Part shown: piece after piece, positions 1-64,000 of the stretch
Layout: each line of letters opens with the position of its first letter
Numbering within the stretch: the stretch's first letter is position 1
NCBI RefSeq assembly: GCF_001655675.1
Contig: NZ_LYRP01000001.1
Location: 1,116,001-1,180,000 of the forward strand
Direction of reading: 5' to 3'
Source of the DNA: Mangrovibacter phragmitis
GTDB lineage: Bacteria; Pseudomonadota; Gammaproteobacteria; Enterobacterales; Enterobacteriaceae
DNA: 64,000 nt
Notes under the pieces: generated by a model
What the model saw: only the letters and a program-made list of their open reading frames with translations
The model's database searches: none
Told to the model about the DNA's origin: nothing
Made by a program: the position numbers and the translations under genes

Positions 1-1222
1 CTGACTGCGCGACAATACCCGCACCAGCATAAAGCCTGACTTTATCGTACTGAACCAGCGCAGAGCGAAGTGCCACACAAAACCCAGCGCTTGCCAGGCT
101 GAGATAACCAGCAGACCCGGCATACCAGCCCCGGTTGAAAGGTTCATGTGCATGAATAAAGGCCAGCGCATCTTTGCGTGGCAACCCAGCGACAGCCGCT
201 GTGGGTTGTAGTTGCATCAGGCATGCAGTGTCATCTGCATGGTTGAGGGTGGCAGTGATGGCCCGGTGTAAGTGCTGTACTTTACGCAGGCGGATCACCT
301 GCACAGGCTCCACATCAATCTGCCCGGCTACGGCCTGCAACCGCTGGCAAATATCTTCCACAACCAGCCAGTTTTCATGCTGATTCTTTTTATCTTTCAG
401 CAACCACTGGCTTTGTTGATCTGCCTTACTGTCATCGGCATCACGGCCAACCGTTCCGGCCAGGGCTTCGGTTGATAACTGCCGCCCCGCCCTGTGCCAC
501 AGGCGTTCGGGTGAAGAGCCCAAAAAAGCCTTGTGGGAGTCAAAAGCCATATAAAAGTGATAACAGTGGCTATTATGCTGCCGGCTTGCATGCATTAGCC
601 ACGCGGGAGACATGGGCCGGGAGAGTTGCATATCTGTTGCCCGCGCCAGCACCACTTTGTCGAAGCGTTTTCGGCCAATCGCCTGTGTCGCCTCAGTTAC
701 AAGGCCAGTCCACTGATCTTTTTCAGGCAGATGCACCTGCTCACAGACTCGTGCCGCCAGTGCAGGGATTGCGGTTGCCGGGCATAAACCGGACAACCAC
801 GATTCAGCCTCTTGTGCGGCTTCACGCAGGCTGCTTTCACTGTATAAGTTAAGGATTAACCGGGTCTGTGTGCCCTGACGTTGCCAGGTCAGGCGTGGGA
901 GAAACAACTGCCCTTGTTGCGGGTTAAATGCATTGAGCCCCCACAGGCGTAGTTCCGGGTATTCAGGAAAGCGGGAAAGAAAACTCTGCCCTTCAGCCAG
1001 AGAGGTGAAGGTGCGCAATGCATACAATACGGCGTATTCTTCATGGCCATCACGGTGCTGCCAGTAAAACTGTGGCCAGCAAGTCTGGCTATTCAGCCAG
1101 CATAGCGGGTCCTGGCTATCGGCAAGGCTCAGATGAACCGACAATATTCTTACACCGGGTGTGTCGGGAAGTTCTTCACATAACGCTCGCTGCAACGCCT
1201 TTACCGCCTGTGTCAGTTCCAT
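1..1222 (-). CDS. menF: Isochorismate synthase MenF (3' end cut by window edge)
   Basis: Converts chorismate to isochorismate, the entry step of menaquinone synthesis, in the cytoplasm. The minus-strand frame is open from ATG at 1222 to the window edge, about 407 codons; the E. coli protein is about 431 residues, so only the C-terminal tail is missing. The translation starts MELTQAVKALQRAL. Further on it carries the chorismate-binding enzyme features KVVLARAT, FLGSSPERL and LSTEALAGTVGR, the last holding the conserved Glu and Gly residues of the family. It is the last gene here of a minus-strand run elaA, an unknown ORF, menF. An upstream hairpin and a TATAAT suggest its own promoter. Identity is firm. 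Confidence 0.93.
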   Translation of the reverse strand, partial: MELTQAVKALQRALCEELPDTPGVRILSVHLSLADSQDPLCWLNSQTCWPQFYWQHRDGHEEYAVLYALRTFTSLAEGQSFLSRFPEYPELRLWGLNAFNPQQGQLFLPRLTWQRQGTQTRLILNLYSESSLREAAQEAESWLSGLCPATAIPALAARVCEQVHLPEKDQWTGLVTEATQAIGRKRFDKVVLARATDMQLSRPMSPAWLMHASRQHNSHCYHFYMAFDSHKAFLGSSPERLWHRAGRQLSTEALAGTVGRDADDSKADQQSQWLLKDKKNQHENWLVVEDICQRLQAVAGQIDVEPVQVIRLRKVQHLHRAITATLNHADDTACLMQLQPTAAVAGLPRKDALAFIHAHEPFNRGWYAGSAGYLSLASAGFCVALRSALVQYDKVRLYAGAGIVAQS

Positions 1223-1223
1223 T

Positions 1224-1272
1224 TTCTGTCCCGCCACGTAAAAACCCCAAATTATACGTGGTCGGAACAGAA
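1224..1272 (-). promoter_or_regulatory. Candidate menF promoter and leader hairpin
   Basis: Immediately upstream of the menF ATG an imperfect inverted repeat pairs 1224-1240 with 1255-1272 (one mismatch and one bulge). On the minus strand a perfect TATAAT lies at 1251-1256, mostly in the loop. A -10 there would give a leader of about 20 nt, and the downstream arm covers the menF Shine-Dalgarno region. I see no strong -35 box. The promoter is inference. Confidence 0.4.
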
Positions 1273-1360
1273 AGAGAATGCTGTGAGGCAATTTGGCTAC
1301 CCAAAAAATGCGGTTACAGAAATGGGGTTATCGCTATGTGAGTAAATGCCCTGGCAGGCT

Positions 1361-1594
1361 TTATACATAATGGCTGAATGACAGACTCTGTACATCCGGA
1401 GGAAGGGGAATCGCTTTGCGAATATGCAGTTGCCGTTGCAGGCGGCCAAGCTGAGCATCGGCCCGCACCAGTAGCAAAGCATATCCGGTTTCAGACCAGC
1501 TATCAGGGTAATTCAGCAAAGTCGTAATACACTGGCTCAGGCCTGTAATATTTTGCCGGGCACGGATAACCCGCCGTTGAAGATCGTCGCTCAT
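1361..1594 (-). CDS. Hypothetical 77-residue protein
   Basis: A small ORF between elaA and menF on the same strand, 46 nt after the elaA stop. I do not recognise the product. It is Arg- and Leu-rich with no membrane segment (begins MSDDLQRRVIRARQN, ends SLSFSHYV) and looks helical. It sits where E. coli has elaB but does not resemble ElaB, which ends in a membrane-anchor helix. The Shine-Dalgarno is weak (AGTGAG about 9 nt before ATG). It could be a real small protein of the menF transcript or a chance ORF. Confidence 0.4.
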   Translation of the reverse strand: MSDDLQRRVIRARQNITGLSQCITTLLNYPDSWSETGYALLLVRADAQLGRLQRQLHIRKAIPLPPDVQSLSFSHYV

Positions 1595-1640
1595 ATGGCG
1601 CGCTCACTTTATTTATTTTCCCAGAGTCTGTTTACTATAG

Positions 1641-2111
1641 TTAACCCTGGTCATTTTGTATATTTTTTATCCATACCATACCGCGATGGGGGATATCATC
1701 TTCAAGGTATACATCGGTGATCGGCTCAAAGCCAAATTGCTGGTAAAAATGCTGCAAGTGTGCCTGCGCACTGAGATAAGGGGCAACATCCGGCCAGTGT
1801 TGCTGGCATGAAACCATAACGTGTTCCAAAAGCTGGTTACCCAACTTTTGCCCCCGGCAGGCAGGGTCAACTATCACGCGCCCAATCACCAGCGGGTGAT
1901 GCCTGTCGCTGGTAAGAATTCGGGCGTAAGCCACCAGCTTGCCACCCTGCCAGCCAAGAATATGGCGGTTTTCACCCGATAAATCTTCCCCGTCGACATC
2001 CAGGTACGGGCAGTTTTGCTCGACAACAAATACTGCGCAACGCAGATGAAGCAGTGCATATAACTGCGGTACAGTCAGTTCTGAATGGTGTAAGTCCTGC
2101 CAGGTTAGCAT
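1641..2111 (-). CDS. elaA: GNAT-family N-acetyltransferase ElaA
   Basis: A 156-residue protein of the GCN5-related acetyltransferase superfamily, substrate not known to me. The N-terminus MLTWQDLHHSEL and the core LRCAVFVVEQNCPY, VIGRVIVDPACRGQKLGNQL (acetyl-CoA binding loop) and HFYQQFGF are nearly those of E. coli ElaA. A Met five codons upstream (2126) is in frame, but GGGAG lies about 8 nt before the ATG at 2111 and the homologous protein begins there. It lies directly downstream of nuoN; the rbn and yfbK genes found between them in relatives are absent. Confidence 0.92.
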   Translation of the reverse strand: MLTWQDLHHSELTVPQLYALLHLRCAVFVVEQNCPYLDVDGEDLSGENRHILGWQGGKLVAYARILTSDRHHPLVIGRVIVDPACRGQKLGNQLLEHVMVSCQQHWPDVAPYLSAQAHLQHFYQQFGFEPITDVYLEDDIPHRGMVWIKNIQNDQG

Positions 2112-2136
2112 GCTGTTCTCCCACAATATTTCCGAT

Positions 2137-2166
2137 AAAAAAACCGCCGTTGCCGGCGGTTTAATA
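2137..2166 (-). terminator. Second copy of the nuo terminator, beyond the inserted element
   Basis: On the minus strand a GC hairpin (arms 2144-2148 and 2155-2159) is followed by seven T, a standard intrinsic terminator. The 28 bases 2139-2166 are identical to 2304-2331, on the other side of the 133-bp element. This copy lies 26 nt upstream of the elaA start. Confidence 0.85.
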
Positions 2167-2299
2167 TTGATGAAAAAGAAGGAAAAAGCGTGGTTTTTCC
2201 TTCTTTTTAGTTAGCAGTCGAAAATCAATGAATTGATTTTCCTGGTTTTTTATTGGATGACATCCTCTCGTTCTGTGCGGACATGAGGTTTGTTATCAG
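2167..2299. repeat. 133-bp palindromic intergenic element, copy 1
   Basis: A noncoding element matching 34871-35003 at about 123 of 133 positions with no gaps. It holds two hairpins. The first has perfect 15-bp AT-rich arms (2173-2187 with 2194-2208, 6-nt loop GCGTGG); the second has 9-bp arms (2221-2229 with 2232-2240), followed by CCTGG and a T-run. The ends carry a short inverted repeat, TTGATGA against TTATCAG (TCATCAG in copy 2). It is flanked by direct copies of the nuo terminator. It does not match the ERIC or REP sequences I know. The layout suggests a non-autonomous mobile element, which is inference. Confidence 0.8.
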
Positions 2300-2303
2300 A
2301 CTC

Positions 2304-2331
2304 AAAAACCGCCGTTGCCGGCGGTTTAATA
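2304..2331 (-). terminator. Intrinsic terminator of the nuo operon
   Basis: It lies 26 nt after the nuoN stop. The hairpin CCGCC...GGCGG (2309-2324) is followed by five T on the minus strand. It is identical over 28 nt to 2139-2166 and is probably the original nuo terminator. Confidence 0.88.
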
Positions 2332-2357
2332 CGGGTAGACCTGTTGTAATACAATGA

Positions 2358-3815
2358 TTACATCAAAGGCTGGGCCAGTTGCACAAGACTAATCAGCGGT
2401 TGCGGCCAAATCCCTAACAGCAACACCAGAACAGCAGAGATCAGTACCACAATCCCCCCGGCAGTGAACGCCCAGTTAGATGGGGTATCACGAGCGGGTT
2501 GCTGCGGTTTGGACAAGTAGAGGCTGACAGTAACGCGCAGGTAGTAGTACAGGCCTATCGCACTCCCCACCACTACAGCGCCTGTCAGCCACCACAGGTG
2601 CGCATGCACACCCACAGCAAGGATATAGAACTTACCGATAAAGCCCAGAGTCATTGGGATCCCGGCCAGGGAAAGCATCATGACAGTCATCACTGCTGCC
2701 AGGACAGGACGGTGCCAAAACAGACCACGGTAGGAATACAGGGTATCCGCATCCGGGCCACGGTAAGGGCTGGACATCAGGCTGACAATACCAAACGCGC
2801 CCAGGCTGCTGAACAGGTAACCGGTCAGGTAGACACCTACAGCCTCCATGGAGACCTCGCCACTGTGCAGCGCAATCAATGCCACCAGCAAGTACCCCAG
2901 GTGGGAAATAGATGAATAACCGAGCAGGCGTTTAATATTGGTCTGACTAAGCGCCATCAGGTTACCGAACAGGATAGAGGCAAATGCGATTATCCCCAGA
3001 ACAATACGCACCGCTTCGCTGTTACCCATTGGTGCATACAGGAACAGGCGCATCACCACACCAAAAATGGCAATTTTACTGGCGGTCGCCAGGAAGGTAG
3101 ACACCGGCGCAGGCGCACCCTGATAAACATCAGGCGTCCACAAGTGGAACGGTACCAGCGACAATTTGAAACCTAACCCGACAATCATCAGGCCAAGCCC
3201 GGCCAACAACAGTGGTTCATGAAGCATGCTGTCATTGAGGCTCTTGCCAATACTGACAAAAGACAGGCTGCCAGACTCCGCATACAACAGCGCAATACCA
3301 AACAACAGGAAAGACGATGCCGCAGCAGACATAATGGTGTATTTGATACTGGCTTCAAGTGAGCGTTTTTGCCGGTATGCATAGCCAATCAGGCCAAATA
3401 ATGGCAGAGAAATCAGCTCGATACCGATAAACAGTGAAGCCATATGATTAGCGCAGGACAGTAAAATCCCACCCATCGCGGCAATCAAAACCAGTAAGTA
3501 AAACTCTTCACGGTTATCCGGATAACCCTGCAACCAGGGATAAGCAAAGGTACAAGTCGCCAGACTTGCCGCCAGCACCAGCCCGGTGTAGAGCGCAGCG
3601 TAACCATCGACACGCAACAGTGGCGTGATATCCATCGCGCCGACCTGGGTAGAAAACCACAATGAGACCAGTGCGGCATTCAGCCCGATTACAGATAACG
3701 TGGCATTAAGAAAGTGGTCGCGTCGCCACGCAATGGAGAGCATCACAACCACCACTGTCAATCCGACGATCAACAGCGGCAGCAGCGCGATCAGTTGTTG
3801 AGCAGTTATTGTCAT
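2358..3815 (-). CDS. nuoN: NADH-quinone oxidoreductase subunit N
   Basis: Antiporter-like, proton-pumping subunit in the membrane arm of complex I. At 485 residues it has the E. coli length and is hydrophobic throughout. Family signatures visible are [16 protein letters not shown], the amphipathic stretch [19 protein letters not shown] with the functional Lys and Pro residues, and [20 protein letters not shown]. It is last in the nuo operon, 6 nt after nuoM, and is followed by a terminator. Nothing unusual in the protein. Confidence 0.97.
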
Positions 3816-3821
3816 GGCGAA

Positions 3822-5351
3822 TTACGGCCTTGTAGTTGAAATAGAACTGGTAAACCACTGCTGGATATTACTCACAGCAGCGTGTGAGGTATCCAGAACC
3901 GGTTGCGGGAAGAACCCAAGCAGCAGCAGGAGCGCGACCAGCAACAAAATAATAAATAATTCCCGCATCGACAGGCCAGGCATCGGCTTACGTGCCGCTT
4001 CACTTTTCGCCTGCCCAAAATAGGCACGGTGCAGCATCGCCAGCGAGTAAACTGATGCGAACACCAGGCCAAAGGTGGAGATAACCGTAATAACCGGCAC
4101 CACATGGTAGCTACCGAACAGGATCATAAATTCGCCAACGAAGTTACCCGTTCCCGGTAATCCCAGAGTGGCGACAGCAAAGAACATAGACAACGCCGGC
4201 AACCAGCGAATGTTACTCCACAGCCCGCCCATCAAACGCATATCACGAGTGTGCATTCTCTCGTAAATCTGACCACACAGGATGAACAACCCGGCAGCAG
4301 ACAAACCATGGGCAATCATCTGCACCACAGCGCCCTGATAAGCCAACTGACTGCCGGAATAGATAGCAATCATCACGAAGCCCATATGGGACACCGAGGT
4401 GTAAGCGATAAGGCGTTTGATATCTGTCTGGGTGAATGCCATCCACGCACCGTAGAAAATACCAATCACCCCAAGCCACATGGCGACAGGCGCAAACTCA
4501 GCTGATGCGTTAGGGAACAATGGCAGAGAGAAACGCAATAAACCGTAAGCTGCGGTTTTCAGCAGGATCCCCGCGAGGTCAACAGAACCCGCAGTAGGTG
4601 CCTGAGAGTGGGCATCCGGTAGCCAGCCATGCAGTGGAACCACTGGCATTTTAACCGCAAAGGCAATGAAGAAGCCGAGCATCAACAGCCATTCCACGGT
4701 GTGCGACATCGGCGTGTGCAACAGTTCGGTGTAGTTGAACGTCCAGACACCGGTCGCATTGTAGTGCACCAGCACCAACGCCAGAATAGCTATCAGCATC
4801 ACCAGGCCGCTTGCCTGGGTATAGATGAAGAATTTGGTGGCTGCGCTGATACGTGTCTTCCCGTCGGAGGCTTTATGGCCCCACAGAGCTATCAGGAAGT
4901 ACATGGGAACCAGCATCATTTCCCAGAAGAAGAAGAACAGGAACATATCAATCGCCAGGAAGACGCCGATCACGCCGCCCAGTATCCACATCAGGTTGAG
5001 GTGGAAGAAGCCCTGATATTTTTCAATTTCATTCCAGGAACACAGTACCGCCAAAACACCCAGCAGCGAGGTCAGCACCACCATCAGCAATGACAGCCCA
5101 TCCAGCGCAAGGTGAATGGAAATGCCAAAGCGTGGGATCCACGGCATGGAAAATTCAGATTGCCACTGTGGCAACCCTGTTGCCTGAGTGAGTGAATAAC
5201 CGCCTTGCAGCCAGAGTTGCAACGACAGCGCGAGTGTCAGCCCCATGGTAATCAACGCTATCCAGCGCGGTGTACGAACGCCAAAACGCTCGGTCTGCCA
5301 GCACAGGAAGCCGCCGATAAAGGGAATGAGTATTAGCCAGGGTAATAACAT
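3822..5351 (-). CDS. nuoM: NADH-quinone oxidoreductase subunit M
   Basis: Second of the three antiporter-like membrane subunits of complex I; 509 residues, the normal length. Conserved features are the pump Glu in FFFFWEMMLVPMYFLI, the proton-channel segment FAVKMPVVPLHGWLPDAHSQAP and FTQTDIKRLIAYTSVSHMGF. It is separated from nuoL by a 145-nt noncoding gap, the longest inside this operon, while nuoN follows after 6 nt. Confidence 0.97.
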   Translation of the reverse strand: MLLPWLILIPFIGGFLCWQTERFGVRTPRWIALITMGLTLALSLQLWLQGGYSLTQATGLPQWQSEFSMPWIPRFGISIHLALDGLSLLMVVLTSLLGVLAVLCSWNEIEKYQGFFHLNLMWILGGVIGVFLAIDMFLFFFFWEMMLVPMYFLIALWGHKASDGKTRISAATKFFIYTQASGLVMLIAILALVLVHYNATGVWTFNYTELLHTPMSHTVEWLLMLGFFIAFAVKMPVVPLHGWLPDAHSQAPTAGSVDLAGILLKTAAYGLLRFSLPLFPNASAEFAPVAMWLGVIGIFYGAWMAFTQTDIKRLIAYTSVSHMGFVMIAIYSGSQLAYQGAVVQMIAHGLSAAGLFILCGQIYERMHTRDMRLMGGLWSNIRWLPALSMFFAVATLGLPGTGNFVGEFMILFGSYHVVPVITVISTFGLVFASVYSLAMLHRAYFGQAKSEAARKPMPGLSMRELFIILLLVALLLLLGFFPQPVLDTSHAAVSNIQQWFTSSISTTRP

Positions 5352-5496
5352 GGCAATTTATTTCCTTATTGATCTATCTGATGGTGAGACTGTGTTGCCA
5401 CACACCATGCATTGCACGCAGTCACGCCATAAGAACAGGAAAAACAGCACAACATAATTTTCAGGGAAACAGGTTTCTCCGCTCCCCTGATATCCA

Positions 5497-7335
5497 TTAA
5501 TGCAACACCATCAGCAGTGCCAGTACCACAACAGCACCGATGCTCATCGATGCAACATACCAACGTAAATGACCGCTTTCGCTTAACAGCAAACCTCTGC
5601 CTGCAAAACGCGACAATATTGCCGGGATGTTCATCAATGCGTTCAGTGGGTCTCGTTGCAGCAACCAGCCAATTGCTTTAAATGGCTTGACGAAAATGGC
5701 GTCATATAACCAGTCGAAGCCCCACGCATGGAACCACCATGTGCTGAAGAGACGCCCCGGTGCGCTTTTGGCAATCGCACTGACCAGCGTACGTTTACCC
5801 AACCACAGCCAGGCAGCAATCAGGATGCCGATAATCGCAACGGCCCCGGAGGCCATTTCCAGTGTTGTTTTTCCTGCATGCCCCAAATCGCTTTCCGGCA
5901 ACACGCCAGCCAGCGGTGGCGTAATTAATGCTCCCACGAAAGTAGACAGCACCAGCAACACCAGCAACGGCAAGTGGTGGGTGATGCCTTTCCCGGCATG
6001 AGCATGAATTTTTTCTTCGCCATGGAACACGATGAAGATCATACGGAAGGTATAAATTGAGGTGAGGAATGCCCCAACCAGCCCGGCCAGCATCAGGTTC
6101 TGGTGACCACTGGCAAGAGCGCCCCACAGAATCTCATCTTTACTGTAGAAACCTGCGGTAATCACAGGCAACGCAGACAACGCCGCGCCACCAACCAGGA
6201 AGCAGACATAAACCAGTGGAATCGACTTACGTAAGCCGCCCATTTTGAAGATGTTCTGTTCGTGGTGACATGCCAGGATAACAGAGCCTGAAGACAGGAA
6301 CAGTAACGCTTTAAAGAACGCGTGGGTCATCAGGTGGAAAATCGCCGCATCCCATGCCTGTACCCCAAGAGCCAGGAACATATAACCAATCTGACTCATG
6401 GTTGAATAAGCCAGCACACGTTTGATATCCGTCTGCACCAGGGCAGCAAACCCCGCCAGTACCAGAGTCACTGCACCAACGATACCCACCAGGTGAAGTA
6501 CTTCTGGCGTCATCAGGAACAGCCCATGGGTACGGGCAATCAAATAAACCCCGGCGGTTACCATGGTTGCTGCGTGGATCAGCGCGGAAACTGGGGTTGG
6601 GCCCGCCATGGCATCAGCCAGCCATGTCTGCAACGGCAACTGTGCTGATTTACCCACAGCACCACCCAGCAGCATCAACGTTGCCCACTGCAACATCGTG
6701 TTGCCCGCGGCAAAGTGTTGCGGTGCCAGTTCCACCATTTCGCGGAAATTCAGCGTACCGAGTTCGTTATAGAGAATGAACAGCGCGAAAGCCAGGAACA
6801 CGTCGCCCACGCGGGTAACGATAAAGGCTTTCATGGCTGCCGCTCCATTTTTCGGGTCGGTATAGTAGAAGCCAATCAGCAGGTAAGAGCACAGCCCCAC
6901 CCCTTCCCAACCCAAATACATCAGCATCAGGTTATCGGCCAGAACCAGAATCACCATGCTGGCAATAAACAGGTTGGTATAGGCAAAAAAGCGTGAATAG
7001 CCTTCTTCACCACGCATATACCAGGAAGCGAACATATGGATAAGGAAGCCAACCCCGGTTACGACAGACAGCATCGTCAGTGACAGGCCATCCAGCACCA
7101 GGTTGAAAGCGACAGTAAAATTACCGACCGACATCCAGGTCCACAAAGGTAAAGTAAATGCCTGTTTACCGTGGTTGAAGAAATCCATCCCCACCCAGGC
7201 GGTCACTAAAGCGGCAAGACCAACAGAGCCAACCCCTACCGTCGCCGACAGGTTTTCTGACCAGCGCCCACGAGAAAAGGCCAGTAATACATAGCCAAGC
7301 AGTGGCAGGAAAAAAGTTAACCAAAGCAGATTCAT
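5497..7335 (-). CDS. nuoL: NADH-quinone oxidoreductase subunit L
   Basis: Largest antiporter-like subunit of complex I (612 residues), with the long C-terminal lateral helix of the family. Visible signatures are [52 protein letters not shown] (in part) and [20 protein letters not shown]. Its ATG overlaps the nuoK stop by 4 nt, so translation is probably coupled. Confidence 0.97.
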
Positions 7336-7634
7336 CCGCGCATCTCACTTACTGAATCGATATTCAGATTCTGGCGACGACGATGGAGCTGCAACAGCAG
7401 CGCCAGACCGATACTGGCTTCCGCCGCAGCAAGGGTAATTGCCAGGATGTACATGACCTGCCCTTCCGGCTGCCCCCAATAACTGCCTGCCACGACAAAT
7501 GCCAGGGCGGCAGCGTTGATCATTACTTCAAGACTAATCAGCATGAACAGCAGGTTACGACGAATCATCAACCCGGTCAGGCCAAGGACAAAGAGAATGG
7601 CCGCGAGAATGAGCCCATGTTGTAGCGGTATCAT
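7332..7634 (-). CDS. nuoK: NADH-quinone oxidoreductase subunit K
   Basis: Small membrane subunit of complex I (100 residues, three helices). It carries the conserved acidic residues of the proton path in [13 protein letters not shown]-like sequence (here [18 protein letters not shown]) and [18 protein letters not shown]. It overlaps both nuoJ (start) and nuoL (end) by 4 nt. Confidence 0.96.
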
Positions 7635-8185
7635 GCGCGTTCCTCCGATTTTCTTGTTGCCATGTCACCAGAGCGGTTACTGAGTACTTCGCCCTGACGC
7701 TCTTCCCGGCCAATATGGAAGGCAACAACCAGTCCGGCCAGCAGCAACATGGATGCCAACTCAACAGCCAGAACGTATGGGCCAAATAAAGCAATGCCGA
7801 CCTGTTTGGCGTTAATAGCCACGCCATTAATGCCTTGATCATTCAGGCCTGTAATGCCTTTTATGATGACAAACAACAGCACCGCGCTCAGAATGCCCGG
7901 GCCAATCCACAATTGAGGTTTGAGCCAGGCGCGTTCTTGTTCCACAACCGAGTTGCCGAGATTAAGCATCATCACCACGAATACGAACAACACCATAATG
8001 GCGCCCGCGTAAACGATGATTTCCAGTGCACCGGCAAAATAAGCGCCCATGGAGAAAAACACACCGGCAATAGATAACAACGACACAATCAGATACAACA
8101 ATGCGTGCACCGGATTGGTATGCGTGATCACCCTCAGGGTGGTCAGGATGGCCACAAGGGCACAAACATAAAATGAAAATTCCAT
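7631..8185 (-). CDS. nuoJ: NADH-quinone oxidoreductase subunit J
   Basis: Membrane subunit of complex I, 184 residues, five predicted helices including [20 protein letters not shown]. The frame is open to 8266, but the family start [14 protein letters not shown] is the ATG at 8185. AAGGAG lies 7 nt before it, and the upstream extension would run into nuoI. It lies between nuoI (10-nt gap) and nuoK (4-nt overlap). Confidence 0.96.
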
Positions 8186-8195
8186 TCCCGACTCC

Positions 8196-8738
8196 TTAAG
8201 GTAACAGGCTCTTGACGTCGATAGGTTTGGCTTCGTTTTCCGCCTGGCCTTTATCTTTTCCGTCAATTGCCATACCGGCCATACGATAGAAGTTATATTC
8301 CGGATATTTACCCGGCCCGGAAATCAACAAATCTTCTTTTTCGTACACCAGGTCCTGACGCTTGAATTCACCCAGCTCAAAATCCGGCGTCAACTGAATC
8401 GCGGTTGTAGGACAGGCCTCTTCACACAGGCCGCAAAAGATGCAGCGTGAAAAGTTGATACGGAAAAATTCCGGATACCAGCGACCATCTTTCATCTCTG
8501 CTTTTTGCAGGGAGATACAACCTACCGGGCAGGCTACCGCACATAAGTTACAGGCAACGCACCGCTCTTCACCATCCGGGTCACGGGTAAGCACAATGCG
8601 CCCACGGTAACGGGGTGGCAGATAAACCGGCTCTTCTGGATACATCCGGGTTTCACGCTTAGCAAAAGCATGCATCCCTATCATCCAGATACTGCGCAGT
8701 TGGGTGCCGAAACCAACCACTAATTCTTTCAATGTCAT
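8196..8738 (-). CDS. nuoI: NADH-quinone oxidoreductase subunit I (ferredoxin-like)
   Basis: Peripheral-arm subunit carrying the two 4Fe-4S clusters N6a and N6b of complex I. The cluster ligands are plain: Cys60, 63, 66, 70 ([12 protein letters not shown]) and Cys99, 102, 105, 109 ([12 protein letters not shown]). At 180 residues it has the normal length. It lies 14 nt after nuoH. Confidence 0.97.
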
Positions 8739-8752
8739 GGTTTTTTCACCCC

Positions 8753-9730
8753 TTAAGATGCCTGCCAGAGAATAACCGCAGCGGTTACCAACAAGTTAAT
8801 CAAAGTCAGTGGCAGACACACTTTCCAGCCAAAGGCCATCACCTGGTCATAACGTGGACGCGGCAGTGCGGCACGAATCAGAATAAACATCATCATGAAG
8901 AACGCGGTTTTCAGTGCGAACCAGATGAATGGCGGTAACCAGGGACCATTCCAGCCGCCAAAGAACAGAGTGACAATCAACGCTGAGACCGTCACGATGC
9001 CGATGTATTCCCCCACAAAGAACAAACCGAATTTCATCCCGGAATATTCAATATGGTAACCATCTGCCAGTTCCTGTTCAGCTTCCGGTTGGTCAAACGG
9101 GTGACGGTGACACACCGCCACCCCCGCAATCGCAAAGGTGATAAAGCCGAAGAACTGCGGCACGATGTTCCACAAATGCGCCTGGCTGTTCACAATGTCG
9201 GTCATATTGAATGACCCCGCCTGTGCAACCACACCCATCAGGGACAAACCGAGAAACACTTCATAACTCAGCGTTTGTGCAGAAGCACGCATTGCGCCCA
9301 GCAGCGAGTATTTGTTGTTGCTGGACCAACCGGCAAATAACACAGCGTAAACCGCAAGCCCGGCCATCATCAGGAAAAACAGAATCCCGATATTGAGATC
9401 AGCCACCACCCATGTGGGGCTGACCGGCACAATCGCGAACGCCAGTAACAATGACGTGAACGCAATAATCGGTGCCAGAGTAAAAATAACCCTGTCGGAG
9501 AAGCGCGGGATCCAGTCCTCTTTAAAGAACATTTTGATCATATCGGCCGCTAACTGCAGCGACCCGCCCCACCCCACGCGGTTTGGCCCGTAACGATTCT
9601 GGAACAGGCCAAGCAAACGGCGTTCACCAAAACTCATGAAGGCACCGCACACCACTACAACCAAAATAATAACCACCGCTTTCAGCACACTGAAAATGAC
9701 GGAGAGAACTTCAGGTGTCAGCCAGCTCAT
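8753..9730 (-). CDS. nuoH: NADH-quinone oxidoreductase subunit H
   Basis: Membrane subunit forming the quinone-site junction of complex I; 325 residues. The quinone-facing loop [17 protein letters not shown] and the signature [16 protein letters not shown] are present. The start overlaps the nuoG stop by 4 nt. Confidence 0.97.
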
Positions 9731-12453
9731 GCTTGTGCCTCCTGCAGATTACTCAGTTGCGCCCCGGCCAGAACCGGTGCAACGCCCGGCATCCCCATCG
9801 GCAGGCCAACCTGCCCGGCAGCCAGACCGTCACTCAACTGAACCGGCAAGCGCAGGGTTTGCCCATCGACAGTGAAACTCGCCACCGCGCCTTCGTTAAT
9901 ACCAAGGCTTGCGGCATCCGCAGGGTTCAGGCGCAACACAGCAACCGGCATACGTTTCTGGAAAACCGGTGAACGCTGCGATAACTCATCGCTGCCAAAC
10001 AGGTGGTAATAAGGGGCAACACGCCACTGACCAGCAACCGGAGCAAACGGCTGTGGCACACTGGTGAACCAGGCTGCCTGCTTGTCTGCTGGTTCAATCA
10101 GGCGTACACCCGGGTCGCCAAAGCGTAAGTGCCCGCCCACTTCGTCCTGGAATTTGTTCCAGGCTTGTGGTGAGTTCCATCCCGGAGCCCAGGCAAAAGG
10201 TACCTGCTGACGCTCTGCACCAGGTTGGTTGTTCCCTTCCATTGAGAAAGCGAACATGGTGTCCTGGTCTTGTGGCTGGCGAGGCTCATGCACACTGATA
10301 TTGGCGCGCATCGCCGTGCGGCCACTGTAACGATGAGGTTCACGCGCCAGTTTTTGTCCACGGATACGGAAGCTGGCTTCCGGCGCGGCGTCTTTCATAC
10401 CAGACAGTTGCGGGAACTTCGCGATACAGGCATCAATGACGTGATCAAGCTGAGTCCAGTCCACCGCACGGTTTTCTACCATGCTGTGCAACGAATGCAG
10501 CCAGCGCCAGCTTTCCAGCATAACCCAGTCACTGTGATAGTAAGCCGGGTCGAATACCTGGAAGAAACGCTGTGCACGACCTTCGTTATTCACCACTGTG
10601 CCATCGCTTTCTGCAAAACTTGCCGCAGACAAGACCAAATGTGCGTGATCCATGATTTGGGTGCGCTGATGGTCAATCACCATCACCAGTGGTGCTTTAC
10701 TGAGCGCGGCATCCACCCGGGATGCACTGGCGTGGCGGTGCAGGTCATTTTCCAGCACAATCACGGCATCTGCGTTGCCGCTTTCCAGCTCGCTGAGTGC
10801 GGTATCAAGTGAACCTCCACCCAGCAAACCAAGGCCAACACTGTTCACTGAGCGTGCTACCAGGGTAATACCAACATCGGCACCACGATTTTTCAGCGCT
10901 GTCGCCACATTACCTGCCGCTTCCAGCAATGCTTCACTACCGGCGTTAGTGCCGGAAATGATCAGTGGTTTTTTCGCACCAGCCAGTGCCTGAACAATAA
11001 CATCCACTTTATTTTTCAGGTCATTGTCGGTGAGTTCAACCGCCGGCGCTGCGCTATCCAGCGCACTGGCAATAGCAAAACCGAGTCGCGCCTGGTCTTC
11101 AACCGGCGCACGGTAAGTCCATGCGGCAATATCATCCAGCCGGGTACTGTCAACATTGGTTACAAACAGCGGGTGTTTGGCATGCTGCCCAATATTGAGG
11201 ATGGCGGCAATTTGCCAGTCAGCCACTTTTTGTGCCGCTGCCATTTCGCGCGCTTTGCCTTTTACTGCCTGGCGCACAGCCAGTGCTGCACGGGCTCCGG
11301 TTTGTGTGAGGTCTTCACCCAAAATCAGCACCGCGTCATAGCTTTCAATTTCGCGCAGTGACGGAGTGCGAACACCGCCTTCACGCAGAATACTCAACAT
11401 GCGTTGCAGCCGGGACTGTTCACCCGCGGCAATACCAGTATAGAAGTTGCCTTCCCCCACCAGTTCACGCAGTGCGAAGTTGCTTTCCACACTGGCGCGC
11501 GGTGAGCCAATACCAATCACGCGTTTAGACTGGCGGAGAATATCTGCCGCGCCCTGCAAGGCCTGCTCTGCATTAACCGCGATAATATCGTCGCCACGGC
11601 GTTGCAGTGGTTGATGTGGACGGTCTTCACGGTTCACATAACCGTAGCCAAAGCGCCCACGGTCACACAGGAAGTAATGGTTCACCGAGCCATTGTAGCG
11701 GTTTTCGATGCGGCGCAACTCACCATAACGTTCACCCGGGCTGGTGTTGCACCCCAGGCTGCACTGCTGGCAAATACTCGGCGCAAACTGCATATCCCAT
11801 TTACGGTTATAGCGCTCTGAGTGGGTTTTATCGGTAAATACACCGGTTGGGCACACTTCCACCAGGTTACCGGAAAATTCACTTTCCAGCGTACCGTCTT
11901 CCGGGCGGCCAAAGTAGACGTTGTCGTGCGCGCCATAAACCCCAAGGTCGGTGCCATCGGCATAATCTTTGTAGTAACGGACACAACGATAGCAGGCAAT
12001 ACAGCGGTTCATTTCATGGGAAATAAACGGCCCCAGATCCTGGTTTCTATGTGTACGTTTGGTAAAACGATAACGGCGGAAGCTGTGGCCGGTCATCACT
12101 GTCATATCCTGAAGATGGCAGTTCCCACCCTCTTCGCAAACAGGACAATCGTGCGGATGGTTGGTCATTAACCATTCCACCACGCTTTCACGAAATTGCT
12201 TCGCTTCTTCATCTGCAATTGAAATAAAGGTACCGTCTGACGCTGGTGTCATACAGGACATCACCAGGCGACCACGGGTATCTTCGGCATTTTGGTATTG
12301 CTTCACCGCACACTGGCGGCAGGCACCCACACTCCCCAGTGCCGGGTGCCAGCAAAAGTACGGAATATCAAGGCCGAGAGAGAGACACGCCTGCAACAGG
12401 TTGTCTGCACCATCTACCTCATACTCTTTGCCGTCTACATGAATCGTTGCCAT
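9727..12453 (-). CDS. nuoG: NADH-quinone oxidoreductase subunit G
   Basis: Large iron-sulfur subunit of the peripheral arm, molybdopterin-oxidoreductase-like, 908 residues. In order it has the 2Fe-2S ferredoxin domain ([18 protein letters not shown]), the His/Cys cluster motif [15 protein letters not shown], two further Cys groups ([14 protein letters not shown] and LVEVCPTG) and CQQCSLGCN before the long oxidoreductase-like domain. An in-frame ATG three codons upstream (12462) has GGAAG only 1 nt before it, so I chose the ATG at 12453, matching the E. coli mature start [13 protein letters not shown]. An 85-nt gap separates it from nuoF. Confidence 0.96.
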
Positions 12454-12538
12454 AGTCAGCATGCTTCCATCAGGCCTGACGCTGTCAGGCGTTAATCAAA
12501 ATTCGGTTCGCGGCGCTTACCCGCTTAGGGGTTGCGGC

Positions 12539-13882
12539 TTACCAGCGCGCTTTCAACAGGTTTGGCTGTATCCCGTTTATCAGTCGGGTATTGTTAAAAT
12601 CCTGCTTAATACCTGCTTCAAATTCTTCGCGGAAGTATTTAATCGCGCTTTGTAAAGGCTCCACTGCCCCAGGTGCATGAGCGCAGAAGGTTTTGCCCGG
12701 GCCCAGTGAACGGCACAACTGCTCAAGCGTTTCGATATCGCCAGGCTGCCCTTCACCTTTTTCAATGGCACGCAAAATTTTTACGCTCCATGGCAAACCA
12801 TCCCGGCATGGCGTACACCAGCCACAGGATTCTCGCGCGAAAAACTCTTCCAGGTTGCGCACCAGGGAAACCATGTTGATTTCGTGGTCAACCGCCATTG
12901 CCAGCGCTGTACCCAAACGACTTCCCGCTTTACCAATACTTTCAAATTCCATTGGTAAATCAAGATGAGCATCAGTAAGGAAGTCAGTACCTGCGCCACC
13001 TGGTTGCCAGGCTTTAAACTTCAGGCCATCACGCATGCCGCCGGCATAATCTTCAAGAATTTCACGGGCAGTGGTGCCAAACGGCAGTTCCCAAACGCCG
13101 GGGTTTTTTACACGCCCGGAGAAGCCCATCAATTTGGTGCCATTATCTTTGCTCTTGCCCGCCGATATGCCCTGATACCATTCAAGACCGTTAGCCAGAA
13201 TGGCCGGGACATTACACAGGGTTTCGACATTGTTAACACAAGTCGGCTTACCCCAGACGCCAGCACTGGCCGGGAAAGGTGGCTTGGAACGTGGATTAGC
13301 CCTGCGGCCTTCCAGCGAGTTTATCAACGCCGTTTCTTCGCCGCAGATATAGCGCCCGGCACCAGTATGCACGAACAGCTCAAAATCAAAGCCAGAACCG
13401 AGAATGTTTTTCCCCAGTAACCCGGCTTCGGTAGCTTCCGCAATGGCACGGCGTAAATGCTGAGCGGCTTCAATATATTCGCCACGCAGGAAGATGTAGC
13501 CACGGTAAGCTTTCAGCGCAAATGCCGCAATAAGCATCCCTTCCACCAGCAGATGTGGTTGTTGCTCCATCAGCAACCGGTCTTTGTAGGTGCCAGGTTC
13601 CATTTCATCGGCGTTACACAGCAGGTAACGGATATTCATGGATTCGTCTTTCGGCATCAGGCTCCACTTGAGCCCGGTAAGAAAGCCTGCGCCACCACGG
13701 CCTTTTAGCCCGGAGTCTTTTACCAGACTGACAATTTCATCAGGTGCCATGCCAGACAAAGCTTTCCGCGCACCCTCGTATCCATTCTTGCTGCGGTATT
13801 CATCCAGCCAGACGGGTTGTTTATCATCCCGCATCCGCCAGGTCAGCGGATGGGTTTCGGCAGTACGAATAATCGTCTTCAT
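12539..13882 (-). CDS. nuoF: NADH-quinone oxidoreductase subunit F
   Basis: NADH dehydrogenase subunit that binds NADH, FMN and one 4Fe-4S cluster; 447 residues. The glycine-rich nucleotide site is [18 protein letters not shown], the FMN region is [17 protein letters not shown] and [17 protein letters not shown], and the cluster motif is [12 protein letters not shown] with a later Cys in [14 protein letters not shown]. It overlaps nuoE by 4 nt. Confidence 0.97.
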
Positions 13883-14379
13883 TTATACTGCTCCAGAAGT
13901 TCCGGGATAGCCTCAGGCGTGAGATGGCTGTGGGTATCCTCATCGATCATCATGGTCGGCCCTTTGTCACAGTTACCCAGACAGCAGGTCGGCAGCAGTG
14001 TAAAACGGCCATCAAACGTAGTTTGACCCGGTTTGATTTCCAGGTGTTTTTCAATGGCTGACTGAATACCCTGGTAACCGGTGATATGGCACACCACACT
14101 GTCACAATAGCGAATCACATGGCGGCCAACAGGCTGACGGAAGATTTGGCTGTAGAATGTCGCCACACCTTCAACATCACTGGCGGGAATACCCAGCAGG
14201 TCTGCAATTTCACCAATTGCACCATCAGGCACCCAGCCACGTTGTTTCTGGACGATTTTCAGCGCTTCAATGGACGCCGCACGCGGGTCTTCATAGTGAT
14301 GCTTTTCGTGCTCAATCGCCTCACGCTCTGCGGCACTCAGTGCAAAGGCACCCGTTTGGGGTTGTTGATTATCGTGCAT
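13879..14379 (-). CDS. nuoE: NADH-quinone oxidoreductase subunit E
   Basis: Thioredoxin-fold 2Fe-2S subunit next to NuoF, 166 residues. The cluster ligands are at Cys92 and Cys97 ([10 protein letters not shown]) and in [13 protein letters not shown] (Cys132/133 and Cys137). It begins 2 nt after nuoCD and overlaps nuoF by 4 nt. Confidence 0.97.
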
Positions 14380-14381
14380 AA

Positions 14382-16193
14382 TTAGCGGTCCACATCTGAC
14401 ATAACAAAATCGATACTCCCCAGATACACAATCAGGTCGGAAACCAGACTGCCGCGGATAACCGACGGGATCTGTTGCAGGTGAGCAAAACTTGGCGTGC
14501 GTACACGGGTACGGTAGCTCATCGTGCTGCCATCACTGGTCAGGTAGTAACTGTTTATCCCCTTCGTTGCTTCGATCATCTGGAAGGATTCATTGGCCGG
14601 CATTACCGGGCCCCAGGATACCTGCAGGAAGTGGGTGATCAGGGTTTCGATATGTTGCAACGTGCGCTCTTTTGGCGGCGGCGTTGTCAGCGGGTGATCC
14701 GCTTTAAACGGCCCTTCCGGCATATTGTTCAGGCACTGTTCCAGAATACGCAGACTCTGGCGCAACTCTTCAACCTTAAGCATGACACGGGTGTAGCAGT
14801 CGCTCACGCCACCACCAACCGGAACTTCAAAATCGAAATTTTCGTATCCGGAGTAAGGGCGGGCTTTACGGACGTCGAAATCAATCCCGGTGGCGCGTAA
14901 CCCGGCACCTGTTGTGCCCCAGGCCAGCGCTTCTTTCGCGCCGTAGGCAGCAACCCCCTGCGAACGTCCTTTAAGAATGGTGTTACGCAGCGCGGCTTTT
15001 TCATAGCTGAGCAGGCGCTTTGGCATCCAGTCAAGGAATTCACGCAGTAAACGATCCCAGCCACGAGGCAGGTCATGCGCCACACCACCAATACGGAACC
15101 AGGCCGGGTGCATACGGAAACCGGTGATGGCTTCAACTAAATCGTAGATTTTCTGGCGGTCAGTAAAGGCGAAGAACACCGGCGTCATGGCGCCCACGTC
15201 CTGAATAAACGTGGAGATATACAGTAAGTGGCTGTTAATGCGGAACAGCTCAGACAGCATAACGCGAATCACGTTAACGCGATCAGGCACTGTTATACCG
15301 GCAAGTTTCTCCACTGCCAGCACATAAGGCATTTCGTTAACACAACCGCCCAGGTATTCAATACGGTCGGTGTAGGGAATGTAGCTGTGCCATGACTGGC
15401 GCTCACCCATTTTTTCCGCACCGCGGTGGTGGTAACCAATGTCAGGAACACAGTTAACAATTTCTTCGCCATCGAGTTGCAAAATAATGCGAAACGCACC
15501 ATGCGCGGATGGATGGTTTGGCCCGAGGTTCAGAAACATGAAATCTTCATTTTCCGTGCCGCGCTTCATTCCCCAGTCTTCGGGTTTGAAAGTCAGCGCT
15601 TCCATTTCCAGGTCTTCTTTCTGTTTGGTCAGTTCAAACGGATCAAACTCGGTCGCACGGGCCGGGTAATCTTTACGCAGCGGGTGACCAGACCAGGTAG
15701 GCGGCATCAGGATACGGCGCAGGTTTGGGTGACCACTGAACGTTATGCCAAACATTTCCCAGGTTTCACGTTCATACCAGTTGGCATTCGGGAACAGGCT
15801 GGTGAATGTGGGTACCGTCATATCATTTTCCACCAGCGCCACCTTCAACATAATGTCGCGGTTACGGTCAATGGAAATTAAGTGATAGAAAACGGAGAAG
15901 TCCGCAGCAGGCAAACCTTCACGATGAGTTCTGAGGCGCTCATCCATGCCATGCAAGTCAAACAGCATGACATAAGGCTGAGGCAGTTTTTTCAGGAAAT
16001 CGCCAACTTCGAGTAACTGTTCACGCTTCACCCAAACTACCGGTACACCGGTACGCGTTGCCTGCACAGTAAAGGCATCTGGCCCAAAACGGTTACGCAA
16101 TTCGCCAATGACCGGATCATCCAAGTGATCCCTGGTTTGCCAGACGGGTAAAACCGCCTCTTGCGTGGTTAAATCGGTCATATTGTTCACCAT
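14382..16193 (-). CDS. nuoCD: NADH-quinone oxidoreductase fused subunit C/D
   Basis: Peripheral-arm subunit forming part of the quinone pocket. This is the fused NuoC-NuoD arrangement of gammaproteobacteria (603 residues; NuoC-like to about residue 190, then NuoD-like). The linker [20 protein letters not shown] and the quinone-site motif [17 protein letters not shown] with its His residues are visible. The start MVNNMTDLT matches E. coli, though no strong Shine-Dalgarno is seen; an ATG four codons later is a possible alternative. Confidence 0.96.
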
Positions 16194-16214
16194 TGCAAAT
16201 GGTTTTTTGGTGAC

Positions 16215-16269
16215 CGAAATGTGGCGTTGCGCTATTAATTATTGATATGCAAAAAAATGCCACATTTCG
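16215..16269. repeat. 11-bp inverted repeat between nuoB and nuoCD
   Basis: CGAAATGTGGC (16215-16225) and GCCACATTTCG (16259-16269) are perfect inverted copies 33 nt apart in the 84-nt nuoB-nuoCD gap. The transcript could form a long-loop stem just downstream of nuoB. No T-run follows. Role unknown; processing or mRNA stability is a guess. Confidence 0.6.
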
Positions 16270-16277
16270 CTGTTCTT

Positions 16278-16952
16278 TTAAATTTCGTCCGGTGTACGCA
16301 GGTTTTTCACCGCAATACGCTCACCGCGTTTGCGTTCACGCTCGGATTGCATATTGGCGCGATAAACCCCCTGGTCACCAACAACCCAGGACAATGGGCG
16401 ACGTTCTTTTCCGATGGACTCCTGCAACAGCATCAGCGCCTGCATATAGGCTTCAGGACGCGGCGGGCAACCCGGAATGTACACATCGACGGGCAAAAAT
16501 TTATCCACGCCCTGCACTACTGAGTAAATATCGTACATGCCACCAGAGTTGGCACAAGCCCCCATGGAGATAACCCATTTAGGTTCGAGCATTTGGTCAT
16601 ACAGGCGTTGGATAACCGGTGCCATTTTGGTGAAGCAGGTACCAGCCACAACCATCAGATCCGCCTGACGAGGAGAAGCACGTAATACTTCCGCCCCGAA
16701 ACGCGCGACATCATGCACGGCAGTGAAAGAGGTCACCATTTCTACATAACAGCAGGAAAGGCCAAAGTTATAAGGCCAAATTGAGTTTTTACGCCCCCAG
16801 TTGACCATGTCGTGCAATGCATTTTCCAGTTTGCCCAGATAAACACTGCGATGAACATGCTGCTCCAGGGGATCAGTAACAATCTCCTGTTTTTGAAGGG
16901 GGTAACGGTCGTTCTCACCGTTGGGATCTATGCGGGTGAGCGTATAATCCAT
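16278..16952 (-). CDS. nuoB: NADH-quinone oxidoreductase subunit B
   Basis: Holds the terminal 4Fe-4S cluster N2 that passes electrons to quinone; 224 residues. Cluster ligands are the tandem pair Cys67-Cys68 ([10 protein letters not shown]), Cys133 ([10 protein letters not shown]) and Cys162 (IPGCPPRPE). It is four residues longer than the E. coli protein through a small insertion near residues 41-47. Confidence 0.97.
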
Positions 16953-16967
16953 CTTATTGCCTCGCAG

Positions 16968-17408
16968 TTAGCGTTGACTAGTGTGGCTGTCAGTTTCCGG
17001 GTTAATCATCTGGCGACGGGAACGTGCAGGCGTCCAGTCCAGTGCACCAATACGCACCAGATAAACCAGACCTGCCAGCAGCACTAAAATGAAAATGGCA
17101 GCCTCGACAAAACCTACCCATCCGCTTTCGCGAATCGAGGTTGACCAGGCATAAAGATAGAGTGCTTCAACATCAAAGATGACGAAGAACATGGCGACCA
17201 GATAGAACTTCGCTGAGAGGCGCAACCGGGCGGACCCAACGGAATCGATACCCGATTCGAACGGTGTGTTTTTGTAACGGGCCCGGGCTCTGCCGCCCAG
17301 TAACCAGCCACCAACCAGCATAAAAGCGCAAAGGCCCAATGCTACGATAAAGAAAATTGCAAATGCCCAGTGATGAGCGATGATTTCAGTGGATGTCGAC
17401 ATACTCAT
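16968..17408 (-). CDS. nuoA: NADH-quinone oxidoreductase subunit A
   Basis: First gene of the operon. Small membrane subunit (146 residues, three helices) with the conserved acidic loop [17 protein letters not shown] and the segment [21 protein letters not shown] (in part). The start [10 protein letters not shown] matches the E. coli protein. Confidence 0.97.
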
Positions 17409-17952
17409 TGCTTACTCATCAAAAGTGGTAAACCGGCCTCTGCACAGGTTCACAGAGATTCACCACATCGATTCATGGGGAGGAACAGAAAACCTGACAC
17501 AGGCTGCTATGATTTTCTTATGACCAGCCTGACGCTGTGGTTTTTTACTCCTTTTCATAACCTTTTGTCAACTTTAACAAAAGTATCATCACATTAGTTT
17601 ACATTTAACTACGAGCCTTAACATTTAATGCTCAGGTCGTCGTCTTTCCCTGTCAACTGATGAATATTCATACTGTTGAATCGAGTCCGTTCATGGTATG
17701 GCCTGCGATGCCCCTTTATTCTGGCAGGAAATTACCGGGATTCCTCCCCCCCGGAACGGGAATTTTCTTGATCTGAGACACGCTTTTGTTAATTCAGCCA
17801 ATAAATCAGCAACAATACCCCGCCAATATTTAACATAGCCACAGATTTTGCTACCTGCACGAAACTATCTTAATTGAGCAAAAAAATAAACAACAGCCCT
17901 GTTTTTATAATGGTTTTTTCCAGAGATTGCCTGGACAGGCAAAAATGATGGG
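17409..17952. promoter_or_regulatory. nuo operon upstream region
   Basis: About 540 nt without a credible gene between nuoA and the lrhA terminator, AT-rich in its distal part. In E. coli the nuo promoters lie in the equivalent region and respond to ArcA, NarL, Fis and IHF. I could not pick out a promoter or binding site here with confidence. Confidence 0.45.
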
Positions 17953-17999
17953 TAAAAAAAAAGCTTTCAAAGCAGAATTTGCCTTAAAAGCTTTTTATT
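17953..17999 (-). terminator. Intrinsic terminator of lrhA
   Basis: On the minus strand AAAAAGCTTTT and AAAGCTTTTTTTTT flank an inner weak stem, giving a hairpin ending in a T-run. It begins about 12 nt after the lrhA stop. Confidence 0.7.
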
Positions 18000-18011
18000 A
18001 CAAAGTAAGAA

Positions 18012-18944
18012 TTAGCCAGGAAGCGCGTTATCCTGCAACTGCTTTTCCCCATCAAGGGGTTGCGTGTAGTGCCACGAGCTCCGATAATCTTTGAGTGTGT
18101 GGAACAGTGTTTGCACTAATTCATTTTCTTTTTTGCCGTTATGGCAAACGCTGTATTCGGTATCTGGCAGTGTGGGCAACCCGTCAGTATCAACCAGCAC
18201 GCGCAGCTCTGGCCCCATCATTTCCGCAGGCCTGGCGGTTACTCCCAACCCGGCTTTTACCGCTGCCCGCACTGCCGCCAGCGTTGAAGCAACATAAGCC
18301 ACACGATAATCAACTTGTGCATGCTCCAGGTGTTTAAAAATCATATCCCTGTAAGAACCTGGCTCGTCGAGAACCACCAGCGGCACAGGCTCACCAGCCG
18401 GGAAAATAAAATCAGCCGAGCAATACCACAAAGTAGGGGAACGCCGTATAACAAAAGATTCAGCCCACTCTGGCGCAGAAGTAGTCAGAATAAGATCCAG
18501 TTCCTGGCTATTGAGCATTTCAACGATATAAGGATTGCGTTTTACACAGATATCCAGAGTAAGCTTTGGGTAAACAAGGCTTATTCTGTCCAGTAAAAAT
18601 GCAAGCAACGTATCTGCAGACTCGTCTGACGCCCCCAGAGACAGTTTTCCCTGAATATTACTGAATAACAGTGACATACAGGCTTCATCATTAAAACGTA
18701 ATATTTTACGGGCGTACCCCAGCAGTTGAATACCATGTTCGGTCAGGAGTTTATTACGCCCGTGGCGGACAAATAATTCTTTGCCAACCAATTGTTCCAG
18801 GCGCTGCATCTGTTGACTGACAGCAGATTGCGTACGCGAAACAGCCAGAGCGGCCGCAGCAAAAGTATTTAAATCCGCTACGGCAACAAACGTCCTGAGG
18901 AGATCGAGGTCAAGGTTTAGTATCGTGCGAGTAGAATTTATCAT
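18012..18944 (-). CDS. lrhA: LysR-family regulator LrhA
   Basis: Transcription regulator which in E. coli represses flhDC (flagella) and type 1 fimbriae; 310 residues. The N-terminal helix-turn-helix lies in [20 protein letters not shown] (about residues 25-45), followed by the LysR effector domain. The N-terminal third is almost the E. coli sequence, while the C-terminal third is more divergent and ends differently ([10 protein letters not shown]). It is transcribed away from alaA across a 1-kb gap and ends just before the nuo upstream region, as in E. coli. Confidence 0.93.
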
Positions 18945-19989
18945 AATGATTCACTATCCGGGGCTCATAACTGAGTGCCCTTATCTTTTGCTATGTGAGT
19001 GAAACAACAAAGCAATTCCATTTGAACTTGGCTTCCTGCCAGATAAAAACCCACCGAGTTTTCATTTCGTAGTTAATTATGTATTACGAATTTATGAAGC
19101 TTTCACACTCTATGGGCGGTAGTAAAGCTTTGCTTTGCCTTCAACAGGAGCTATTTGCTTTGCTTACCTTTAGGCTTTTACGCATTGGCTGCAAAATGTT
19201 CCGGGTAAAATGCCTGTTCACCGGGCAATGTACCTGGTACAAGATACCGAGAGTGCAGTCATCGTACCAGTGGAAATAATTAAATAAAGGTAATGTTTGT
19301 AAAGGCTGCGCGACATTTCTGGTGAAAGTACAACGGTACTGGCGAAACAAAGCAATAATACCAGTGTGACTAATCAAAGAATAGAAAAGGAACTCACCCA
19401 ATTCTATTTAGATATCAATGCGCTTATAATAATAAGTATCAGTAATAATCAGATCCACCTCGTTAACCTGATTTTTCTTCAATAACCGTACCATACCCAG
19501 GCATTTTTGATACACAAGATTGAACGCATATTGATATCAATTAATTATAATGTGCAGGTCAATCAACGCTGATGAGATGTTTTTTTGGAGACTGTGATGC
19601 GCCTGGCTCGCCATTTATCCGTAAAGGCACTGCAATTAATTAAAATTTTTTAACCTTTTGTTTATCTGTTTTCTACCATTTATCTTTATTGACAAAGAAA
19701 AATCAACATTCATATCCCCGCCAATTTTCTATCGACAATCAATAACTCTTTTTATTTTAAAAAAGTCAACATTAAATACCAATAAAATAGCCATAATCCA
19801 ATTGATTAGACTACAACCCTTCTGGCATCCACCATAAAAAACCGACCATGATTATTATTTATCAACGTGTTAGATAACAAAATCCATGCAGATGCCTCCT
19901 CCTGCCCTTCAAAAGTACAGCGCCGAAGAGTACATTGTCGCCAGCGGTCTTCCACGGCAGGAAGCGCCGAAAACAAAGTAAGGTGTACC
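18945..19989. other. 1-kb gap between divergent lrhA and alaA
   Basis: AT-rich, with no ORF that looks real; the longest (19141-19401 minus, 19079-19279 plus) have no family features. It must contain both promoters. I note a small palindrome GTACCTGGTAC at 19230-19240 and an A/T-rich block at 19620-19800 of the type H-NS binds. No tRNA or recognisable small RNA was seen. Confidence 0.5.
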
Positions 19990-21207
19990 ATGTCCCCGAT
20001 TATTGAAAAATCCAGCAAACTCGATAACGTCTGCTATGACATCCGTGGTCCTGTTCTGAAAGAAGCGAAACGCCTCGAAGAAGAAGGCAACAAAGTTCTC
20101 AAGCTCAACATCGGCAACCCTGCACCATTTGGTTTTGAAGCACCTGATGAAATTTTGGTGGATGTAATTCGTAATCTTCCCACATCTCAGGGTTACTCTG
20201 ATTCCAAAGGGCTTTATTCTGCGCGCAAAGCGATTATGCAGCACTATCAGCAGCGTGGAATGCGGGATGTTACGGTTGAAGATATCTATATTGGTAATGG
20301 GGTGTCTGAGCTGATTGTTCAGTCTATGCAGGCCTTACTGAACAGCGGCGACGAAATGTTGGTTCCCGCACCTGACTACCCACTCTGGACTGCTGCTGTT
20401 TCCCTCTCCAGCGGTAAAGCGGTGCATTACCTGTGTGACGAATCCGCCGACTGGTTCCCGGATCTGGACGATATTCGCGCTAAAATCACACCGCGTACAC
20501 GCGGCATTGTGATAATTAACCCCAATAATCCAACCGGTGCTGTGTATTCACTGGATGTGCTCAAAGAGATAGTTGAGATTGCCCGACAGCATAATCTGGT
20601 TATCTTCGCCGATGAGATTTACGACAAGATCCTCTACGACGATGCACAACACCACTCTATTGCCGCACTGGCTCCTGACTTGCTCACGGTCACCTTTAAC
20701 GGGCTATCAAAAACCTACCGGGTTGCTGGTTTCCGCCAGGGCTGGATGGTACTGAATGGGCCGAAAAAGCACGCCAAAGGTTATATTGAAGGTCTGGAAA
20801 TGCTGGCTTCAATGCGTCTGTGTGCCAATGTGCCGGCTCAACACGCCATTCAAACGGCACTGGGTGGCTACCAGAGTATCAGCGAATTTATCGTGCCGGG
20901 TGGGCGGTTGTATGAACAGCGTAACCGGGCATGGGAATTAATTAACGACATTCCTGGCGTGAGTTGTGTTAAACCCAACGGGGCGTTATACATGTTCCCG
21001 AAAATTGACGCAAAACGCTTTAATATCCACGATGACCAAAAAATGGTGCTGGATTTTCTGTTACAGGAAAAAGTGCTGTTAGTTCAGGGAACGGCTTTTA
21101 ACTGGCCCTGGCCGGACCATGTGCGCATCGTGACACTGCCACGAGTGGATGAACTGGAACAGGCTATCGAGAAATTTGGCCGTTTCCTTGGGCATTATCA
21201 CCAGTAG
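19990..21207 (+). CDS. alaA: Glutamate-pyruvate aminotransferase AlaA
   Basis: PLP-dependent aminotransferase making alanine from pyruvate and glutamate; 405 residues. The fold-type I features are INPNNPTGAVYS, FADEIYDKILYD (Asp contacting the PLP ring) and FNGLSKTYRVAGFRQGW with the Schiff-base Lys. The frame is open upstream to 19867, but the family start MSPIIEKSSKLDNVCYDIRG is the ATG at 19990, preceded by AAGGTG. It is the first gene of the alaA-yfbR pair. Confidence 0.96.
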   Translation: MSPIIEKSSKLDNVCYDIRGPVLKEAKRLEEEGNKVLKLNIGNPAPFGFEAPDEILVDVIRNLPTSQGYSDSKGLYSARKAIMQHYQQRGMRDVTVEDIYIGNGVSELIVQSMQALLNSGDEMLVPAPDYPLWTAAVSLSSGKAVHYLCDESADWFPDLDDIRAKITPRTRGIVIINPNNPTGAVYSLDVLKEIVEIARQHNLVIFADEIYDKILYDDAQHHSIAALAPDLLTVTFNGLSKTYRVAGFRQGWMVLNGPKKHAKGYIEGLEMLASMRLCANVPAQHAIQTALGGYQSISEFIVPGGRLYEQRNRAWELINDIPGVSCVKPNGALYMFPKIDAKRFNIHDDQKMVLDFLLQEKVLLVQGTAFNWPWPDHVRIVTLPRVDELEQAIEKFGRFLGHYHQ

Positions 21208-21250
21208 TATCCACAAGCCAAAAGCATTGCATCTTCGGGGGCGCGGCGAC

Positions 21251-21283
21251 ACAATGACCTTCTTTTGTACAGAAGGTCATTGT
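21251..21283 (+). promoter_or_regulatory. Perfect 13-bp hairpin covering the yfbR ribosome binding site
   Basis: ACAATGACCTTCT (21251-21263) and AGAAGGTCATTGT (21271-21283) pair perfectly around a 7-nt loop. The AAGG Shine-Dalgarno of yfbR is inside the 3' arm and the ATG follows 5 nt later. There is no T-run, so it is more likely a translation or stability element than a terminator. Confidence 0.6.
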
Positions 21284-21288
21284 GAATC

Positions 21289-21888
21289 ATGAGCCAGAGC
21301 CATTTTTTTGCCCACCTCTCCCGCCTTAAGTTAATTAACCGCTGGCCGCTGATGCGCAATGTTCGCACCGAAAATGTGTCAGAACACAGTTTACAGGTGG
21401 CGATGGTGGCCCATGCGCTGGCCGCTATCAAGAACCGTAAATTTGGCGGGACGCTGAATCAGGAACGTGTTGCTTTACTGGCAATGTACCACGATGCCAG
21501 CGAAGTGCTGACCGGTGACCTGCCAACACCCGTCAAATACTTCAATTCGCAAATTGCCCATGAATATAAAGCCATCGAAAAAATCGCCCAGCAAAAATTA
21601 TTGCAGATGATCCCTGATGAGCTGCAGGATATTTTTACTCCTTTGCTGGATGAGCAGTACTATAGCGATGATGAAAAATACATTGTCAAACAGGCCGATG
21701 CGCTGTGTGCTTATCTGAAGTGTCTGGAAGAGCTTTCAGCCGGGAACAATGAATTTTTACTGGCGAAAGGCAGGCTTGAGAAGACGCTCAGTGAGCGCCA
21801 CAGTGAAGAAATGGAATACTTTATGCGGGTGTTTGTACCCAGTTTTCATTTATCCCTTGATGAAATTAGCCAGGACACCCCACTCTGA
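21289..21888 (+). CDS. yfbR: 5'-deoxynucleotidase YfbR
   Basis: HD-domain phosphohydrolase that removes the phosphate from deoxyribonucleoside 5'-monophosphates and helps control dNTP pools; 199 residues. The metal ligands are in place: His33 (NVSEHSL), His68-Asp69 (MYHDASEV) and Asp137 (KQADALC), and Arg18 of the E. coli enzyme is conserved in INRWPL. It follows alaA after 81 nt. Confidence 0.96.
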
Positions 21889-21902
21889 GTATTGAGTGGC
21901 TA

Positions 21903-21926
21903 CGCCCGGCTAATCGCTGCCGGGCG
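21903..21926. terminator. Hairpin between convergent yfbR and yfbS
   Basis: CGCCCGGC (21903-21910) pairs with GCCGGGCG (21919-21926). It lies between convergent genes and could stop transcription from both sides, although the T-runs are poor. Confidence 0.55.
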
Positions 21927-21942
21927 CAAAATTGCCTGCTCA

Positions 21943-23775
21943 TCAGAATGGGAATAACACCGGTACCAGCACCACACACACCACCATGACCAGTAGCGTA
22001 AAGGGAACCCCAATTTTTACAAAATCACTGAACTGGTAATTACCCGGCCCCAACACCAGCGTATTTACTGGGGATGAAACTGGCGTCATAAATGCAGCTG
22101 ACGCGGCCATTGCCACAATCATGGCAAACGGATAAGGCGAAACCCCCATTGATTTGGCCGCAGCCAGCGCGATAGGCGCCATCAGTACTGCTGTTGCCGT
22201 ATTGGAAATAAATAACCCAATTGCTGCGCACATGACAAACAGGCATACCAGCATAATATAAGGCCCATATCCACCACCGACTTCCATCAGGCCCTTCACA
22301 ATTAAATCCACCCCGCCCGTTTTCTGTAAAGCAAGCGCGAATGGCATCATACCGACAATTAAAATAATACTGGGCCAGTGAATGGCTTTATAAGCACTTT
22401 GCGCATCAATACAACGAAATTTCCCCATCAACAGGCAGGCGATGAGTGCCGCAATCGTGTTAGGAATTTCATCAGTCAGCATCATGGCGACCATAAGCGC
22501 CAGGCAGAAAATGGCATGGGGAGCCTGGCTATGTGCAGGTGAAGCGACACTCTCTTCAACCGGTAAATTCAGTACCAGGAAATCACGTTTTTTCTGGCCA
22601 AGAATGCGAATCAGCTTCCAGTCTCCCACCACCAGCAGGATATCCCCCAACTGAATGGGCTCATCGAGAATGTTGCCATCCATCGCTTCACCACCGCGTC
22701 GCAAACCTACAACATTCAGGCCATAGCGTGAACGAAAGCCAATCTCACGCACGCTTTTCGCCGCCAGTTCAGATTCCGGTAACAACGATATTTCAGCCAT
22801 GCCCACATCCTGCGCCTGGTCAGAAAAATACTCACCACGCAGAATCATGGGCTCCAGCATTTGTTCAGCACAAAACTGGCGCAAGTCGACATCTGAAGCA
22901 GACATATCAATCAGGAGTACATCACGGTCGCGCAGTTCTGTAACCCCATTCACATTCACAATAACCCGGCGGAATTTACGCCAGCGTTCAACACCAATAA
23001 TATTCGCTCCATAATGCTCACGCAGTTTCAGGTCATCCAGGCGGCGCCCCATCAGCGGCGACCCAGGGCGAATAGCCAGGCGACGGGCGCGCCCACTCAG
23101 CCGGTAGTCTTTAATCAGGTCGCGAAAGGTGCGGCGTTTCCAGCGCTCTTTCGTGCCGTCATCACTTTCGCCACGAAACGCAAAACGCACCAGTAACATA
23201 TAGAAGATACCCAGCACCAGTACGGCCAGACCAATGGGCGTTACACTGAAAAATTGAAAGCCCTGTAAGCCTTCGCGCAATAATTCACTGTTGATAACCA
23301 AGTTAGGCGGTGTGGCAACCAGCGTCATCATTCCGCTGATAAGGCCAGCAAATGCCAGTGGCATCATCAAACGGCCGGGAGGAATTTGCATGCGACCAGA
23401 AACACTCAGCACTACGGGGATGAAAATCGCGACTACACCGGTTGAACTCATAAAAGCCCCAAGGCCCGCCACGGTGAGCATCAGTAACACCAGCATTTTG
23501 GTTTCGCTACTGCCCGCCATTTTTACCAGCCATGCGCCCAGTGCAGTCGCCACACCGGTGCGCACCAGGCCATCGCCAATAATAAACAAAGCCGCTATCA
23601 GGACAACATTCGGGTCACTGAAGCCGGACAGTGCTTCATTCAGCGTCAACGTGCCACTCAGTACAAAAGCGACAATCACCAACAATGCCACCGCATCCAT
23701 ACGAATTTTCCCGGTGGCAAAGAAAAAAACAGCAAAGCCCAGTAAGCACACTACCCAAATCAGTTCGCTGTTCAC
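21943..23775 (-). CDS. yfbS: DASS-family sodium/anion symporter YfbS
   Basis: Inner-membrane transporter of the divalent anion:sodium symporter family, 610 residues, substrate not established. Two groups of membrane helices (about 1-190 and 410-610) flank two soluble TrkA-C-type domains (about residues 205-390; [33 protein letters not shown]). Substrate-loop signatures [14 protein letters not shown] and [16 protein letters not shown] are present. It is convergent with yfbR. Confidence 0.9.
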
Positions 23776-23836
23776 AACTTATCCTTGTTTGCTGAAGAGA
23801 TGCGGATATTGCCAGTCCGCTGACAACACATCAGTG

Positions 23837-23876
23837 TAAAAAAACGCCTGAAATAAGAGCTTCAGGCGTTTTAGTG
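23837..23876 (-). terminator. Intrinsic terminator of the yfbV-yfbU-hxpA run
   Basis: AAAACGCCTGAA (23841-23852) pairs perfectly with TTCAGGCGTTTT (23861-23872). On the minus strand the T-run extends to seven. It lies 35 nt after the hxpA stop. Confidence 0.85.
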
Positions 23877-23910
23877 TACAAAAGAAAAGTGTAATAAATA
23901 GCGGGCTAAA

Positions 23911-24573
23911 TCAGTATTCGCGCTGTTTTAACACCACTTTGCCTGGAGCCACTACCTCAACAACCAGTTGTTCAAGGCTGGTCAGGCAGAAATCGACGCG
24001 GTCAAGCCCGGGAGCATCACCTGGAACGTTGACGGCTGCCACATGGCAACCCGCAGCCAGGCCAGACAACACCCCAGCCGCAGCATCTTCTACTACGAGG
24101 CATTCTGAGGCAGGCAAACCAAGTAATTTTGCGCCAAGCAGGTAAGGATCTGGCTCAGGCTTCCCTTTGCTGACCTGCTCTGCAGTAACAAACACTTTTG
24201 GTGTGGGCAAACCAGTAGCGCTATGGCGAGCGCTGGCAACGGGCACTGAGCCTGATGTGACGATGGCCCAGGGAATTTGGTTGGCATCTAAATAATTCAG
24301 CAATGCAATCGCCCCTGGCAGGGCTGTAATCCCTGTAGTGTCGGATGCTTCTAACGCTTCCAGCGCGTAAAATTCACGCTGGATATCCTCTTCAGAGGCC
24401 CCAGCCATAAAATGCCGCAGTGAAGTAATTGCCTGTTTTCCATGAATGAAATCAAGAATATCCTTATGCGGTATGGCAAACCTGTCGCCCCAGCTACACC
24501 AGGCCCTTTCGACCGCAGGTAACGAGTCAACCAGCGTGCCATCCAAATCGAACAAAAATCCTTTACACTGCAC
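23911..24573 (-). CDS. hxpA: HAD-family sugar phosphatase HxpA (YfbT)
   Basis: Haloacid-dehalogenase-like phosphatase which in E. coli acts on hexitol and sugar phosphates; 220 residues. Motif I is FDLDGTLVDS (nucleophile Asp and acid/base Asp), motif II AIVTSGSV, motif III Lys in KGKPEPDPYL and motif IV VVEDAAAGVLSG. The last 20 residues differ from E. coli. It is 14 nt from yfbU on the same strand. Confidence 0.93.
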   Translation of the reverse strand: MQCKGFLFDLDGTLVDSLPAVERAWCSWGDRFAIPHKDILDFIHGKQAITSLRHFMAGASEEDIQREFYALEALEASDTTGITALPGAIALLNYLDANQIPWAIVTSGSVPVASARHSATGLPTPKVFVTAEQVSKGKPEPDPYLLGAKLLGLPASECLVVEDAAAGVLSGLAAGCHVAAVNVPGDAPGLDRVDFCLTSLEQLVVEVVAPGKVVLKQREY

Positions 24574-24587
24574 TACAGTATCTCCTG

Positions 24588-25082
24588 TCAGGCATTAATA
24601 ATTTGGTTGATTTCATTGCTGCTCAGGTGGTACTGGCGTGGGCAACTTTGCCAGGTTTTGAGCATACGCAGGTATTTTTCCCACATTGGCGTTTGGGCAT
24701 TAAACCCATGTGTACCTGCATCAAAATGGGTATAGCGCCCTTCAGTGTTCACCATGAAGCGAACATAACTCAGAAAACGGGCCTCAGTAGCGGCATCAAA
24801 CCCGAGGAAAGTTACCCGGCGTTCATCAATGTTTTCGCCATCTTTCAGGTTGCCCCAGGAAACCTGCAACGCATGGTACATTTCCATGATATCGATAATC
24901 GTGCGGCAGGTTTCTTCCGTTAACTGGCCAAACTCCCGATCAAGTTCACGCATCTGCAGGCCAAAACCACGCTCAACAATGGTTTGCAGGCGGCGATAAC
25001 GTTCTGCGTTATCCGGGTCCAGCAGGGTCATCATTTTGTATTGGTTAGAGAGAATAAGCCGTTGGGCATTGGTCATTTCCAT
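24588..25082 (-). CDS. yfbU: UPF0304 family protein YfbU
   Basis: Cytoplasmic helical protein of unknown molecular role, 164 residues, nearly identical to E. coli YfbU ([46 protein letters not shown]). In E. coli its overproduction is reported to be toxic. It lies between yfbV and hxpA on the same strand. Confidence 0.95.
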
Positions 25083-25173
25083 TTCACAACTCCTGTATCA
25101 GGCTAACGCACTGAAATAACTCTGTTAAACCACAAAAAATACCTGCCTTCTTTATATGCGTAATTAACCGGGA

Positions 25174-25629
25174 TTACAAATCATCAAGAAATGTTTTATC
25201 CAGTTGCCTGAAAGCACGCTTCAGGGTGTCAGCCAGTGCCTGGTAATCGGGTTTGCCTTCAACCGGGGCCAGTGCCTGGCCGGCTTCTTCAAGCTTGCTG
25301 CGCACTTCATAAAACCAGTTAAGAATGGAGGGTGGTAACGGTGTAACTGAACGTTTCCCCAACCACCATAAGCCCTGCATCGGCAAGCTAACGGCAAATA
25401 ATGCTGTCGCCACAGCTGGCCCCAACTGGCCGCCGAGTGCGATTTGCCAGGTCAGAGTAAACACGGCAATCGGTGGCATAAAGCGGATAGCAAACCGGGT
25501 GGCGCGAATAATGCGATTCTCTACGAACACCGGTGCGAGGCGCTTTTCCATGGGCCACGTTTTCGCATAATGCTGCCCCTTACGAAATAAACTGAGGCCA
25601 CTGACGGAACGTTTTTCGGGTGTGGACAT
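25174..25629 (-). CDS. yfbV: UPF0208 membrane protein YfbV
   Basis: Inner-membrane protein of 151 residues with two membrane helices around residues 45-90 ([38 protein letters not shown]) and a soluble C-terminal part ending [10 protein letters not shown]. It has been linked to organisation of the Ter macrodomain in E. coli, but the mechanism is unclear. Divergent from ackA, as in E. coli. Confidence 0.95.
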
Positions 25630-25961
25630 GGTTTCACCTCAACTTCACATATAAAAATTCAAATTTTTGTGCAAAATACCAACTTATAATGACAAGGTTC
25701 AAAATATTTTTCATTTTTGGGTGCAATCAGTTATCCTGTCCGCGCCATGAGGCCGTAGTGGAAAACTGCCGGTTGCCACACTTTCATAAGCGCCAACTCA
25801 GGCGGCAAAAAAGTGAAAATGGCGTAAACTCATGAATATTTGTTCGTCGTGCCAAAAAACGTTTCAGGCATGACGTTAATCATAAATGTCAGCGTCATCT
25901 TGCGCTACGATGAGAGACTCACTGACGTTTTTTTAGCCACGTATCAAATATAGGTACTTCC
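25630..25961. promoter_or_regulatory. yfbV-ackA divergent promoter region
   Basis: This 332-nt gap must hold both promoters. The last 90 nt before ackA resemble the E. coli leader (GCGTCATCTTGCGCTACGAT and GACGTTTTTTTAGCCACG). An inverted pair ATGACG/CGTCAT lies at 25870-25875 and 25893-25898. I cannot assign start sites or factor sites. Confidence 0.5.
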
Positions 25962-27164
25962 ATGTCGAGTAAGTTAGTACTGGTTCTGAACTGCGGTAGC
26001 TCCTCACTGAAATTCGCAATCATCGATGCAACTAATGGTGACGAGTACCTCTCTGGTTTAGCGGAATGTTTCCACCTGCCAGAAGCGCGCATCAAATGGA
26101 AAATGAGCGGTAATAAAGAAGAAGCAGCACTGGGTGCCGGCGCAGCGCACAGCGAAGCGTTGAACTTCATCGTTAATACCATTCTGGCACAAAAACCAGA
26201 GCTTTCTGCCCAGTTGGTCGCAATTGGTCACCGTATTGTTCACGGTGGTGAAAAATACACCAAATCAGTTGTCATTGACGATACTGTTGTTCAGGGTATC
26301 AAAGATGCGTCTTCTTTTGCACCTTTGCATAACCCGGCGCATCTGATTGGTATCGCAGAAGCCCTGAAATCATTCCCTGGTCTGGCAAACAAAAACGTAG
26401 CTGTTTTCGACACCGCGTTCCATCAGACCATGCCGCAGGAATCTTACCTGTACGCGCTGCCTTACAGCCTGTACAAAGAGCACGGCATTCGTCGTTATGG
26501 CGCACACGGTACCAGCCACTTCTATGTTACTCAGGAAGCGGCCAAAATGCTGAACAAACCGGTTGAAGAACTGAACATTATCACCTGCCATCTGGGCAAT
26601 GGTGGTTCTGTTTCTGCAATCCGTAACGGGAAATGCGTTGATACCTCCATGGGTCTGACCCCGCTGGAAGGCCTGGTCATGGGCACACGTTCTGGTGATA
26701 TCGACCCGGCTATCGTGTTCCATCTGCATGACACACTGGGTATGAGCATTGAACAGATCAACAAACTGCTGACTAAAGAATCTGGTCTGCTTGGTCTGAC
26801 TGAAGTCACCAGTGACTGCCGTTATGTTGAAGATAACTACCAAACCAAAGATGACGCAAAACGCGCCATGGACGTTTACTGCCACCGTCTGGCGAAATAC
26901 ATCGGCGCGTACACCGCAATGATGGAAGGCCGTCTGGATGGCGTGGTGTTCACTGGTGGTATTGGTGAAAACGCAGCGATGGTTCGTGAACTGTCTCTGG
27001 CTAAACTGGGCGTTCTGGGCTTTGAAGTTGACCACGAGCGTAACCTGGCTGCCCGTTTTGGCAAATCTGGTTTCATCAACAAAGAAGGCACCACTCTCGC
27101 CATGGTCATTCCGACCAACGAAGAACTGGTTATCGCGCAAGACGCGCTTCGCCTGACTGCTTAA
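25962..27164 (+). CDS. ackA: Acetate kinase
   Basis: Interconverts acetyl phosphate and acetate with ATP formation, the second step of acetate overflow; 400 residues, full length. Conserved features are [23 protein letters not shown] (substrate Arg), [11 protein letters not shown] (catalytic Asp), [11 protein letters not shown] and GTRSGDIDP. The start matches the E. coli [12 protein letters not shown]. pta follows 90 nt later on the same strand. Confidence 0.98.
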
Positions 27165-27171
27165 TACCTTC

Positions 27172-27200
27172 ACCGCCAGCCTCGCTGGCGGTGCTGTTTT
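27172..27200 (+). terminator. Hairpin between ackA and pta
   Basis: CACCGCCAGC (27172-27181) and GCTGGCGGTG (27185-27194) form a perfect 10-bp stem with a 3-nt loop, followed by CTGTTTTAA. A partial terminator here would lower pta expression relative to ackA; pta may also have its own promoter. Confidence 0.65.
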
Positions 27201-27254
27201 AACGACACTCCCAATGCGCCTGCCTGCAGGTGCCAGTGTGAAAGAGGATTCAAC

Positions 27255-29396
27255 GTGTCCCGTACTATTATGCTTATTCCTACCGGAACCAGCGTAGGTC
27301 TGACCAGCGTCAGCCTCGGTGTTATCCGTGCTATGGAACGTAAAGGCGTTCGTTTAAGCGTCTTCAAACCAATCGCTCAGCCTCGTACTGGCGGCAATAC
27401 GCCGGATCAGACCACCACTATCGTGCGTGCCAACTCCAACGTGACTGCTGCTGAACCGCTGACTATGCACCATGTTGAATCTCTGCTGTCCAGCAACCAG
27501 AAAGATGTGCTGATGGAAGAGATTATCGCCCGCTACCACGAAAACACCAAAGATGCGGAAGTGGTGCTGGTTGAAGGTTTGGTGCCAACACGTAAACATC
27601 AGTTTGCGCAGTCACTGAACTATGAAATTGCCAAAACCCTGAACGCTGAGATAGTGTTTGTTATGTCTCAGGGTACCGATACCGTTGAGCAAATTCAGGA
27701 ACGTATTGAACTGACCCGCAACTCTTTTGGCGGCAGCAAAAATACCAATATCACTGGCGTGATTGTTAACAAACTGAATGCGCCGGTTGATGAACAAGGT
27801 CGTACCCGTCCTGACCTGTCTGAAATCTTCGATGACTCCAGCAAAGCCAAAGTGGTCAGCATCGATGCCAAAGTTCTGGCAGAGAAAAGCCCGCTGCCTG
27901 TTCTCGGCGGTATTCCGTGGAGCTTTGATCTGATTGCGACTCGCGCTATCGACATGGCGAAACACCTGAATGCCACCATTATCAACGAAGGTGACATCAA
28001 TACCCGCCGTGTGAAATCCGTGACTTTCTGTGCCCGCAGCATTCCTCATATGCTGGAACATTTTCGTCCGGGTTCACTGCTGGTGACTTCTGCTGATCGC
28101 CCTGACGTTTTGGTTGCAGCCTGCCTGGCCGCCATGAATGGCGTTGAAATTGGCGCACTGCTGCTGACTGGCGGTTACGAAATGGACGAACGCATTGGCA
28201 AATTGTGTGAACGTGCTTTCGCCACTGGCCTGCCAGTATTCATGGTGAATACCAACACCTGGCAGACCTCTTTAAGCCTGCAGAGCTTCAACCTCGAAGT
28301 ACCGGCAGACGACCATGAGCGTGTTGAGAAAGTTCAGGAATACGTTGCCAGCCACATCAGCAGCGACTGGATTGAGTCCCTGACTGCAACTTCTGAACGC
28401 AGCCGCCGCCTGTCTCCGCCAGCCTTCCGTTACCAGTTAACTGAACTGGCACGTAAAGCCGGTAAACGTATCGTGCTGCCGGAAGGTGATGAACCGCGTA
28501 CCATTAAAGCGGCATCTATCTGTGCTGATCGTGGTATCGCCACCTGTATCCTGTTAGGTAACCCGGAAGAAGTGAACCGTGTTGCAGCCTCTCAGGGCGT
28601 TGAACTGGGCGCAGGTATCGAAATCGTTGACCCGGATGTAGTACGTGAAAGCTATGTACCGCGCCTGGTTGAACTGCGTAAAAACAAAGGTATGACCGAA
28701 GCTGTTGCCCGTGAACAACTGGAAGACAACGTTGTTCTGGGTACTCTGATGCTGGAACAGGATGAAGTTGATGGTCTGGTATCTGGTGCGGTTCACACCA
28801 CTGCCAACACCATTCGCCCGCCGCTGCAGTTGATTAAAACAGCACCAGGCAGCTCACTGGTTTCTTCTGTTTTCTTCATGTTGCTGCCGGAACAGGTTTA
28901 TGTTTACGGTGACTGCGCAATCAACCCGGATCCGACTGCCGAACAACTGGCTGAAATCGCAATTCAGTCTGCTGATTCTGCAATTGCTTTCGGTATTGAA
29001 CCGCGCGTTGCAATGCTTTCCTACTCTACGGGTAACTCTGGTGCCGGTAGCGATGTTGAGAAAGTTCGTGAAGCAACTCGCCTGGCTCAGGAAAAACGCC
29101 CGGATCTGGTTATCGATGGGCCGCTGCAATACGACGCAGCTGTTATGGCTGATGTGGCGAAGTCCAAAGCACCGAACTCTCCGGTTGCTGGCCGTGCCAC
29201 CGTGTTTATCTTCCCAGACCTGAACACGGGTAACACCACTTATAAAGCGGTTCAGCGTTCTGCCGACCTGATTTCTATTGGGCCGATGCTGCAGGGTATG
29301 CGCAAACCGGTTAACGACTTGTCCCGTGGCGCGCTGGTAGACGATATTGTTTACACTATCGCACTGACCGCCATTCAGTCTTCTCAACAAAATTAA
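27255..29396 (+). CDS. pta: Phosphate acetyltransferase
   Basis: Converts acetyl-CoA and phosphate to acetyl phosphate; 713 residues, the long enterobacterial form. An N-terminal P-loop/DRTGG regulatory region ([29 protein letters not shown]) is followed by the catalytic PTA domain from about residue 390 ([53 protein letters not shown]). It forms an operon with ackA and ends at a strong terminator. Confidence 0.98.
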
Positions 29397-29420
29397 TGAG
29401 TTGTTGAAAGCCGTGTGAAA

Positions 29421-29447
29421 AGGCAGCCTGAAGGCTGCCTTTTTTTA
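29421..29447 (+). terminator. Intrinsic terminator of pta
   Basis: AGGCAGCC-TGAA-GGCTGCCT (29421-29440) followed by T7, 24 nt after the pta stop. It lies between convergent pta and the transketolase gene. Confidence 0.92.
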
Positions 29448-29465
29448 TTTGATAACCGCCTACTG

Positions 29466-30422
29466 TTACTCCAATAATTCACGCGCAGCAGCAACAATAT
29501 CTGCGCAAGTCAGCCCGTAGGTACGCTGCAGATAGTCCTGAGTACCCACCTGACCATACTGGTCTTTTACTCCGACCCGCCGCAAAGATACCGGACACGT
29601 CTCGCTTAATACTTCCGCCACAGCCGAACCCAGCCCATTGTGAATATTATGGTTTTCACAAGTCACCACCCGCCCGGTTTTCTCCGCATAATTTTTTACC
29701 AGCATGCGGTCTATCGGCTTCAGGGTGAACATATCAATTACCGCTGCGTCCACGCCCTGGTGTGCCAGTATCGTTGCCGCATCCAGCGCCTCTGCAACCA
29801 TAATCCCATTGGCTATCAGCGTAATATCACGCCCTTCCCGTAAAACATTTCCTTTGCCAATGGTAAATGTGGTGCCGGGCTCGTAAATGCGCCGGGCCTG
29901 TTTGCGAATAGTGCGCACCCAGTAAAACCCATCGAGCCCGATAAGCTGGTGCAGTATGTCATTGAACATCACGCTGTCTGTCACTTCCAGCACAACAGCA
30001 TGCGCCAGGCCACGCACAATCCCCATATCTTCGAATGACATGTGCGTGCCCCCGTTGTGGCAGGCGGTAACACCGGCATCCGACGCTATCACCTTCACGT
30101 TATTGCGCTGGTAATCCAGAGCCATAAACAACTGGTCAAAACAGCGGCGGCTGGCGAACGCGGTAAAGGTATGCACAAAAGGCTTGCGCCCGGCCAGCGA
30201 TAACCCTGCAGCGGTACCAATCACATTGGCTTCCATAATCCCACAGTTAATCACATCCTGGGGAAACTCAGCCTGCACAGTATCCATAGACATAGAGCTC
30301 ATCAGGTCTGCTTCCAGCGCGATGATGCCACTATTCTGCTTTATTTGCTCACGGACAAAACCAGAATAGACTTTGCGCATTTCGATACTGTCTTGCTCAC
30401 CCATAGGTGCCAGTTTAATCAT
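29466..30422 (-). CDS. Transketolase, C-terminal subunit (split type)
   Basis: Pyrimidine-binding plus C-terminal domains of a transketolase made of two polypeptides; 318 residues. It has the catalytic Glu region GIIALEADLMSSM, the cofactor stretch FPQDVINCGIMEANVIGTAAGLSLAG (in part), the His pocket ASDAGVTACHNGGTHMSFED and the C-terminal swivelling domain from about residue 190. The ATG overlaps the stop of the N-subunit gene, so the pair is probably translated together. It is last in a PTS operon absent from E. coli K-12; from memory Salmonella has a similar cassette next to pta. The donor sugar is unknown. Confidence 0.88.
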   Translation of the reverse strand: MIKLAPMGEQDSIEMRKVYSGFVREQIKQNSGIIALEADLMSSMSMDTVQAEFPQDVINCGIMEANVIGTAAGLSLAGRKPFVHTFTAFASRRCFDQLFMALDYQRNNVKVIASDAGVTACHNGGTHMSFEDMGIVRGLAHAVVLEVTDSVMFNDILHQLIGLDGFYWVRTIRKQARRIYEPGTTFTIGKGNVLREGRDITLIANGIMVAEALDAATILAHQGVDAAVIDMFTLKPIDRMLVKNYAEKTGRVVTCENHNIHNGLGSAVAEVLSETCPVSLRRVGVKDQYGQVGTQDYLQRTYGLTCADIVAAARELLE

Positions 30423-31248
30423 GCATCACCTCCAGTTGCGCCAGCTCACGCTCAAGTGCTGCACGCATCTCAGGGGTTAACCGCAAATGATGTGAGTTCG
30501 GCAATGCTTCCAGATACGGTACCCCCTGGCCTTTTTTACTGTCCAGGATAACCACTCGCGGGGCATCGCCAGGTGAAGAAACCGGCGCAATGGCGGCCTG
30601 TAATCCGGCAATGTCGTCCCCTTTAACCTGAGTCACCACGAAACCAAATGCCCGAAATTTTGCGCTTAGATCTCCGGGACTAATGATTTCACTCAGCGGC
30701 CCGTCCAGTTGCTGCTTATTCCAGTCAACAAACAGCAACAAGTTATTGAGCTTATGGTGGGCAATAAACTGAAATGCTTCCCAGCACTGTCCTTCATTCA
30801 GTTCTCCATCGCCCACAATGCAGAACACCCGGTTAGTTTTCCCGGCCAGTTGATGTGCCAGTGCAATACCTCCGGCAATGGAAACGCCTTGCCCCAGTGA
30901 ACCGGTAGTGGCATCAACGCCACGGGTTTTTAACCTGTCCGGGTGGCTGGGGAAATGGGTGCCGTTTTCATTGAGCGTCAGTAACTGCGAAACCGGGAAA
31001 TACCCTTTAAGTGCCAGCGTACTGTAAAGTGCCGGCCCGGCATGTCCTTTAGATAACACAAAGTAATCCCGTTCCGGCCAGTCCGGGTGCTGTGGGTCTG
31101 TACGCATAACATCACCGTACAACACTGCCAGCGTCTCAACCACAGACATGCTCCCGCCATAATGCCCAAACCCTAAATGATTCAATGCCCGTAAGGTTTC
31201 AATGCGAATGCGCCGGGCAAACGTCGTGATTTCATTTACTGAAGCCAT
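30415..31248 (-). CDS. Transketolase, N-terminal subunit (split type)
   Basis: Thiamine-diphosphate-binding half of the split transketolase, 277 residues. The TPP signature is GDGELNEGQCWEAFQF with the metal-site Asn in VDWNKQQLDG; LSKGHAGPALYSTL and TTGSLGQGVSIAGG are typical. A GTG four codons upstream is possible, but GGAGG lies 5 nt before the ATG at 31248, so I start there. It overlaps the PTS IIC gene by 17 nt at its start and the C-subunit gene by 8 nt at its end. Confidence 0.9.
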   Translation of the reverse strand: MASVNEITTFARRIRIETLRALNHLGFGHYGGSMSVVETLAVLYGDVMRTDPQHPDWPERDYFVLSKGHAGPALYSTLALKGYFPVSQLLTLNENGTHFPSHPDRLKTRGVDATTGSLGQGVSIAGGIALAHQLAGKTNRVFCIVGDGELNEGQCWEAFQFIAHHKLNNLLLFVDWNKQQLDGPLSEIISPGDLSAKFRAFGFVVTQVKGDDIAGLQAAIAPVSSPGDAPRVVILDSKKGQGVPYLEALPNSHHLRLTPEMRAALERELAQLEVMHD

Positions 31249-32635
31249 TCGAACCTCCACGGTTATCTACTGCGCTGTTTTCCTTGTGTTTGTTTTTCAC
31301 CAGGTAATTGAAAACCACCAGCAGGGCAAACAACGCTACAACCAGGCCCATAATGATGCCCGGAGAAAAATAACGTGCCAGGTTACCCAGCAGAATACCA
31401 ATCACGCCAAAGTCCGCATCGGAGAATGTGGTGTTGGCAAACCCCAGCGCCCCCAGAACTGGCAGCAGCAGAACCGGAAGAAAAGTAATCAACAGGCCGT
31501 TGGCAAACGCGCCCAACATGGCACCACGGCGCCCACCGGTAGCGTTACCAAAAACACCAGCTGTAGCACCGGTAAAGAAATGCGGCACGACTCCGGGCAG
31601 AATCAACACTAACTTGAACTGCCCCAGTAAAAATAACCCAACAAGGCCACCCAGGAAGCTGAACAGAAACCCTATCAGTACCGCATTAGGTGCATAGGGA
31701 TAAACCACCGGGCAATCCAGTGCCGGGCGAGCATTGGGGACCAGTTTTTCGGAAAACCCGGTAAATGCGGGCACAATCTCCGCCAGAATCAGGCGTACCC
31801 CTTGCAAAATAATGAAAACACCTGCCGCGAAAGTAATGGCCTGAATGATGGAGTACACCAGGAAGTTCTGACCGCTACTGAGTTGCGTTTCGACATACCC
31901 TTGCCCGGCACAAATAGCGAGGATCATGTAAATAACAATCATGGTCAGAGAAATAGAGATGGAGCTGTCACGTAAGAAACTGAGGTTTTTCGGCAAATTC
32001 ATCTCTTCCGTCGAGCGAGAGCCTTTACCACATTTGCTGCCAATCCACCCGGATAACACATAACCCAATGTGCCAAAATGACCGAAAGCGATTTCATCGT
32101 TTCCGGTGATCTTTTGCATATAACGTTGAGCCAGCGCCGGGAAAAAGGCCATGACCAACCCCAGTGTCAATGCGCCAGTAAATACCAGCCCCACACCTTC
32201 AAACCCGGCTACGGTGAGAATCACGCTTATCATACACGCCATATAAAATGTATGATGCCCAGTCAGAAAGATGTATTTCAGACGGGTAAAACGGGCGATG
32301 ATAATGTTTGCCACCATACCAAACGCCATAATAAGTGCAGTGGAGGCACCATATTTTTCCAGAGCAATAGAGACAACCGCTTCATTGTTTGGGATTATCC
32401 CCTGAATATTGAATGCATGTTCAAACATACCGCCCAGTGGATTTAACGAGGTTAATAATACTGATGCACCTCCAGCCAGAACAATAAAACCAAGAATAGT
32501 TTTAATGGTACCTTTTACTGTATCTGAAAATGATTTTTTCTGTGCCAGCAAACCAATTAATGCCACGACACCAACCAGAATGGAAGGCACCTTGAGTATG
32601 TCGACAATAAAACTGAGTATTCCAGAAAGAAACAT
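31232..32635 (-). CDS. PTS EIIC component, ascorbate (UlaA/SgaT) type
   Basis: Membrane permease of a phosphotransferase system, 467 residues, about 11 membrane segments. The family features of the UlaA group are visible: LTSLNPLGGMFEHAFNIQG, LTGHHTFYMAC, FGHFGTLGYVLSGWIGSKCG and LPGVVPHFFTGATAGVFGNA. It carries no IIA or IIB domain; these are encoded just upstream. GAGG lies 7 nt before the ATG. Substrate is not known; L-ascorbate itself is unlikely because no UlaD/E/F/G-type enzymes are present nearby. Confidence 0.88.
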   Translation of the reverse strand: MFLSGILSFIVDILKVPSILVGVVALIGLLAQKKSFSDTVKGTIKTILGFIVLAGGASVLLTSLNPLGGMFEHAFNIQGIIPNNEAVVSIALEKYGASTALIMAFGMVANIIIARFTRLKYIFLTGHHTFYMACMISVILTVAGFEGVGLVFTGALTLGLVMAFFPALAQRYMQKITGNDEIAFGHFGTLGYVLSGWIGSKCGKGSRSTEEMNLPKNLSFLRDSSISISLTMIVIYMILAICAGQGYVETQLSSGQNFLVYSIIQAITFAAGVFIILQGVRLILAEIVPAFTGFSEKLVPNARPALDCPVVYPYAPNAVLIGFLFSFLGGLVGLFLLGQFKLVLILPGVVPHFFTGATAGVFGNATGGRRGAMLGAFANGLLITFLPVLLLPVLGALGFANTTFSDADFGVIGILLGNLARYFSPGIIMGLVVALFALLVVFNYLVKNKHKENSAVDNRGGSNGFSK

Positions 32636-32659
32636 ATATGCCTCACTTATACTGGTCAG

Positions 32660-32932
32660 TTAGCGATCTGAAAAATAAGCCGTGAGCTTTGTTTCAAGTT
32701 CGTTAATGTCAATAATATTGTTGATGACTAACAGTTGTTGTTCAGGCACACTGGCGCTGGCAGCAATATCTTTTGCCATGACAAATAAGTCTGCCGCACC
32801 CGGAGTAGCAGAGGATAAATCTGCATGTTCAACTTCTGCCTCAACATTAATTTTCTTGAGTACTTTTTTAATATTCATCTCAACCATAAAACTACTACCG
32901 AGACCTGAACCACATATTGCCATTATCTTCAT
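32660..32932 (-). CDS. PTS EIIB component, ascorbate/lactose type
   Basis: Small phosphocarrier of 90 residues with the IIB P-loop ICGSGLGSSFM. The phosphorylated Cys is residue 7. It passes the phosphate from IIA to the sugar bound by the IIC protein, encoded 24 nt downstream. AAAGG precedes the ATG. Confidence 0.88.
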   Translation of the reverse strand: MKIMAICGSGLGSSFMVEMNIKKVLKKINVEAEVEHADLSSATPGAADLFVMAKDIAASASVPEQQLLVINNIIDINELETKLTAYFSDR

Positions 32933-33133
32933 TATATTTACCTTTCGTAGCGTACAGGAAAGCTGCCCTGATGAGACAGCAGCAGAGTAATACGTAATAA
33001 ATCTTTTACTTCAAATTACATGCATACAGTTTTTCCAGTAATATTCAAATTATGTATCTCTGGTATATTTTCGTGACTATGTCATATTCCGCCCGCAATA
33101 AAAATTAAACCGAATAAACTTATAGTTATTACG

Positions 33134-33577
33134 TTAATAATGAGAAATAATATCCTGAATACCCTCCACTGAATTAGCATGATGTAGTCTCTGTAAATCT
33201 TCATCACAGGAAAACAATTCAGCCAGGGCAGATATCATATTGATATGGCTGTGGCTGTCTGGTGCTGCCAGCATAATAATGGTGGTAACCGGGTCAAAAT
33301 CAGCTGAACCAAATGCCACACCCTGTTCAAGTTTCAGTAATGACAACCCCATTCCCTGTGCACCATCCTCTGGCCGTGTGTGCGGCATTGCCAGACCTGG
33401 GGCCAGTACATAATACGGTCCCAGTTTTTCGTGCTGGGTTATCACCGCCTGAACATATTCTGGGGTAATTACTCCTGCTTTAAGCAGAGGTTCAGCACTC
33501 AGAGCCAGTGCCTGTTGCCAGTTTTCTGCATGCTCGCGACACTGTATGGTCCCGGCATGTAACCACTGTGAAAGCAT
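33134..33577 (-). CDS. PTS EIIA component (UlaC/fructose-mannitol type)
   Basis: Phosphocarrier of 147 residues. The active His is in LAPGLAMPHTRPEDG (about residue 65), the usual IIA signature; TIIMLAAPDSHSHINMI is also typical of the family. It is the first gene of the cassette and is divergent from the LacI-type regulator. A 201-nt gap separates it from the IIB gene, longer than between the other cassette genes. AGGAG precedes the start. Confidence 0.88.
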   Translation of the reverse strand: MLSQWLHAGTIQCREHAENWQQALALSAEPLLKAGVITPEYVQAVITQHEKLGPYYVLAPGLAMPHTRPEDGAQGMGLSLLKLEQGVAFGSADFDPVTTIIMLAAPDSHSHINMISALAELFSCDEDLQRLHHANSVEGIQDIISHY

Positions 33578-33652
33578 AATGTGCTCCTGTCCCTTCAGTT
33601 ATGGGCAAACTTTAGGCAAGCCCGCGGGTTCTGACCGTGACATACATCTCAA

Positions 33653-33666
33653 AGATAGCGCTATCA
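33653..33666. promoter_or_regulatory. Operator 1 for the LacI-family regulator
   Basis: GATAGCGCTATC (33654-33665) is a perfect 12-bp palindrome with the central CG typical of LacI/GalR-family operators. It is 89 nt upstream of the IIA start, and a second copy has its centre 34 bp away. Confidence 0.75.
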
Positions 33667-33686
33667 GAGTGAATATCGCCAATATG

Positions 33687-33700
33687 TGATAGCGCTATCA
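33687..33700. promoter_or_regulatory. Operator 2 for the LacI-family regulator
   Basis: TGATAGCGCTATCA is a perfect 14-bp palindrome sharing its 12-bp core with operator 1. It lies between the divergent IIA and regulator genes, so binding could repress both. Confidence 0.75.
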
Positions 33701-33825
33701 AAAAATGAAAGGTTGCACAAAAAAACAGTAACCGGGCAAGGTTACCCCCTATAATATCGGGGTAATAACCTACGGTTTTTATGCGAGAAGATGGTAAGTG
33801 CCACACCTTTGATACAGGAATACGC

Positions 33826-34845
33826 ATGTCTTTAACCCGAAAAAGACGCAGCACCGGCAAAGTTACCCTGGCCGATGTCGCGCAGTTAGCCGGTGTCGGC
33901 ACCATGACTGTTTCACGCGCACTGCGTACCCCCGATCAGGTTTCTGACAAATTACGGGAAAAAATCAACGCTGCGGTAAATGAACTTGGCTATTTACCCA
34001 ACCTGGCGGCCAGCGCACTGGCATCTGCATCGTCCTATACCATCGCCATGGTGGTGCCAAATTTGGCTGAGTCTGGCTGTACAGAAATGTTCGCCGGGTT
34101 ACAACAGGTGTTACAACCGGCAGGCTACCAAATCATGCTGGCGGAATCGCGCCACCGCCTGGAACAGGAAGAAAAACTACTGGAGACCCTGCTCGCTTCC
34201 AATCTGGCCGCAGCCATTCTTCTGAGTGTTGAACACAGCGACAATGTCCGCACCTGGCTGGGTAATGCCGGGATCCCGGTGATGGAGATAGGTGCCACGC
34301 GGGTTGATCCGGTAGATATGAATATCGGTATTGATAACGTTGCCGCTATGTTTGAACTGACCAGTATGCTGATTGAGCGCGGCTACCAGAATATTGGCCT
34401 GCTGTGCGCAAACCAGGAACAATGGATCTTCCAGCAGCATTTGCAGGGCTGGTATAAGGCCATGTTACGCCACCATATCTCACCCAACAGAGTCATTAAT
34501 GCAGCCGCTCCGCCTACGTTTTCCACTGGTACAGCGCAATTACCTGAATTCCTTCTGGCCTGGCCTGAGTTGGATGCGCTGGTGTGTGTGTCAGATGAGC
34601 TGGCCTGCGGCGCATTATATGAATGCCAGCGCCGCAGAATTAAAGTCCCTGATGACCTGGCGATTGTGGGGTTTGGTGACAGCGATGTTGCGAAAGTTTG
34701 CCAGCCGCCACTGACTACGTTGTCAGTGCCGCACCGGGAGATAGGTATTGAGGCCGGTAAGGCATTACTGGCAAGGCTTAACGGAGAAAAGCAGCCAAAC
34801 CAGAAGCCCATCAAATCAACACTGTGTATGCGCGAAAGTTGTTAA
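33826..34845 (+). CDS. LacI-family transcription regulator
   Basis: Probable repressor of the adjacent PTS/transketolase genes, 339 residues. The helix-turn-helix is KVTLADVAQLAGVGTMTVS (about residues 12-30) with the hinge helix LPNLAASALAS; a periplasmic-binding-like sugar domain follows (AIVGFGDSDVAKVCQPPLTT). It is closest in style to the GntR/IdnR group. The frame is open to 33781, but AGGAA lies 5 nt before the ATG at 33826 and the family N-terminus starts there. Two palindromic operators lie upstream. Confidence 0.88.
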   Translation: MSLTRKRRSTGKVTLADVAQLAGVGTMTVSRALRTPDQVSDKLREKINAAVNELGYLPNLAASALASASSYTIAMVVPNLAESGCTEMFAGLQQVLQPAGYQIMLAESRHRLEQEEKLLETLLASNLAAAILLSVEHSDNVRTWLGNAGIPVMEIGATRVDPVDMNIGIDNVAAMFELTSMLIERGYQNIGLLCANQEQWIFQQHLQGWYKAMLRHHISPNRVINAAAPPTFSTGTAQLPEFLLAWPELDALVCVSDELACGALYECQRRRIKVPDDLAIVGFGDSDVAKVCQPPLTTLSVPHREIGIEAGKALLARLNGEKQPNQKPIKSTLCMRESC

Positions 34846-34847
34846 CC

Positions 34848-34865
34848 AGGGCCTGATACAGGCCC
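34848..34865. repeat. First copy of the local hairpin flanking element copy 2
   Basis: GGGCCTG-ATA-CAGGCCC preceded by A, directly after the LacI-type gene stop. The same 18 bases recur at 35008-35025 on the other side of the 133-bp element. It may act as the terminator of the regulator gene. Confidence 0.7.
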
Positions 34866-34870
34866 ACAGA

Positions 34871-35003
34871 TTGATGAAAAAGAAGGAAAAAACGTGGTTT
34901 TTCCTTCTTTTTAGTTAGTAGCCGAAAATCAATGAATTGATTTTCCTGGTTTTTTATTCGGTGACATCCTCTCGTTTTGTACGTACATGAGGTTTGTCAT
35001 CAG
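34871..35003. repeat. 133-bp palindromic intergenic element, copy 2
   Basis: Same length and orientation as 2167-2299, differing at about ten positions. The 15-bp arms (34877-34891 with 34898-34912) and 9-bp arms (34925-34933 with 34936-34944) are free of substitutions; the differences fall in loops and single-stranded parts. It lies between the convergent regulator and yfcD genes, flanked by direct copies of an 18-bp hairpin unrelated to the one at copy 1. Confidence 0.8.
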
Positions 35004-35030
35004 CCTAAGGGCCTGATACAGGCCCTTAGG
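35004..35030. terminator. Hairpin downstream of yfcD
   Basis: CCTAAGGGCCTG (35004-35015) and CAGGCCCTTAGG (35019-35030) pair perfectly with a 3-nt loop, starting just after the yfcD stop. No T-run follows on the minus strand. Its core repeats 34848-34865. Confidence 0.6.
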
Positions 35031-35031
35031 T

Positions 35032-35646
35032 TCACTGTGCAGCAGGTGAATCTTCTTCGCCAGAAGCTTCAGCCTGTGAAGGCTCAGCAGGTTCCATTTC
35101 CGCCGTTTTTCCGGCGGCTGGCTTGTTCTCTGCGCCGCCATTACGGCTCATCCACAATGCCAGCGCTTTGAGTGAATCTGGCGTGAATTCATCACAACGA
35201 GCGGTGATTTCTTCTGGCAGCATCCAGCACACTTCACTCACTTCTTCTTCCTGAAGGGCAAATGGCCCGTGAGAGACACAACTGAACAACCCGCCCCAAA
35301 CCCGGCAATTCTCGTCTTCAAAGTAGAACTGCCCATGTTCAGCGAAAGGTACCCCTGCAATACCCAGCTCTTCCTCTGCTTCGCGGCGTGCGGAATCGAG
35401 CAGCACTTCGCCAGACTGCACCACTCCACCTGCTGTGGCATCCAGCATACCCGGCATAAAATCTTTAATTTCTGTACGCCGTTGCACCAGAATTTTTCCC
35501 ATGCCGTCATGTACCACGATATAAGTGGCGCGATGCCGTAAGCGCTGCGCGCGCATTTGTGCGCGGCTGGCCTGAGCAATCACTTCATTGTCTTCATTGA
35601 CAATATCCACCCACTCCGTCCCAGAATTTGAGTCCTGTTCCACCAT
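35032..35646 (-). CDS. yfcD: Nudix hydrolase YfcD
   Basis: Nudix-superfamily pyrophosphohydrolase of unknown substrate, 204 residues. The Nudix box reads [20 protein letters not shown] followed by LGI, with all catalytic Glu residues. The core is close to E. coli YfcD ([19 protein letters not shown]). The C-terminus has an extra 20-25 residues rich in Ala, Glu and Pro (residues about 175-204) not present in E. coli. The yfcC gene that precedes it in E. coli is absent. Confidence 0.94.
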
Positions 35647-35700
35647 CGGTAACCTTTTTGTTCAGGCGCTCTGTTGGCGCATTTGTTTTGTCAAAGTAAA

Positions 35701-36252
35701 TTACGGTGTTATGCAAACCTGTGCAATAACATCGTGATTTTCCAGATTATGAACCCGCATCTGCTCCCCATCCAGCATGCCATAACTGGCCGGATATCCC
35801 CCCTTAGGAATACTCACTGAGCCAGGGTTGAACAGAAAAATATCTCCACGCTGCTCAGCGACCGGAATATGTGTGTGGCCAAATACCAGCACATCACTAT
35901 GACCCAGCGGAGGTAGCTTCTCTGGATGATACAGGTGTCCGTGTGTCAGAAAAAGTCGTTGTTCAGGAAGCAGCACTTGCTGCCACGGCGCGGTTATCGG
36001 GAATGACAACAACATTTGGTCGACTTCACTGTCACAGTTACCGCGCACAGCAATCACCCGCGAGGCCACCGCATTCAGTTGCTCCGCAACCTGAGCAGGC
36101 GCATAGCCTTCAGGCAGTGCGTTACGCGGCCCATGGTTGAGCACATCGCCAAGAATAATCAGCCACTGCGCATCACTGGCAGCAAAAATATCCAGCACCT
36201 GCTGGCAGGCTGGCAACGCACCATGGATATCAGAGGCAAACATCAATTTCAT
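35701..36252 (-). CDS. yfcE: Phosphodiesterase YfcE
   Basis: Metal-dependent phosphoesterase (MPP superfamily), 183 residues, the usual length. Metal ligands are visible in FASDIHGAL (Asp8, His10), IILGDVLNHGP, VRGNCDSEVDQ, FLTHGHLYHP and VFGHTHIP. The E. coli enzyme hydrolyses phosphodiesters such as bis-pNPP; the physiological substrate is not known. It lies 54 nt from yfcD on the same strand. Confidence 0.95.
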   Translation of the reverse strand: MKLMFASDIHGALPACQQVLDIFAASDAQWLIILGDVLNHGPRNALPEGYAPAQVAEQLNAVASRVIAVRGNCDSEVDQMLLSFPITAPWQQVLLPEQRLFLTHGHLYHPEKLPPLGHSDVLVFGHTHIPVAEQRGDIFLFNPGSVSIPKGGYPASYGMLDGEQMRVHNLENHDVIAQVCITP

Positions 36253-36313
36253 TACACACTCCTGTGCTTATCATGCTCAGACAGGCTGAGTGGCACGCCA
36301 TAGTGCCAACGCA

Positions 36314-37045
<732 letters not shown>

Positions 37046-37194
37046 CTACTCCTGCTCAGACTTGCAATATAACCCACTGCAAAGAAAAGAAATTTCCTGC
37101 GTTTATGCCAGCCAACATCTCAGATTTTGACCTCCCATGACCGTAAAAGCTCGTGTATTATGGGGCAATAAAGATAATCAGGAGACACACTTGC

Positions 37195-37563
37195 ATGTCG
37201 TACCAGGATGCTATTATTCGAATTAAAAATCTCAGACTACGTACTTTCATTGGCATCAAAGAGGAAGAAATCGCCAACCGCCAGGATATCGTGATTAATA
37301 TTACGCTGCATTATCCAGCCGATAATGCCCGGCACAGCGAAGATATTAAAGATGCGCTGAATTACCGGACTATTACCAAAGCGGTTATCCAGCACGTTGA
37401 GAACCATCGGTTTTCATTATTAGAAAAATTAACTCAGGATGTGCTTGATATCGCACGCCAGCATGACTGGGTCACTTATGCTGAAGTTGAGATAGATAAA
37501 CTGCACGCTCTGCGTTACGCCGACTCAGTTTCCATGAGCATGAGCTGGCGGCGCGATGGCTGA
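37195..37563 (+). CDS. folX: Dihydroneopterin triphosphate 2'-epimerase
   Basis: Epimerises dihydroneopterin triphosphate to the monapterin form in the pterin pathway; 122 residues, T-fold enzyme homologous to FolB. Signatures are [20 protein letters not shown] and [20 protein letters not shown]. The start [15 protein letters not shown] fits the family; GGAGA lies 9 nt upstream. yfcH follows after 21 nt. Confidence 0.96.
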
Positions 37564-37584
37564 TTAATGCTCACTGGAGGGAAT

Positions 37585-38475
37585 ATGCAAATTTTGCTGA
37601 CTGGTGGTACAGGTTTGATTGGGCGTCACCTCATTCCTCCTTTGATAGAGACAGGACACAGTATTACCGTGGTTACCCGTTCCCCTGAGCGGGCCAGGCA
37701 GTTGCTCGACCCCAGGGTTACGCTCTGGCAGAGCCTGGATGAACACCATTCACTGGATGGGTTTGACGCAGTGATTAATCTTGCCGGTGAGCCCATTGCC
37801 GATAAACGCTGGTCGGCGGCGCAAAAGCAGCGTTTATGCCAAAGCCGCTGGCGTATCACCCAGCGACTGGTTGAAATGATTCATGGCAGCAACCAGCCCC
37901 CGGCTATTTTTCTCTCCGGTTCCGCAGTGGGCTTCTACGGCGATACTGGCGATGAAGTGATAACAGAAGAAGACACTCCCCATAACGAGTTTACTCATGA
38001 GCTTTGTGCAAAATGGGAAGCCATTGCGCTACAGGCACAAAGCCCGCATACCCGCGTCTGCCTGCTGCGCACCGGTGTGGTTCTGGCCCCTGATGGCGGC
38101 ATGCTAAGTAAATTGTTACCCCTGTTTCGCCTGGGGCTGGGGGGCCCGTTGGGTGATGGGCGCCAGTATCTGTCATGGATCCATATTGAAGATATGGTCA
38201 ACGCTATCCTCTGGCTGCTGGATAACCCACTACAGGGGCCTTTTAACATGGTGGCACCCTATCCGGTCAGAAATGCCCGGTTTACCCAATTACTGGGAGA
38301 AGCGGTAAAACGCCCGGCAATTTTACGCGTACCTGCCCGGGTAATAAGCCTGATGATGGGGGAATCTGCCACACTGGTACTCGGTGGTCAGAATGTGCTT
38401 CCCCGTCGCCTTGAGCAGTCAGGTTTTGGCTTTCGCTGGTTTCAACTTGAAGATGCTTTACATAATGTGACCTGA
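37585..38475 (+). CDS. yfcH: SDR-family epimerase-like protein YfcH
   Basis: Atypical short-chain dehydrogenase of the SDR39U1 type, 296 residues. The NAD(P) motif [10 protein letters not shown] is at residues 7-16, followed by [14 protein letters not shown] and SGSAVGFYG, and a DUF1731-like C-terminal end. Reaction unknown. GGAGG lies 5 nt before the ATG at 37585, so I prefer it to the ATG at 37567. Probably in one transcript with folX. Confidence 0.93.
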
Positions 38476-38513
38476 GTGGCGCGCTTAAGGCTGTAGAGCA
38501 CTAAGCGCGCCAC
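38476..38513. terminator. Bidirectional hairpin between yfcH and hisP
   Basis: GTGGCGCGCTTA (38476-38487) pairs perfectly with TAAGCGCGCCAC (38502-38513) around a 14-nt loop. It starts one base after the yfcH stop and lies 12 nt from the hisP stop. No strong T-run. Confidence 0.6.
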
Positions 38514-38525
38514 GCCAGTTCGGGA

Positions 38526-39299
38526 TTATTTCAGCGCACCACTAAGAAATTGCTGCAAACGGGGGCTTTGCGGGTTAGTAAACACATCTTCAGGCTTCCC
38601 TTCTTCCTCAATTTTCCCTTTATGCAGGAAGATAACATGGCTGGAAACATGGCGGGCAAATTCCATTTCGTGGGTAACAACCACCATGGTTTTCCCCTCT
38701 TCAGCCAGTTTCTGCATAATGCGCAGCACCTCGCCCACCAGTTCCGGATCCAGTGCAGAAGTCGGTTCATCAAACAGCAACACTTCCGGCTCCATCGCCA
38801 GGGCGCGGGCAATAGAGACACGTTGCTGCTGCCCACCAGATAAATGAACCGGATATTTCGCCTGCGCACGCTCATCAATACCCACTTTTTCCAGGTATTT
38901 GATAGCACGCTCTTTTGCCTCTGCTTTACTTAAGCCCAGTACCTGTACAGGTGCTTCCATGACGTTTTCCAACACTGTCATGTGCCCCCACAGGTTGAAG
39001 TGCTGAAACACCATGGTCAAACGGGTGCGCAGCAGGCGCAACTGATTTTTATCGGCAACTTTCAGTTGCCCGTCTTTGTCGCGTACTAAGGTAATATTCT
39101 CATTATTAACGACAATCGTGCCTTCACTGGGTTTTTCCAGGAAGTTAATGCAGCGCAGGAAAGTGCTTTTCCCTGAACCTGACGAGCCAATAATACTGAT
39201 GACATCTCCGGCATTTGCCTTTAATGAGACCCCTTTCAGCACTTCATGCTCACCGTAATGTTTATGCAGATCAGATACGTTTAATTTATTTTCGGCCAT
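38526..39299 (-). CDS. hisP: Histidine/LAO ABC transporter ATP-binding protein HisP
   Basis: ATPase of the high-affinity histidine and Lys/Arg/Orn importer, 257 residues, dimeric on the inner face of the membrane. Walker A is GSSGSGKST, the signature is LSGGQQQR and Walker [13 protein letters not shown], with VTHEMEF as the switch His. A GTG at 39308 is in frame, but the ATG at 39299 gives the E. coli-like N-terminus. Last gene of hisJQMP. Confidence 0.97.
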
Positions 39300-39308
39300 G
39301 GCTATCAC

Positions 39309-40025
39309 TTAGTGCGTTGAGGCGGGTTTAACATGCTGGAGCCAGCGTTTTTCAGCTTTGCGGAACAGGCTTATCAGGCAGAACGAAATTGCCAGATAAA
39401 GCACAGCGGCAATACCAAACGCAGTAAAAGGTTCGTAGGTTGCTGAGTTAATATCACGGGCTACTTTGAGTAGATCCGGCACCGTCGCAGTAAACGCCAG
39501 TGCGGTAGAGTGCAGCATCAGAATGACTTCATTGCTGTATGCCGGAAGCGCAATGCGCAGCGCAGAAGGCAAAATAATGCAACGATACATCTTAACAGAA
39601 GAAAAACCATATGCCCGGGCGGCTTCGATTTCACCGTGTGGCACAGCGCGAATCGCACCAGCGAATATTTCCGTAGTATAAGCACAGGTATTCAGTGTCA
39701 GCGCCAGGATCGTACAGTTCAGGCCACTGCGGAAAAACTCATTGAGCAGCATATTGCCTTTCACAACTTCCAGCGTATACATGCCAGAATAGAACACCAG
39801 TAACTGTACATACAGCGGTGTACCACGAAAAATATAGGTAAACAGCCACACCGGAAACGCTACAAATTTATTGCTGGAAACACGGGCTATCGACAAAAAC
39901 AGCGCCATGATGCCCCCCATGACTACCGAAGCGATGAGCAGCCATAAGGTAATGGCAACCCCGGTAAAACGATAGCCGTCAGTCCAGAGCAGTTGCTGCC
40001 AGTATTCGTGGATAATATCAATCAC
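39309..40025 (-). CDS. hisM: Histidine/LAO ABC transporter permease HisM
   Basis: Membrane permease partner of HisQ, 238 residues. The EAA loop is PHGEIEAARAYGFSSVKMYR. The frame stays open into hisQ, but the family N-terminus (E. coli MIEILHEYW, here VIDIIHEYW) is the GTG at 40025. That GTG overlaps the hisQ TGA by two bases, so translation is coupled. Confidence 0.95.
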   Translation of the reverse strand: MIDIIHEYWQQLLWTDGYRFTGVAITLWLLIASVVMGGIMALFLSIARVSSNKFVAFPVWLFTYIFRGTPLYVQLLVFYSGMYTLEVVKGNMLLNEFFRSGLNCTILALTLNTCAYTTEIFAGAIRAVPHGEIEAARAYGFSSVKMYRCIILPSALRIALPAYSNEVILMLHSTALAFTATVPDLLKVARDINSATYEPFTAFGIAAVLYLAISFCLISLFRKAEKRWLQHVKPASTH

Positions 40026-40708
40026 AAGTCTGCCCTCTTCACGCCCACTGAATAACGGCGCTCCAGCAAAAGCAGGACCCCATTTGATACCGTGGTGAAT
40101 ACTAAATAGATCAACCCGCAAACAATGGCAAAATAGAACGGTTGCCAGGTGCTTTTACCGGCAAGCTGCGTGGCTTTAACCACGTCTTCAAGGCCAAGCA
40201 GTGATACCAGCGCGGTTGCCTTCAAAATAACCTGCCAATTGTTACCAATGCCCGGCAGTGCAAAGCGCATCATCGAGGGGAACAGAATACGGTTGAATAC
40301 CTGCCAGCTGGTAAAACCGAATGCAGTCGCCGCTTCAATCTGACCTTTGGGAACCGCCAAAAAAGCGCCACGAAAAGTTTCGGTAAAATACGCGCCATAA
40401 ATGAAGCCCAATGTGATAATCCCGGCGACCATTGGATCGATATCTATCTGCGCCATACCAAAAGCATCAGTCACAGCATTAAGCGCAATTTGCAGACCAT
40501 AGAAGATCAACAACATCAGGACCAGATCAGGAACACCACGAATCAATGTGGTATAGCACTCAAAGAAAAATGCCAGAGGCTTGCTGCCTGAAAGTTTTCC
40601 TCCAGCGCCAACCAACCCAATAATCACTGACAGGAGTACTGAAGTGATTGCCAGTTCAAGGGTGACAATCGCCCCCTGGAAAATAACGTGCGAAAAACCA
40701 TACAACAT
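40022..40708 (-). CDS. hisQ: Histidine/LAO ABC transporter permease HisQ
   Basis: Membrane permease of the histidine importer, 228 residues. The EAA loop is PKGQIEAATAFGFTSWQVF and the N-terminus MLYGFSHVIFQGAIVTLE fits the family. AGGAT lies 7 nt before the ATG at 40708, preferred over the open upstream frame. A hairpin lies between hisJ and hisQ. Confidence 0.96.
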   Translation of the reverse strand: MLYGFSHVIFQGAIVTLELAITSVLLSVIIGLVGAGGKLSGSKPLAFFFECYTTLIRGVPDLVLMLLIFYGLQIALNAVTDAFGMAQIDIDPMVAGIITLGFIYGAYFTETFRGAFLAVPKGQIEAATAFGFTSWQVFNRILFPSMMRFALPGIGNNWQVILKATALVSLLGLEDVVKATQLAGKSTWQPFYFAIVCGLIYLVFTTVSNGVLLLLERRYSVGVKRADL

Positions 40709-40738
40709 GGTGTGTATCCTGCCGTCAGTGTCTTTCCG

Positions 40739-40770
40739 ATACAACCAGCCCCCAATGGAGCTGGTTGTAT
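40739..40770 (-). terminator. Hairpin in the hisJ-hisQ gap
   Basis: ATACAACCAGC (40739-40749) pairs perfectly with GCTGGTTGTAT (40760-40770). The gap is 74 nt. In E. coli and Salmonella a REP element occupies the equivalent place; this palindrome is not REP-like but could serve the same purpose, keeping hisJ expression above that of the membrane genes. Confidence 0.6.
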
Positions 40771-40782
40771 CACTGGTGACCG

Positions 40783-41565
40783 TTAACCACCGTAGACATC
40801 AAAATCAAAATATTTCTTCGCCAGCTTGTCGTAAGTACCATCTTTACGCATGTCGGCGAAGGCTTTATTGAGCGCTTCCCGCAACTCGTTATCCTCCTTG
40901 CGGATCCCCATGCCCGTACCGACGCCAAACAATTTGTCATCTTTTACGGACGGGCCACCGAACTGGTAGTTTTTCCCTTCAGGTTGTTTCAGGAAACCTT
41001 CACTGGCAGCCACTTCATCCTGGAAAGCCGCATCAATACGCCCGGCCATCAGGTCTGCGTAAATGGAGTCCTGCCCCTGATACGAAACAATCTCAATGCC
41101 TTTTGGCGCCCAGTAAGTATTTCCGTAAGTTTCCTGAACAGTACCCTGCAACACACCAACACGCTTCCCTTTAAGGGATTCAACCGTTGGCTGGATGGGG
41201 GAACCTTTTGCCACCACCAAACGAGAATCAGCCGCATACAACTTGTCAGTAAAGGCAATCTGCTGTTGGCGTTTTTCTGTAATGGAGAGTGAAGACATTA
41301 TGGCGTCTATCTTCTTCGCCTTGAGGGAAGGAATCAGTGCATCCAGCGGGCTTTCTACAAAGGTACACTTGGTATGGATTCGCTTACATAGCTCTTTCGC
41401 CAGGTCGATATCAAAACCGACCAGTTCTCCACTGGCATTTTTCGACTCAAAAGGAGCATAGGTTGGGTCGGTCCCAATACGTATGCTCTCAGGATATGCC
41501 GCGAATGCTGTGGAAACACTGGAGCACAATAATGCCAGTGAAAGGGCGAAAACCTTCTTATTCAT
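40783..41565 (-). CDS. hisJ: Histidine-binding periplasmic protein HisJ
   Basis: Periplasmic substrate-binding protein for histidine, 260 residues. A signal peptide ([20 protein letters not shown], cleavage after AFA near residue 22) is followed by a class II binding fold: [57 protein letters not shown] lies 6 nt before the ATG at 41565, which also matches the family start. Closely similar to ArgT encoded next to it. Confidence 0.97.
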
Positions 41566-41621
41566 ACTCATCCTCAATAGACTGTACTTGTCCTGAATGA
41601 CAATTTTTGTCAGGGGGTAAT

Positions 41622-41637
41622 AGCAGATTCTGTGCCA
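41622..41637 (-). promoter_or_regulatory. Sigma-54 promoter of hisJQMP
   Basis: The minus strand reads TGGCACAGAATCTGCT, with GG and GC 12 nt apart as in the -24/-12 consensus. The predicted start is about 45 nt upstream of the hisJ ATG. This implies nitrogen control through NtrC, as is known for this transporter in Salmonella. Confidence 0.75.
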
Positions 41638-41727
41638 GCATGGAAGAAAACAGTGAAGAATAATCTTAGATATCATAATAAGTTATTATTATGGTGACCT
41701 GACACCGTAATCCACATGCCACAGCAT

Positions 41728-41785
41728 GGTGCAGACCGTGCACCAAAACCACACAGCAGGGTTTGTTTCTGCACCAAAAGGGCAC
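41728..41785 (-). promoter_or_regulatory. Candidate NtrC half-sites upstream of hisJ
   Basis: TGCACCAAAA occurs twice (41739-41748 and 41770-41779), matching one half of the NtrC enhancer consensus; the second is followed by GGGCAC, an imperfect partner half. They lie about 100-140 nt upstream of the sigma-54 promoter, a usual enhancer distance. Binding is unproven. Confidence 0.4.
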
Positions 41786-41804
41786 ACACCTTACCCACAT
41801 CCCC

Positions 41805-41828
41805 GGCCAGCCACCGTTGTGACTGGCC
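41805..41828 (-). terminator. Hairpin downstream of argT
   Basis: GGCCAG (41805-41810) and CTGGCC (41823-41828) pair 24 nt after the argT stop. There is no T-run, so it may be a weak or Rho-assisted stop between argT and hisJ. Confidence 0.35.
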
Positions 41829-41851
41829 TGACGACAGACTATAGGGTTGGC

Positions 41852-42634
41852 TTACTCGCCGTAAACATTGAAATCAAAATATTTCTTAGCCAGCTTGTCG
41901 TAAGTACCGTCCTTACGAACTTCATCAAATGCTTTATCAAAAGCCGCTTTCAGGTCAGTATCTTCTTTACGCAGACCAACACCGGTGCCATCACCGAAGT
42001 ATTTCTTATCTTTTACCGACGGGCCGGCAAAGGCAAAGGCTTTACCTGCGGGTTGTTTCAGGAAGCCTTCGCTGGCAGCCACTTCATCCTGGAATGCGGC
42101 ATCCAGACGACCGGCAACCAGGTCTGAATAGATAAGATCCTGGGTCTGGTAAGAGATAACGTCCACCCCTTCCGGGCGCCATTTCTCGTTGGCATACGCT
42201 TCCTGAGTGGACCCTTGCAGCACACCCACATGCTTGCCTTTCAGTGACGCGAGTGTTGGTTTAATCGGTGAGCCTTTGGCAGCAATCAGGCGGGAATCCG
42301 CAGCGTAAAGCTTCTCAGAGAAAGCTATTTCCTGCTGGCGTTTTTCAGTGATGGAGAGAGAAGAAATAATAGCGTCGATTTTTTTGGCTTTCAGAGACGG
42401 AATAAGCGCATCGAAATCACTGCTAACCCAGGTGCATTTAGCATGCATTTTGGCACACATTGCATCGCCAAGATCGATATCAAAGCCCACAAGTTTACCG
42501 CTGGCATCCTTAGAAGAGAAAGGAGCATAAGTTGGGTCGGTACCAATGCGGATATCTTTAGGAATTGCTGCGAAAACACTGCTGGCTGCGGTCAGTCCTA
42601 ACAGCAAAGACAGTGCAAGAACCTTCTTCTTCAT
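41852..42634 (-). CDS. argT: Lysine/arginine/ornithine-binding periplasmic protein ArgT
   Basis: Periplasmic binding protein that delivers Lys, Arg and Orn to the same HisQMP2 membrane complex, 260 residues. Signal peptide [20 protein letters not shown] with cleavage after VFA, then [20 protein letters not shown]. It is a paralogue of HisJ along its whole length (shared [16 protein letters not shown] and [20 protein letters not shown]), presumably an old tandem duplication. It has its own sigma-54 promoter. Confidence 0.96.
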
Positions 42635-42996
42635 ACTTTACCCTCAAGAGTTCAGACGTTTTACGTGATGTGTTGTGTTTTGTAATGTTGTGTTTTGCAT
42701 ACTCAAGCTTGCACTTACCGTGCCACTTTTTTAACTCCCGGCAGATTTGCCAGCTTGTTAAAAAAACGTTGCATCAAAGCCTGCAAATGAAAGATAGCAC
42801 TTGTGCTTGTGAGGAAAAGCTAATTTTGCGTGTTATCAAAGAGTAAATATCGAGGTTTTGATCGCGCCTGCAAAAACGCGCCATAAGTGTGCGTGAACTG
42901 AACTTTTGCACCCAATAAGGGCATGCAGGCCTTTTATGATAAGTACAGAAAACCGTCTTGCACTCATTTCGTACTTATTCGTTCTCTCTTTGCCAT
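42635..42996. other. argT upstream region; ubiX not present
   Basis: E. coli and Salmonella carry ubiX between argT and purF. Here the whole argT-purF interval is 422 nt, and the only ORF (42836-43042, minus, 68 codons) does not resemble the flavoprotein UbiX. The region holds the argT sigma-54 promoter and an AGCAC-TT-GTGCT palindrome near 42797-42808. Confidence 0.7.
42710..42725 (-). promoter_or_regulatory. Sigma-54 promoter of argT
   Basis: The minus strand reads TGGCACGGTAAGTGCA, an excellent -24/-12 match with GG and GC 12 nt apart. The predicted start is about 65 nt upstream of the argT ATG. Confidence 0.85.
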
Positions 42997-43033
42997 AAAA
43001 AAAGGCCCCAGTGCAGATTGCTGCACCGGGGCC
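42997..43033 (-). terminator. Intrinsic terminator of cvpA-purF
   Basis: GGCCCCAGTGCAG (43004-43016) pairs with CTGCACCGGGGCC (43021-43033) with one mismatch, followed by T7 on the minus strand. It starts 24 nt after the purF stop. Confidence 0.93.
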
Positions 43034-43056
43034 CAGAAACAAGGGGCGAGTTATAA

Positions 43057-44574
43057 TCAGCCTTCGTTATGCATCTCCAGGCTTTCTACTTCATTCTGGC
43101 GCTGCACAGCTTTGGCGTCGTCGTTACGCAATGATTCCAGGTATTCCAGGTAGTTGTGGTCAACATCTTTAGTGACATAAACCCCATTGAACACCGAACA
43201 TTCAAATTGCTGAATATCCGGGTTCTCTGCGCGTACAGCCTCAATCAGATCATTGAGATCCTGGAAAATCAGCCCATCGGCACCAATTAGCTCGCGGATC
43301 TCATCTACTTCACGCCCATGGGCAATCAGCTCGTTTGCGCTCGGCATATCAATGCCGTACACATTTGGAAAACGAATCTCAGGTGCTGCGGATGCCAGAT
43401 ATACTTTTTTTGCCCCGGCTTCACGCGCCATTTCGATAATTTGTTCGGAAGTGGTTCCACGCACGATGGAGTCATCCACCAACAGGACATTTTTATCACG
43501 GAACTCAGCACGGTTGGCATTGAGCTTACGGCGTACTGATTTACGGCGTAACTGCTGCCCGGGCATGATAAAAGTACGACCTACATAGCGGTTTTTCACA
43601 AACCCTTGACGGTAAGGTTTATTCAGAATACGGGCAATTTCCAGTGCGATATCGCAGGAAGTTTCCGGAATTGGAATCACTACATCGATATCCAGATCTT
43701 CCCATTCACGGGCAATTTTCTCACCCAATTTCGTCCCCATACCCACGCGAGCGCTGTAAACGGAAATCTTATCGATGAAAGAGTCCGGACGGGCGAAATA
43801 AACATACTCAAACAGGCAAGGGTTGCTGGTAGGGTTATCAGCACACTGGCGGGTAAATAGCTGGCCTTTCTCAGTGATGTACACCGCTTCACCCGGCGCG
43901 ACGTCACGGATGAAATCAAAACCCAGTGTATCCAGCGCGACGCTTTCCGAAGCAACCATGTATTCGATACGCCCGTCACTGACTTCGCGCTTACCCAGCA
44001 CCAACGGACGGATACCGTGGGGGTCGCGGAAAGCCACCATACCATGCCCAATTATCATTGCCACACAAGCATACGCACCACGGATCTGGCGGTTAGTCGC
44101 GGCAATCGCAGAGAAGATATTATCGGCTTCAAGAGGGTAATGGCGGTAGTTATCCAGTTCGCTGGCAAAAATGTTCAGCAGAATTTCAGAATCTGAGGTG
44201 GTGTTGATGTGGCGACGTTTTTCTTCAAACAGCTTTTTACGTAACTCATGAGCATTCGTGAGGTTACCGTTATGCGCCAGGGTAATACCATAAGGAGAGT
44301 TCACATAGAACGGCTGTGCTTCAGATGCGCTTGAACTGCCTGCAGTCGGGTAACGAACATGACCGAGCCCCATATTGCCCTGCAAACGTTGCATATGCCG
44401 GGCCTCAAATACATCACTCACCAGGCCATTTGCTTTACGCAGGCGAAAACAGTTGTTTTCATCAATGGTGATGATGCCAGCGGCATCCTGCCCACGGTGT
44501 TGTAACACCGTTAACGCGTCATAAATCGACTGGTTTACCGGCATAACACCGGCGATACCGACAATACCGCACAT
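43057..44574 (-). CDS. purF: Amidophosphoribosyltransferase PurF
   Basis: First committed step of purine synthesis: PRPP and glutamine to phosphoribosylamine; 505 residues. The glutaminase nucleophile is Cys2 ([10 protein letters not shown]) and the PRPP loop is [18 protein letters not shown] precedes the ATG. It is cotranscribed with cvpA (97-nt gap), which has a PurR box upstream. Confidence 0.98.
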
Positions 44575-44671
44575 GTTGTCTTTTCCTCATCATGAACACA
44601 CTGCCGCCAGCCCACCTGAACATGACAGGCAAGGACACCGGGTGTGTTCTTTGCCACACCCCCCGATACAA

Positions 44672-45157
44672 TTACCGGGGTAAGAAACTCGACGAGCTTT
44701 GCAGGTAGTCAAAAAACCACCTGATGATGAAACTGAACTGCGGAATCAATTGCGATTTTTGCCAGTCTTCACTTTTCGCCATACCGGTAAAGGTATCGAG
44801 GAAAAACAGGATAGCGGCAACAATGAGTACACCACGCAAAGCACCAAAACAGATACCCAACACCCGGTCTGTACCGGACAGGCCCGTTTTCTGAACCAGC
44901 GTAGCAATGACATAGTTGACAATAGCACCGACTATCAGTGTCGCGACAAACAAAATGCCAATCGCAATTCCATTTCGCACCAGCTCTTCTTCAAAGCCAG
45001 TGAACCAGACTGCCAGATACGTATAGTAATGGCTGGCAACAAAGAAAGCGCAGCCCCATGTCACCAACGATAACGCTTCACGTACAAAGCCACGGATCAG
45101 GCTGACCAGACAGGAAAAACCTATCACCGCAATAATGGCGTAATCTATCCAGACCAT
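44672..45157 (-). CDS. cvpA: Colicin V production protein CvpA
   Basis: Inner-membrane protein of 161 residues, needed in E. coli for colicin V production and linked to envelope stress tolerance. Four membrane helices; DRVLGICFGALRGVLIVAAI is the family core. The frame is open to 45277, but the conserved start MVWIDYAIIAVIGF is the ATG at 45157. The product ends SSSSFLPR, one residue short of E. coli. Confidence 0.96.
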   Translation of the reverse strand: MVWIDYAIIAVIGFSCLVSLIRGFVREALSLVTWGCAFFVASHYYTYLAVWFTGFEEELVRNGIAIGILFVATLIVGAIVNYVIATLVQKTGLSGTDRVLGICFGALRGVLIVAAILFFLDTFTGMAKSEDWQKSQLIPQFSFIIRWFFDYLQSSSSFLPR

Positions 45158-45215
45158 TTCAAGTCCCACGATTAACCGCCCTGACATCCAATTCGGGGCG
45201 CATTCTAACAGAAAA

Positions 45216-45230
45216 AGAAAACGTTTGCGT
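45216..45230 (-). promoter_or_regulatory. PurR box of the cvpA-purF operon
   Basis: The minus strand reads ACGCAAACGTTTTCT, an essentially perfect PurR operator (consensus ACGCAAACGTTTTCNT). It lies 59 nt upstream of the cvpA start, so purine control is expected as in E. coli. Confidence 0.92.
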
Positions 45231-45250
45231 AGGGATTTCCTTCCCATGCA

Positions 45251-45286
45251 CAAATAAAAATGGCGTTGAAAAAACACTCAACGCCA
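45251..45286 (-). terminator. Intrinsic terminator of the dedD operon
   Basis: TGGCGTTGA (45261-45269) and TCAACGCCA (45278-45286) form a perfect 9-bp stem followed by T5ATTTG on the minus strand. It ends the folC-dedD transcript before cvpA. Confidence 0.85.
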
Positions 45287-45367
45287 CAACCCTGAGCCCG
45301 TGTGACGGGCACTTATCCAGGCTGCAAGCATAACGCTTGCCCCTGATATTCTTTACCGGTCAACGTG

Positions 45368-46066
45368 TTAATGAACGCTGTAATTCATCACCACACCGTT
45401 AAGCCCGGATAAACTGTGCAAATCGCCCAGTGAGGCTTTAAGTTTGTCTTTTGAAACTTCCGGGCCGACCAGAATCCGGGTGATTTTCCCCTGAACCGGG
45501 GTGGTTGGCGAGGTATACACCCGGTAACCTGAAGCACGTAATTTACTGACTATTTCATTCACTTTGTCAGCATTTTTCAACGCACCTAACTGCACCACAT
45601 ACGCCTTACCCTGAGGTAGGGGTGGCGAATTCTCTTTCACCGGTGTTTTTGGTTGTGTGGCCGGTTGGGAAACAGGTTGCTGCGCCGAGGTTTTATCCGC
45701 ACCGGGTTGGTGAGTGACCACCCGTGTATTGCGCCCGGATGCAGAGGAATCCCTTTCAACAGGAATGGCATCCAGCCCGGCACCAGTATTGGCTGGTAAA
45801 TTTGCTGTATCTATTGACGAGTTAGACGCATTGCTCGCTCTTACCTCTTCAGCCGCACCCTCAGGTGGTTGAGCCGGAATAGGCTGGCTGGCTGGCGGCA
45901 GTAAGTCGTTTTCGTCTTTGTCGCCTGCTTTAGGTACCAGCGGAATTGCTGCAAACTCATCCTGATAGTGTTTTTTTTGACCGTCGAGTAACCCTGGCAG
46001 GACAATAACTGCCAGCGCAACCAGCACAACTGTTCCCACTAACCGGTTTTGAAACTTACTTGCCAC
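45368..46066 (-). CDS. dedD: Cell division protein DedD (SPOR domain)
   Basis: Septal-ring protein, 232 residues. One membrane helix near residues 9-27 (LVGTVVLVALAVIVLPGLL), a long Pro/Ala/Gln/Thr-rich periplasmic linker, and a C-terminal SPOR domain (AYVVQLGALKNADKVNEIV, YRVYTSPTTPVQG) that binds denuded peptidoglycan at the division site. It is slightly longer than in E. coli (220), through the linker. The start overlaps the folC stop by 11 nt. Confidence 0.95.
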   Translation of the reverse strand: MASKFQNRLVGTVVLVALAVIVLPGLLDGQKKHYQDEFAAIPLVPKAGDKDENDLLPPASQPIPAQPPEGAAEEVRASNASNSSIDTANLPANTGAGLDAIPVERDSSASGRNTRVVTHQPGADKTSAQQPVSQPATQPKTPVKENSPPLPQGKAYVVQLGALKNADKVNEIVSKLRASGYRVYTSPTTPVQGKITRILVGPEVSKDKLKASLGDLHSLSGLNGVVMNYSVH

Positions 46067-47324
46067 CCGTCATCCCCGCGTCCATTTCTTCCATTACATG
46101 TGCCACAGTATGGAATGAGCCACATACCAGCACGGTATCTTCTGGGGCCGCATCCGCCATTGCCGCCCGCCAGGCGTGCGCGACATCAGGCCAGGTACTG
46201 GCTCCGGGGAGATGCGCCACCAGCGTTTCTGCCGAAGCACCACGCGGGCCTTCCAGAGGAGCACAATACCAGCTATCAACCTGTGGTGACAAACATGCCA
46301 GCGTCCCCGCGATATCTTTATCGTGCAACATCCCCACCACAGCAAGAACTCGCCCGCTTTTCGGCAGCGACGCTAACCGGCTGGCGAGATACCCTGCCGC
46401 GTGTGGATTATGTGCCACATCCAGAATCACCTGCGGCGAGTGAGCCACAACCTGGAAACGTCCTGGTAATGTGGCATTAGACAACCCGTCGCGAATATGC
46501 TGTTCAGTGACACTGAGCCCACTGGCGCGCAGTGCGGCCAACGCAGTGGCAGCATTAGGCTGCGGTACCTGGGGAAGCGGAAGGTTAACCAGTTCACCAA
46601 ACTTATCACTGAAACACCAGTGCTGCCCGTTAACAGAATAGCGCCACTCCTGCCCTACCCGGCTCAATAGCGCGCCTTTATCCTGCGCCACTTGCGCGAT
46701 GGTCGTCGGCATATCAGGCTCGCCGACAATAGCGGGTTTACCGCTACGCAAAATACCGGCCTTTTCCCGGCCAATACTCTCACGATCAGGGCCAAGCCAG
46801 TCGGTATGATCCAGCGCAATACTGGTAATGACGCCAACATCGCAATCAACAATATTGGTCGCATCAAGGCGCCCACCCAGACCAACTTCCAGAATAGCGA
46901 CATCGACGGCAGCCTGTTTAAACAGGTACAACGCCGATAGCGTACCAAATTCAAAATAAGTGAGAGATGTTTCCCCACGCGCTGAGTCTATCGCGGCAAA
47001 TGAAGCAGTATGTTGCGCGGCATCCAGTTCCTGCCCCTGAATACGCACCCGTTCGGTATAGCGAATCAAATGTGGGGAACTGTAGACGCCAACCCGATAC
47101 CCGGCGGAAATCAGCGTGGTTTCCAGCATGCGGCAAGTTGTGCCTTTGCCATTCGTTCCGGCAACGGTGAAAACAAAAGGCGCTGGTTTGCGAACACCCA
47201 TCGTATCCGCGACTTTCGCAACACGCTCAAGCCCCAGATCAATGGTTTTGGTGTGGAGATTTTCCAGATAAGAAAGCCACGTTGCCAAAGGCGACGTGGC
47301 TTCAAGATGCAATTCGTGTTTCAT
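46056..47324 (-). CDS. folC: Dihydrofolate synthase / folylpolyglutamate synthase FolC
   Basis: Adds glutamate to dihydropteroate and to folates; 422 residues, Mur-ligase fold. The ATP loop is VAGTNGKGTTCRMLE and the folate region FEFGTLSALYLF, with LEVGLGGRLDATNIVDCDV (in part) carrying the metal ligands. It lies between accD and dedD on the same strand. Confidence 0.97.
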   Translation of the reverse strand: MKHELHLEATSPLATWLSYLENLHTKTIDLGLERVAKVADTMGVRKPAPFVFTVAGTNGKGTTCRMLETTLISAGYRVGVYSSPHLIRYTERVRIQGQELDAAQHTASFAAIDSARGETSLTYFEFGTLSALYLFKQAAVDVAILEVGLGGRLDATNIVDCDVGVITSIALDHTDWLGPDRESIGREKAGILRSGKPAIVGEPDMPTTIAQVAQDKGALLSRVGQEWRYSVNGQHWCFSDKFGELVNLPLPQVPQPNAATALAALRASGLSVTEQHIRDGLSNATLPGRFQVVAHSPQVILDVAHNPHAAGYLASRLASLPKSGRVLAVVGMLHDKDIAGTLACLSPQVDSWYCAPLEGPRGASAETLVAHLPGASTWPDVAHAWRAAMADAAPEDTVLVCGSFHTVAHVMEEMDAGMTGGK

Positions 47325-47359
47325 AAACGCCGTTCTGCATAACTGTATTCATGAGTAGT

Positions 47360-47386
47360 ACGGGCAGCGCATTACGTACTGCCCGT
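47360..47386 (-). terminator. Hairpin in the accD-folC gap
   Basis: ACGGGCA (47360-47366) pairs with TGCCCGT (47380-47386) in the 71-nt gap. No T-run follows, so a partial stop or processing site is more likely than a full terminator. Confidence 0.4.
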
Positions 47387-47395
47387 AAAGTTTTA

Positions 47396-48310
47396 TCAGG
47401 CTTCATCGCCTTCTTCGGGAACAACCGGCGTAATTACGGCAGTTTCATCCGGGTTTGGCGCTGGCTGATTAGTCAGTTTCGCCAGAATTTGTGCCAGTTT
47501 CAGGCGCATTTCCGGGCGGCGAATAATCATATCAATCGCCCCTTTTTCAATCAGGAACTCACTGCGCTGGAAGCCCGGTGGCAGCTTCTCGCGCACAGTT
47601 TGCTCAATAACACGCGGACCAGCAAAGCCAATCAGTGCTTTTGGTTCAGCAATGTTCAAATCACCAAGCATTGCGAAGCTGGCTGATACTCCGCCCATCG
47701 TTGGGTCGGTTAATACAGAAATATACGGTAAGCCGCGTTCCTGCATTTTAGCCAGCGCAGCACTGGTTTTCGCCATTTGCATCAGCGACATCAGCGCTTC
47801 CTGCATACGTGCGCCCCCGGATGCAGAAAAACAAACCAGCGGACAGTTATCTTCCAGCGCCTGTTCAACAGCACGAATAAAGCGTGCGCCAACGACCGAG
47901 CCCATTGAGCCGCCCATAAAAGCAAACTCAAATGCAACCGCAACAACCGGCATGCCAAACAGCGTGCCTTTCATTACTACCAGTGCATCTTTCTCACCCG
48001 TTTCTTTCTGGGCGGTTGCCAGACGATCTTTGTATTTCTTGGAATCTTTGAACTTCAGCACATCTTTAGGCTCAAGTTCACTTCCCAACTCTACCAGCGA
48101 ATCTTCATCTAACAGGGTATGCAGGCGTGCACGCGCAGACATGCGCATATGATGATCACACTTCGGACACACCTCAAGGTTGCGCTCCAGCTCAGCGCGG
48201 TACAGAACCTGGCCGCAACTGTCACATTTCGTCCACACCCCTTCCGGGATGTTAGCGCGGCGGGTTGGGGTAATGTTGCTCTTATTGAGAATTCGTTCAA
48301 TCCAGCTCAT
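47396..48310 (-). CDS. accD: Acetyl-CoA carboxylase carboxyltransferase subunit beta
   Basis: Beta half of the carboxyltransferase that makes malonyl-CoA for fatty acid synthesis; 304 residues. A zinc ribbon with Cys29, 32, 48 and 51 ([16 protein letters not shown]) precedes the crotonase-like domain ([18 protein letters not shown]). The ATG at 48310 with AAAGG upstream gives the family start MSWIERI. Relative to E. coli there is a two-residue insertion (LN) near residue 8 and a divergent acidic tail. Confidence 0.97.
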
Positions 48311-48457
48311 TGATGACCTTTCTGCCTGAACCTGGTCGATGCCAGTTTTTCTGTGGGGGCGCATAATGCCATTTTCTCCGCCCACAGACCATAAATGTTG
48401 CTCATTAAACCATAACCGGGCCCGACTTTGGATAAAAAAGTGGTCGAACCCCTTCGC

Positions 48458-49129
48458 TTACTCTTTTATCTGGCGAGCCTGGCGTGCTGCTGCGCGTTTG
48501 TGGCGAATAATTTCCACAACACCCGGTAAAACCGACAGCACGATAATTGCCACAATCAACAATTTCAGGTTGTCCTGTACTACCGGCAGGTCTCCAAACC
48601 AATAACCGGCATAGCTGAACAGCAACACCCACAAGATTGCGCCAGTGACGTTAAACAATGCGAAATGCCGGTATGACATATGCCCCATGCCAGCAACAAA
48701 GGGAGCAAATGTCCGTACGATAGGCACAAAGCGCGCCAGAATTATCGTTTTACCGCCGTGACGTTCATAAAATGCATGGGTTTTATCAAGATAGCTGCGC
48801 CGAAAAATCTTTGAATTCGGGTTACTGAACAACCGCTCACCAAACACCCGTCCAATAGTATAGTTGACGGCATCGCCAATAATGGCAGCAGCGACCAACA
48901 GCACCACCATAATATGCACATTCAGGTCATTACCCGGTAAAGCAGACAGCGCCCCGGCAACAAACAGTAACGAATCGCCAGGCAAGAATGGGGTCACAAC
49001 TAACCCGGTTTCACAAAACAGGATAAGAAACAGTATCCCATAAACCCAGACACCATAGTTAGCGACCAGTTCAGCCAGGTGCACATCAATATGTAAAATA
49101 AAATCAATGATAAAGTGGACAAATTCCAT
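48458..49129 (-). CDS. dedA: DedA-family membrane protein DedA
   Basis: Inner-membrane protein of the DedA/VTT family, 223 residues, linked in E. coli to undecaprenyl-phosphate or lipid movement and proton-motive-force homeostasis. Signatures [39 protein letters not shown] and [19 protein letters not shown] hold the conserved acidic and Arg residues. It is 9 nt from truA. Confidence 0.94.
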
Positions 49130-49138
49130 AATACATCC

Positions 49139-49966
49139 TTAACAATCCAGGCTCAGAGATGGCAGGAACAAGGGCCCCATCACCGGTTTTGGTAACGAAA
49201 ACTCAGCAGGATAATCTACCGCGACTAAATATAACCCTTCCGCTTTGGCTGTTGCCGCCGCCAGGGTTCTGTCTTTCGCCGCCAACAACCAGGCTATCCA
49301 TTCTTCCGGCTGATTACCACACCCGACTTCCAGCAGACTACCCACTATATTTCGTACCATATGGTGCACAAAAGCGTTGGCTTTAATATCCACCACCACA
49401 TACTCGCCATACCGGTTTACCCGAATATGGGACACATTACGCCAGGGGGTGCGCGACTGGCACTGTACTGCACGAAACGAGGTGAAGTCATTTTCACCCA
49501 ACAAACTCTGGGCCGCACGCTGCATTTTTTCTGCATCAAGCGGTTGATAGTAATGCGATACGCCACGCTGCAAAATTGCCGGACGCAGGCGATTATTATA
49601 AATCACATAGCGATAACGGCGTGCCGTGGCACTGAAACGTGCATGAAAAGCCTCAGGCACCTGTTTCACCCATTTTACTGCAATGTCGCCAGGTAAATTG
49701 GCATTGACGCCCAAAGTCCATGCAGCATCTTTGCGTTGTGCCTGCGTTTCAAAATGCACCACCTGCCCGGTGGCATGCACCCCCGCATCCGTTCTGCCTG
49801 CACAGAATACATGGACAGGTTCGTTAGCAACCTGGCTTAATGCATTTTCCAGATTTTCCTGAACACTACGTACTTCCTGCTGACGTTGCCAGCCATAATA
49901 CTGGCTGCCATCATACTCAATACCCAGCGCTATTTTGCTGCGGCTTGCTGCCATCACATCAGACAT
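49139..49966 (-). CDS. truA: tRNA pseudouridine(38-40) synthase TruA
   Basis: Modifies U38-U40 in tRNA anticodon stems; 275 residues. The catalytic Asp60 is in [18 protein letters not shown], and [14 protein letters not shown] and [13 protein letters not shown] are typical. It overlaps the usg stop by one base (TAATG). The C-terminal end SLDC differs from E. coli. Confidence 0.97.
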
Positions 49967-50979
49967 TACCAGAAGTACTCCTGCAGGAGTTTTTCTGCTG
50001 TTTTCAGTGCCATTAACGCACCACCAAAGCGAACGTTATCAGCAACAGACCAGAACTGGACCTGTTCAGGCAAACCGTAATCATTGCGCACACAACCAAT
50101 CGACAAGTGCACACTGCCAGAGGCATCCGCCACCTGAGTTGGGAAGTCCTGCTCTTCTGACAAAGCAATATCTTCCTGGCGAGTAAATGCATCACGCGCT
50201 TCTTCTGCAGAGAGCGGGCGTAACGCCTCCATCCCTACCATTTGCGCGTGCCCATAAAATACCGGGCTCTGGATACAACTGACCGAAATCATCAGCCCTT
50301 CATCCTGCAAGACTTTACGCACCTGATCGACCACCTGGCGCTCCTCCCGCACACTGCCCTGCGCATCAGGCACCAGGGGCAACATATTAAATGCCAGTTG
50401 GCGCCCAAAATGGTCATCGCCTTCCAAAGGTAAGCCATTAAGCAGGCGGGCGCTCTGTCCGGCCAGAGCATCCACTGCAACTTTGCCATGAGCAGAAGCC
50501 GGTAACAGACTGGTCACCTGGAGGCGGGACAGACCACCTTCTTCAATCAAGGGTTTGACTGCTGAGAGTAACTGGCAAGTCAGGCTGTCTGCCACCGCAA
50601 CCACGTTACGATTACGGTAATCCGCCAGAACAAACGGGTTTACATCTGGCACCACTAAAGGCACATCTGGCTCCAGTGCAAACAGGCTGCTGGAATCAAT
50701 CACTACGCAACCCGCATTAGTGGCTTCTTCAACGTATGCAGCCGTTGCCTGTGCACCGGCGACAAAAAATGCCAGTTGAGCCTGCACCCAGTCAAACTCA
50801 GCGGCATCCTGTACCTTCAGCGTTTTGCCTGCGAAACGCACGGTGGTACCCGCGCTTTCTGCTGTCGCCAGCAAGTGAAGTTCACCAACAGGGAACTGAC
50901 GCTCTCCAAGTAACTCAATCAGGGCTTCACCGACCGCGCCGGTCGCCCCGAGGATGGCGATATTCCAACCTTCTGACAT
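49966..50979 (-). CDS. usg: Semialdehyde dehydrogenase-like protein Usg
   Basis: Homologue of aspartate-semialdehyde dehydrogenase of unknown reaction, 337 residues. The NADP-binding [14 protein letters not shown] is at the N-terminus. The segment corresponding to the catalytic-Cys motif of true enzymes reads [12 protein letters not shown], so it lacks the usual NC motif although a Cys is nearby. It lies in the pdxB-usg-truA operon as in E. coli. Confidence 0.94.
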
Positions 50980-51002
50980 AGTGGTTTACTCCAGACAAAA
51001 TA

Positions 51003-51033
51003 AAAGCACTCCCCGCCGTACACAGCAGGGAGC
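51003..51033 (-). terminator. Hairpin in the pdxB-usg gap
   Basis: On the minus strand CTCCCTGC and GGCGGGGAG form an imperfect stem followed by TGCTTTTATTTTG. It could attenuate read-through from pdxB into usg-truA. Confidence 0.45.
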
Positions 51034-51044
51034 GGTAATGACGA

Positions 51045-52181
51045 TTATTGGTGAGGGGAAAATTGCGCGTTAAAACCTAACTGATTCAGCAAGGCCGCTG
51101 ACGCCTGGTCATCACATTCAACAAGTAAGGAAGACCACTCTCTGCGTTCTTTGTAAAACTTACGCAGCTTATCAAACTCCCCGGCCTGCCCTGCTACTTT
51201 GCGCAAGGGGGCATCATCACGGCGCACATCATACACCAGATGCACCAGTCTTTTCAGCGCAGTTTGATCGAGTTTCCCATGCAGGGAAACCCGACTAAAT
51301 TCCGGAGGTGGAAGCAGTGTATTCAACGACACCGTTTCAGGTTGCCCGATAAACGCACTGAAGGCTTCGAATACCTGTGTAGTACCGCGGGCTTTCCCTT
51401 CCAGGGTGTAACCCGCAATATGCGGTGTGCCAATATCCACACGCTCAAGCAGTGCCAGGTTCAGCTCCGGTTCGCCTTCCCATACATCCAGCACAGTAAA
51501 AAGCGCCTGGCCGTCGTTCAGGCAGGCCAGTAATGCAGCATTGTCCACTACCGGGCCCCGGCAGGCATTAATTAAAATGGTTCCTGGCTTCAACTGGCGC
51601 AATAATGCTTCATCTGCCAGGTGCAGGGTTTTGTAAGGCCCGTCTTTAAACAGTGGGGTGTGAAACGTCAGGATATCCGCTTCCTGCACCAGTGTTTCCA
51701 GCGGAAGGAAGGTCTCATCATCACCCTGGTCAGCACGCGGTGGGTCACACAATAATGTTTTAATACCCAGCGCCTCTAAACGTTTTTGTAACCGCCCACC
51801 GACATTACCTACCCCAACAATACCGACAGTCCGGTCCTGCAAAGCGAAACCTTCACGCTCAGCGAGCATCAGTAATGCGGAAAAGACATATTCAACCACC
51901 GCAATCGCATTACACCCCGGCGCGGCAGAGAAACCGATACCCGCGCTGGATAACCATGCGCTATCAACATGGTCGGTACCTGCGGTTGCAGTACCCACAA
52001 ATTTTACTGGCGTACCAGCCAGTAACCCGGCGTTGACTTTGGTGACCGAACGCACCATTAACGCATCGGCACCCGTCAATTCACCCTGAGGAATTGGGCG
52101 ACCGGGTACAGACTGAACTTCCCCCAGCCGGCTGAACAACGCCTGAGCATAGGGCATATTTTCATCAACGAGGATTTTCAC
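51045..52181 (-). CDS. pdxB: 4-phosphoerythronate dehydrogenase PdxB
   Basis: Second step of the DXP-dependent pyridoxal phosphate pathway, 378 residues. The NAD motif is [12 protein letters not shown], with catalytic features [16 protein letters not shown] and [20 protein letters not shown]. The open frame extends to 52322, but the family N-terminus [12 protein letters not shown] corresponds to the GTG at 52181 (AGGT 8 nt upstream). It is divergent from flk, with 120 nt between them. Confidence 0.96.
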
Positions 52182-52301
52182 GTTACAATACCTGTTATGT
52201 GCGGGAATTAACCCGTAAGTGTGCCATAATCCTGGCCTCAGGCCTATTGCTGTACATGCCGTCTGGCTGAACCGACCCGGAAAGATTAAGGATTTGTTAT
52301 T

Positions 52302-53315
52302 ATGCAACCCATTGTGGGCCATTCACCGCAACCTCCCGGCGAACCGCCAGGCACGCCCAAAACCACACCACCAGCAGGTGAAGCACCGCTGTCCACCATA
52401 CAGCGTACGGTACTGGAACGCCTGATAACCCGCATCATTGCGCTGACTCAGCAGCAACCGGCGGAAGTGTGGGCCGCAATGAAACATGATCTTGGGTTGA
52501 ACAATTCAACGCCAATGCAGTCGCGCCACTTTCCGGCAGCAGAGCAAAACCTGAACCAACGCCTGTCAGGTGCCCAACAAACCCATGAAACACGCCAGGT
52601 TCTGCAACAACTGAATAATTTACTTTCGCAAGGCAATAACCGCCAGGCGGTGAGTAATTATATTCGCCAGGAGTTCGGCCATACGGCACTCAGCCAGCTC
52701 ACGCCAGATCAGTTAAAAACGGTGTTAACGGTATTACAAAAAGGCGAAATAGTTGTTCCGCAGCCAACCACGCGCCCGGCGACAGAGCGGCCGTTGTTAC
52801 CCGCAGAACACAGCACACTCAATCAACTGGTCAGCAAGCTTGCCGCCAGTTCGGGCGAATCTGTGAAAACCATTTGGCAGAATCTGGTCGAACTCAGTGG
52901 CGCCAAATCCAGCGAGCAAATTCCGGCACGCCAGTTCCCGCTGATGGTGACCTGGTTGCAGGCCAGAGAAACACTGGCTCATAACCCGGCGCCCACATTA
53001 CAGGTTATTCAGGCGGCGTTGAAGCAGCCGATGGAGCCCCACGAATTACAGCGGGTAAGTGACACACTGCAACAACAGTGGCAGGCCACCCCGCAGACAG
53101 TTTTAACCGCTGCACAGGTTCAGGAAGTGCTTAGCCAAATTTTCTTTATGCGTGCCGAGCGTGGAGCTGTGCAACTGGATGTCCGTAGTGTTCAGCCAAT
53201 TTATAACCCGTTTATTGCCTTCATATCCGAGCCGCTGAAAGTGATGTCAGCCCGCCCGGGGCTGACATTGTTCGCGCTGGTACTGGTTTTCTGTCTGGTG
53301 TTACTGTTGCTGTGA
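52302..53315 (+). CDS. flk: Flagellar-assembly regulator Flk
   Basis: Membrane-tethered protein which in Salmonella couples hook/rod assembly to late flagellar gene expression; 337 residues. It has a Pro-rich N-terminus, a long helical Gln/Leu-rich cytoplasmic region ([31 protein letters not shown]) and one C-terminal membrane helix ([17 protein letters not shown]). The end differs from E. coli but the architecture is the same. Confidence 0.92.
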
Positions 53316-53414
53316 TATTTTTCCTGGGAAGAACGCCTGCGCGGCAGGTAATGTTTTGCACGTTTAGCGCTTTTACTGCGGGTGAAAATGACTCCGGCAC
53401 ATATGTGAGGAAGG

Positions 53415-53447
53415 AATACCGCTGCCGGGACGTCCAGAAGCGGTATT
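53415..53447. terminator. Hairpin between flk and the autotransporter
   Basis: AATACCGCT (53415-53423) pairs with AGCGGTATT (53439-53447), between convergent genes and 10 nt beyond the autotransporter stop. T-runs are absent. Confidence 0.5.
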
Positions 53448-53457
53448 GAGTGGCTTA

Positions 53458-56187
53458 TCAGAACTGTTTGCGTACCTGCAAAATAACGGTCTGCCCCTGA
53501 TACTGTTGGCCAAGTTGCACGTTATAGCGGGCATTCAGCGTTAGCGTGTCGGATTTAACCAGAGTGGCGCCAACAGATAAATCCGCGGTATCTTCAACCG
53601 GTGAAGCACCAAAGGTCGTGAAGTTGGTTTCCCCCGCTGTTGCCGCTATGTAGCTTGCCGTCGTGCTACTGCGTTGCGGGTTATACTGATGTGTCCAGAC
53701 AGCCTGAATGAAGGGTACAACATCCCCAAAACCGGTCTGGAATGATTTATCCAGGCGGGCCCCCAGACCACTTCGAACCGCGTTATTGTGGCTGCCGCCT
53801 ACTGACAGAGCTGAGCCGTTATCGCTACTTTCTTTATAACTCCCGGTGGTTTGATAACTGTAATTCAGGCTGGCGAGTGGTGTCAGTGTGGTATTATCCG
53901 CCACGAGCAGCGGGTAACCAAACTCGGCATTAGTAACATATTGCTGACCATTAAACTTGCCCGACGCCCTGTCAGAGTAACCCGTCATACTCACATTACG
54001 CGTTGTGTCGTAACGTTGTTGAGTGACACTGGCAGACAGGTTCACATACCACGGGTCACCTGTGTAACTGGCATAACCAATTACTCCCCATGAATCGACA
54101 CCTGTCTTGTTACCGTAGAGATTGTCCTGGTTACGTACCGAGGTGTAGCTGTAAGTCAGTGCACCACCCATTCGCCAGGCCTCGCCAACAAGCCGGTCGC
54201 CCCCCAGTACCAGTCCGCCATAATTTGCTTTATAACCGCTGACATTATCCACCATTCCCTGATTAACATGGCCGCCAAATACCTGCCCCCATGCAGACCA
54301 GTCGTCAGGGGAATCACCCGCTGCCACACCGCTCATTCCATGTGATTGCGCCAGGCGTATTGAATCAACCCGCTGGCTAACCACGTTGACAGCGCCAAAA
54401 GTAGCCATTGACGCTGCATGACTGGCCCCGCTGTTCTGTACGGGTGAGAGCTGTTCACCCACTCTGTTTGCTTCCTGGGTTGAATCTATAGCCAGTGAGG
54501 CGTTATATAAATCCAGCAGACCTGGTGCAATCCCCGTATAATTCTGCAGCCCCCGCAATGAGGATAACGCATTGGCGGTAGTAGCAAACCCATTACTGGT
54601 ATTTCCCGGAGTGGAAGGATTGTCTCCTCCTCCTGGCGTTTGCGGTGTCGTGGGCGTTTGGTTACCAAGAGAAACCACCAGGTTACTGGTATTACCGGTA
54701 TCAACCACCGAACCAGTCGTTTCACCATCATAAGCCGTTATTACATAATTTAGTGAACTGGCATTAAAATTAGTGCCGCTTTTCGCTGCCGATACCACCA
54801 CGTACCGCTGGCCAGAGGCAAAGCGCCAGGCATTAAGCGACTTGAGTGACACCGTCGAACCACTGCCAATAGTAGCGGTGCCGCTGACAATCAAACGCCC
54901 ATACCCTGTATCGGTCGTGACACCGTTACTCACCGCTGAATCGCCAACGCCAAGCAATAATGTTGTAGCTGAACTCTGCGCGTAATTTCCGGTGATACTA
55001 ACAGGGTTGTTAACCTGCAATGTCTGCCCTGTATTTTGCAGGGTAAAGGTACCGACATTGACGTTATCATTGAGCAGTAAATTGCCAGAATTGAAATAGA
55101 GATCAGCGGCACTGTTTACGATAGTGCCCATACTGGCACTGTCAATGTTACCACTGGCACCAGTCAGGGTACCCTGGTTCGCACCACTTGCGCCGTTGAT
55201 GGTCAATCCGGTGCTGCTCAGGTTCGAAATGTCGCCAGCAATAAGGCCATTGTTAGTGACCGGCCCTATGATGCCAGTTGAGGTGTTATAAATAGCATAT
55301 CCACTGCCTGAGATGCTTCCATTGTTAACCAACGTCCCCAGGGTGCCGGTATTACTGATAGCATCCGCGGCTGTGATGGCGCTGTTGTTTATCAGGCTAC
55401 TGGTGGTGCCACTATTTTGAATACCTGCCGTCGTACCAGTTATGCTTCCCGTATTGGACAACGTGCCAATATTGCCAGCATTGCCGATACCAACCCCCCC
55501 GGTGATGACACTGTTATTAATCAGCGATGTAATAGCAGTATTGTTCTGAATCCCTGCCGTGGTCCCGGAAATTGTTCCAGTGGTATTATTCAGTGATGTA
55601 ATCGTGCCATTATTTTGCAGACCAACTGTCGTTCCGGTTATGCTTCCTGTATTGGACAAGGTGCCAATATCGCCGGTATTGCTGACACCAACTCCGCCGG
55701 TCATTATGCCACCATTACTGAGCGACATGATGTAAGTATTGTTTTGAATACCCGCAGTATTACCGGATATCGTACCCCCGGCATTATTGGTCAGTGATAA
55801 AATAGTACCGTTATTAAGAATCCCAACAGTGTCACTGAGCATCGCAGTATTATTAACCACGGCGAGACTATTGCTGGTGTTCTCCAGGGCGGCAAATGAT
55901 GTACCGTAAAGTAGTCCGCTGTTAGTTAATGTTTCGGCTAACGCGGATGCAGTTAAGGCCGCAGCACTTGATGAACTGAGCGTGCCATTACTGGTCAGTG
56001 TCATATTCCCACCAGACCAGTTAACGCACCCGGTGGAGCCGACTACAGTTACCGAACTACCAACATTTATACAAGCTGCATAGACTTCGGTGGTGGACAT
56101 CAACGCAATAGCTGACCCAAGAGACACCCCCAAAACCTTACGCCTGTCAAGCTGTGTATCGGCAGATTTATTAATACATTGTCCCAT
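53458..56187 (-). CDS. Repeat-rich autotransporter (type Va) adhesin-like protein
   Basis: A 909-residue surface protein. Signal peptide about 1-37 (RRKVLGVSLGSAIALMSTT, cleavage near VYA). The Asn/Thr/Gly/Ser-rich passenger (about 38-500) contains roughly 20-residue repeats of the form I-x-N-x-G-x-I-x-S-L-x-N at residues about 106-316, expected to fold as a beta-helix. A Pro/Gly linker lies around 505-530 (TPTTPQTPGGGDNPSTPGN). The C-terminal barrel (about 632-909) starts DDWSAWGQVFGGH and ends with Phe (VILQVRKQF), as outer-membrane barrels do. AAGG precedes the ATG. The two upstream genes encode sulfotransferase-like and glycosyltransferase-like proteins. Receptor unknown; not found at this site in E. 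coli. Confidence 0.9.
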   Translation of the reverse strand: MGQCINKSADTQLDRRKVLGVSLGSAIALMSTTEVYAACINVGSSVTVVGSTGCVNWSGGNMTLTSNGTLSSSSAAALTASALAETLTNSGLLYGTSFAALENTSNSLAVVNNTAMLSDTVGILNNGTILSLTNNAGGTISGNTAGIQNNTYIMSLSNGGIMTGGVGVSNTGDIGTLSNTGSITGTTVGLQNNGTITSLNNTTGTISGTTAGIQNNTAITSLINNSVITGGVGIGNAGNIGTLSNTGSITGTTAGIQNSGTTSSLINNSAITAADAISNTGTLGTLVNNGSISGSGYAIYNTSTGIIGPVTNNGLIAGDISNLSSTGLTINGASGANQGTLTGASGNIDSASMGTIVNSAADLYFNSGNLLLNDNVNVGTFTLQNTGQTLQVNNPVSITGNYAQSSATTLLLGVGDSAVSNGVTTDTGYGRLIVSGTATIGSGSTVSLKSLNAWRFASGQRYVVVSAAKSGTNFNASSLNYVITAYDGETTGSVVDTGNTSNLVVSLGNQTPTTPQTPGGGDNPSTPGNTSNGFATTANALSSLRGLQNYTGIAPGLLDLYNASLAIDSTQEANRVGEQLSPVQNSGASHAASMATFGAVNVVSQRVDSIRLAQSHGMSGVAAGDSPDDWSAWGQVFGGHVNQGMVDNVSGYKANYGGLVLGGDRLVGEAWRMGGALTYSYTSVRNQDNLYGNKTGVDSWGVIGYASYTGDPWYVNLSASVTQQRYDTTRNVSMTGYSDRASGKFNGQQYVTNAEFGYPLLVADNTTLTPLASLNYSYQTTGSYKESSDNGSALSVGGSHNNAVRSGLGARLDKSFQTGFGDVVPFIQAVWTHQYNPQRSSTTASYIAATAGETNFTTFGASPVEDTADLSVGATLVKSDTLTLNARYNVQLGQQYQGQTVILQVRKQF
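55441..55836 (-). repeat. Two 198-bp tandem units within the autotransporter gene
   Basis: Two 66-67-codon units follow one another, recognisable from SNTGSITGTT...GIQNN...TGGVG in each copy. Near-identical DNA at 55441 and 55639 is offset by exactly 198 bp. A third, partial unit follows towards the C-terminus. Each unit contains three of the shorter beta-helix repeats. Confidence 0.8.
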
Positions 56188-56519
56188 TCCATACCTTATT
56201 ATTATGTTATCTTTCTTAGTTTAGATGTATTGTATTTAACGCAAACTAATAACCACTTATTATTACATAATTCATCATAGCTGATATTCACGACAGCATG
56301 CGTAGTTTAAAGCACAGAACAAGTTTTTTCTCACTTCTCTCACTTCTCTCACTTAACTAAAATTTGCGATAAGATTTTTCCAACCATTGAACATAATTAG
56401 CCAAAAAACAATAATGACACATTATAATTATGGGTTTATTGCTATAGCCAATCTACCTGATTAATCTGTGGCAGAAGGATTAACCAGGTAAAAATAATCA
56501 AGACTACAAGTTCAGGGGA
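56188..56519. promoter_or_regulatory. AT-rich upstream region of the autotransporter
   Basis: This 332-nt gap after the glycosyltransferase-like gene indicates a separate promoter for the autotransporter. It is strongly AT-rich. A TATGAT on the minus strand near 56273-56278 could be a -10, without a good -35. A 9-bp tandem repeat lies further upstream. Confidence 0.5.
56328..56354. repeat. 9-bp tandem repeat, about 3 copies
   Basis: CTCTCACTT is repeated at 56337-56345 and 56346-56354, with a near-copy (TTCTCACTT) at 56328-56336. It lies 141-167 nt upstream of the autotransporter ATG, where copy-number change could alter promoter spacing. Confidence 0.75.
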
Positions 56520-57728
56520 TTAGTGCTTTTCGCTCATGTTCATAGAGGAAGGTGCTGCCATATCAGCCTTACCCTTCAATTCTTTTAAAGCAGCGGCAAC
56601 ATTTTGCAGAACGGTTTCCCATTGCCCGGGCACAGGCTGGCGGAACAAGCGCATTCCCGGATACCAGGGTGAATCGTCACGTTGTATTAGCCAGCGCCAG
56701 TCATTCAGGAAAGGTAGCAGTACCCAGGCCGGGCGCCCAAGCGCACCAGCCAGATGAACCGGCGATGAGTCTACAGACACCAGGGTATCCACGATGCTCA
56801 GGATGGCGGCTGTATCATCAAAATCATCAATTTCGCTACTCAACGACAACAGCGACATACCAGGTGGTGGTGTGGTGGCCTGCCCTGCCGCAGGCCCTTT
56901 CTGCAGTGCCAGAAAGGTAATCCCTTCCTGAGCTAATGGAGCCAGGTCAGCCAGTGCTATCGAGCGGCGCTTATCATTGGCATGCGTGGGGCTCCCGGCC
57001 CACACCAACCCCACTAACGGACGTGGCAGGCCTGCAAACCGCAATCGCCATTTTTCCACACGCTCAGGATCAGCAAATAAATAAGGTACTCTTCCCGGCA
57101 GATGCGACAGTTGCAAACCAAGCGCCGCAGGCAGACTCATCAGCTCACAGTGCAAGTCGAAAGGCGGAGGAAGCGTTCCCCTGACTATCAACTGGTCATA
57201 CCCACGGACACTTCGCGCCAGGTTAAAGGCTTCCGGGTTCACTTCCAGTACAATATGAGCACCACTGCGTTCCTGAGCCTGCTCAACCAGCCGCAAAAAC
57301 TGGAAGGTATCGCCATAACCTTGCTCATCGTGGATCAACAATGTCTTTCCTTTGACAGGCTGCCCTTCCCAGCGCGGTTTTTGCATATGCCGTTCGAACA
57401 TGCGGGTATGGTCAAGCTTGTAGCGAAAGCGGTATTCTCGCCAGCCACGCGTAAACTCGCCCTGTAGTAACAGCATCTCAGACAGGTCAAACCGTGCACT
57501 CATATCGCCCGGCACAACCTGTACAATCATGTCCATCACTTGAGTAGCTGCGACAAATTTACCCTGCTGGCGCAATGCCATGTACAACTGACGCCATAAG
57601 GCAACAGGAGCGGTGCCAGAAGACAGTGCCTGACACAACACCCTCTCTGCCTCGGCCCAGCATTCAGCTTTCAGGAGTACATCAACCTGCTGCCAGAGTG
57701 CGCTAAGATCTCTCTGTTCCGGGTTCAT
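56520..57728 (-). CDS. TPR protein with glycosyltransferase-like domain
   Basis: A 402-residue cytoplasmic protein. The first ~110 residues are TPR-like helices (AECWAEAERVLCQALSSGTA, GKFVAATQVMDMIVQVVPGD). From about residue 120 there is a GT-B fold domain of the kind found in TPR-GT9/GT41-like proteins: LLIHDEQGYGDTFQFLRLVE, LVGLVWAGSPTHANDKRRSI, VDSSPVHLAGALGRPAWVLLP and DSPWYPGMRLFRQ, where the late Ser/His/Gly segment resembles the nucleotide-sugar site. Sugar and acceptor are unknown. The ATG overlaps the sulfotransferase stop (ATGA), so the two are coupled. Its place beside an autotransporter suggests that the passenger is the acceptor, which is inference. Confidence 0.75.
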   Translation of the reverse strand: MNPEQRDLSALWQQVDVLLKAECWAEAERVLCQALSSGTAPVALWRQLYMALRQQGKFVAATQVMDMIVQVVPGDMSARFDLSEMLLLQGEFTRGWREYRFRYKLDHTRMFERHMQKPRWEGQPVKGKTLLIHDEQGYGDTFQFLRLVEQAQERSGAHIVLEVNPEAFNLARSVRGYDQLIVRGTLPPPFDLHCELMSLPAALGLQLSHLPGRVPYLFADPERVEKWRLRFAGLPRPLVGLVWAGSPTHANDKRRSIALADLAPLAQEGITFLALQKGPAAGQATTPPPGMSLLSLSSEIDDFDDTAAILSIVDTLVSVDSSPVHLAGALGRPAWVLLPFLNDWRWLIQRDDSPWYPGMRLFRQPVPGQWETVLQNVAAALKELKGKADMAAPSSMNMSEKH

Positions 57729-59818
57729 CTTTTTTCAACACCGAGCACATCCAGCAAAGGACCAAGGTGGGCAGCATGCCTGTGCCATCGCCCAATGGAA
57801 GAGGTGTAGATGGGCTGGCGCACCTGAGCCATACTTGCAGTACGTACAATACGCCGGGTTTTGTGGAAGTGCAGACAAGCGTCATTCCAGGGAAGATCGA
57901 TGAAATCAATCAGACGCCGCGCCTGGCCATCCAGATCATCGACCACCGCTTCATAATCAACTTCGATAAAGCATTCAGGCGGTAATACCTGACAGAAGTG
58001 AGCCATCAGCGCCTGGTAGTCAAGATAAAACTGCCCCAGTTCATCCAGTTGGTAAGTAAATAACTGTTCCCCGGAAAAAAGCTTGCTGTAACAGGACAGG
58101 CACGTATCCACAGGATCACGACGGCAGTGAATGATACGTGCGCCAGGCATCAGTAGTGGAATCAGGCCGGCATAGAGGAAGTTTCCCGGCAGTTTGTCTA
58201 CCACTCGCAGTGCATCTGGTGCCAGATGGCTGATCTGTTGAAGATAATCGGTGCCAATATTAAGAAAATGATTACGGCTCCAGTTACCCACATCCTCAGG
58301 GAAACGGCCTGCCTGTGCCACTACCCGCCCCAACACGCCTGACTCTCCTGCGCCGTAGACATCGGGGTGTGACGCAAGAATCTGTTCAACCAGGGTGGTG
58401 CCGGAGCGGGGCATGCCGATAATAAAAACAGGCCGCCCGGAAACCACGCCTGCGCCTCTGAACCGTGCCATTAATGCCGGGGTAAAAACCTCAGCAATAC
58501 TTTTCATCCATACGCTAATCTGTTTGGCATCATAATTAAAAGTGGCACGCTTAAAAGCATTACCCTGGTCAAGATGGAAAAATGCACGATCGGAATCCTT
58601 GATATCCAGATACGCTTTGCCAAGCGAAAAATGCAGCAATATTTGTTCATGAATGGGCAGTACCGGCTCACGCGCCAACGCATTTTCCATAACCTCAATA
58701 TCAGGGTCGCCTGCCTGGTAGAATTTATTATCGCAACACGCTGCCAGAACCCGCGGTGAATCAGGAAAACGCTTCAATGCCAGTTGAAACCCGGCAGACG
58801 CGGCATCCATGTCGCCAGTCTCCATCAGTAAAACTGCCCGCGCAACAAGCGCTTCTTCGGCAACCGTACCCGGTAACTCCGCCGCCTGGTTATAGGCCTG
58901 CTCAGCTTCTTCATACCGCCCAAGGCCCTGCAAGGCTGTCCCCAGAACCTTATGCGTATTCGCATTACCCGCTGCAATAGCCAGGGACTTGCGCGCAACT
59001 GCAACGGCTTCCTCATAACGCTCATCAACAATCAAAATTTGGGCAAGTGCGGTAAGCCCTCCCACATGTTGTGGCGCAAACTCCAGCAGTGAATTCACCC
59101 AGTGTCTGGCATCAGCGTAACGCATGCGCGATAACTCAATATTCGCCAGGTTTAAATACGCATCCGCAAGTTGCGGGTTGATATCTATCGCCCGCCGCGC
59201 AGAAGCCACAGCCTCATCAATACAACCAAGGTCACTCAACAATAAAGTGAGATTACTGTACACTTCCGCATACTCGGGACGCAGTGATAAAGCTCGCTGG
59301 TAACTTTCCTGAGCACGGTGCAAATAGCCCAGCCGCTGGCAGGTATTAGCCAGGTTATTGTGCGCTTGAGCATTATCCGGTTGCAAAGATGTAACGTATT
59401 CCAGGCACTCCAGGCTTTCCGTGAATTTCCCGGCCTCCTGCAAAATGATGCCAAGATTACTCCATGCCACAATCAGTTCAGGCTCTTGCTCTACTGCAAT
59501 ACGAGCAGCATGTTCGGCCTCTACCAGCAAACCTTTCTGGCGATAAAGCTCCGCCAGATTGCTAAATATTATTGCCGGAGCATCCGGTGAATGGCAGGCC
59601 TTATGTATATAATCAATAGCCTTATCCAGCATACCGTAGGCATGCATCATAAGCCCCAGCAGATTAAGGGCATCGTGTTGTAATGGTGCGACTTCCAGCA
59701 CCCGCAGGCAAAGCTGCTCCGCCTGTGCGGCCTGCCCGGCATTCCAGTGAGCATTCGCCAGTTCCAGAGCCTGAAGAACCGTCAACTGCTGCGAATCAAG
59801 AGGGTTGCTATTACTCAA
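57725..59818 (-). CDS. TPR-containing sulfotransferase
   Basis: A 697-residue cytoplasmic protein. Residues about 15-440 form roughly ten or more TPR repeats (for example AWSNLGIILQEAGKFTESLE, YSNLTLLLSDLGCIDEAV). A C-terminal PAPS-dependent sulfotransferase domain begins near 461: the 5'-phosphosulfate loop VFIIGMPRSGTTLVEQILAS at about 464-483 and the 3'-phosphate site ARIIHCRRDPVDTCLSCY near 560-577 are intact. The start is TTG (59818), with GAGGA 5-6 nt upstream; the next Met is about 56 codons in. First gene of the island. Substrate unknown; TPR domains in such enzymes usually bind protein acceptors. Confidence 0.85.
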   Translation of the reverse strand: MSNSNPLDSQQLTVLQALELANAHWNAGQAAQAEQLCLRVLEVAPLQHDALNLLGLMMHAYGMLDKAIDYIHKACHSPDAPAIIFSNLAELYRQKGLLVEAEHAARIAVEQEPELIVAWSNLGIILQEAGKFTESLECLEYVTSLQPDNAQAHNNLANTCQRLGYLHRAQESYQRALSLRPEYAEVYSNLTLLLSDLGCIDEAVASARRAIDINPQLADAYLNLANIELSRMRYADARHWVNSLLEFAPQHVGGLTALAQILIVDERYEEAVAVARKSLAIAAGNANTHKVLGTALQGLGRYEEAEQAYNQAAELPGTVAEEALVARAVLLMETGDMDAASAGFQLALKRFPDSPRVLAACCDNKFYQAGDPDIEVMENALAREPVLPIHEQILLHFSLGKAYLDIKDSDRAFFHLDQGNAFKRATFNYDAKQISVWMKSIAEVFTPALMARFRGAGVVSGRPVFIIGMPRSGTTLVEQILASHPDVYGAGESGVLGRVVAQAGRFPEDVGNWSRNHFLNIGTDYLQQISHLAPDALRVVDKLPGNFLYAGLIPLLMPGARIIHCRRDPVDTCLSCYSKLFSGEQLFTYQLDELGQFYLDYQALMAHFCQVLPPECFIEVDYEAVVDDLDGQARRLIDFIDLPWNDACLHFHKTRRIVRTASMAQVRQPIYTSSIGRWHRHAAHLGPLLDVLGVEKR

Positions 59819-59834
59819 AATATTCCTCGGACAT
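59811..59834 (-). other. Seven-codon leader ORF overlapping the sulfotransferase start
   Basis: ATG at 59834 opens MSEEYFE and stops with TAA at 59811-59813, overlapping the TTG start at 59818 in another frame. The Shine-Dalgarno of the large gene lies inside it. It could couple or limit initiation, or be chance. Confidence 0.3.
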
Positions 59835-60234
59835 AAAAGGCACAGTGGCTGGATTGTGTCTGCAAGCAGATCAGGCTTTTACCTGAAAGCTCCAACGTGG
59901 CACACAATCTGAATTGCATGCCATCCCGGATGGCATTCATTAATTATTAGTAATATCTTCGTCATCAGAATAGGTGACGCAAAAATGGAGTGCAACACCT
60001 GTTTATTTAGTTTGAAAGCCCGCAGGCAATCTCTTATTTACATGTATGAGAAATGCTTATCGCTGTTTAACTGGCTATTAATAATAGTTAAAGCAAAAGG
60101 CGGTATTTATCGCAGCCAGAATAAAAGGAGAGAAAATATTTTAGCGCGGAGCTGGTTGTTCAGTGGAAGGCAGGTGGTTGTGCGAGAGTATGTTGCAGAG
60201 AAAACAATACAGAGTATAAAAATAGCAAGACTGC
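59835..60234. other. Upstream region of the sulfotransferase gene
   Basis: About 400 AT-rich nt between the fabB terminator and the island. It should carry the promoter of the sulfotransferase/glycosyltransferase pair. I found no convincing -35/-10 pair; the plus-strand ORF at 59985-60281 shows no family features and is probably not a gene. Confidence 0.45.
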
Positions 60235-60266
60235 AAAAAAATAAAGGGGCAGTCACCCGCCCCTTA
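60235..60266 (-). terminator. Intrinsic terminator of fabB
   Basis: AAGGGGC (60244-60250) pairs with GCCCCTT (60259-60265), followed on the minus strand by ATTTTTTT. It lies 23 nt after the fabB stop. Confidence 0.88.
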
Positions 60267-60288
60267 TGCAAAAGACATTAAAACGCCT

Positions 60289-61509
60289 TTATTTGCTGTA
60301 TTTACGCATTACCAGTGTGGCGTTGGTGCCGCCGAACCCGAAGCTGTTGGACATCACTGTTGTCAGGTCACGTTCAGTCGGTTCAGTAACGATATTCATG
60401 CCTTCAGCCAGCGGATCACGCTCGTCAATGTTAATGCTTGGCGCGATAAAACCGTGTTCCAGCATCAGCAGGCTGTAAATTGCTTCCTGAACCCCGGCAG
60501 CACCCAGTGAGTGGCCGGTCATGGCCTTAGTTGCAGATAGCGCTGGCGTATTTTCGCCAAACACTTCACGGATCGCACCCAGTTCTTTTACATCACCCAC
60601 TGGTGTAGACGTACCATGAGTATTCAGGTAATCGACAGGTGTATCCAGACCTTCCATTGCCATTCTCATGCAACGCGCGGCACCTTCACCAGAAGGCGCA
60701 ACCATATCTGCACCATCAGACGTTGCGCCATAACCAACGATTTCTGCATAAATATGAGCGCCACGAGCCAGAGCATGCTCCAGTTCTTCAACCACGACCA
60801 TGCCGCCGCCGCCAGCGATAACAAAGCCGTCGCGATGTGCGTCATAAGTACGGGAAGCTTTTTCCGGGGTTTCATTGTATTTGGTAGACAGCGCGCCCAT
60901 GGCATCAAACTCACAGGCCAGTTCCCAGCACAACTCTTCACCACCACCAGCGAACACGATATCTTGCTTACCAAGCTGAATTTGCTCAACCGCATTGCCA
61001 ATACAGTGTGCTGATGTTGCACAGGCGGAGCTGATAGAGTAGTTCACGCCATGAATTTTAAATGGCGTAGCCAGGCAGGCAGAAACACCTGAGGCCATAG
61101 CTTTGGTAACAACGTAGGGGCCAACAGCTTTCAGACCACGAGGGCTGCGCATGGCATCTGCGCCAAAGACCTGAAATTTTGGCGAACCGCCACCAGAACC
61201 GGCAATCAGCCCAACGCGTGGGTTGTTCTGGTAAACTTCGTCAGCCAGTTTGGCATCTTTAATTGCCTCATCCATGGACAAGTAAGCATAAACAGAGGCG
61301 TCACTCATAAAGCGAACGACTTTGCGATCGATTAAGCCTGTGGTATCCAGCTTGACATTACCCCATACGTGGCTACGCATACCGGAATCTTTCAGTTCTT
61401 GAGAGAAAGTGATCCCTGAGCGCCCTTCACGCAGAGATGCCAGGACTTCCTGCTGGTTATTACCGATGCTGGAAACGATACCCAGGCCAGTAATCACTGC
61501 ACGTTTCAT
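60289..61509 (-). CDS. fabB: Beta-ketoacyl-ACP synthase I
   Basis: Condensing enzyme of fatty acid elongation, essential for unsaturated fatty acids; 406 residues. The Cys-His-His triad is visible in [37 protein letters not shown] and [12 protein letters not shown]. The C-terminus [15 protein letters not shown] is typical. Divergent from mnmC. Confidence 0.98.
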
Positions 61510-61666
61510 TCAATACCTCTTTCACTGCATATTTTAGATTTCGTGTCGCACAATAGCGTACAGTTGTACGCCGAACAAGTCCGATCAGCCATTTTGTGCA
61601 GATAATTTGCGCCAGCTCAGACTAACCCTTAAGATCGTGGCACCCCGTGTTATACGAGCAACTTAC

Positions 61667-63712
61667 GTGAAACAAAACTGCATACAAACTGCCACACTGG
61701 ACTTCAATGCTGAGGGTACACCTGTTTCCCGACAATTTGATGACGTCTACTTTTCAAATGACAATGGGCTGGAAGAAACCCGCTATGTTTTCCTTGATGG
61801 AAACAGGCTGAAAGACCGGTTTTTCAACCACCAGGAAAGCGTGTTTGTGGTGGCTGAAAGCGGTTTTGGGACCGGGCTGAATTTTCTGGCGTTATGGGAA
61901 CAATTCACCACCTTCCATACCGATAACCCGCAGGCAGCGCTACAGCGGTTGCACTTTATCAGTTTTGAAAAATTTCCGTTACGCCTGGATGACCTCACGA
62001 AAGCCCACCAGCAGTGGCCACAACTGGCTACATTCGCCACCCAATTGCAGGCGCAGTGGCCTGATGCGGTTGCCGGCTGCCACCGCCTGGTGCTGGATAA
62101 TGGGCGCGTAACTGTAGATTTGTGGTTTGGCGATATTAATACCAGCCTCACCCAACTTGACTGCACCCTGAATCAGCAAATTGACGCCTGGTTTCTGGAC
62201 GGTTTCGCCCCTTCGCGTAATCCAGACATGTGGAATCAGGCATTGTTTGACGGCATGGCTCGCCTGGCGAAACCTGGAGGGACCATGGCGACATTCACCT
62301 CCGCGGGTTTTGTTCGCCGTGGGTTACAGCAGGCTGGCTTTCAGGTTGAAAAACGTAAGGGGTTTGGCCGCAAGCGGGAAATGCTGACCGGTGTACTGGC
62401 TGAAGCCATCAGCACGCCACTCTCCACACCCTGGTATACCCGCCAGGCGGCAAGCTGCCGCGAGACGGCCATTATTGGTGGTGGTATTGCCAGTGCATTA
62501 TTAAGCCTCGCGTTATTGCGCCGTGGCTGGGATGTAACCCTGTATTGCGCCGATAGCGCGCCAGCACAAGGCGCATCAGGAAACCGCCAGGGTGCGCTTT
62601 ACCCATTGCTCAACCAACATGATCCGGCACTGGCCGCGTTTTTCCCTCACGCTTTTGGGTTCGCGCGACGGTTATATGACCGCCTGCCAGTGGCATTCGA
62701 CCACGACTGGTGTGGTGTCACTCAGTTAGCGTGGAATGATAAAAGCGCCGATAAACTGGCAAAAATGCTGGATATGCCACTGCCTGAAACACTGATTCAT
62801 GCAGTCAGTAAAGAAGCGATGCAGGCAACCTGCGGTGTGGAAACAGGGGTTTCTGGTATTTGCTTCCCGCAGGGCGGCTGGCTTTGCCCACAAACCCTGA
62901 CTCATCAGGTAATTGAGCTGGCTTGCCAGCAAGGCCTGAAAGTGCATTATAACCAGCAGGCTCTGAGTCTGAACCGTAGTGGCGCAGGCTGGGAAATTCA
63001 CTTTACCGGGGGCCAGACCACGCAGCATAGCAGTCTGGTACTGGCTAATGGACACAACATTACCCAATTTGAACAAACGGCTCATCTCCCTGCCTACCCG
63101 GTTGCAGGCCAGGTGAGCCATATCCCCACAACACCAGGGCTAGGCGCGCTGAAACAAGTTCTGTGTTATGACGGTTACCTGACACCGGTTGACTCTGCCC
63201 GCGGGCAACACTGTATTGGTGCCAGTTACCACCGGGGCCAGGCGGCGGCAAATTACAGCGAAGAAGACCAGGCTCAAAACCGGCAACGCCTGGTTGATTG
63301 CCTGCCACAGGCTCAATGGGCCAGGGAAGTCGACACCCGCGCAGGTGATGCCCGGTGTGGTGTGCGCTGTGCCACCCGTGATCATCTGCCTATGGTTGGG
63401 AATGTCCCGGATTACGCCGCGTTTATGGATGATTATGCCCAGAAGACCCCGGAAGAAATTGCCGCAACTCAGCGCCAGCTCCCCGTTCATCCGAACTTAT
63501 TTATGCTCGGTGCACTGGGTTCACGTGGGTTATGCAGCGCGCCTCTGGTGGCTGAAATGCTGGCAGCACAAATGAGTGCGGAACCATTACCGTCCGACCA
63601 GAAAACACTGGCAGCCATGACACCGTCCAGGTTATGGGTACGCAAGTGGCTGAAAGGCAGAAAAATAGAGAAGAAAACGCAAGGGTTATGCCCGGCCCTC
63701 AGGCCGGGTTGA
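61667..63712 (+). CDS. mnmC: Bifunctional tRNA mnm5s2U biosynthesis protein MnmC
   Basis: Makes 5-methylaminomethyl-2-thiouridine at tRNA position 34. The N-terminal SAM methyltransferase domain ([30 protein letters not shown]) is fused to a C-terminal FAD oxidase domain ([36 protein letters not shown]) that removes the carboxymethyl group. Length 681 residues from the GTG at 61667, which gives the family start [22 protein letters not shown]; the upstream open frame to 61607 is not conserved. The start choice is moderately sure. Confidence 0.94.
63691..63708. terminator. Hairpin at the mnmC-yfcL junction
   Basis: CCCGGCC (63691-63697) pairs with GGCCGGG (63702-63708) inside the last codons of mnmC. 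The convergent yfcL stop lies 9 nt on. Possible bidirectional stop; T-runs are poor. Confidence 0.45.
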
Positions 63713-63717
63713 GTGGA

Positions 63718-63993
63718 TTATGCTTTGGCCTGGTTCCACAATTTGTCCCACATATCCAGAACCAGTACCTGGTCTGGTGGTGACAACTCCCCGGCGTTGA
63801 TGGCGGTTTCAAGGCTTTGCCCAACATGCTGGTATACCCGCTCGAAGGAGTGGTCATCGCCCTGCTCCACCTCGGCAATAGCCAGAGTCAGGTGCCCACG
63901 CAAATACCCGCTGGCAAACAATTCATCGTCAGAGGCATGCTCGACCATATCGTCAATTAAACCCAGAATGCGTGCTTCAAACGCTTCAATCAT
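63718..63993 (-). CDS. yfcL: YfcL family protein
   Basis: Small cytoplasmic protein of unknown function, 91 residues, nearly the E. coli YfcL sequence in its middle ([30 protein letters not shown]). Acidic and helical. It is convergent with mnmC, and the window ends 7 nt beyond its start. Confidence 0.94.
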
Positions 63994-64000
63994 CTTTCTC

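Follow-up and report, generated by a model that had tools for sequence, protein, structure and literature searches.

A TPR-sulfotransferase and a GT9-like glycosyltransferase encoded beside an autotransporter in Mangrovibacter phragmitis, and their proposed action on it before export

The flagellin O-glycosyltransferase FlmG of Caulobacter crescentus, which uses pseudaminic acid as donor, combines an N-terminal TPR array for its substrate with a C-terminal glycosyltransferase and acts in the cytoplasm before export; in the portion of that paper available to us, the word sulfotransferase does not occur (PMC7591256). The locus reported here, which encodes a TPR-sulfotransferase (ST), a glycosyltransferase (GT) and an autotransporter (AT), is likened to FlmG by architecture. 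However, the acceptor of FlmG is a flagellin, and here the long TPR array is carried by ST and a short one by GT. A second likeness is to the BAHT pairs TibC/TibA and AAH/AIDA-I, in which a glycosyltransferase with heptosyltransferase kinship is dedicated to an autotransporter; the available part of the TibC paper describes an iron-finger and never mentions TPRs (PMC4358343). In contrast, GT has a TPR part and three cysteines (at 23, 32 and 194) with no CxxC, and thus differs from BAHT enzymes as described there on both counts. The operons of these two pairs are not known to include a sulfotransferase.

In Xanthomonas oryzae, the sulfotransferase RaxST is likewise encoded with a secreted substrate, RaxX, which is sulfated on tyrosine; this acceptor would be one difference from ST. 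RaxST is a small enzyme that is not known to carry TPRs, and its substrate is a type I secreted peptide. To our knowledge, sulfation of bacterial surface proteins is hardly known beyond RaxX. In humans, TPST1 and TPST2 on the one hand and OGT on the other are separate proteins, whereas the two types appear joined in one bacterial protein here. By gene order and by position between relB genes, Ent638_4265-4267 on plasmid pENT638-1 of Enterobacter sp. 638 (locus L126) is the same operon (PMC2869309). That 2010 paper, in the part available, places the genes among putative root-adhesion genes and describes their products by nothing more than TPR-2 domains and a hemagglutinin autotransporter; its main text has no occurrence of the word sulfotransferase (PMC2869309). 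No sulfated autotransporter was found in the literature searched, and nor was any study of TPR-sulfotransferases, which form a large annotated set.

The locus in Mangrovibacter phragmitis

The window is a stretch of 64,000 nucleotides, and three minus-strand genes occupy positions 53458-59818 of it (Table 1). An earlier note on this DNA had placed them between flk and fabB with a coupling overlap of the first two, and both observations hold: the plus-strand neighbour is flk by its NCBIfam match, the other flank is taken to be fabB, and the overlap is present. In E. coli the order is flk-yfcJ-fabB, and blastn with the ST and GT DNA over 5,426 complete E. coli genomes gave no match at the nucleotide level. 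The end given in the earlier note, 59834, lies just beyond the ribosome-binding box of ST. Six relatives share the TTG start of ST, and the box ahead of it reads GAGGAA in five of them and GGGGAA in the sixth. No Rfam family reaches the gathering threshold over 53000-60400, including the GT–AT gap, in which no terminator-like site was called either, and promoter-like sites show no excess (9 found versus 8.7 in shuffled sequence). Given the gap ahead of it, AT may be separately transcribed. ST, GT and AT are all under purifying selection (dN/dS against M. plantisponsor of 0.11, 0.13 and 0.12, respectively). The host is a plant-associated type of bacterium.

Table 1. Coordinates of features of the ST–GT–AT locus, as positions in the window.
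Feature	Position	Strand	Basis
ST, TPR-sulfotransferase, 697 aa, TTG start	57725..59818	-	ORF, domain matches, start comparison, model
GT, short TPR part and GT9-like glycosyltransferase, 402 aa	56520..57728	-	ORF, Pfam, family alignment
AT, type Va autotransporter, 909 aa	53458..56187	-	ORF, Pfam, NCBIfam
ATGA overlap, GT start on ST stop, 4 nt	57725-57728	-	sequence
GT–AT gap, 332 nt	56188..56519	.	Rfam, terminator and promoter scans
Probable ribosome-binding site of ST, GAGGAA	59823..59828	-	box kept before TTG in relatives
ST TPR superhelix, residues 14-452, asparagine ladder N87, N121, N155, N189, N223	58463..59779	-	predicted model
ST TPR portion common to AT-linked TPR-GT fusion proteins, residues 1-262	59033..59818	-	sequence comparison, tree
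ST catalytic domain, residues 457-697; R471-S472-G473, E492, K542, R567, S575 kept	57728..58450	-	family conservation
GT catalytic domain, residues 96-382	56583..57443	-	family alignment A3, invariant Q, D, H, R, W, Y positions
AT signal region, DRRKVLG motif	56077..56187	-	boundary by eye; motif also in relatives
AT passenger, Asn/Thr/Ser/Gly-rich solenoid-type repeats, residues 40-535	54583..56070	-	sequence, alignment
AT beta-barrel, residues 632-889	53521..54294	-	PF03797 1.2e-55

Domains of the enzymes and of the autotransporter

ST matches Sulfotransfer_3 at 1.4e-43 together with many TPR families, which bears out the earlier reading of a PAPS-type sulfotransferase with a long TPR array. 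In the predicted model (pLDDT 86.9), ST is an OGT-like TPR superhelix, complete with asparagine ladder, on a tyrosylprotein-sulfotransferase (TPST) fold; the Foldseek and VIA lists consist mostly of TPR proteins, and further sulfotransferase folds may have been crowded out of them. The nearest solved sequences to the ST domain are TPSTs (2.3e-12), and alignment with these finds the PAPS-binding and catalytic residues in ST. Among 104-107 family members, R471 is conserved in 98%, E492 in 99%, K542 in 96%, R567 in 100% and S575 in 95%; from TPST2, we take these to belong to the 5'-PSB, to be the Glu base and the Lys, and to form the Arg/Ser of the 3'-PB. An APS kinase, for PAPS, is encoded in the same genome.

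Both TPR proteins could instead be export chaperones or assembly factors of AT whose enzyme domains are vestigial, and TPR arrays with asparagine ladders can bind unfolded chains, as in OGT. The idea was floated in passing for Ent638_4265-4266 when the genome of Enterobacter sp. 638 was described (PMC2869309). However, the ST catalytic motifs are intact, with the four residues R471, E492, K542 and R567 at 96-100% across the family, and dN/dS is about 0.1, and we regard vestigial enzyme domains as very improbable.

GT is the less certain in fold. Its own matches to TPR_14 and Glyco_transf_9 fall slightly below the Pfam cut-offs, but in its family alignment Glyco_transf_9 is matched by 50 of the 52 sequences (E <= 0.1, with 3.1e-9 the best value), which gives the FlmG-like succession of TPR and then GT9-like domain. 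The model, built from five sequences, is poor (pLDDT 51), and the putative GT-B fold therefore rests on weak GT9 similarity. A PDB search with the GT sequence alone returned mainly designed TPR proteins, and the 52-member profile found heptosyltransferase I as its best match (E 0.029). The Pfam matches include Glyco_transf_9 and no GT41 model, and none of the NCBIfam families, which should include one for BAHT, matched at E <= 0.001. The earlier description of GT as a TPR protein with a glycosyltransferase-like domain needs one correction: the TPR part of GT is short, and the long array is on ST.

AT has a beta-barrel that covers the full PF03797 profile (1-255), a putative N-terminal signal judged by eye, and a passenger with repeats visible in both the sequence and the alignment. 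The richness of the passenger in Asn, Thr, Ser and Gly that had been pointed out before is confirmed by composition, since residues 41-539 contain 29% Ser plus Thr, 13% Asn and 15% Gly. Tat export was considered because of the RR motif, which is absent in Pseudomonas putida.

One TPR subfamily beside autotransporters

The trio of ST, GT and AT was found at ten loci, in three Mangrovibacter, an Erwinia-labelled genome, three enterobacterial plasmids, P. putida, Thalassospira and a proteobacterium (L255). In six other genomes, the TPR array of ST is fused to GT with no sulfotransferase half, and adjoins a homologous AT; the joints connect ST up to residue 252/261 with GT from residue 8/13, a Rosetta-stone arrangement. 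The TPR subfamily of ST spans 17 loci (11 STs and six TPR-GT fusions), with AT near at 16 of these, counting cut or broken copies, and GT also present with 10 of the 11 STs. All 17 came from ST, TPR or GT searches, so the neighbours were not selected for. The earlier note held that its link would be wrong if such enzyme pairs usually occurred without an autotransporter; in this subfamily all ten pairs found have one near (that of L013 is cut by the contig end), as do the six fusions. Several fused systems contain broken AT or TPR-GT copies, AT being broken in L027, L030 and L084. A predictive search of 398 genomes of the phylum with the TPR part only yielded two new close arrays, that of L255, which has ST, GT and AT, and that of L254, which has neither AT nor GT within the 13.9 kb of its contig.

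In a tree of the arrays, nine ST and four TPR-GT rows form a single group (100/100). The arrays of the window and Ent638 STs share 47-54% identity with those of both fusion types and of the P. putida and Thalassospira STs, versus 25-35% with those of the other STs and TPR-GTs compared, while identity in the ST domain is 51-53% even to STs unlinked to autotransporters (L018, L202 and L204). Given that arrays of one clade, whether borne by ST or GT, have AT near at 16 of 17 loci and that other STs and GTs mostly lack one, the TPR type follows AT and not the catalytic domain. These relatives, some in distant bacteria, suggest by sequence comparison that one common repeat module serves both enzymes in recognising the adhesin. 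The earlier proposal that the array presents the acceptor is strengthened accordingly, because one TPR subfamily is joined to two catalytic domains in the context of autotransporters. Such a module would be a testable rule for the choice of export substrates by cytoplasmic modifying enzymes, as the array could be swapped and the chemistry kept.

The enzymes might nevertheless target something else, such as lipopolysaccharide or another surface protein, for instance a second AT, with the adjoining AT hitch-hiking on the same mobile element. GT lies near heptosyltransferases, the operon occurs on plasmids, and this second AT, 45% identical, is encoded on another contig (C12) with no enzyme genes beside it. 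Linkage to AT nevertheless recurs across Enterobacteriaceae, Pseudomonas and an alphaproteobacterium despite a rearranged order (AT-ST-GT in P. putida, divergent AT in L255), and the ST-type array is retained beside AT in the fusion proteins. We therefore consider another target improbable.

Proposed modification and the wider families

From the genes and domains, the conserved catalytic motifs, selection, recurrent linkage and the TPR subfamily common to two enzyme types, we infer that ST and GT are probably cytoplasmic enzymes dedicated to the adjoining AT, whose passenger would be captured, glycosylated and sulfated before export. The unfolded passenger would be held before export in the OGT-like superhelix of ST, a docking step that we think reasonably probable. 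The coupled GT, with no long array of its own, would then add a sugar to the Ser/Thr-rich repeats, and the TPST-fold domain would transfer sulfate from PAPS to the passenger. Type V export would then deliver the modified passenger as an adhesin with negative charge. It is highly probable that AT is the acceptor of GT, and likely that it is the acceptor of ST. Of the earlier idea of an adhesin glycosylated and then sulfated, the enzyme–AT linkage is upheld, and the placing of glycosylation before sulfation is unsupported. If the passenger is sulfated, the adhesin would bear a charged, host-like modification, and its attachment to plants or other surfaces could depend on this; the three genes would then make a genetically tractable system.

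As for the site, we lean slightly towards sulfate on the glycan or on Ser/Thr, mildly favoured because the passenger repeats lack a conserved tyrosine, and rate tyrosine at a little under even. The TPST likeness of ST would favour tyrosine. In its full form, the alternative is that ST, in the manner of animal TPST or of RaxST in Xanthomonas, transfers sulfate straight to passenger tyrosines and that GT separately glycosylates Ser/Thr. However, no tyrosine of the repeat region (residues 40-400) is kept across all seven ST-system passengers compared, and Tyr 402, 429, 462, 481 and 550, kept in all seven, are equally kept in four ATs with no adjacent ST. One of these four belongs to the same genome as the window, whose ST could reach it in trans. 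ST-system passengers are poor in Asp/Glu (2.5-5.8%) and contain 1.5-2.7% Tyr, versus 4.0-4.6% Tyr in passengers without ST. Direct tyrosine sulfation with separate glycosylation is thus rather unlikely. Charge compensation, by which passengers without ST would be more acidic, was also considered; it fits the g23 genus but fails in g73, and was rejected.

More widely, the ST domain has a match in 81 of the 369 genomes of the class that were sampled, and the proposed module would suggest a role for the many annotated TPR-sulfotransferases. That these generally serve autotransporters was rejected, as AT lies within two ORFs at one of 57 loci (the best match per genome from 60 of the 81 genomes, minus L184, L199 and L219, in which ST was lost in ORF picking). 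An AT, TonB receptor or flagellin stands beside ST at only 15 of the 57, and such genes make up 17 of 223 adjacent ORFs versus 4 of the 342 remaining ORFs (p 1.2e-4 by Fisher's test, near relatives not thinned). HMMs found no AT barrel at 39 more distant GT loci (10 Enterobacteriaceae, 36-38% identity, and 29 of the class); they, like the other family HMMs used, were seeded within this analysis and can miss members, as with the RefSeq-annotated AT of L128. Outside the subfamily, STs adjoin ATs with no GT in the stretch examined (L017, L128, L203 and L259), and therefore the sulfate need not sit on the sugar of this GT.

We tentatively suggest, at somewhat less than even odds, that TPR-sulfotransferases are a widespread machinery in which an OGT-type capture array and a TPST-type catalyst sulfate proteins on their way to the cell surface. 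The targets would be autotransporters in this case, type I adhesins in Comamonas, where these come with an APS kinase of their own, and TonB receptors and flagellins in other bacteria. Within the AT branch, the capture array would have been exchanged between ST and GT, and because of this swap acceptor choice and chemistry would evolve separately. Flagellin genes also share a stretch with some members of the wider TPR-GT family (L096, L097, L107 and L117).

The three-gene locus and its recurrence

As described in the earlier note, three minus-strand genes lie between flk and fabB and are read in the order TPR-sulfotransferase (ST), TPR/GT9-like glycosyltransferase (GT) and type Va autotransporter (AT). 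ST and GT overlap by the claimed 4 nt (ATGA), 332 nt separate GT from AT, and the three-gene observation is confirmed as real. The ST start in the window and six relatives is TTG, preceded by GAGGAA (GGGGAA in one relative). Mangrovibacter plantisponsor and M. yixingensis are the closest named relatives at the locus, their STs being 86-87% and 85% identical to that of the window, respectively. Because dN/dS against M. plantisponsor is 0.11 for ST, 0.13 for GT and 0.12 for AT, versus 0.06 for flk and 0.03 for fabB, the three genes are functional and evolve faster than housekeeping genes.

The same note proposed that the two enzymes glycosylate and sulfate the adjoining AT. ST, GT and AT were found together in ten loci (listed in the table), and comparative evidence supports the putative link of both enzymes to AT well. 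The M. yixingensis AT ends after 277 aa at a contig end, and the trio in the Erwinia-labelled genome sits at a different genomic site. Since the ten loci include plasmids, other sites and other gene orders, the trio changes place and replicon yet stays together. Of the 17 loci of the subfamily with ST-type TPR arrays (11 ST and 6 TPR-GT fusions), 16 have an AT close by; the exception, the eleventh ST (L254, 50% identity), lacks both AT and GT across the 13.9 kb up to the contig end. In the Enterobacteriaceae, GT was matched in 20 of 392 genomes (1e-20), and all ten matches at 57% or more are AT-linked.

An alpha/beta-hydrolase gene, often lipoprotein-like as judged by eye, recurs close to these autotransporters. 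In the window genome, a homologue with 47% identity to that of P. putida adjoins a second autotransporter on contig C12.

Features of the window locus, loci with all three genes, and genes observed beside related enzymes (L-numbers are loci in other genomes or plasmids)
Feature	Locus	Position	Strand	Description
ST	window		minus	697 aa; TPRs and Sulfotransfer_3
GT	window		minus	402 aa; weak TPR_14 and Glyco_transf_9 matches
AT	window		minus	909 aa; complete autotransporter barrel
RRKVLG-bearing AT N-terminus	window	56077-56187
Trio	window
Trio	L015			M. plantisponsor
Trio	L013			M. yixingensis
Trio	L014			Erwinia-labelled
Trio	plasmid			Kluyvera ascorbata
Trio	plasmid			Lelliottia amnigena
Trio	plasmid			Enterobacter sp. 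638
Trio	Pseudomonas putida 31800			order AT-ST-GT
Trio	Thalassospira marina			AT-ST, then hydrolase and GT on opposite strand
Trio	L255			proteobacterium; AT divergent
Hydrolase	L016	13182-14093
Hydrolase	L031	5421-6260
Hydrolase	L027	7237-8175
Hydrolase	L127	10081-10953
Hydrolase	L203	10136-10948
Hydrolase	L232	9089-9967
Autotransporter barrel, then OmpA domain	L259	8200-14376		2058 aa; adjoins TPR-sulfotransferase
TPR-sulfotransferase and the two genes directly after it	L018	1847-6963		Sphingomonas MAG

TPR arrays, catalytic domains and fusion proteins

Over TPR residues 1-262, the STs of the window and of Enterobacter sp. 638 share 47-54% identity with those of P. putida and Thalassospira and with both fused TPR-GT types, and just 25-35% with the arrays of the remaining STs and TPR-GTs in the comparison. 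In its catalytic domain, ST is 64% identical to that of P. putida, 60% to that of Thalassospira, 53% to L202 and L204, which have no AT link, and 51% to the AT-linked L203. By these identities, the array type goes with the autotransporter rather than with the catalytic domain. A maximum-likelihood tree built from 36 arrays places 13 subfamily members (9 ST, 4 TPR-GT) on one side of a 100/100 branch; the rows were picked by similarity, so that the grouping itself is expected, and the result is that two enzyme types are mixed within it. As a test, 398 genomes of the phylum were searched with the TPR part alone, and ten matched at 1e-30, including the window genome. Two had new close arrays (54% and 49%), L255 with the trio and L254 without; the other seven matched at 32-36%, with an AT visible in one of 12 loci examined there (L259).

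A homologous AT, with 33-38% passenger identity to the window AT, is followed by one protein of ~660 aa in six genomes from two genera of Enterobacteriaceae (L027, L028, L029, L030, L084 and L031). The four intact copies join an array 41-51% identical to the TPR part of ST to a GT 56-65% identical to that of the window, and lack the sulfotransferase half. Because the fusions keep the ST-type array and GT in this form, the ST-borne array can probably serve GT once the sulfotransferase is gone. At the junction (L028, L031), ST residue 252 or 261 is joined to GT residue 8 or 13 via ~15-20 residues, which is what a deletion within an ST-GT operon would leave. AT is broken in L027, L030 and L084, and the TPR-GT protein itself in L030 and L084; these frameshifts or stops, all in one genus, may represent decay, phase variation or assembly error.

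The proposed sulfate acceptor and known systems

Seven ST-system passengers (six enterobacterial, one from P. putida) were compared in an alignment of twelve ATs. Within the repeat region (window residues 40-400), no Tyr is conserved in all seven, and in the Kluyvera passenger positions 297 and 300 are both Phe. All seven, as well as four ATs that have no adjoining ST, keep Tyr 402, 429, 462, 481 and 550; one of those four is the second AT of the window genome and so is no proof of an ST-free acceptor. Asp/Glu content is 2.5-5.8% in ST-system passengers and 10.7-10.8% in ST-less passengers of one genus (g23); a simple charge-compensation idea does not fit the passenger of a second ST-less genus (g73), at 4.9%. 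GT is absent from one of the 11 subfamily loci with ST, and ST from six of the 16 with GT, which would suit ST acting after GT, the counts being small and the genomes related. Outside the subfamily, ST and AT occur with no GT in the examined stretch of L017, L128, L203 and L259. On balance we lean slightly toward placement of the sulfate on the glycan or on Ser/Thr.

The AT N-termini of the window, L124-L126, L014 and L015 have in common a twin-arginine-like motif, RRKVLG, that is absent from the P. putida AT and the ST-less systems and is a possible Tat signal.

RaxST is reportedly a bacterial sulfotransferase that acts on a secreted peptide.

For one of the enzymes there is a precedent of mechanism in FlmG, whose TPR part is described as binding flagellins and whose GT part alone fails to restore modification (PMC7591256). 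TibC and AAH are dedicated autotransporter glycosyltransferases, and the TibC paper describes an iron-finger and leaves TPR unmentioned in its text (PMC4358343). In Enterobacter sp. 638, AT was presented as a hemagglutinin flanked by toxin-antitoxin genes, and the two genes beside it were given an assembly role as TPR-2 proteins (PMC2869309); the word "sulfotransferase" is absent from the main text of that paper and of the follow-up transcriptome paper (PMC4301647). By titles and abstract openings, no article in the largely open-access journal literature searched was on the combination of autotransporter and sulfotransferase. Dedicated cytoplasmic modification of an autotransporter is the known part of the proposed system; the putative new part is the added sulfotransferase with an exchangeable capture module.

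Wider families of the two enzymes

The ST domain was matched (1e-25) in 81 of 369 genomes of the class, and the best locus per genome was taken from 60 of the 81, with 57 scorable. Within two ORFs of ST were a TonB-dependent receptor in 12 loci, flagellin in two, AT in one, and none of these in 42. Among 31 plasmid records with ST, 17 were examined (one, Novosphingobium RL4, without annotation). AT adjoins ST in five (three enterobacterial plasmids, Thalassospira and Pacificitalea), a TonB receptor directly in two (Novosphingobium pentaromativorans and Pseudoalteromonas), flagellin in one (Paroceanicella) and a porin in one (Cereibacter); type I secretion genes are near one (Sulfitobacter), and one more has the cadherin adhesin set of Comamonas described below. 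Five of the 17 have no surface gene directly adjoining, the TonB receptor of Asticcacaulis being three genes off. In another Enterobacteriaceae genus (L032-L034), an 896-aa TPR-ST directly follows giant proteins, with cadherin and Big domains in L032, and its gene start overlaps the end of the giant-protein gene by 4 nt. Because of these class, plasmid and giant-protein neighbours, the TPR-ST family seems to be tied to several kinds of exported protein, in a minority of sampled loci, and AT linkage is the mark of one branch.

GTs at 36-38% identity in ten Enterobacteriaceae genomes are solitary TPR-GTs of ~500 aa. Across 39 loci with more distant GTs (these ten and 29 from the class), a self-built HMM found no AT barrel; four of the loci contain a flagellin gene (L096, L097, L107, L117), at most three ORFs from GT only in L117.

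Flagellin genes adjoin TPR-sulfotransferase genes in L226, L211 and L218. The two genes following the TPR-sulfotransferase in L018, which we take to be cysD and cysN, would be a PAPS supply context. On a Comamonas endophytica plasmid (L131, NZ_CP106882.1), a 13-kb cadherin adhesin, TPR-sulfotransferase, TolC, ABC transporter, HlyD and cysC stand in a row, suggesting a sulfated type I adhesin for which the APS kinase cysC would supply dedicated PAPS.
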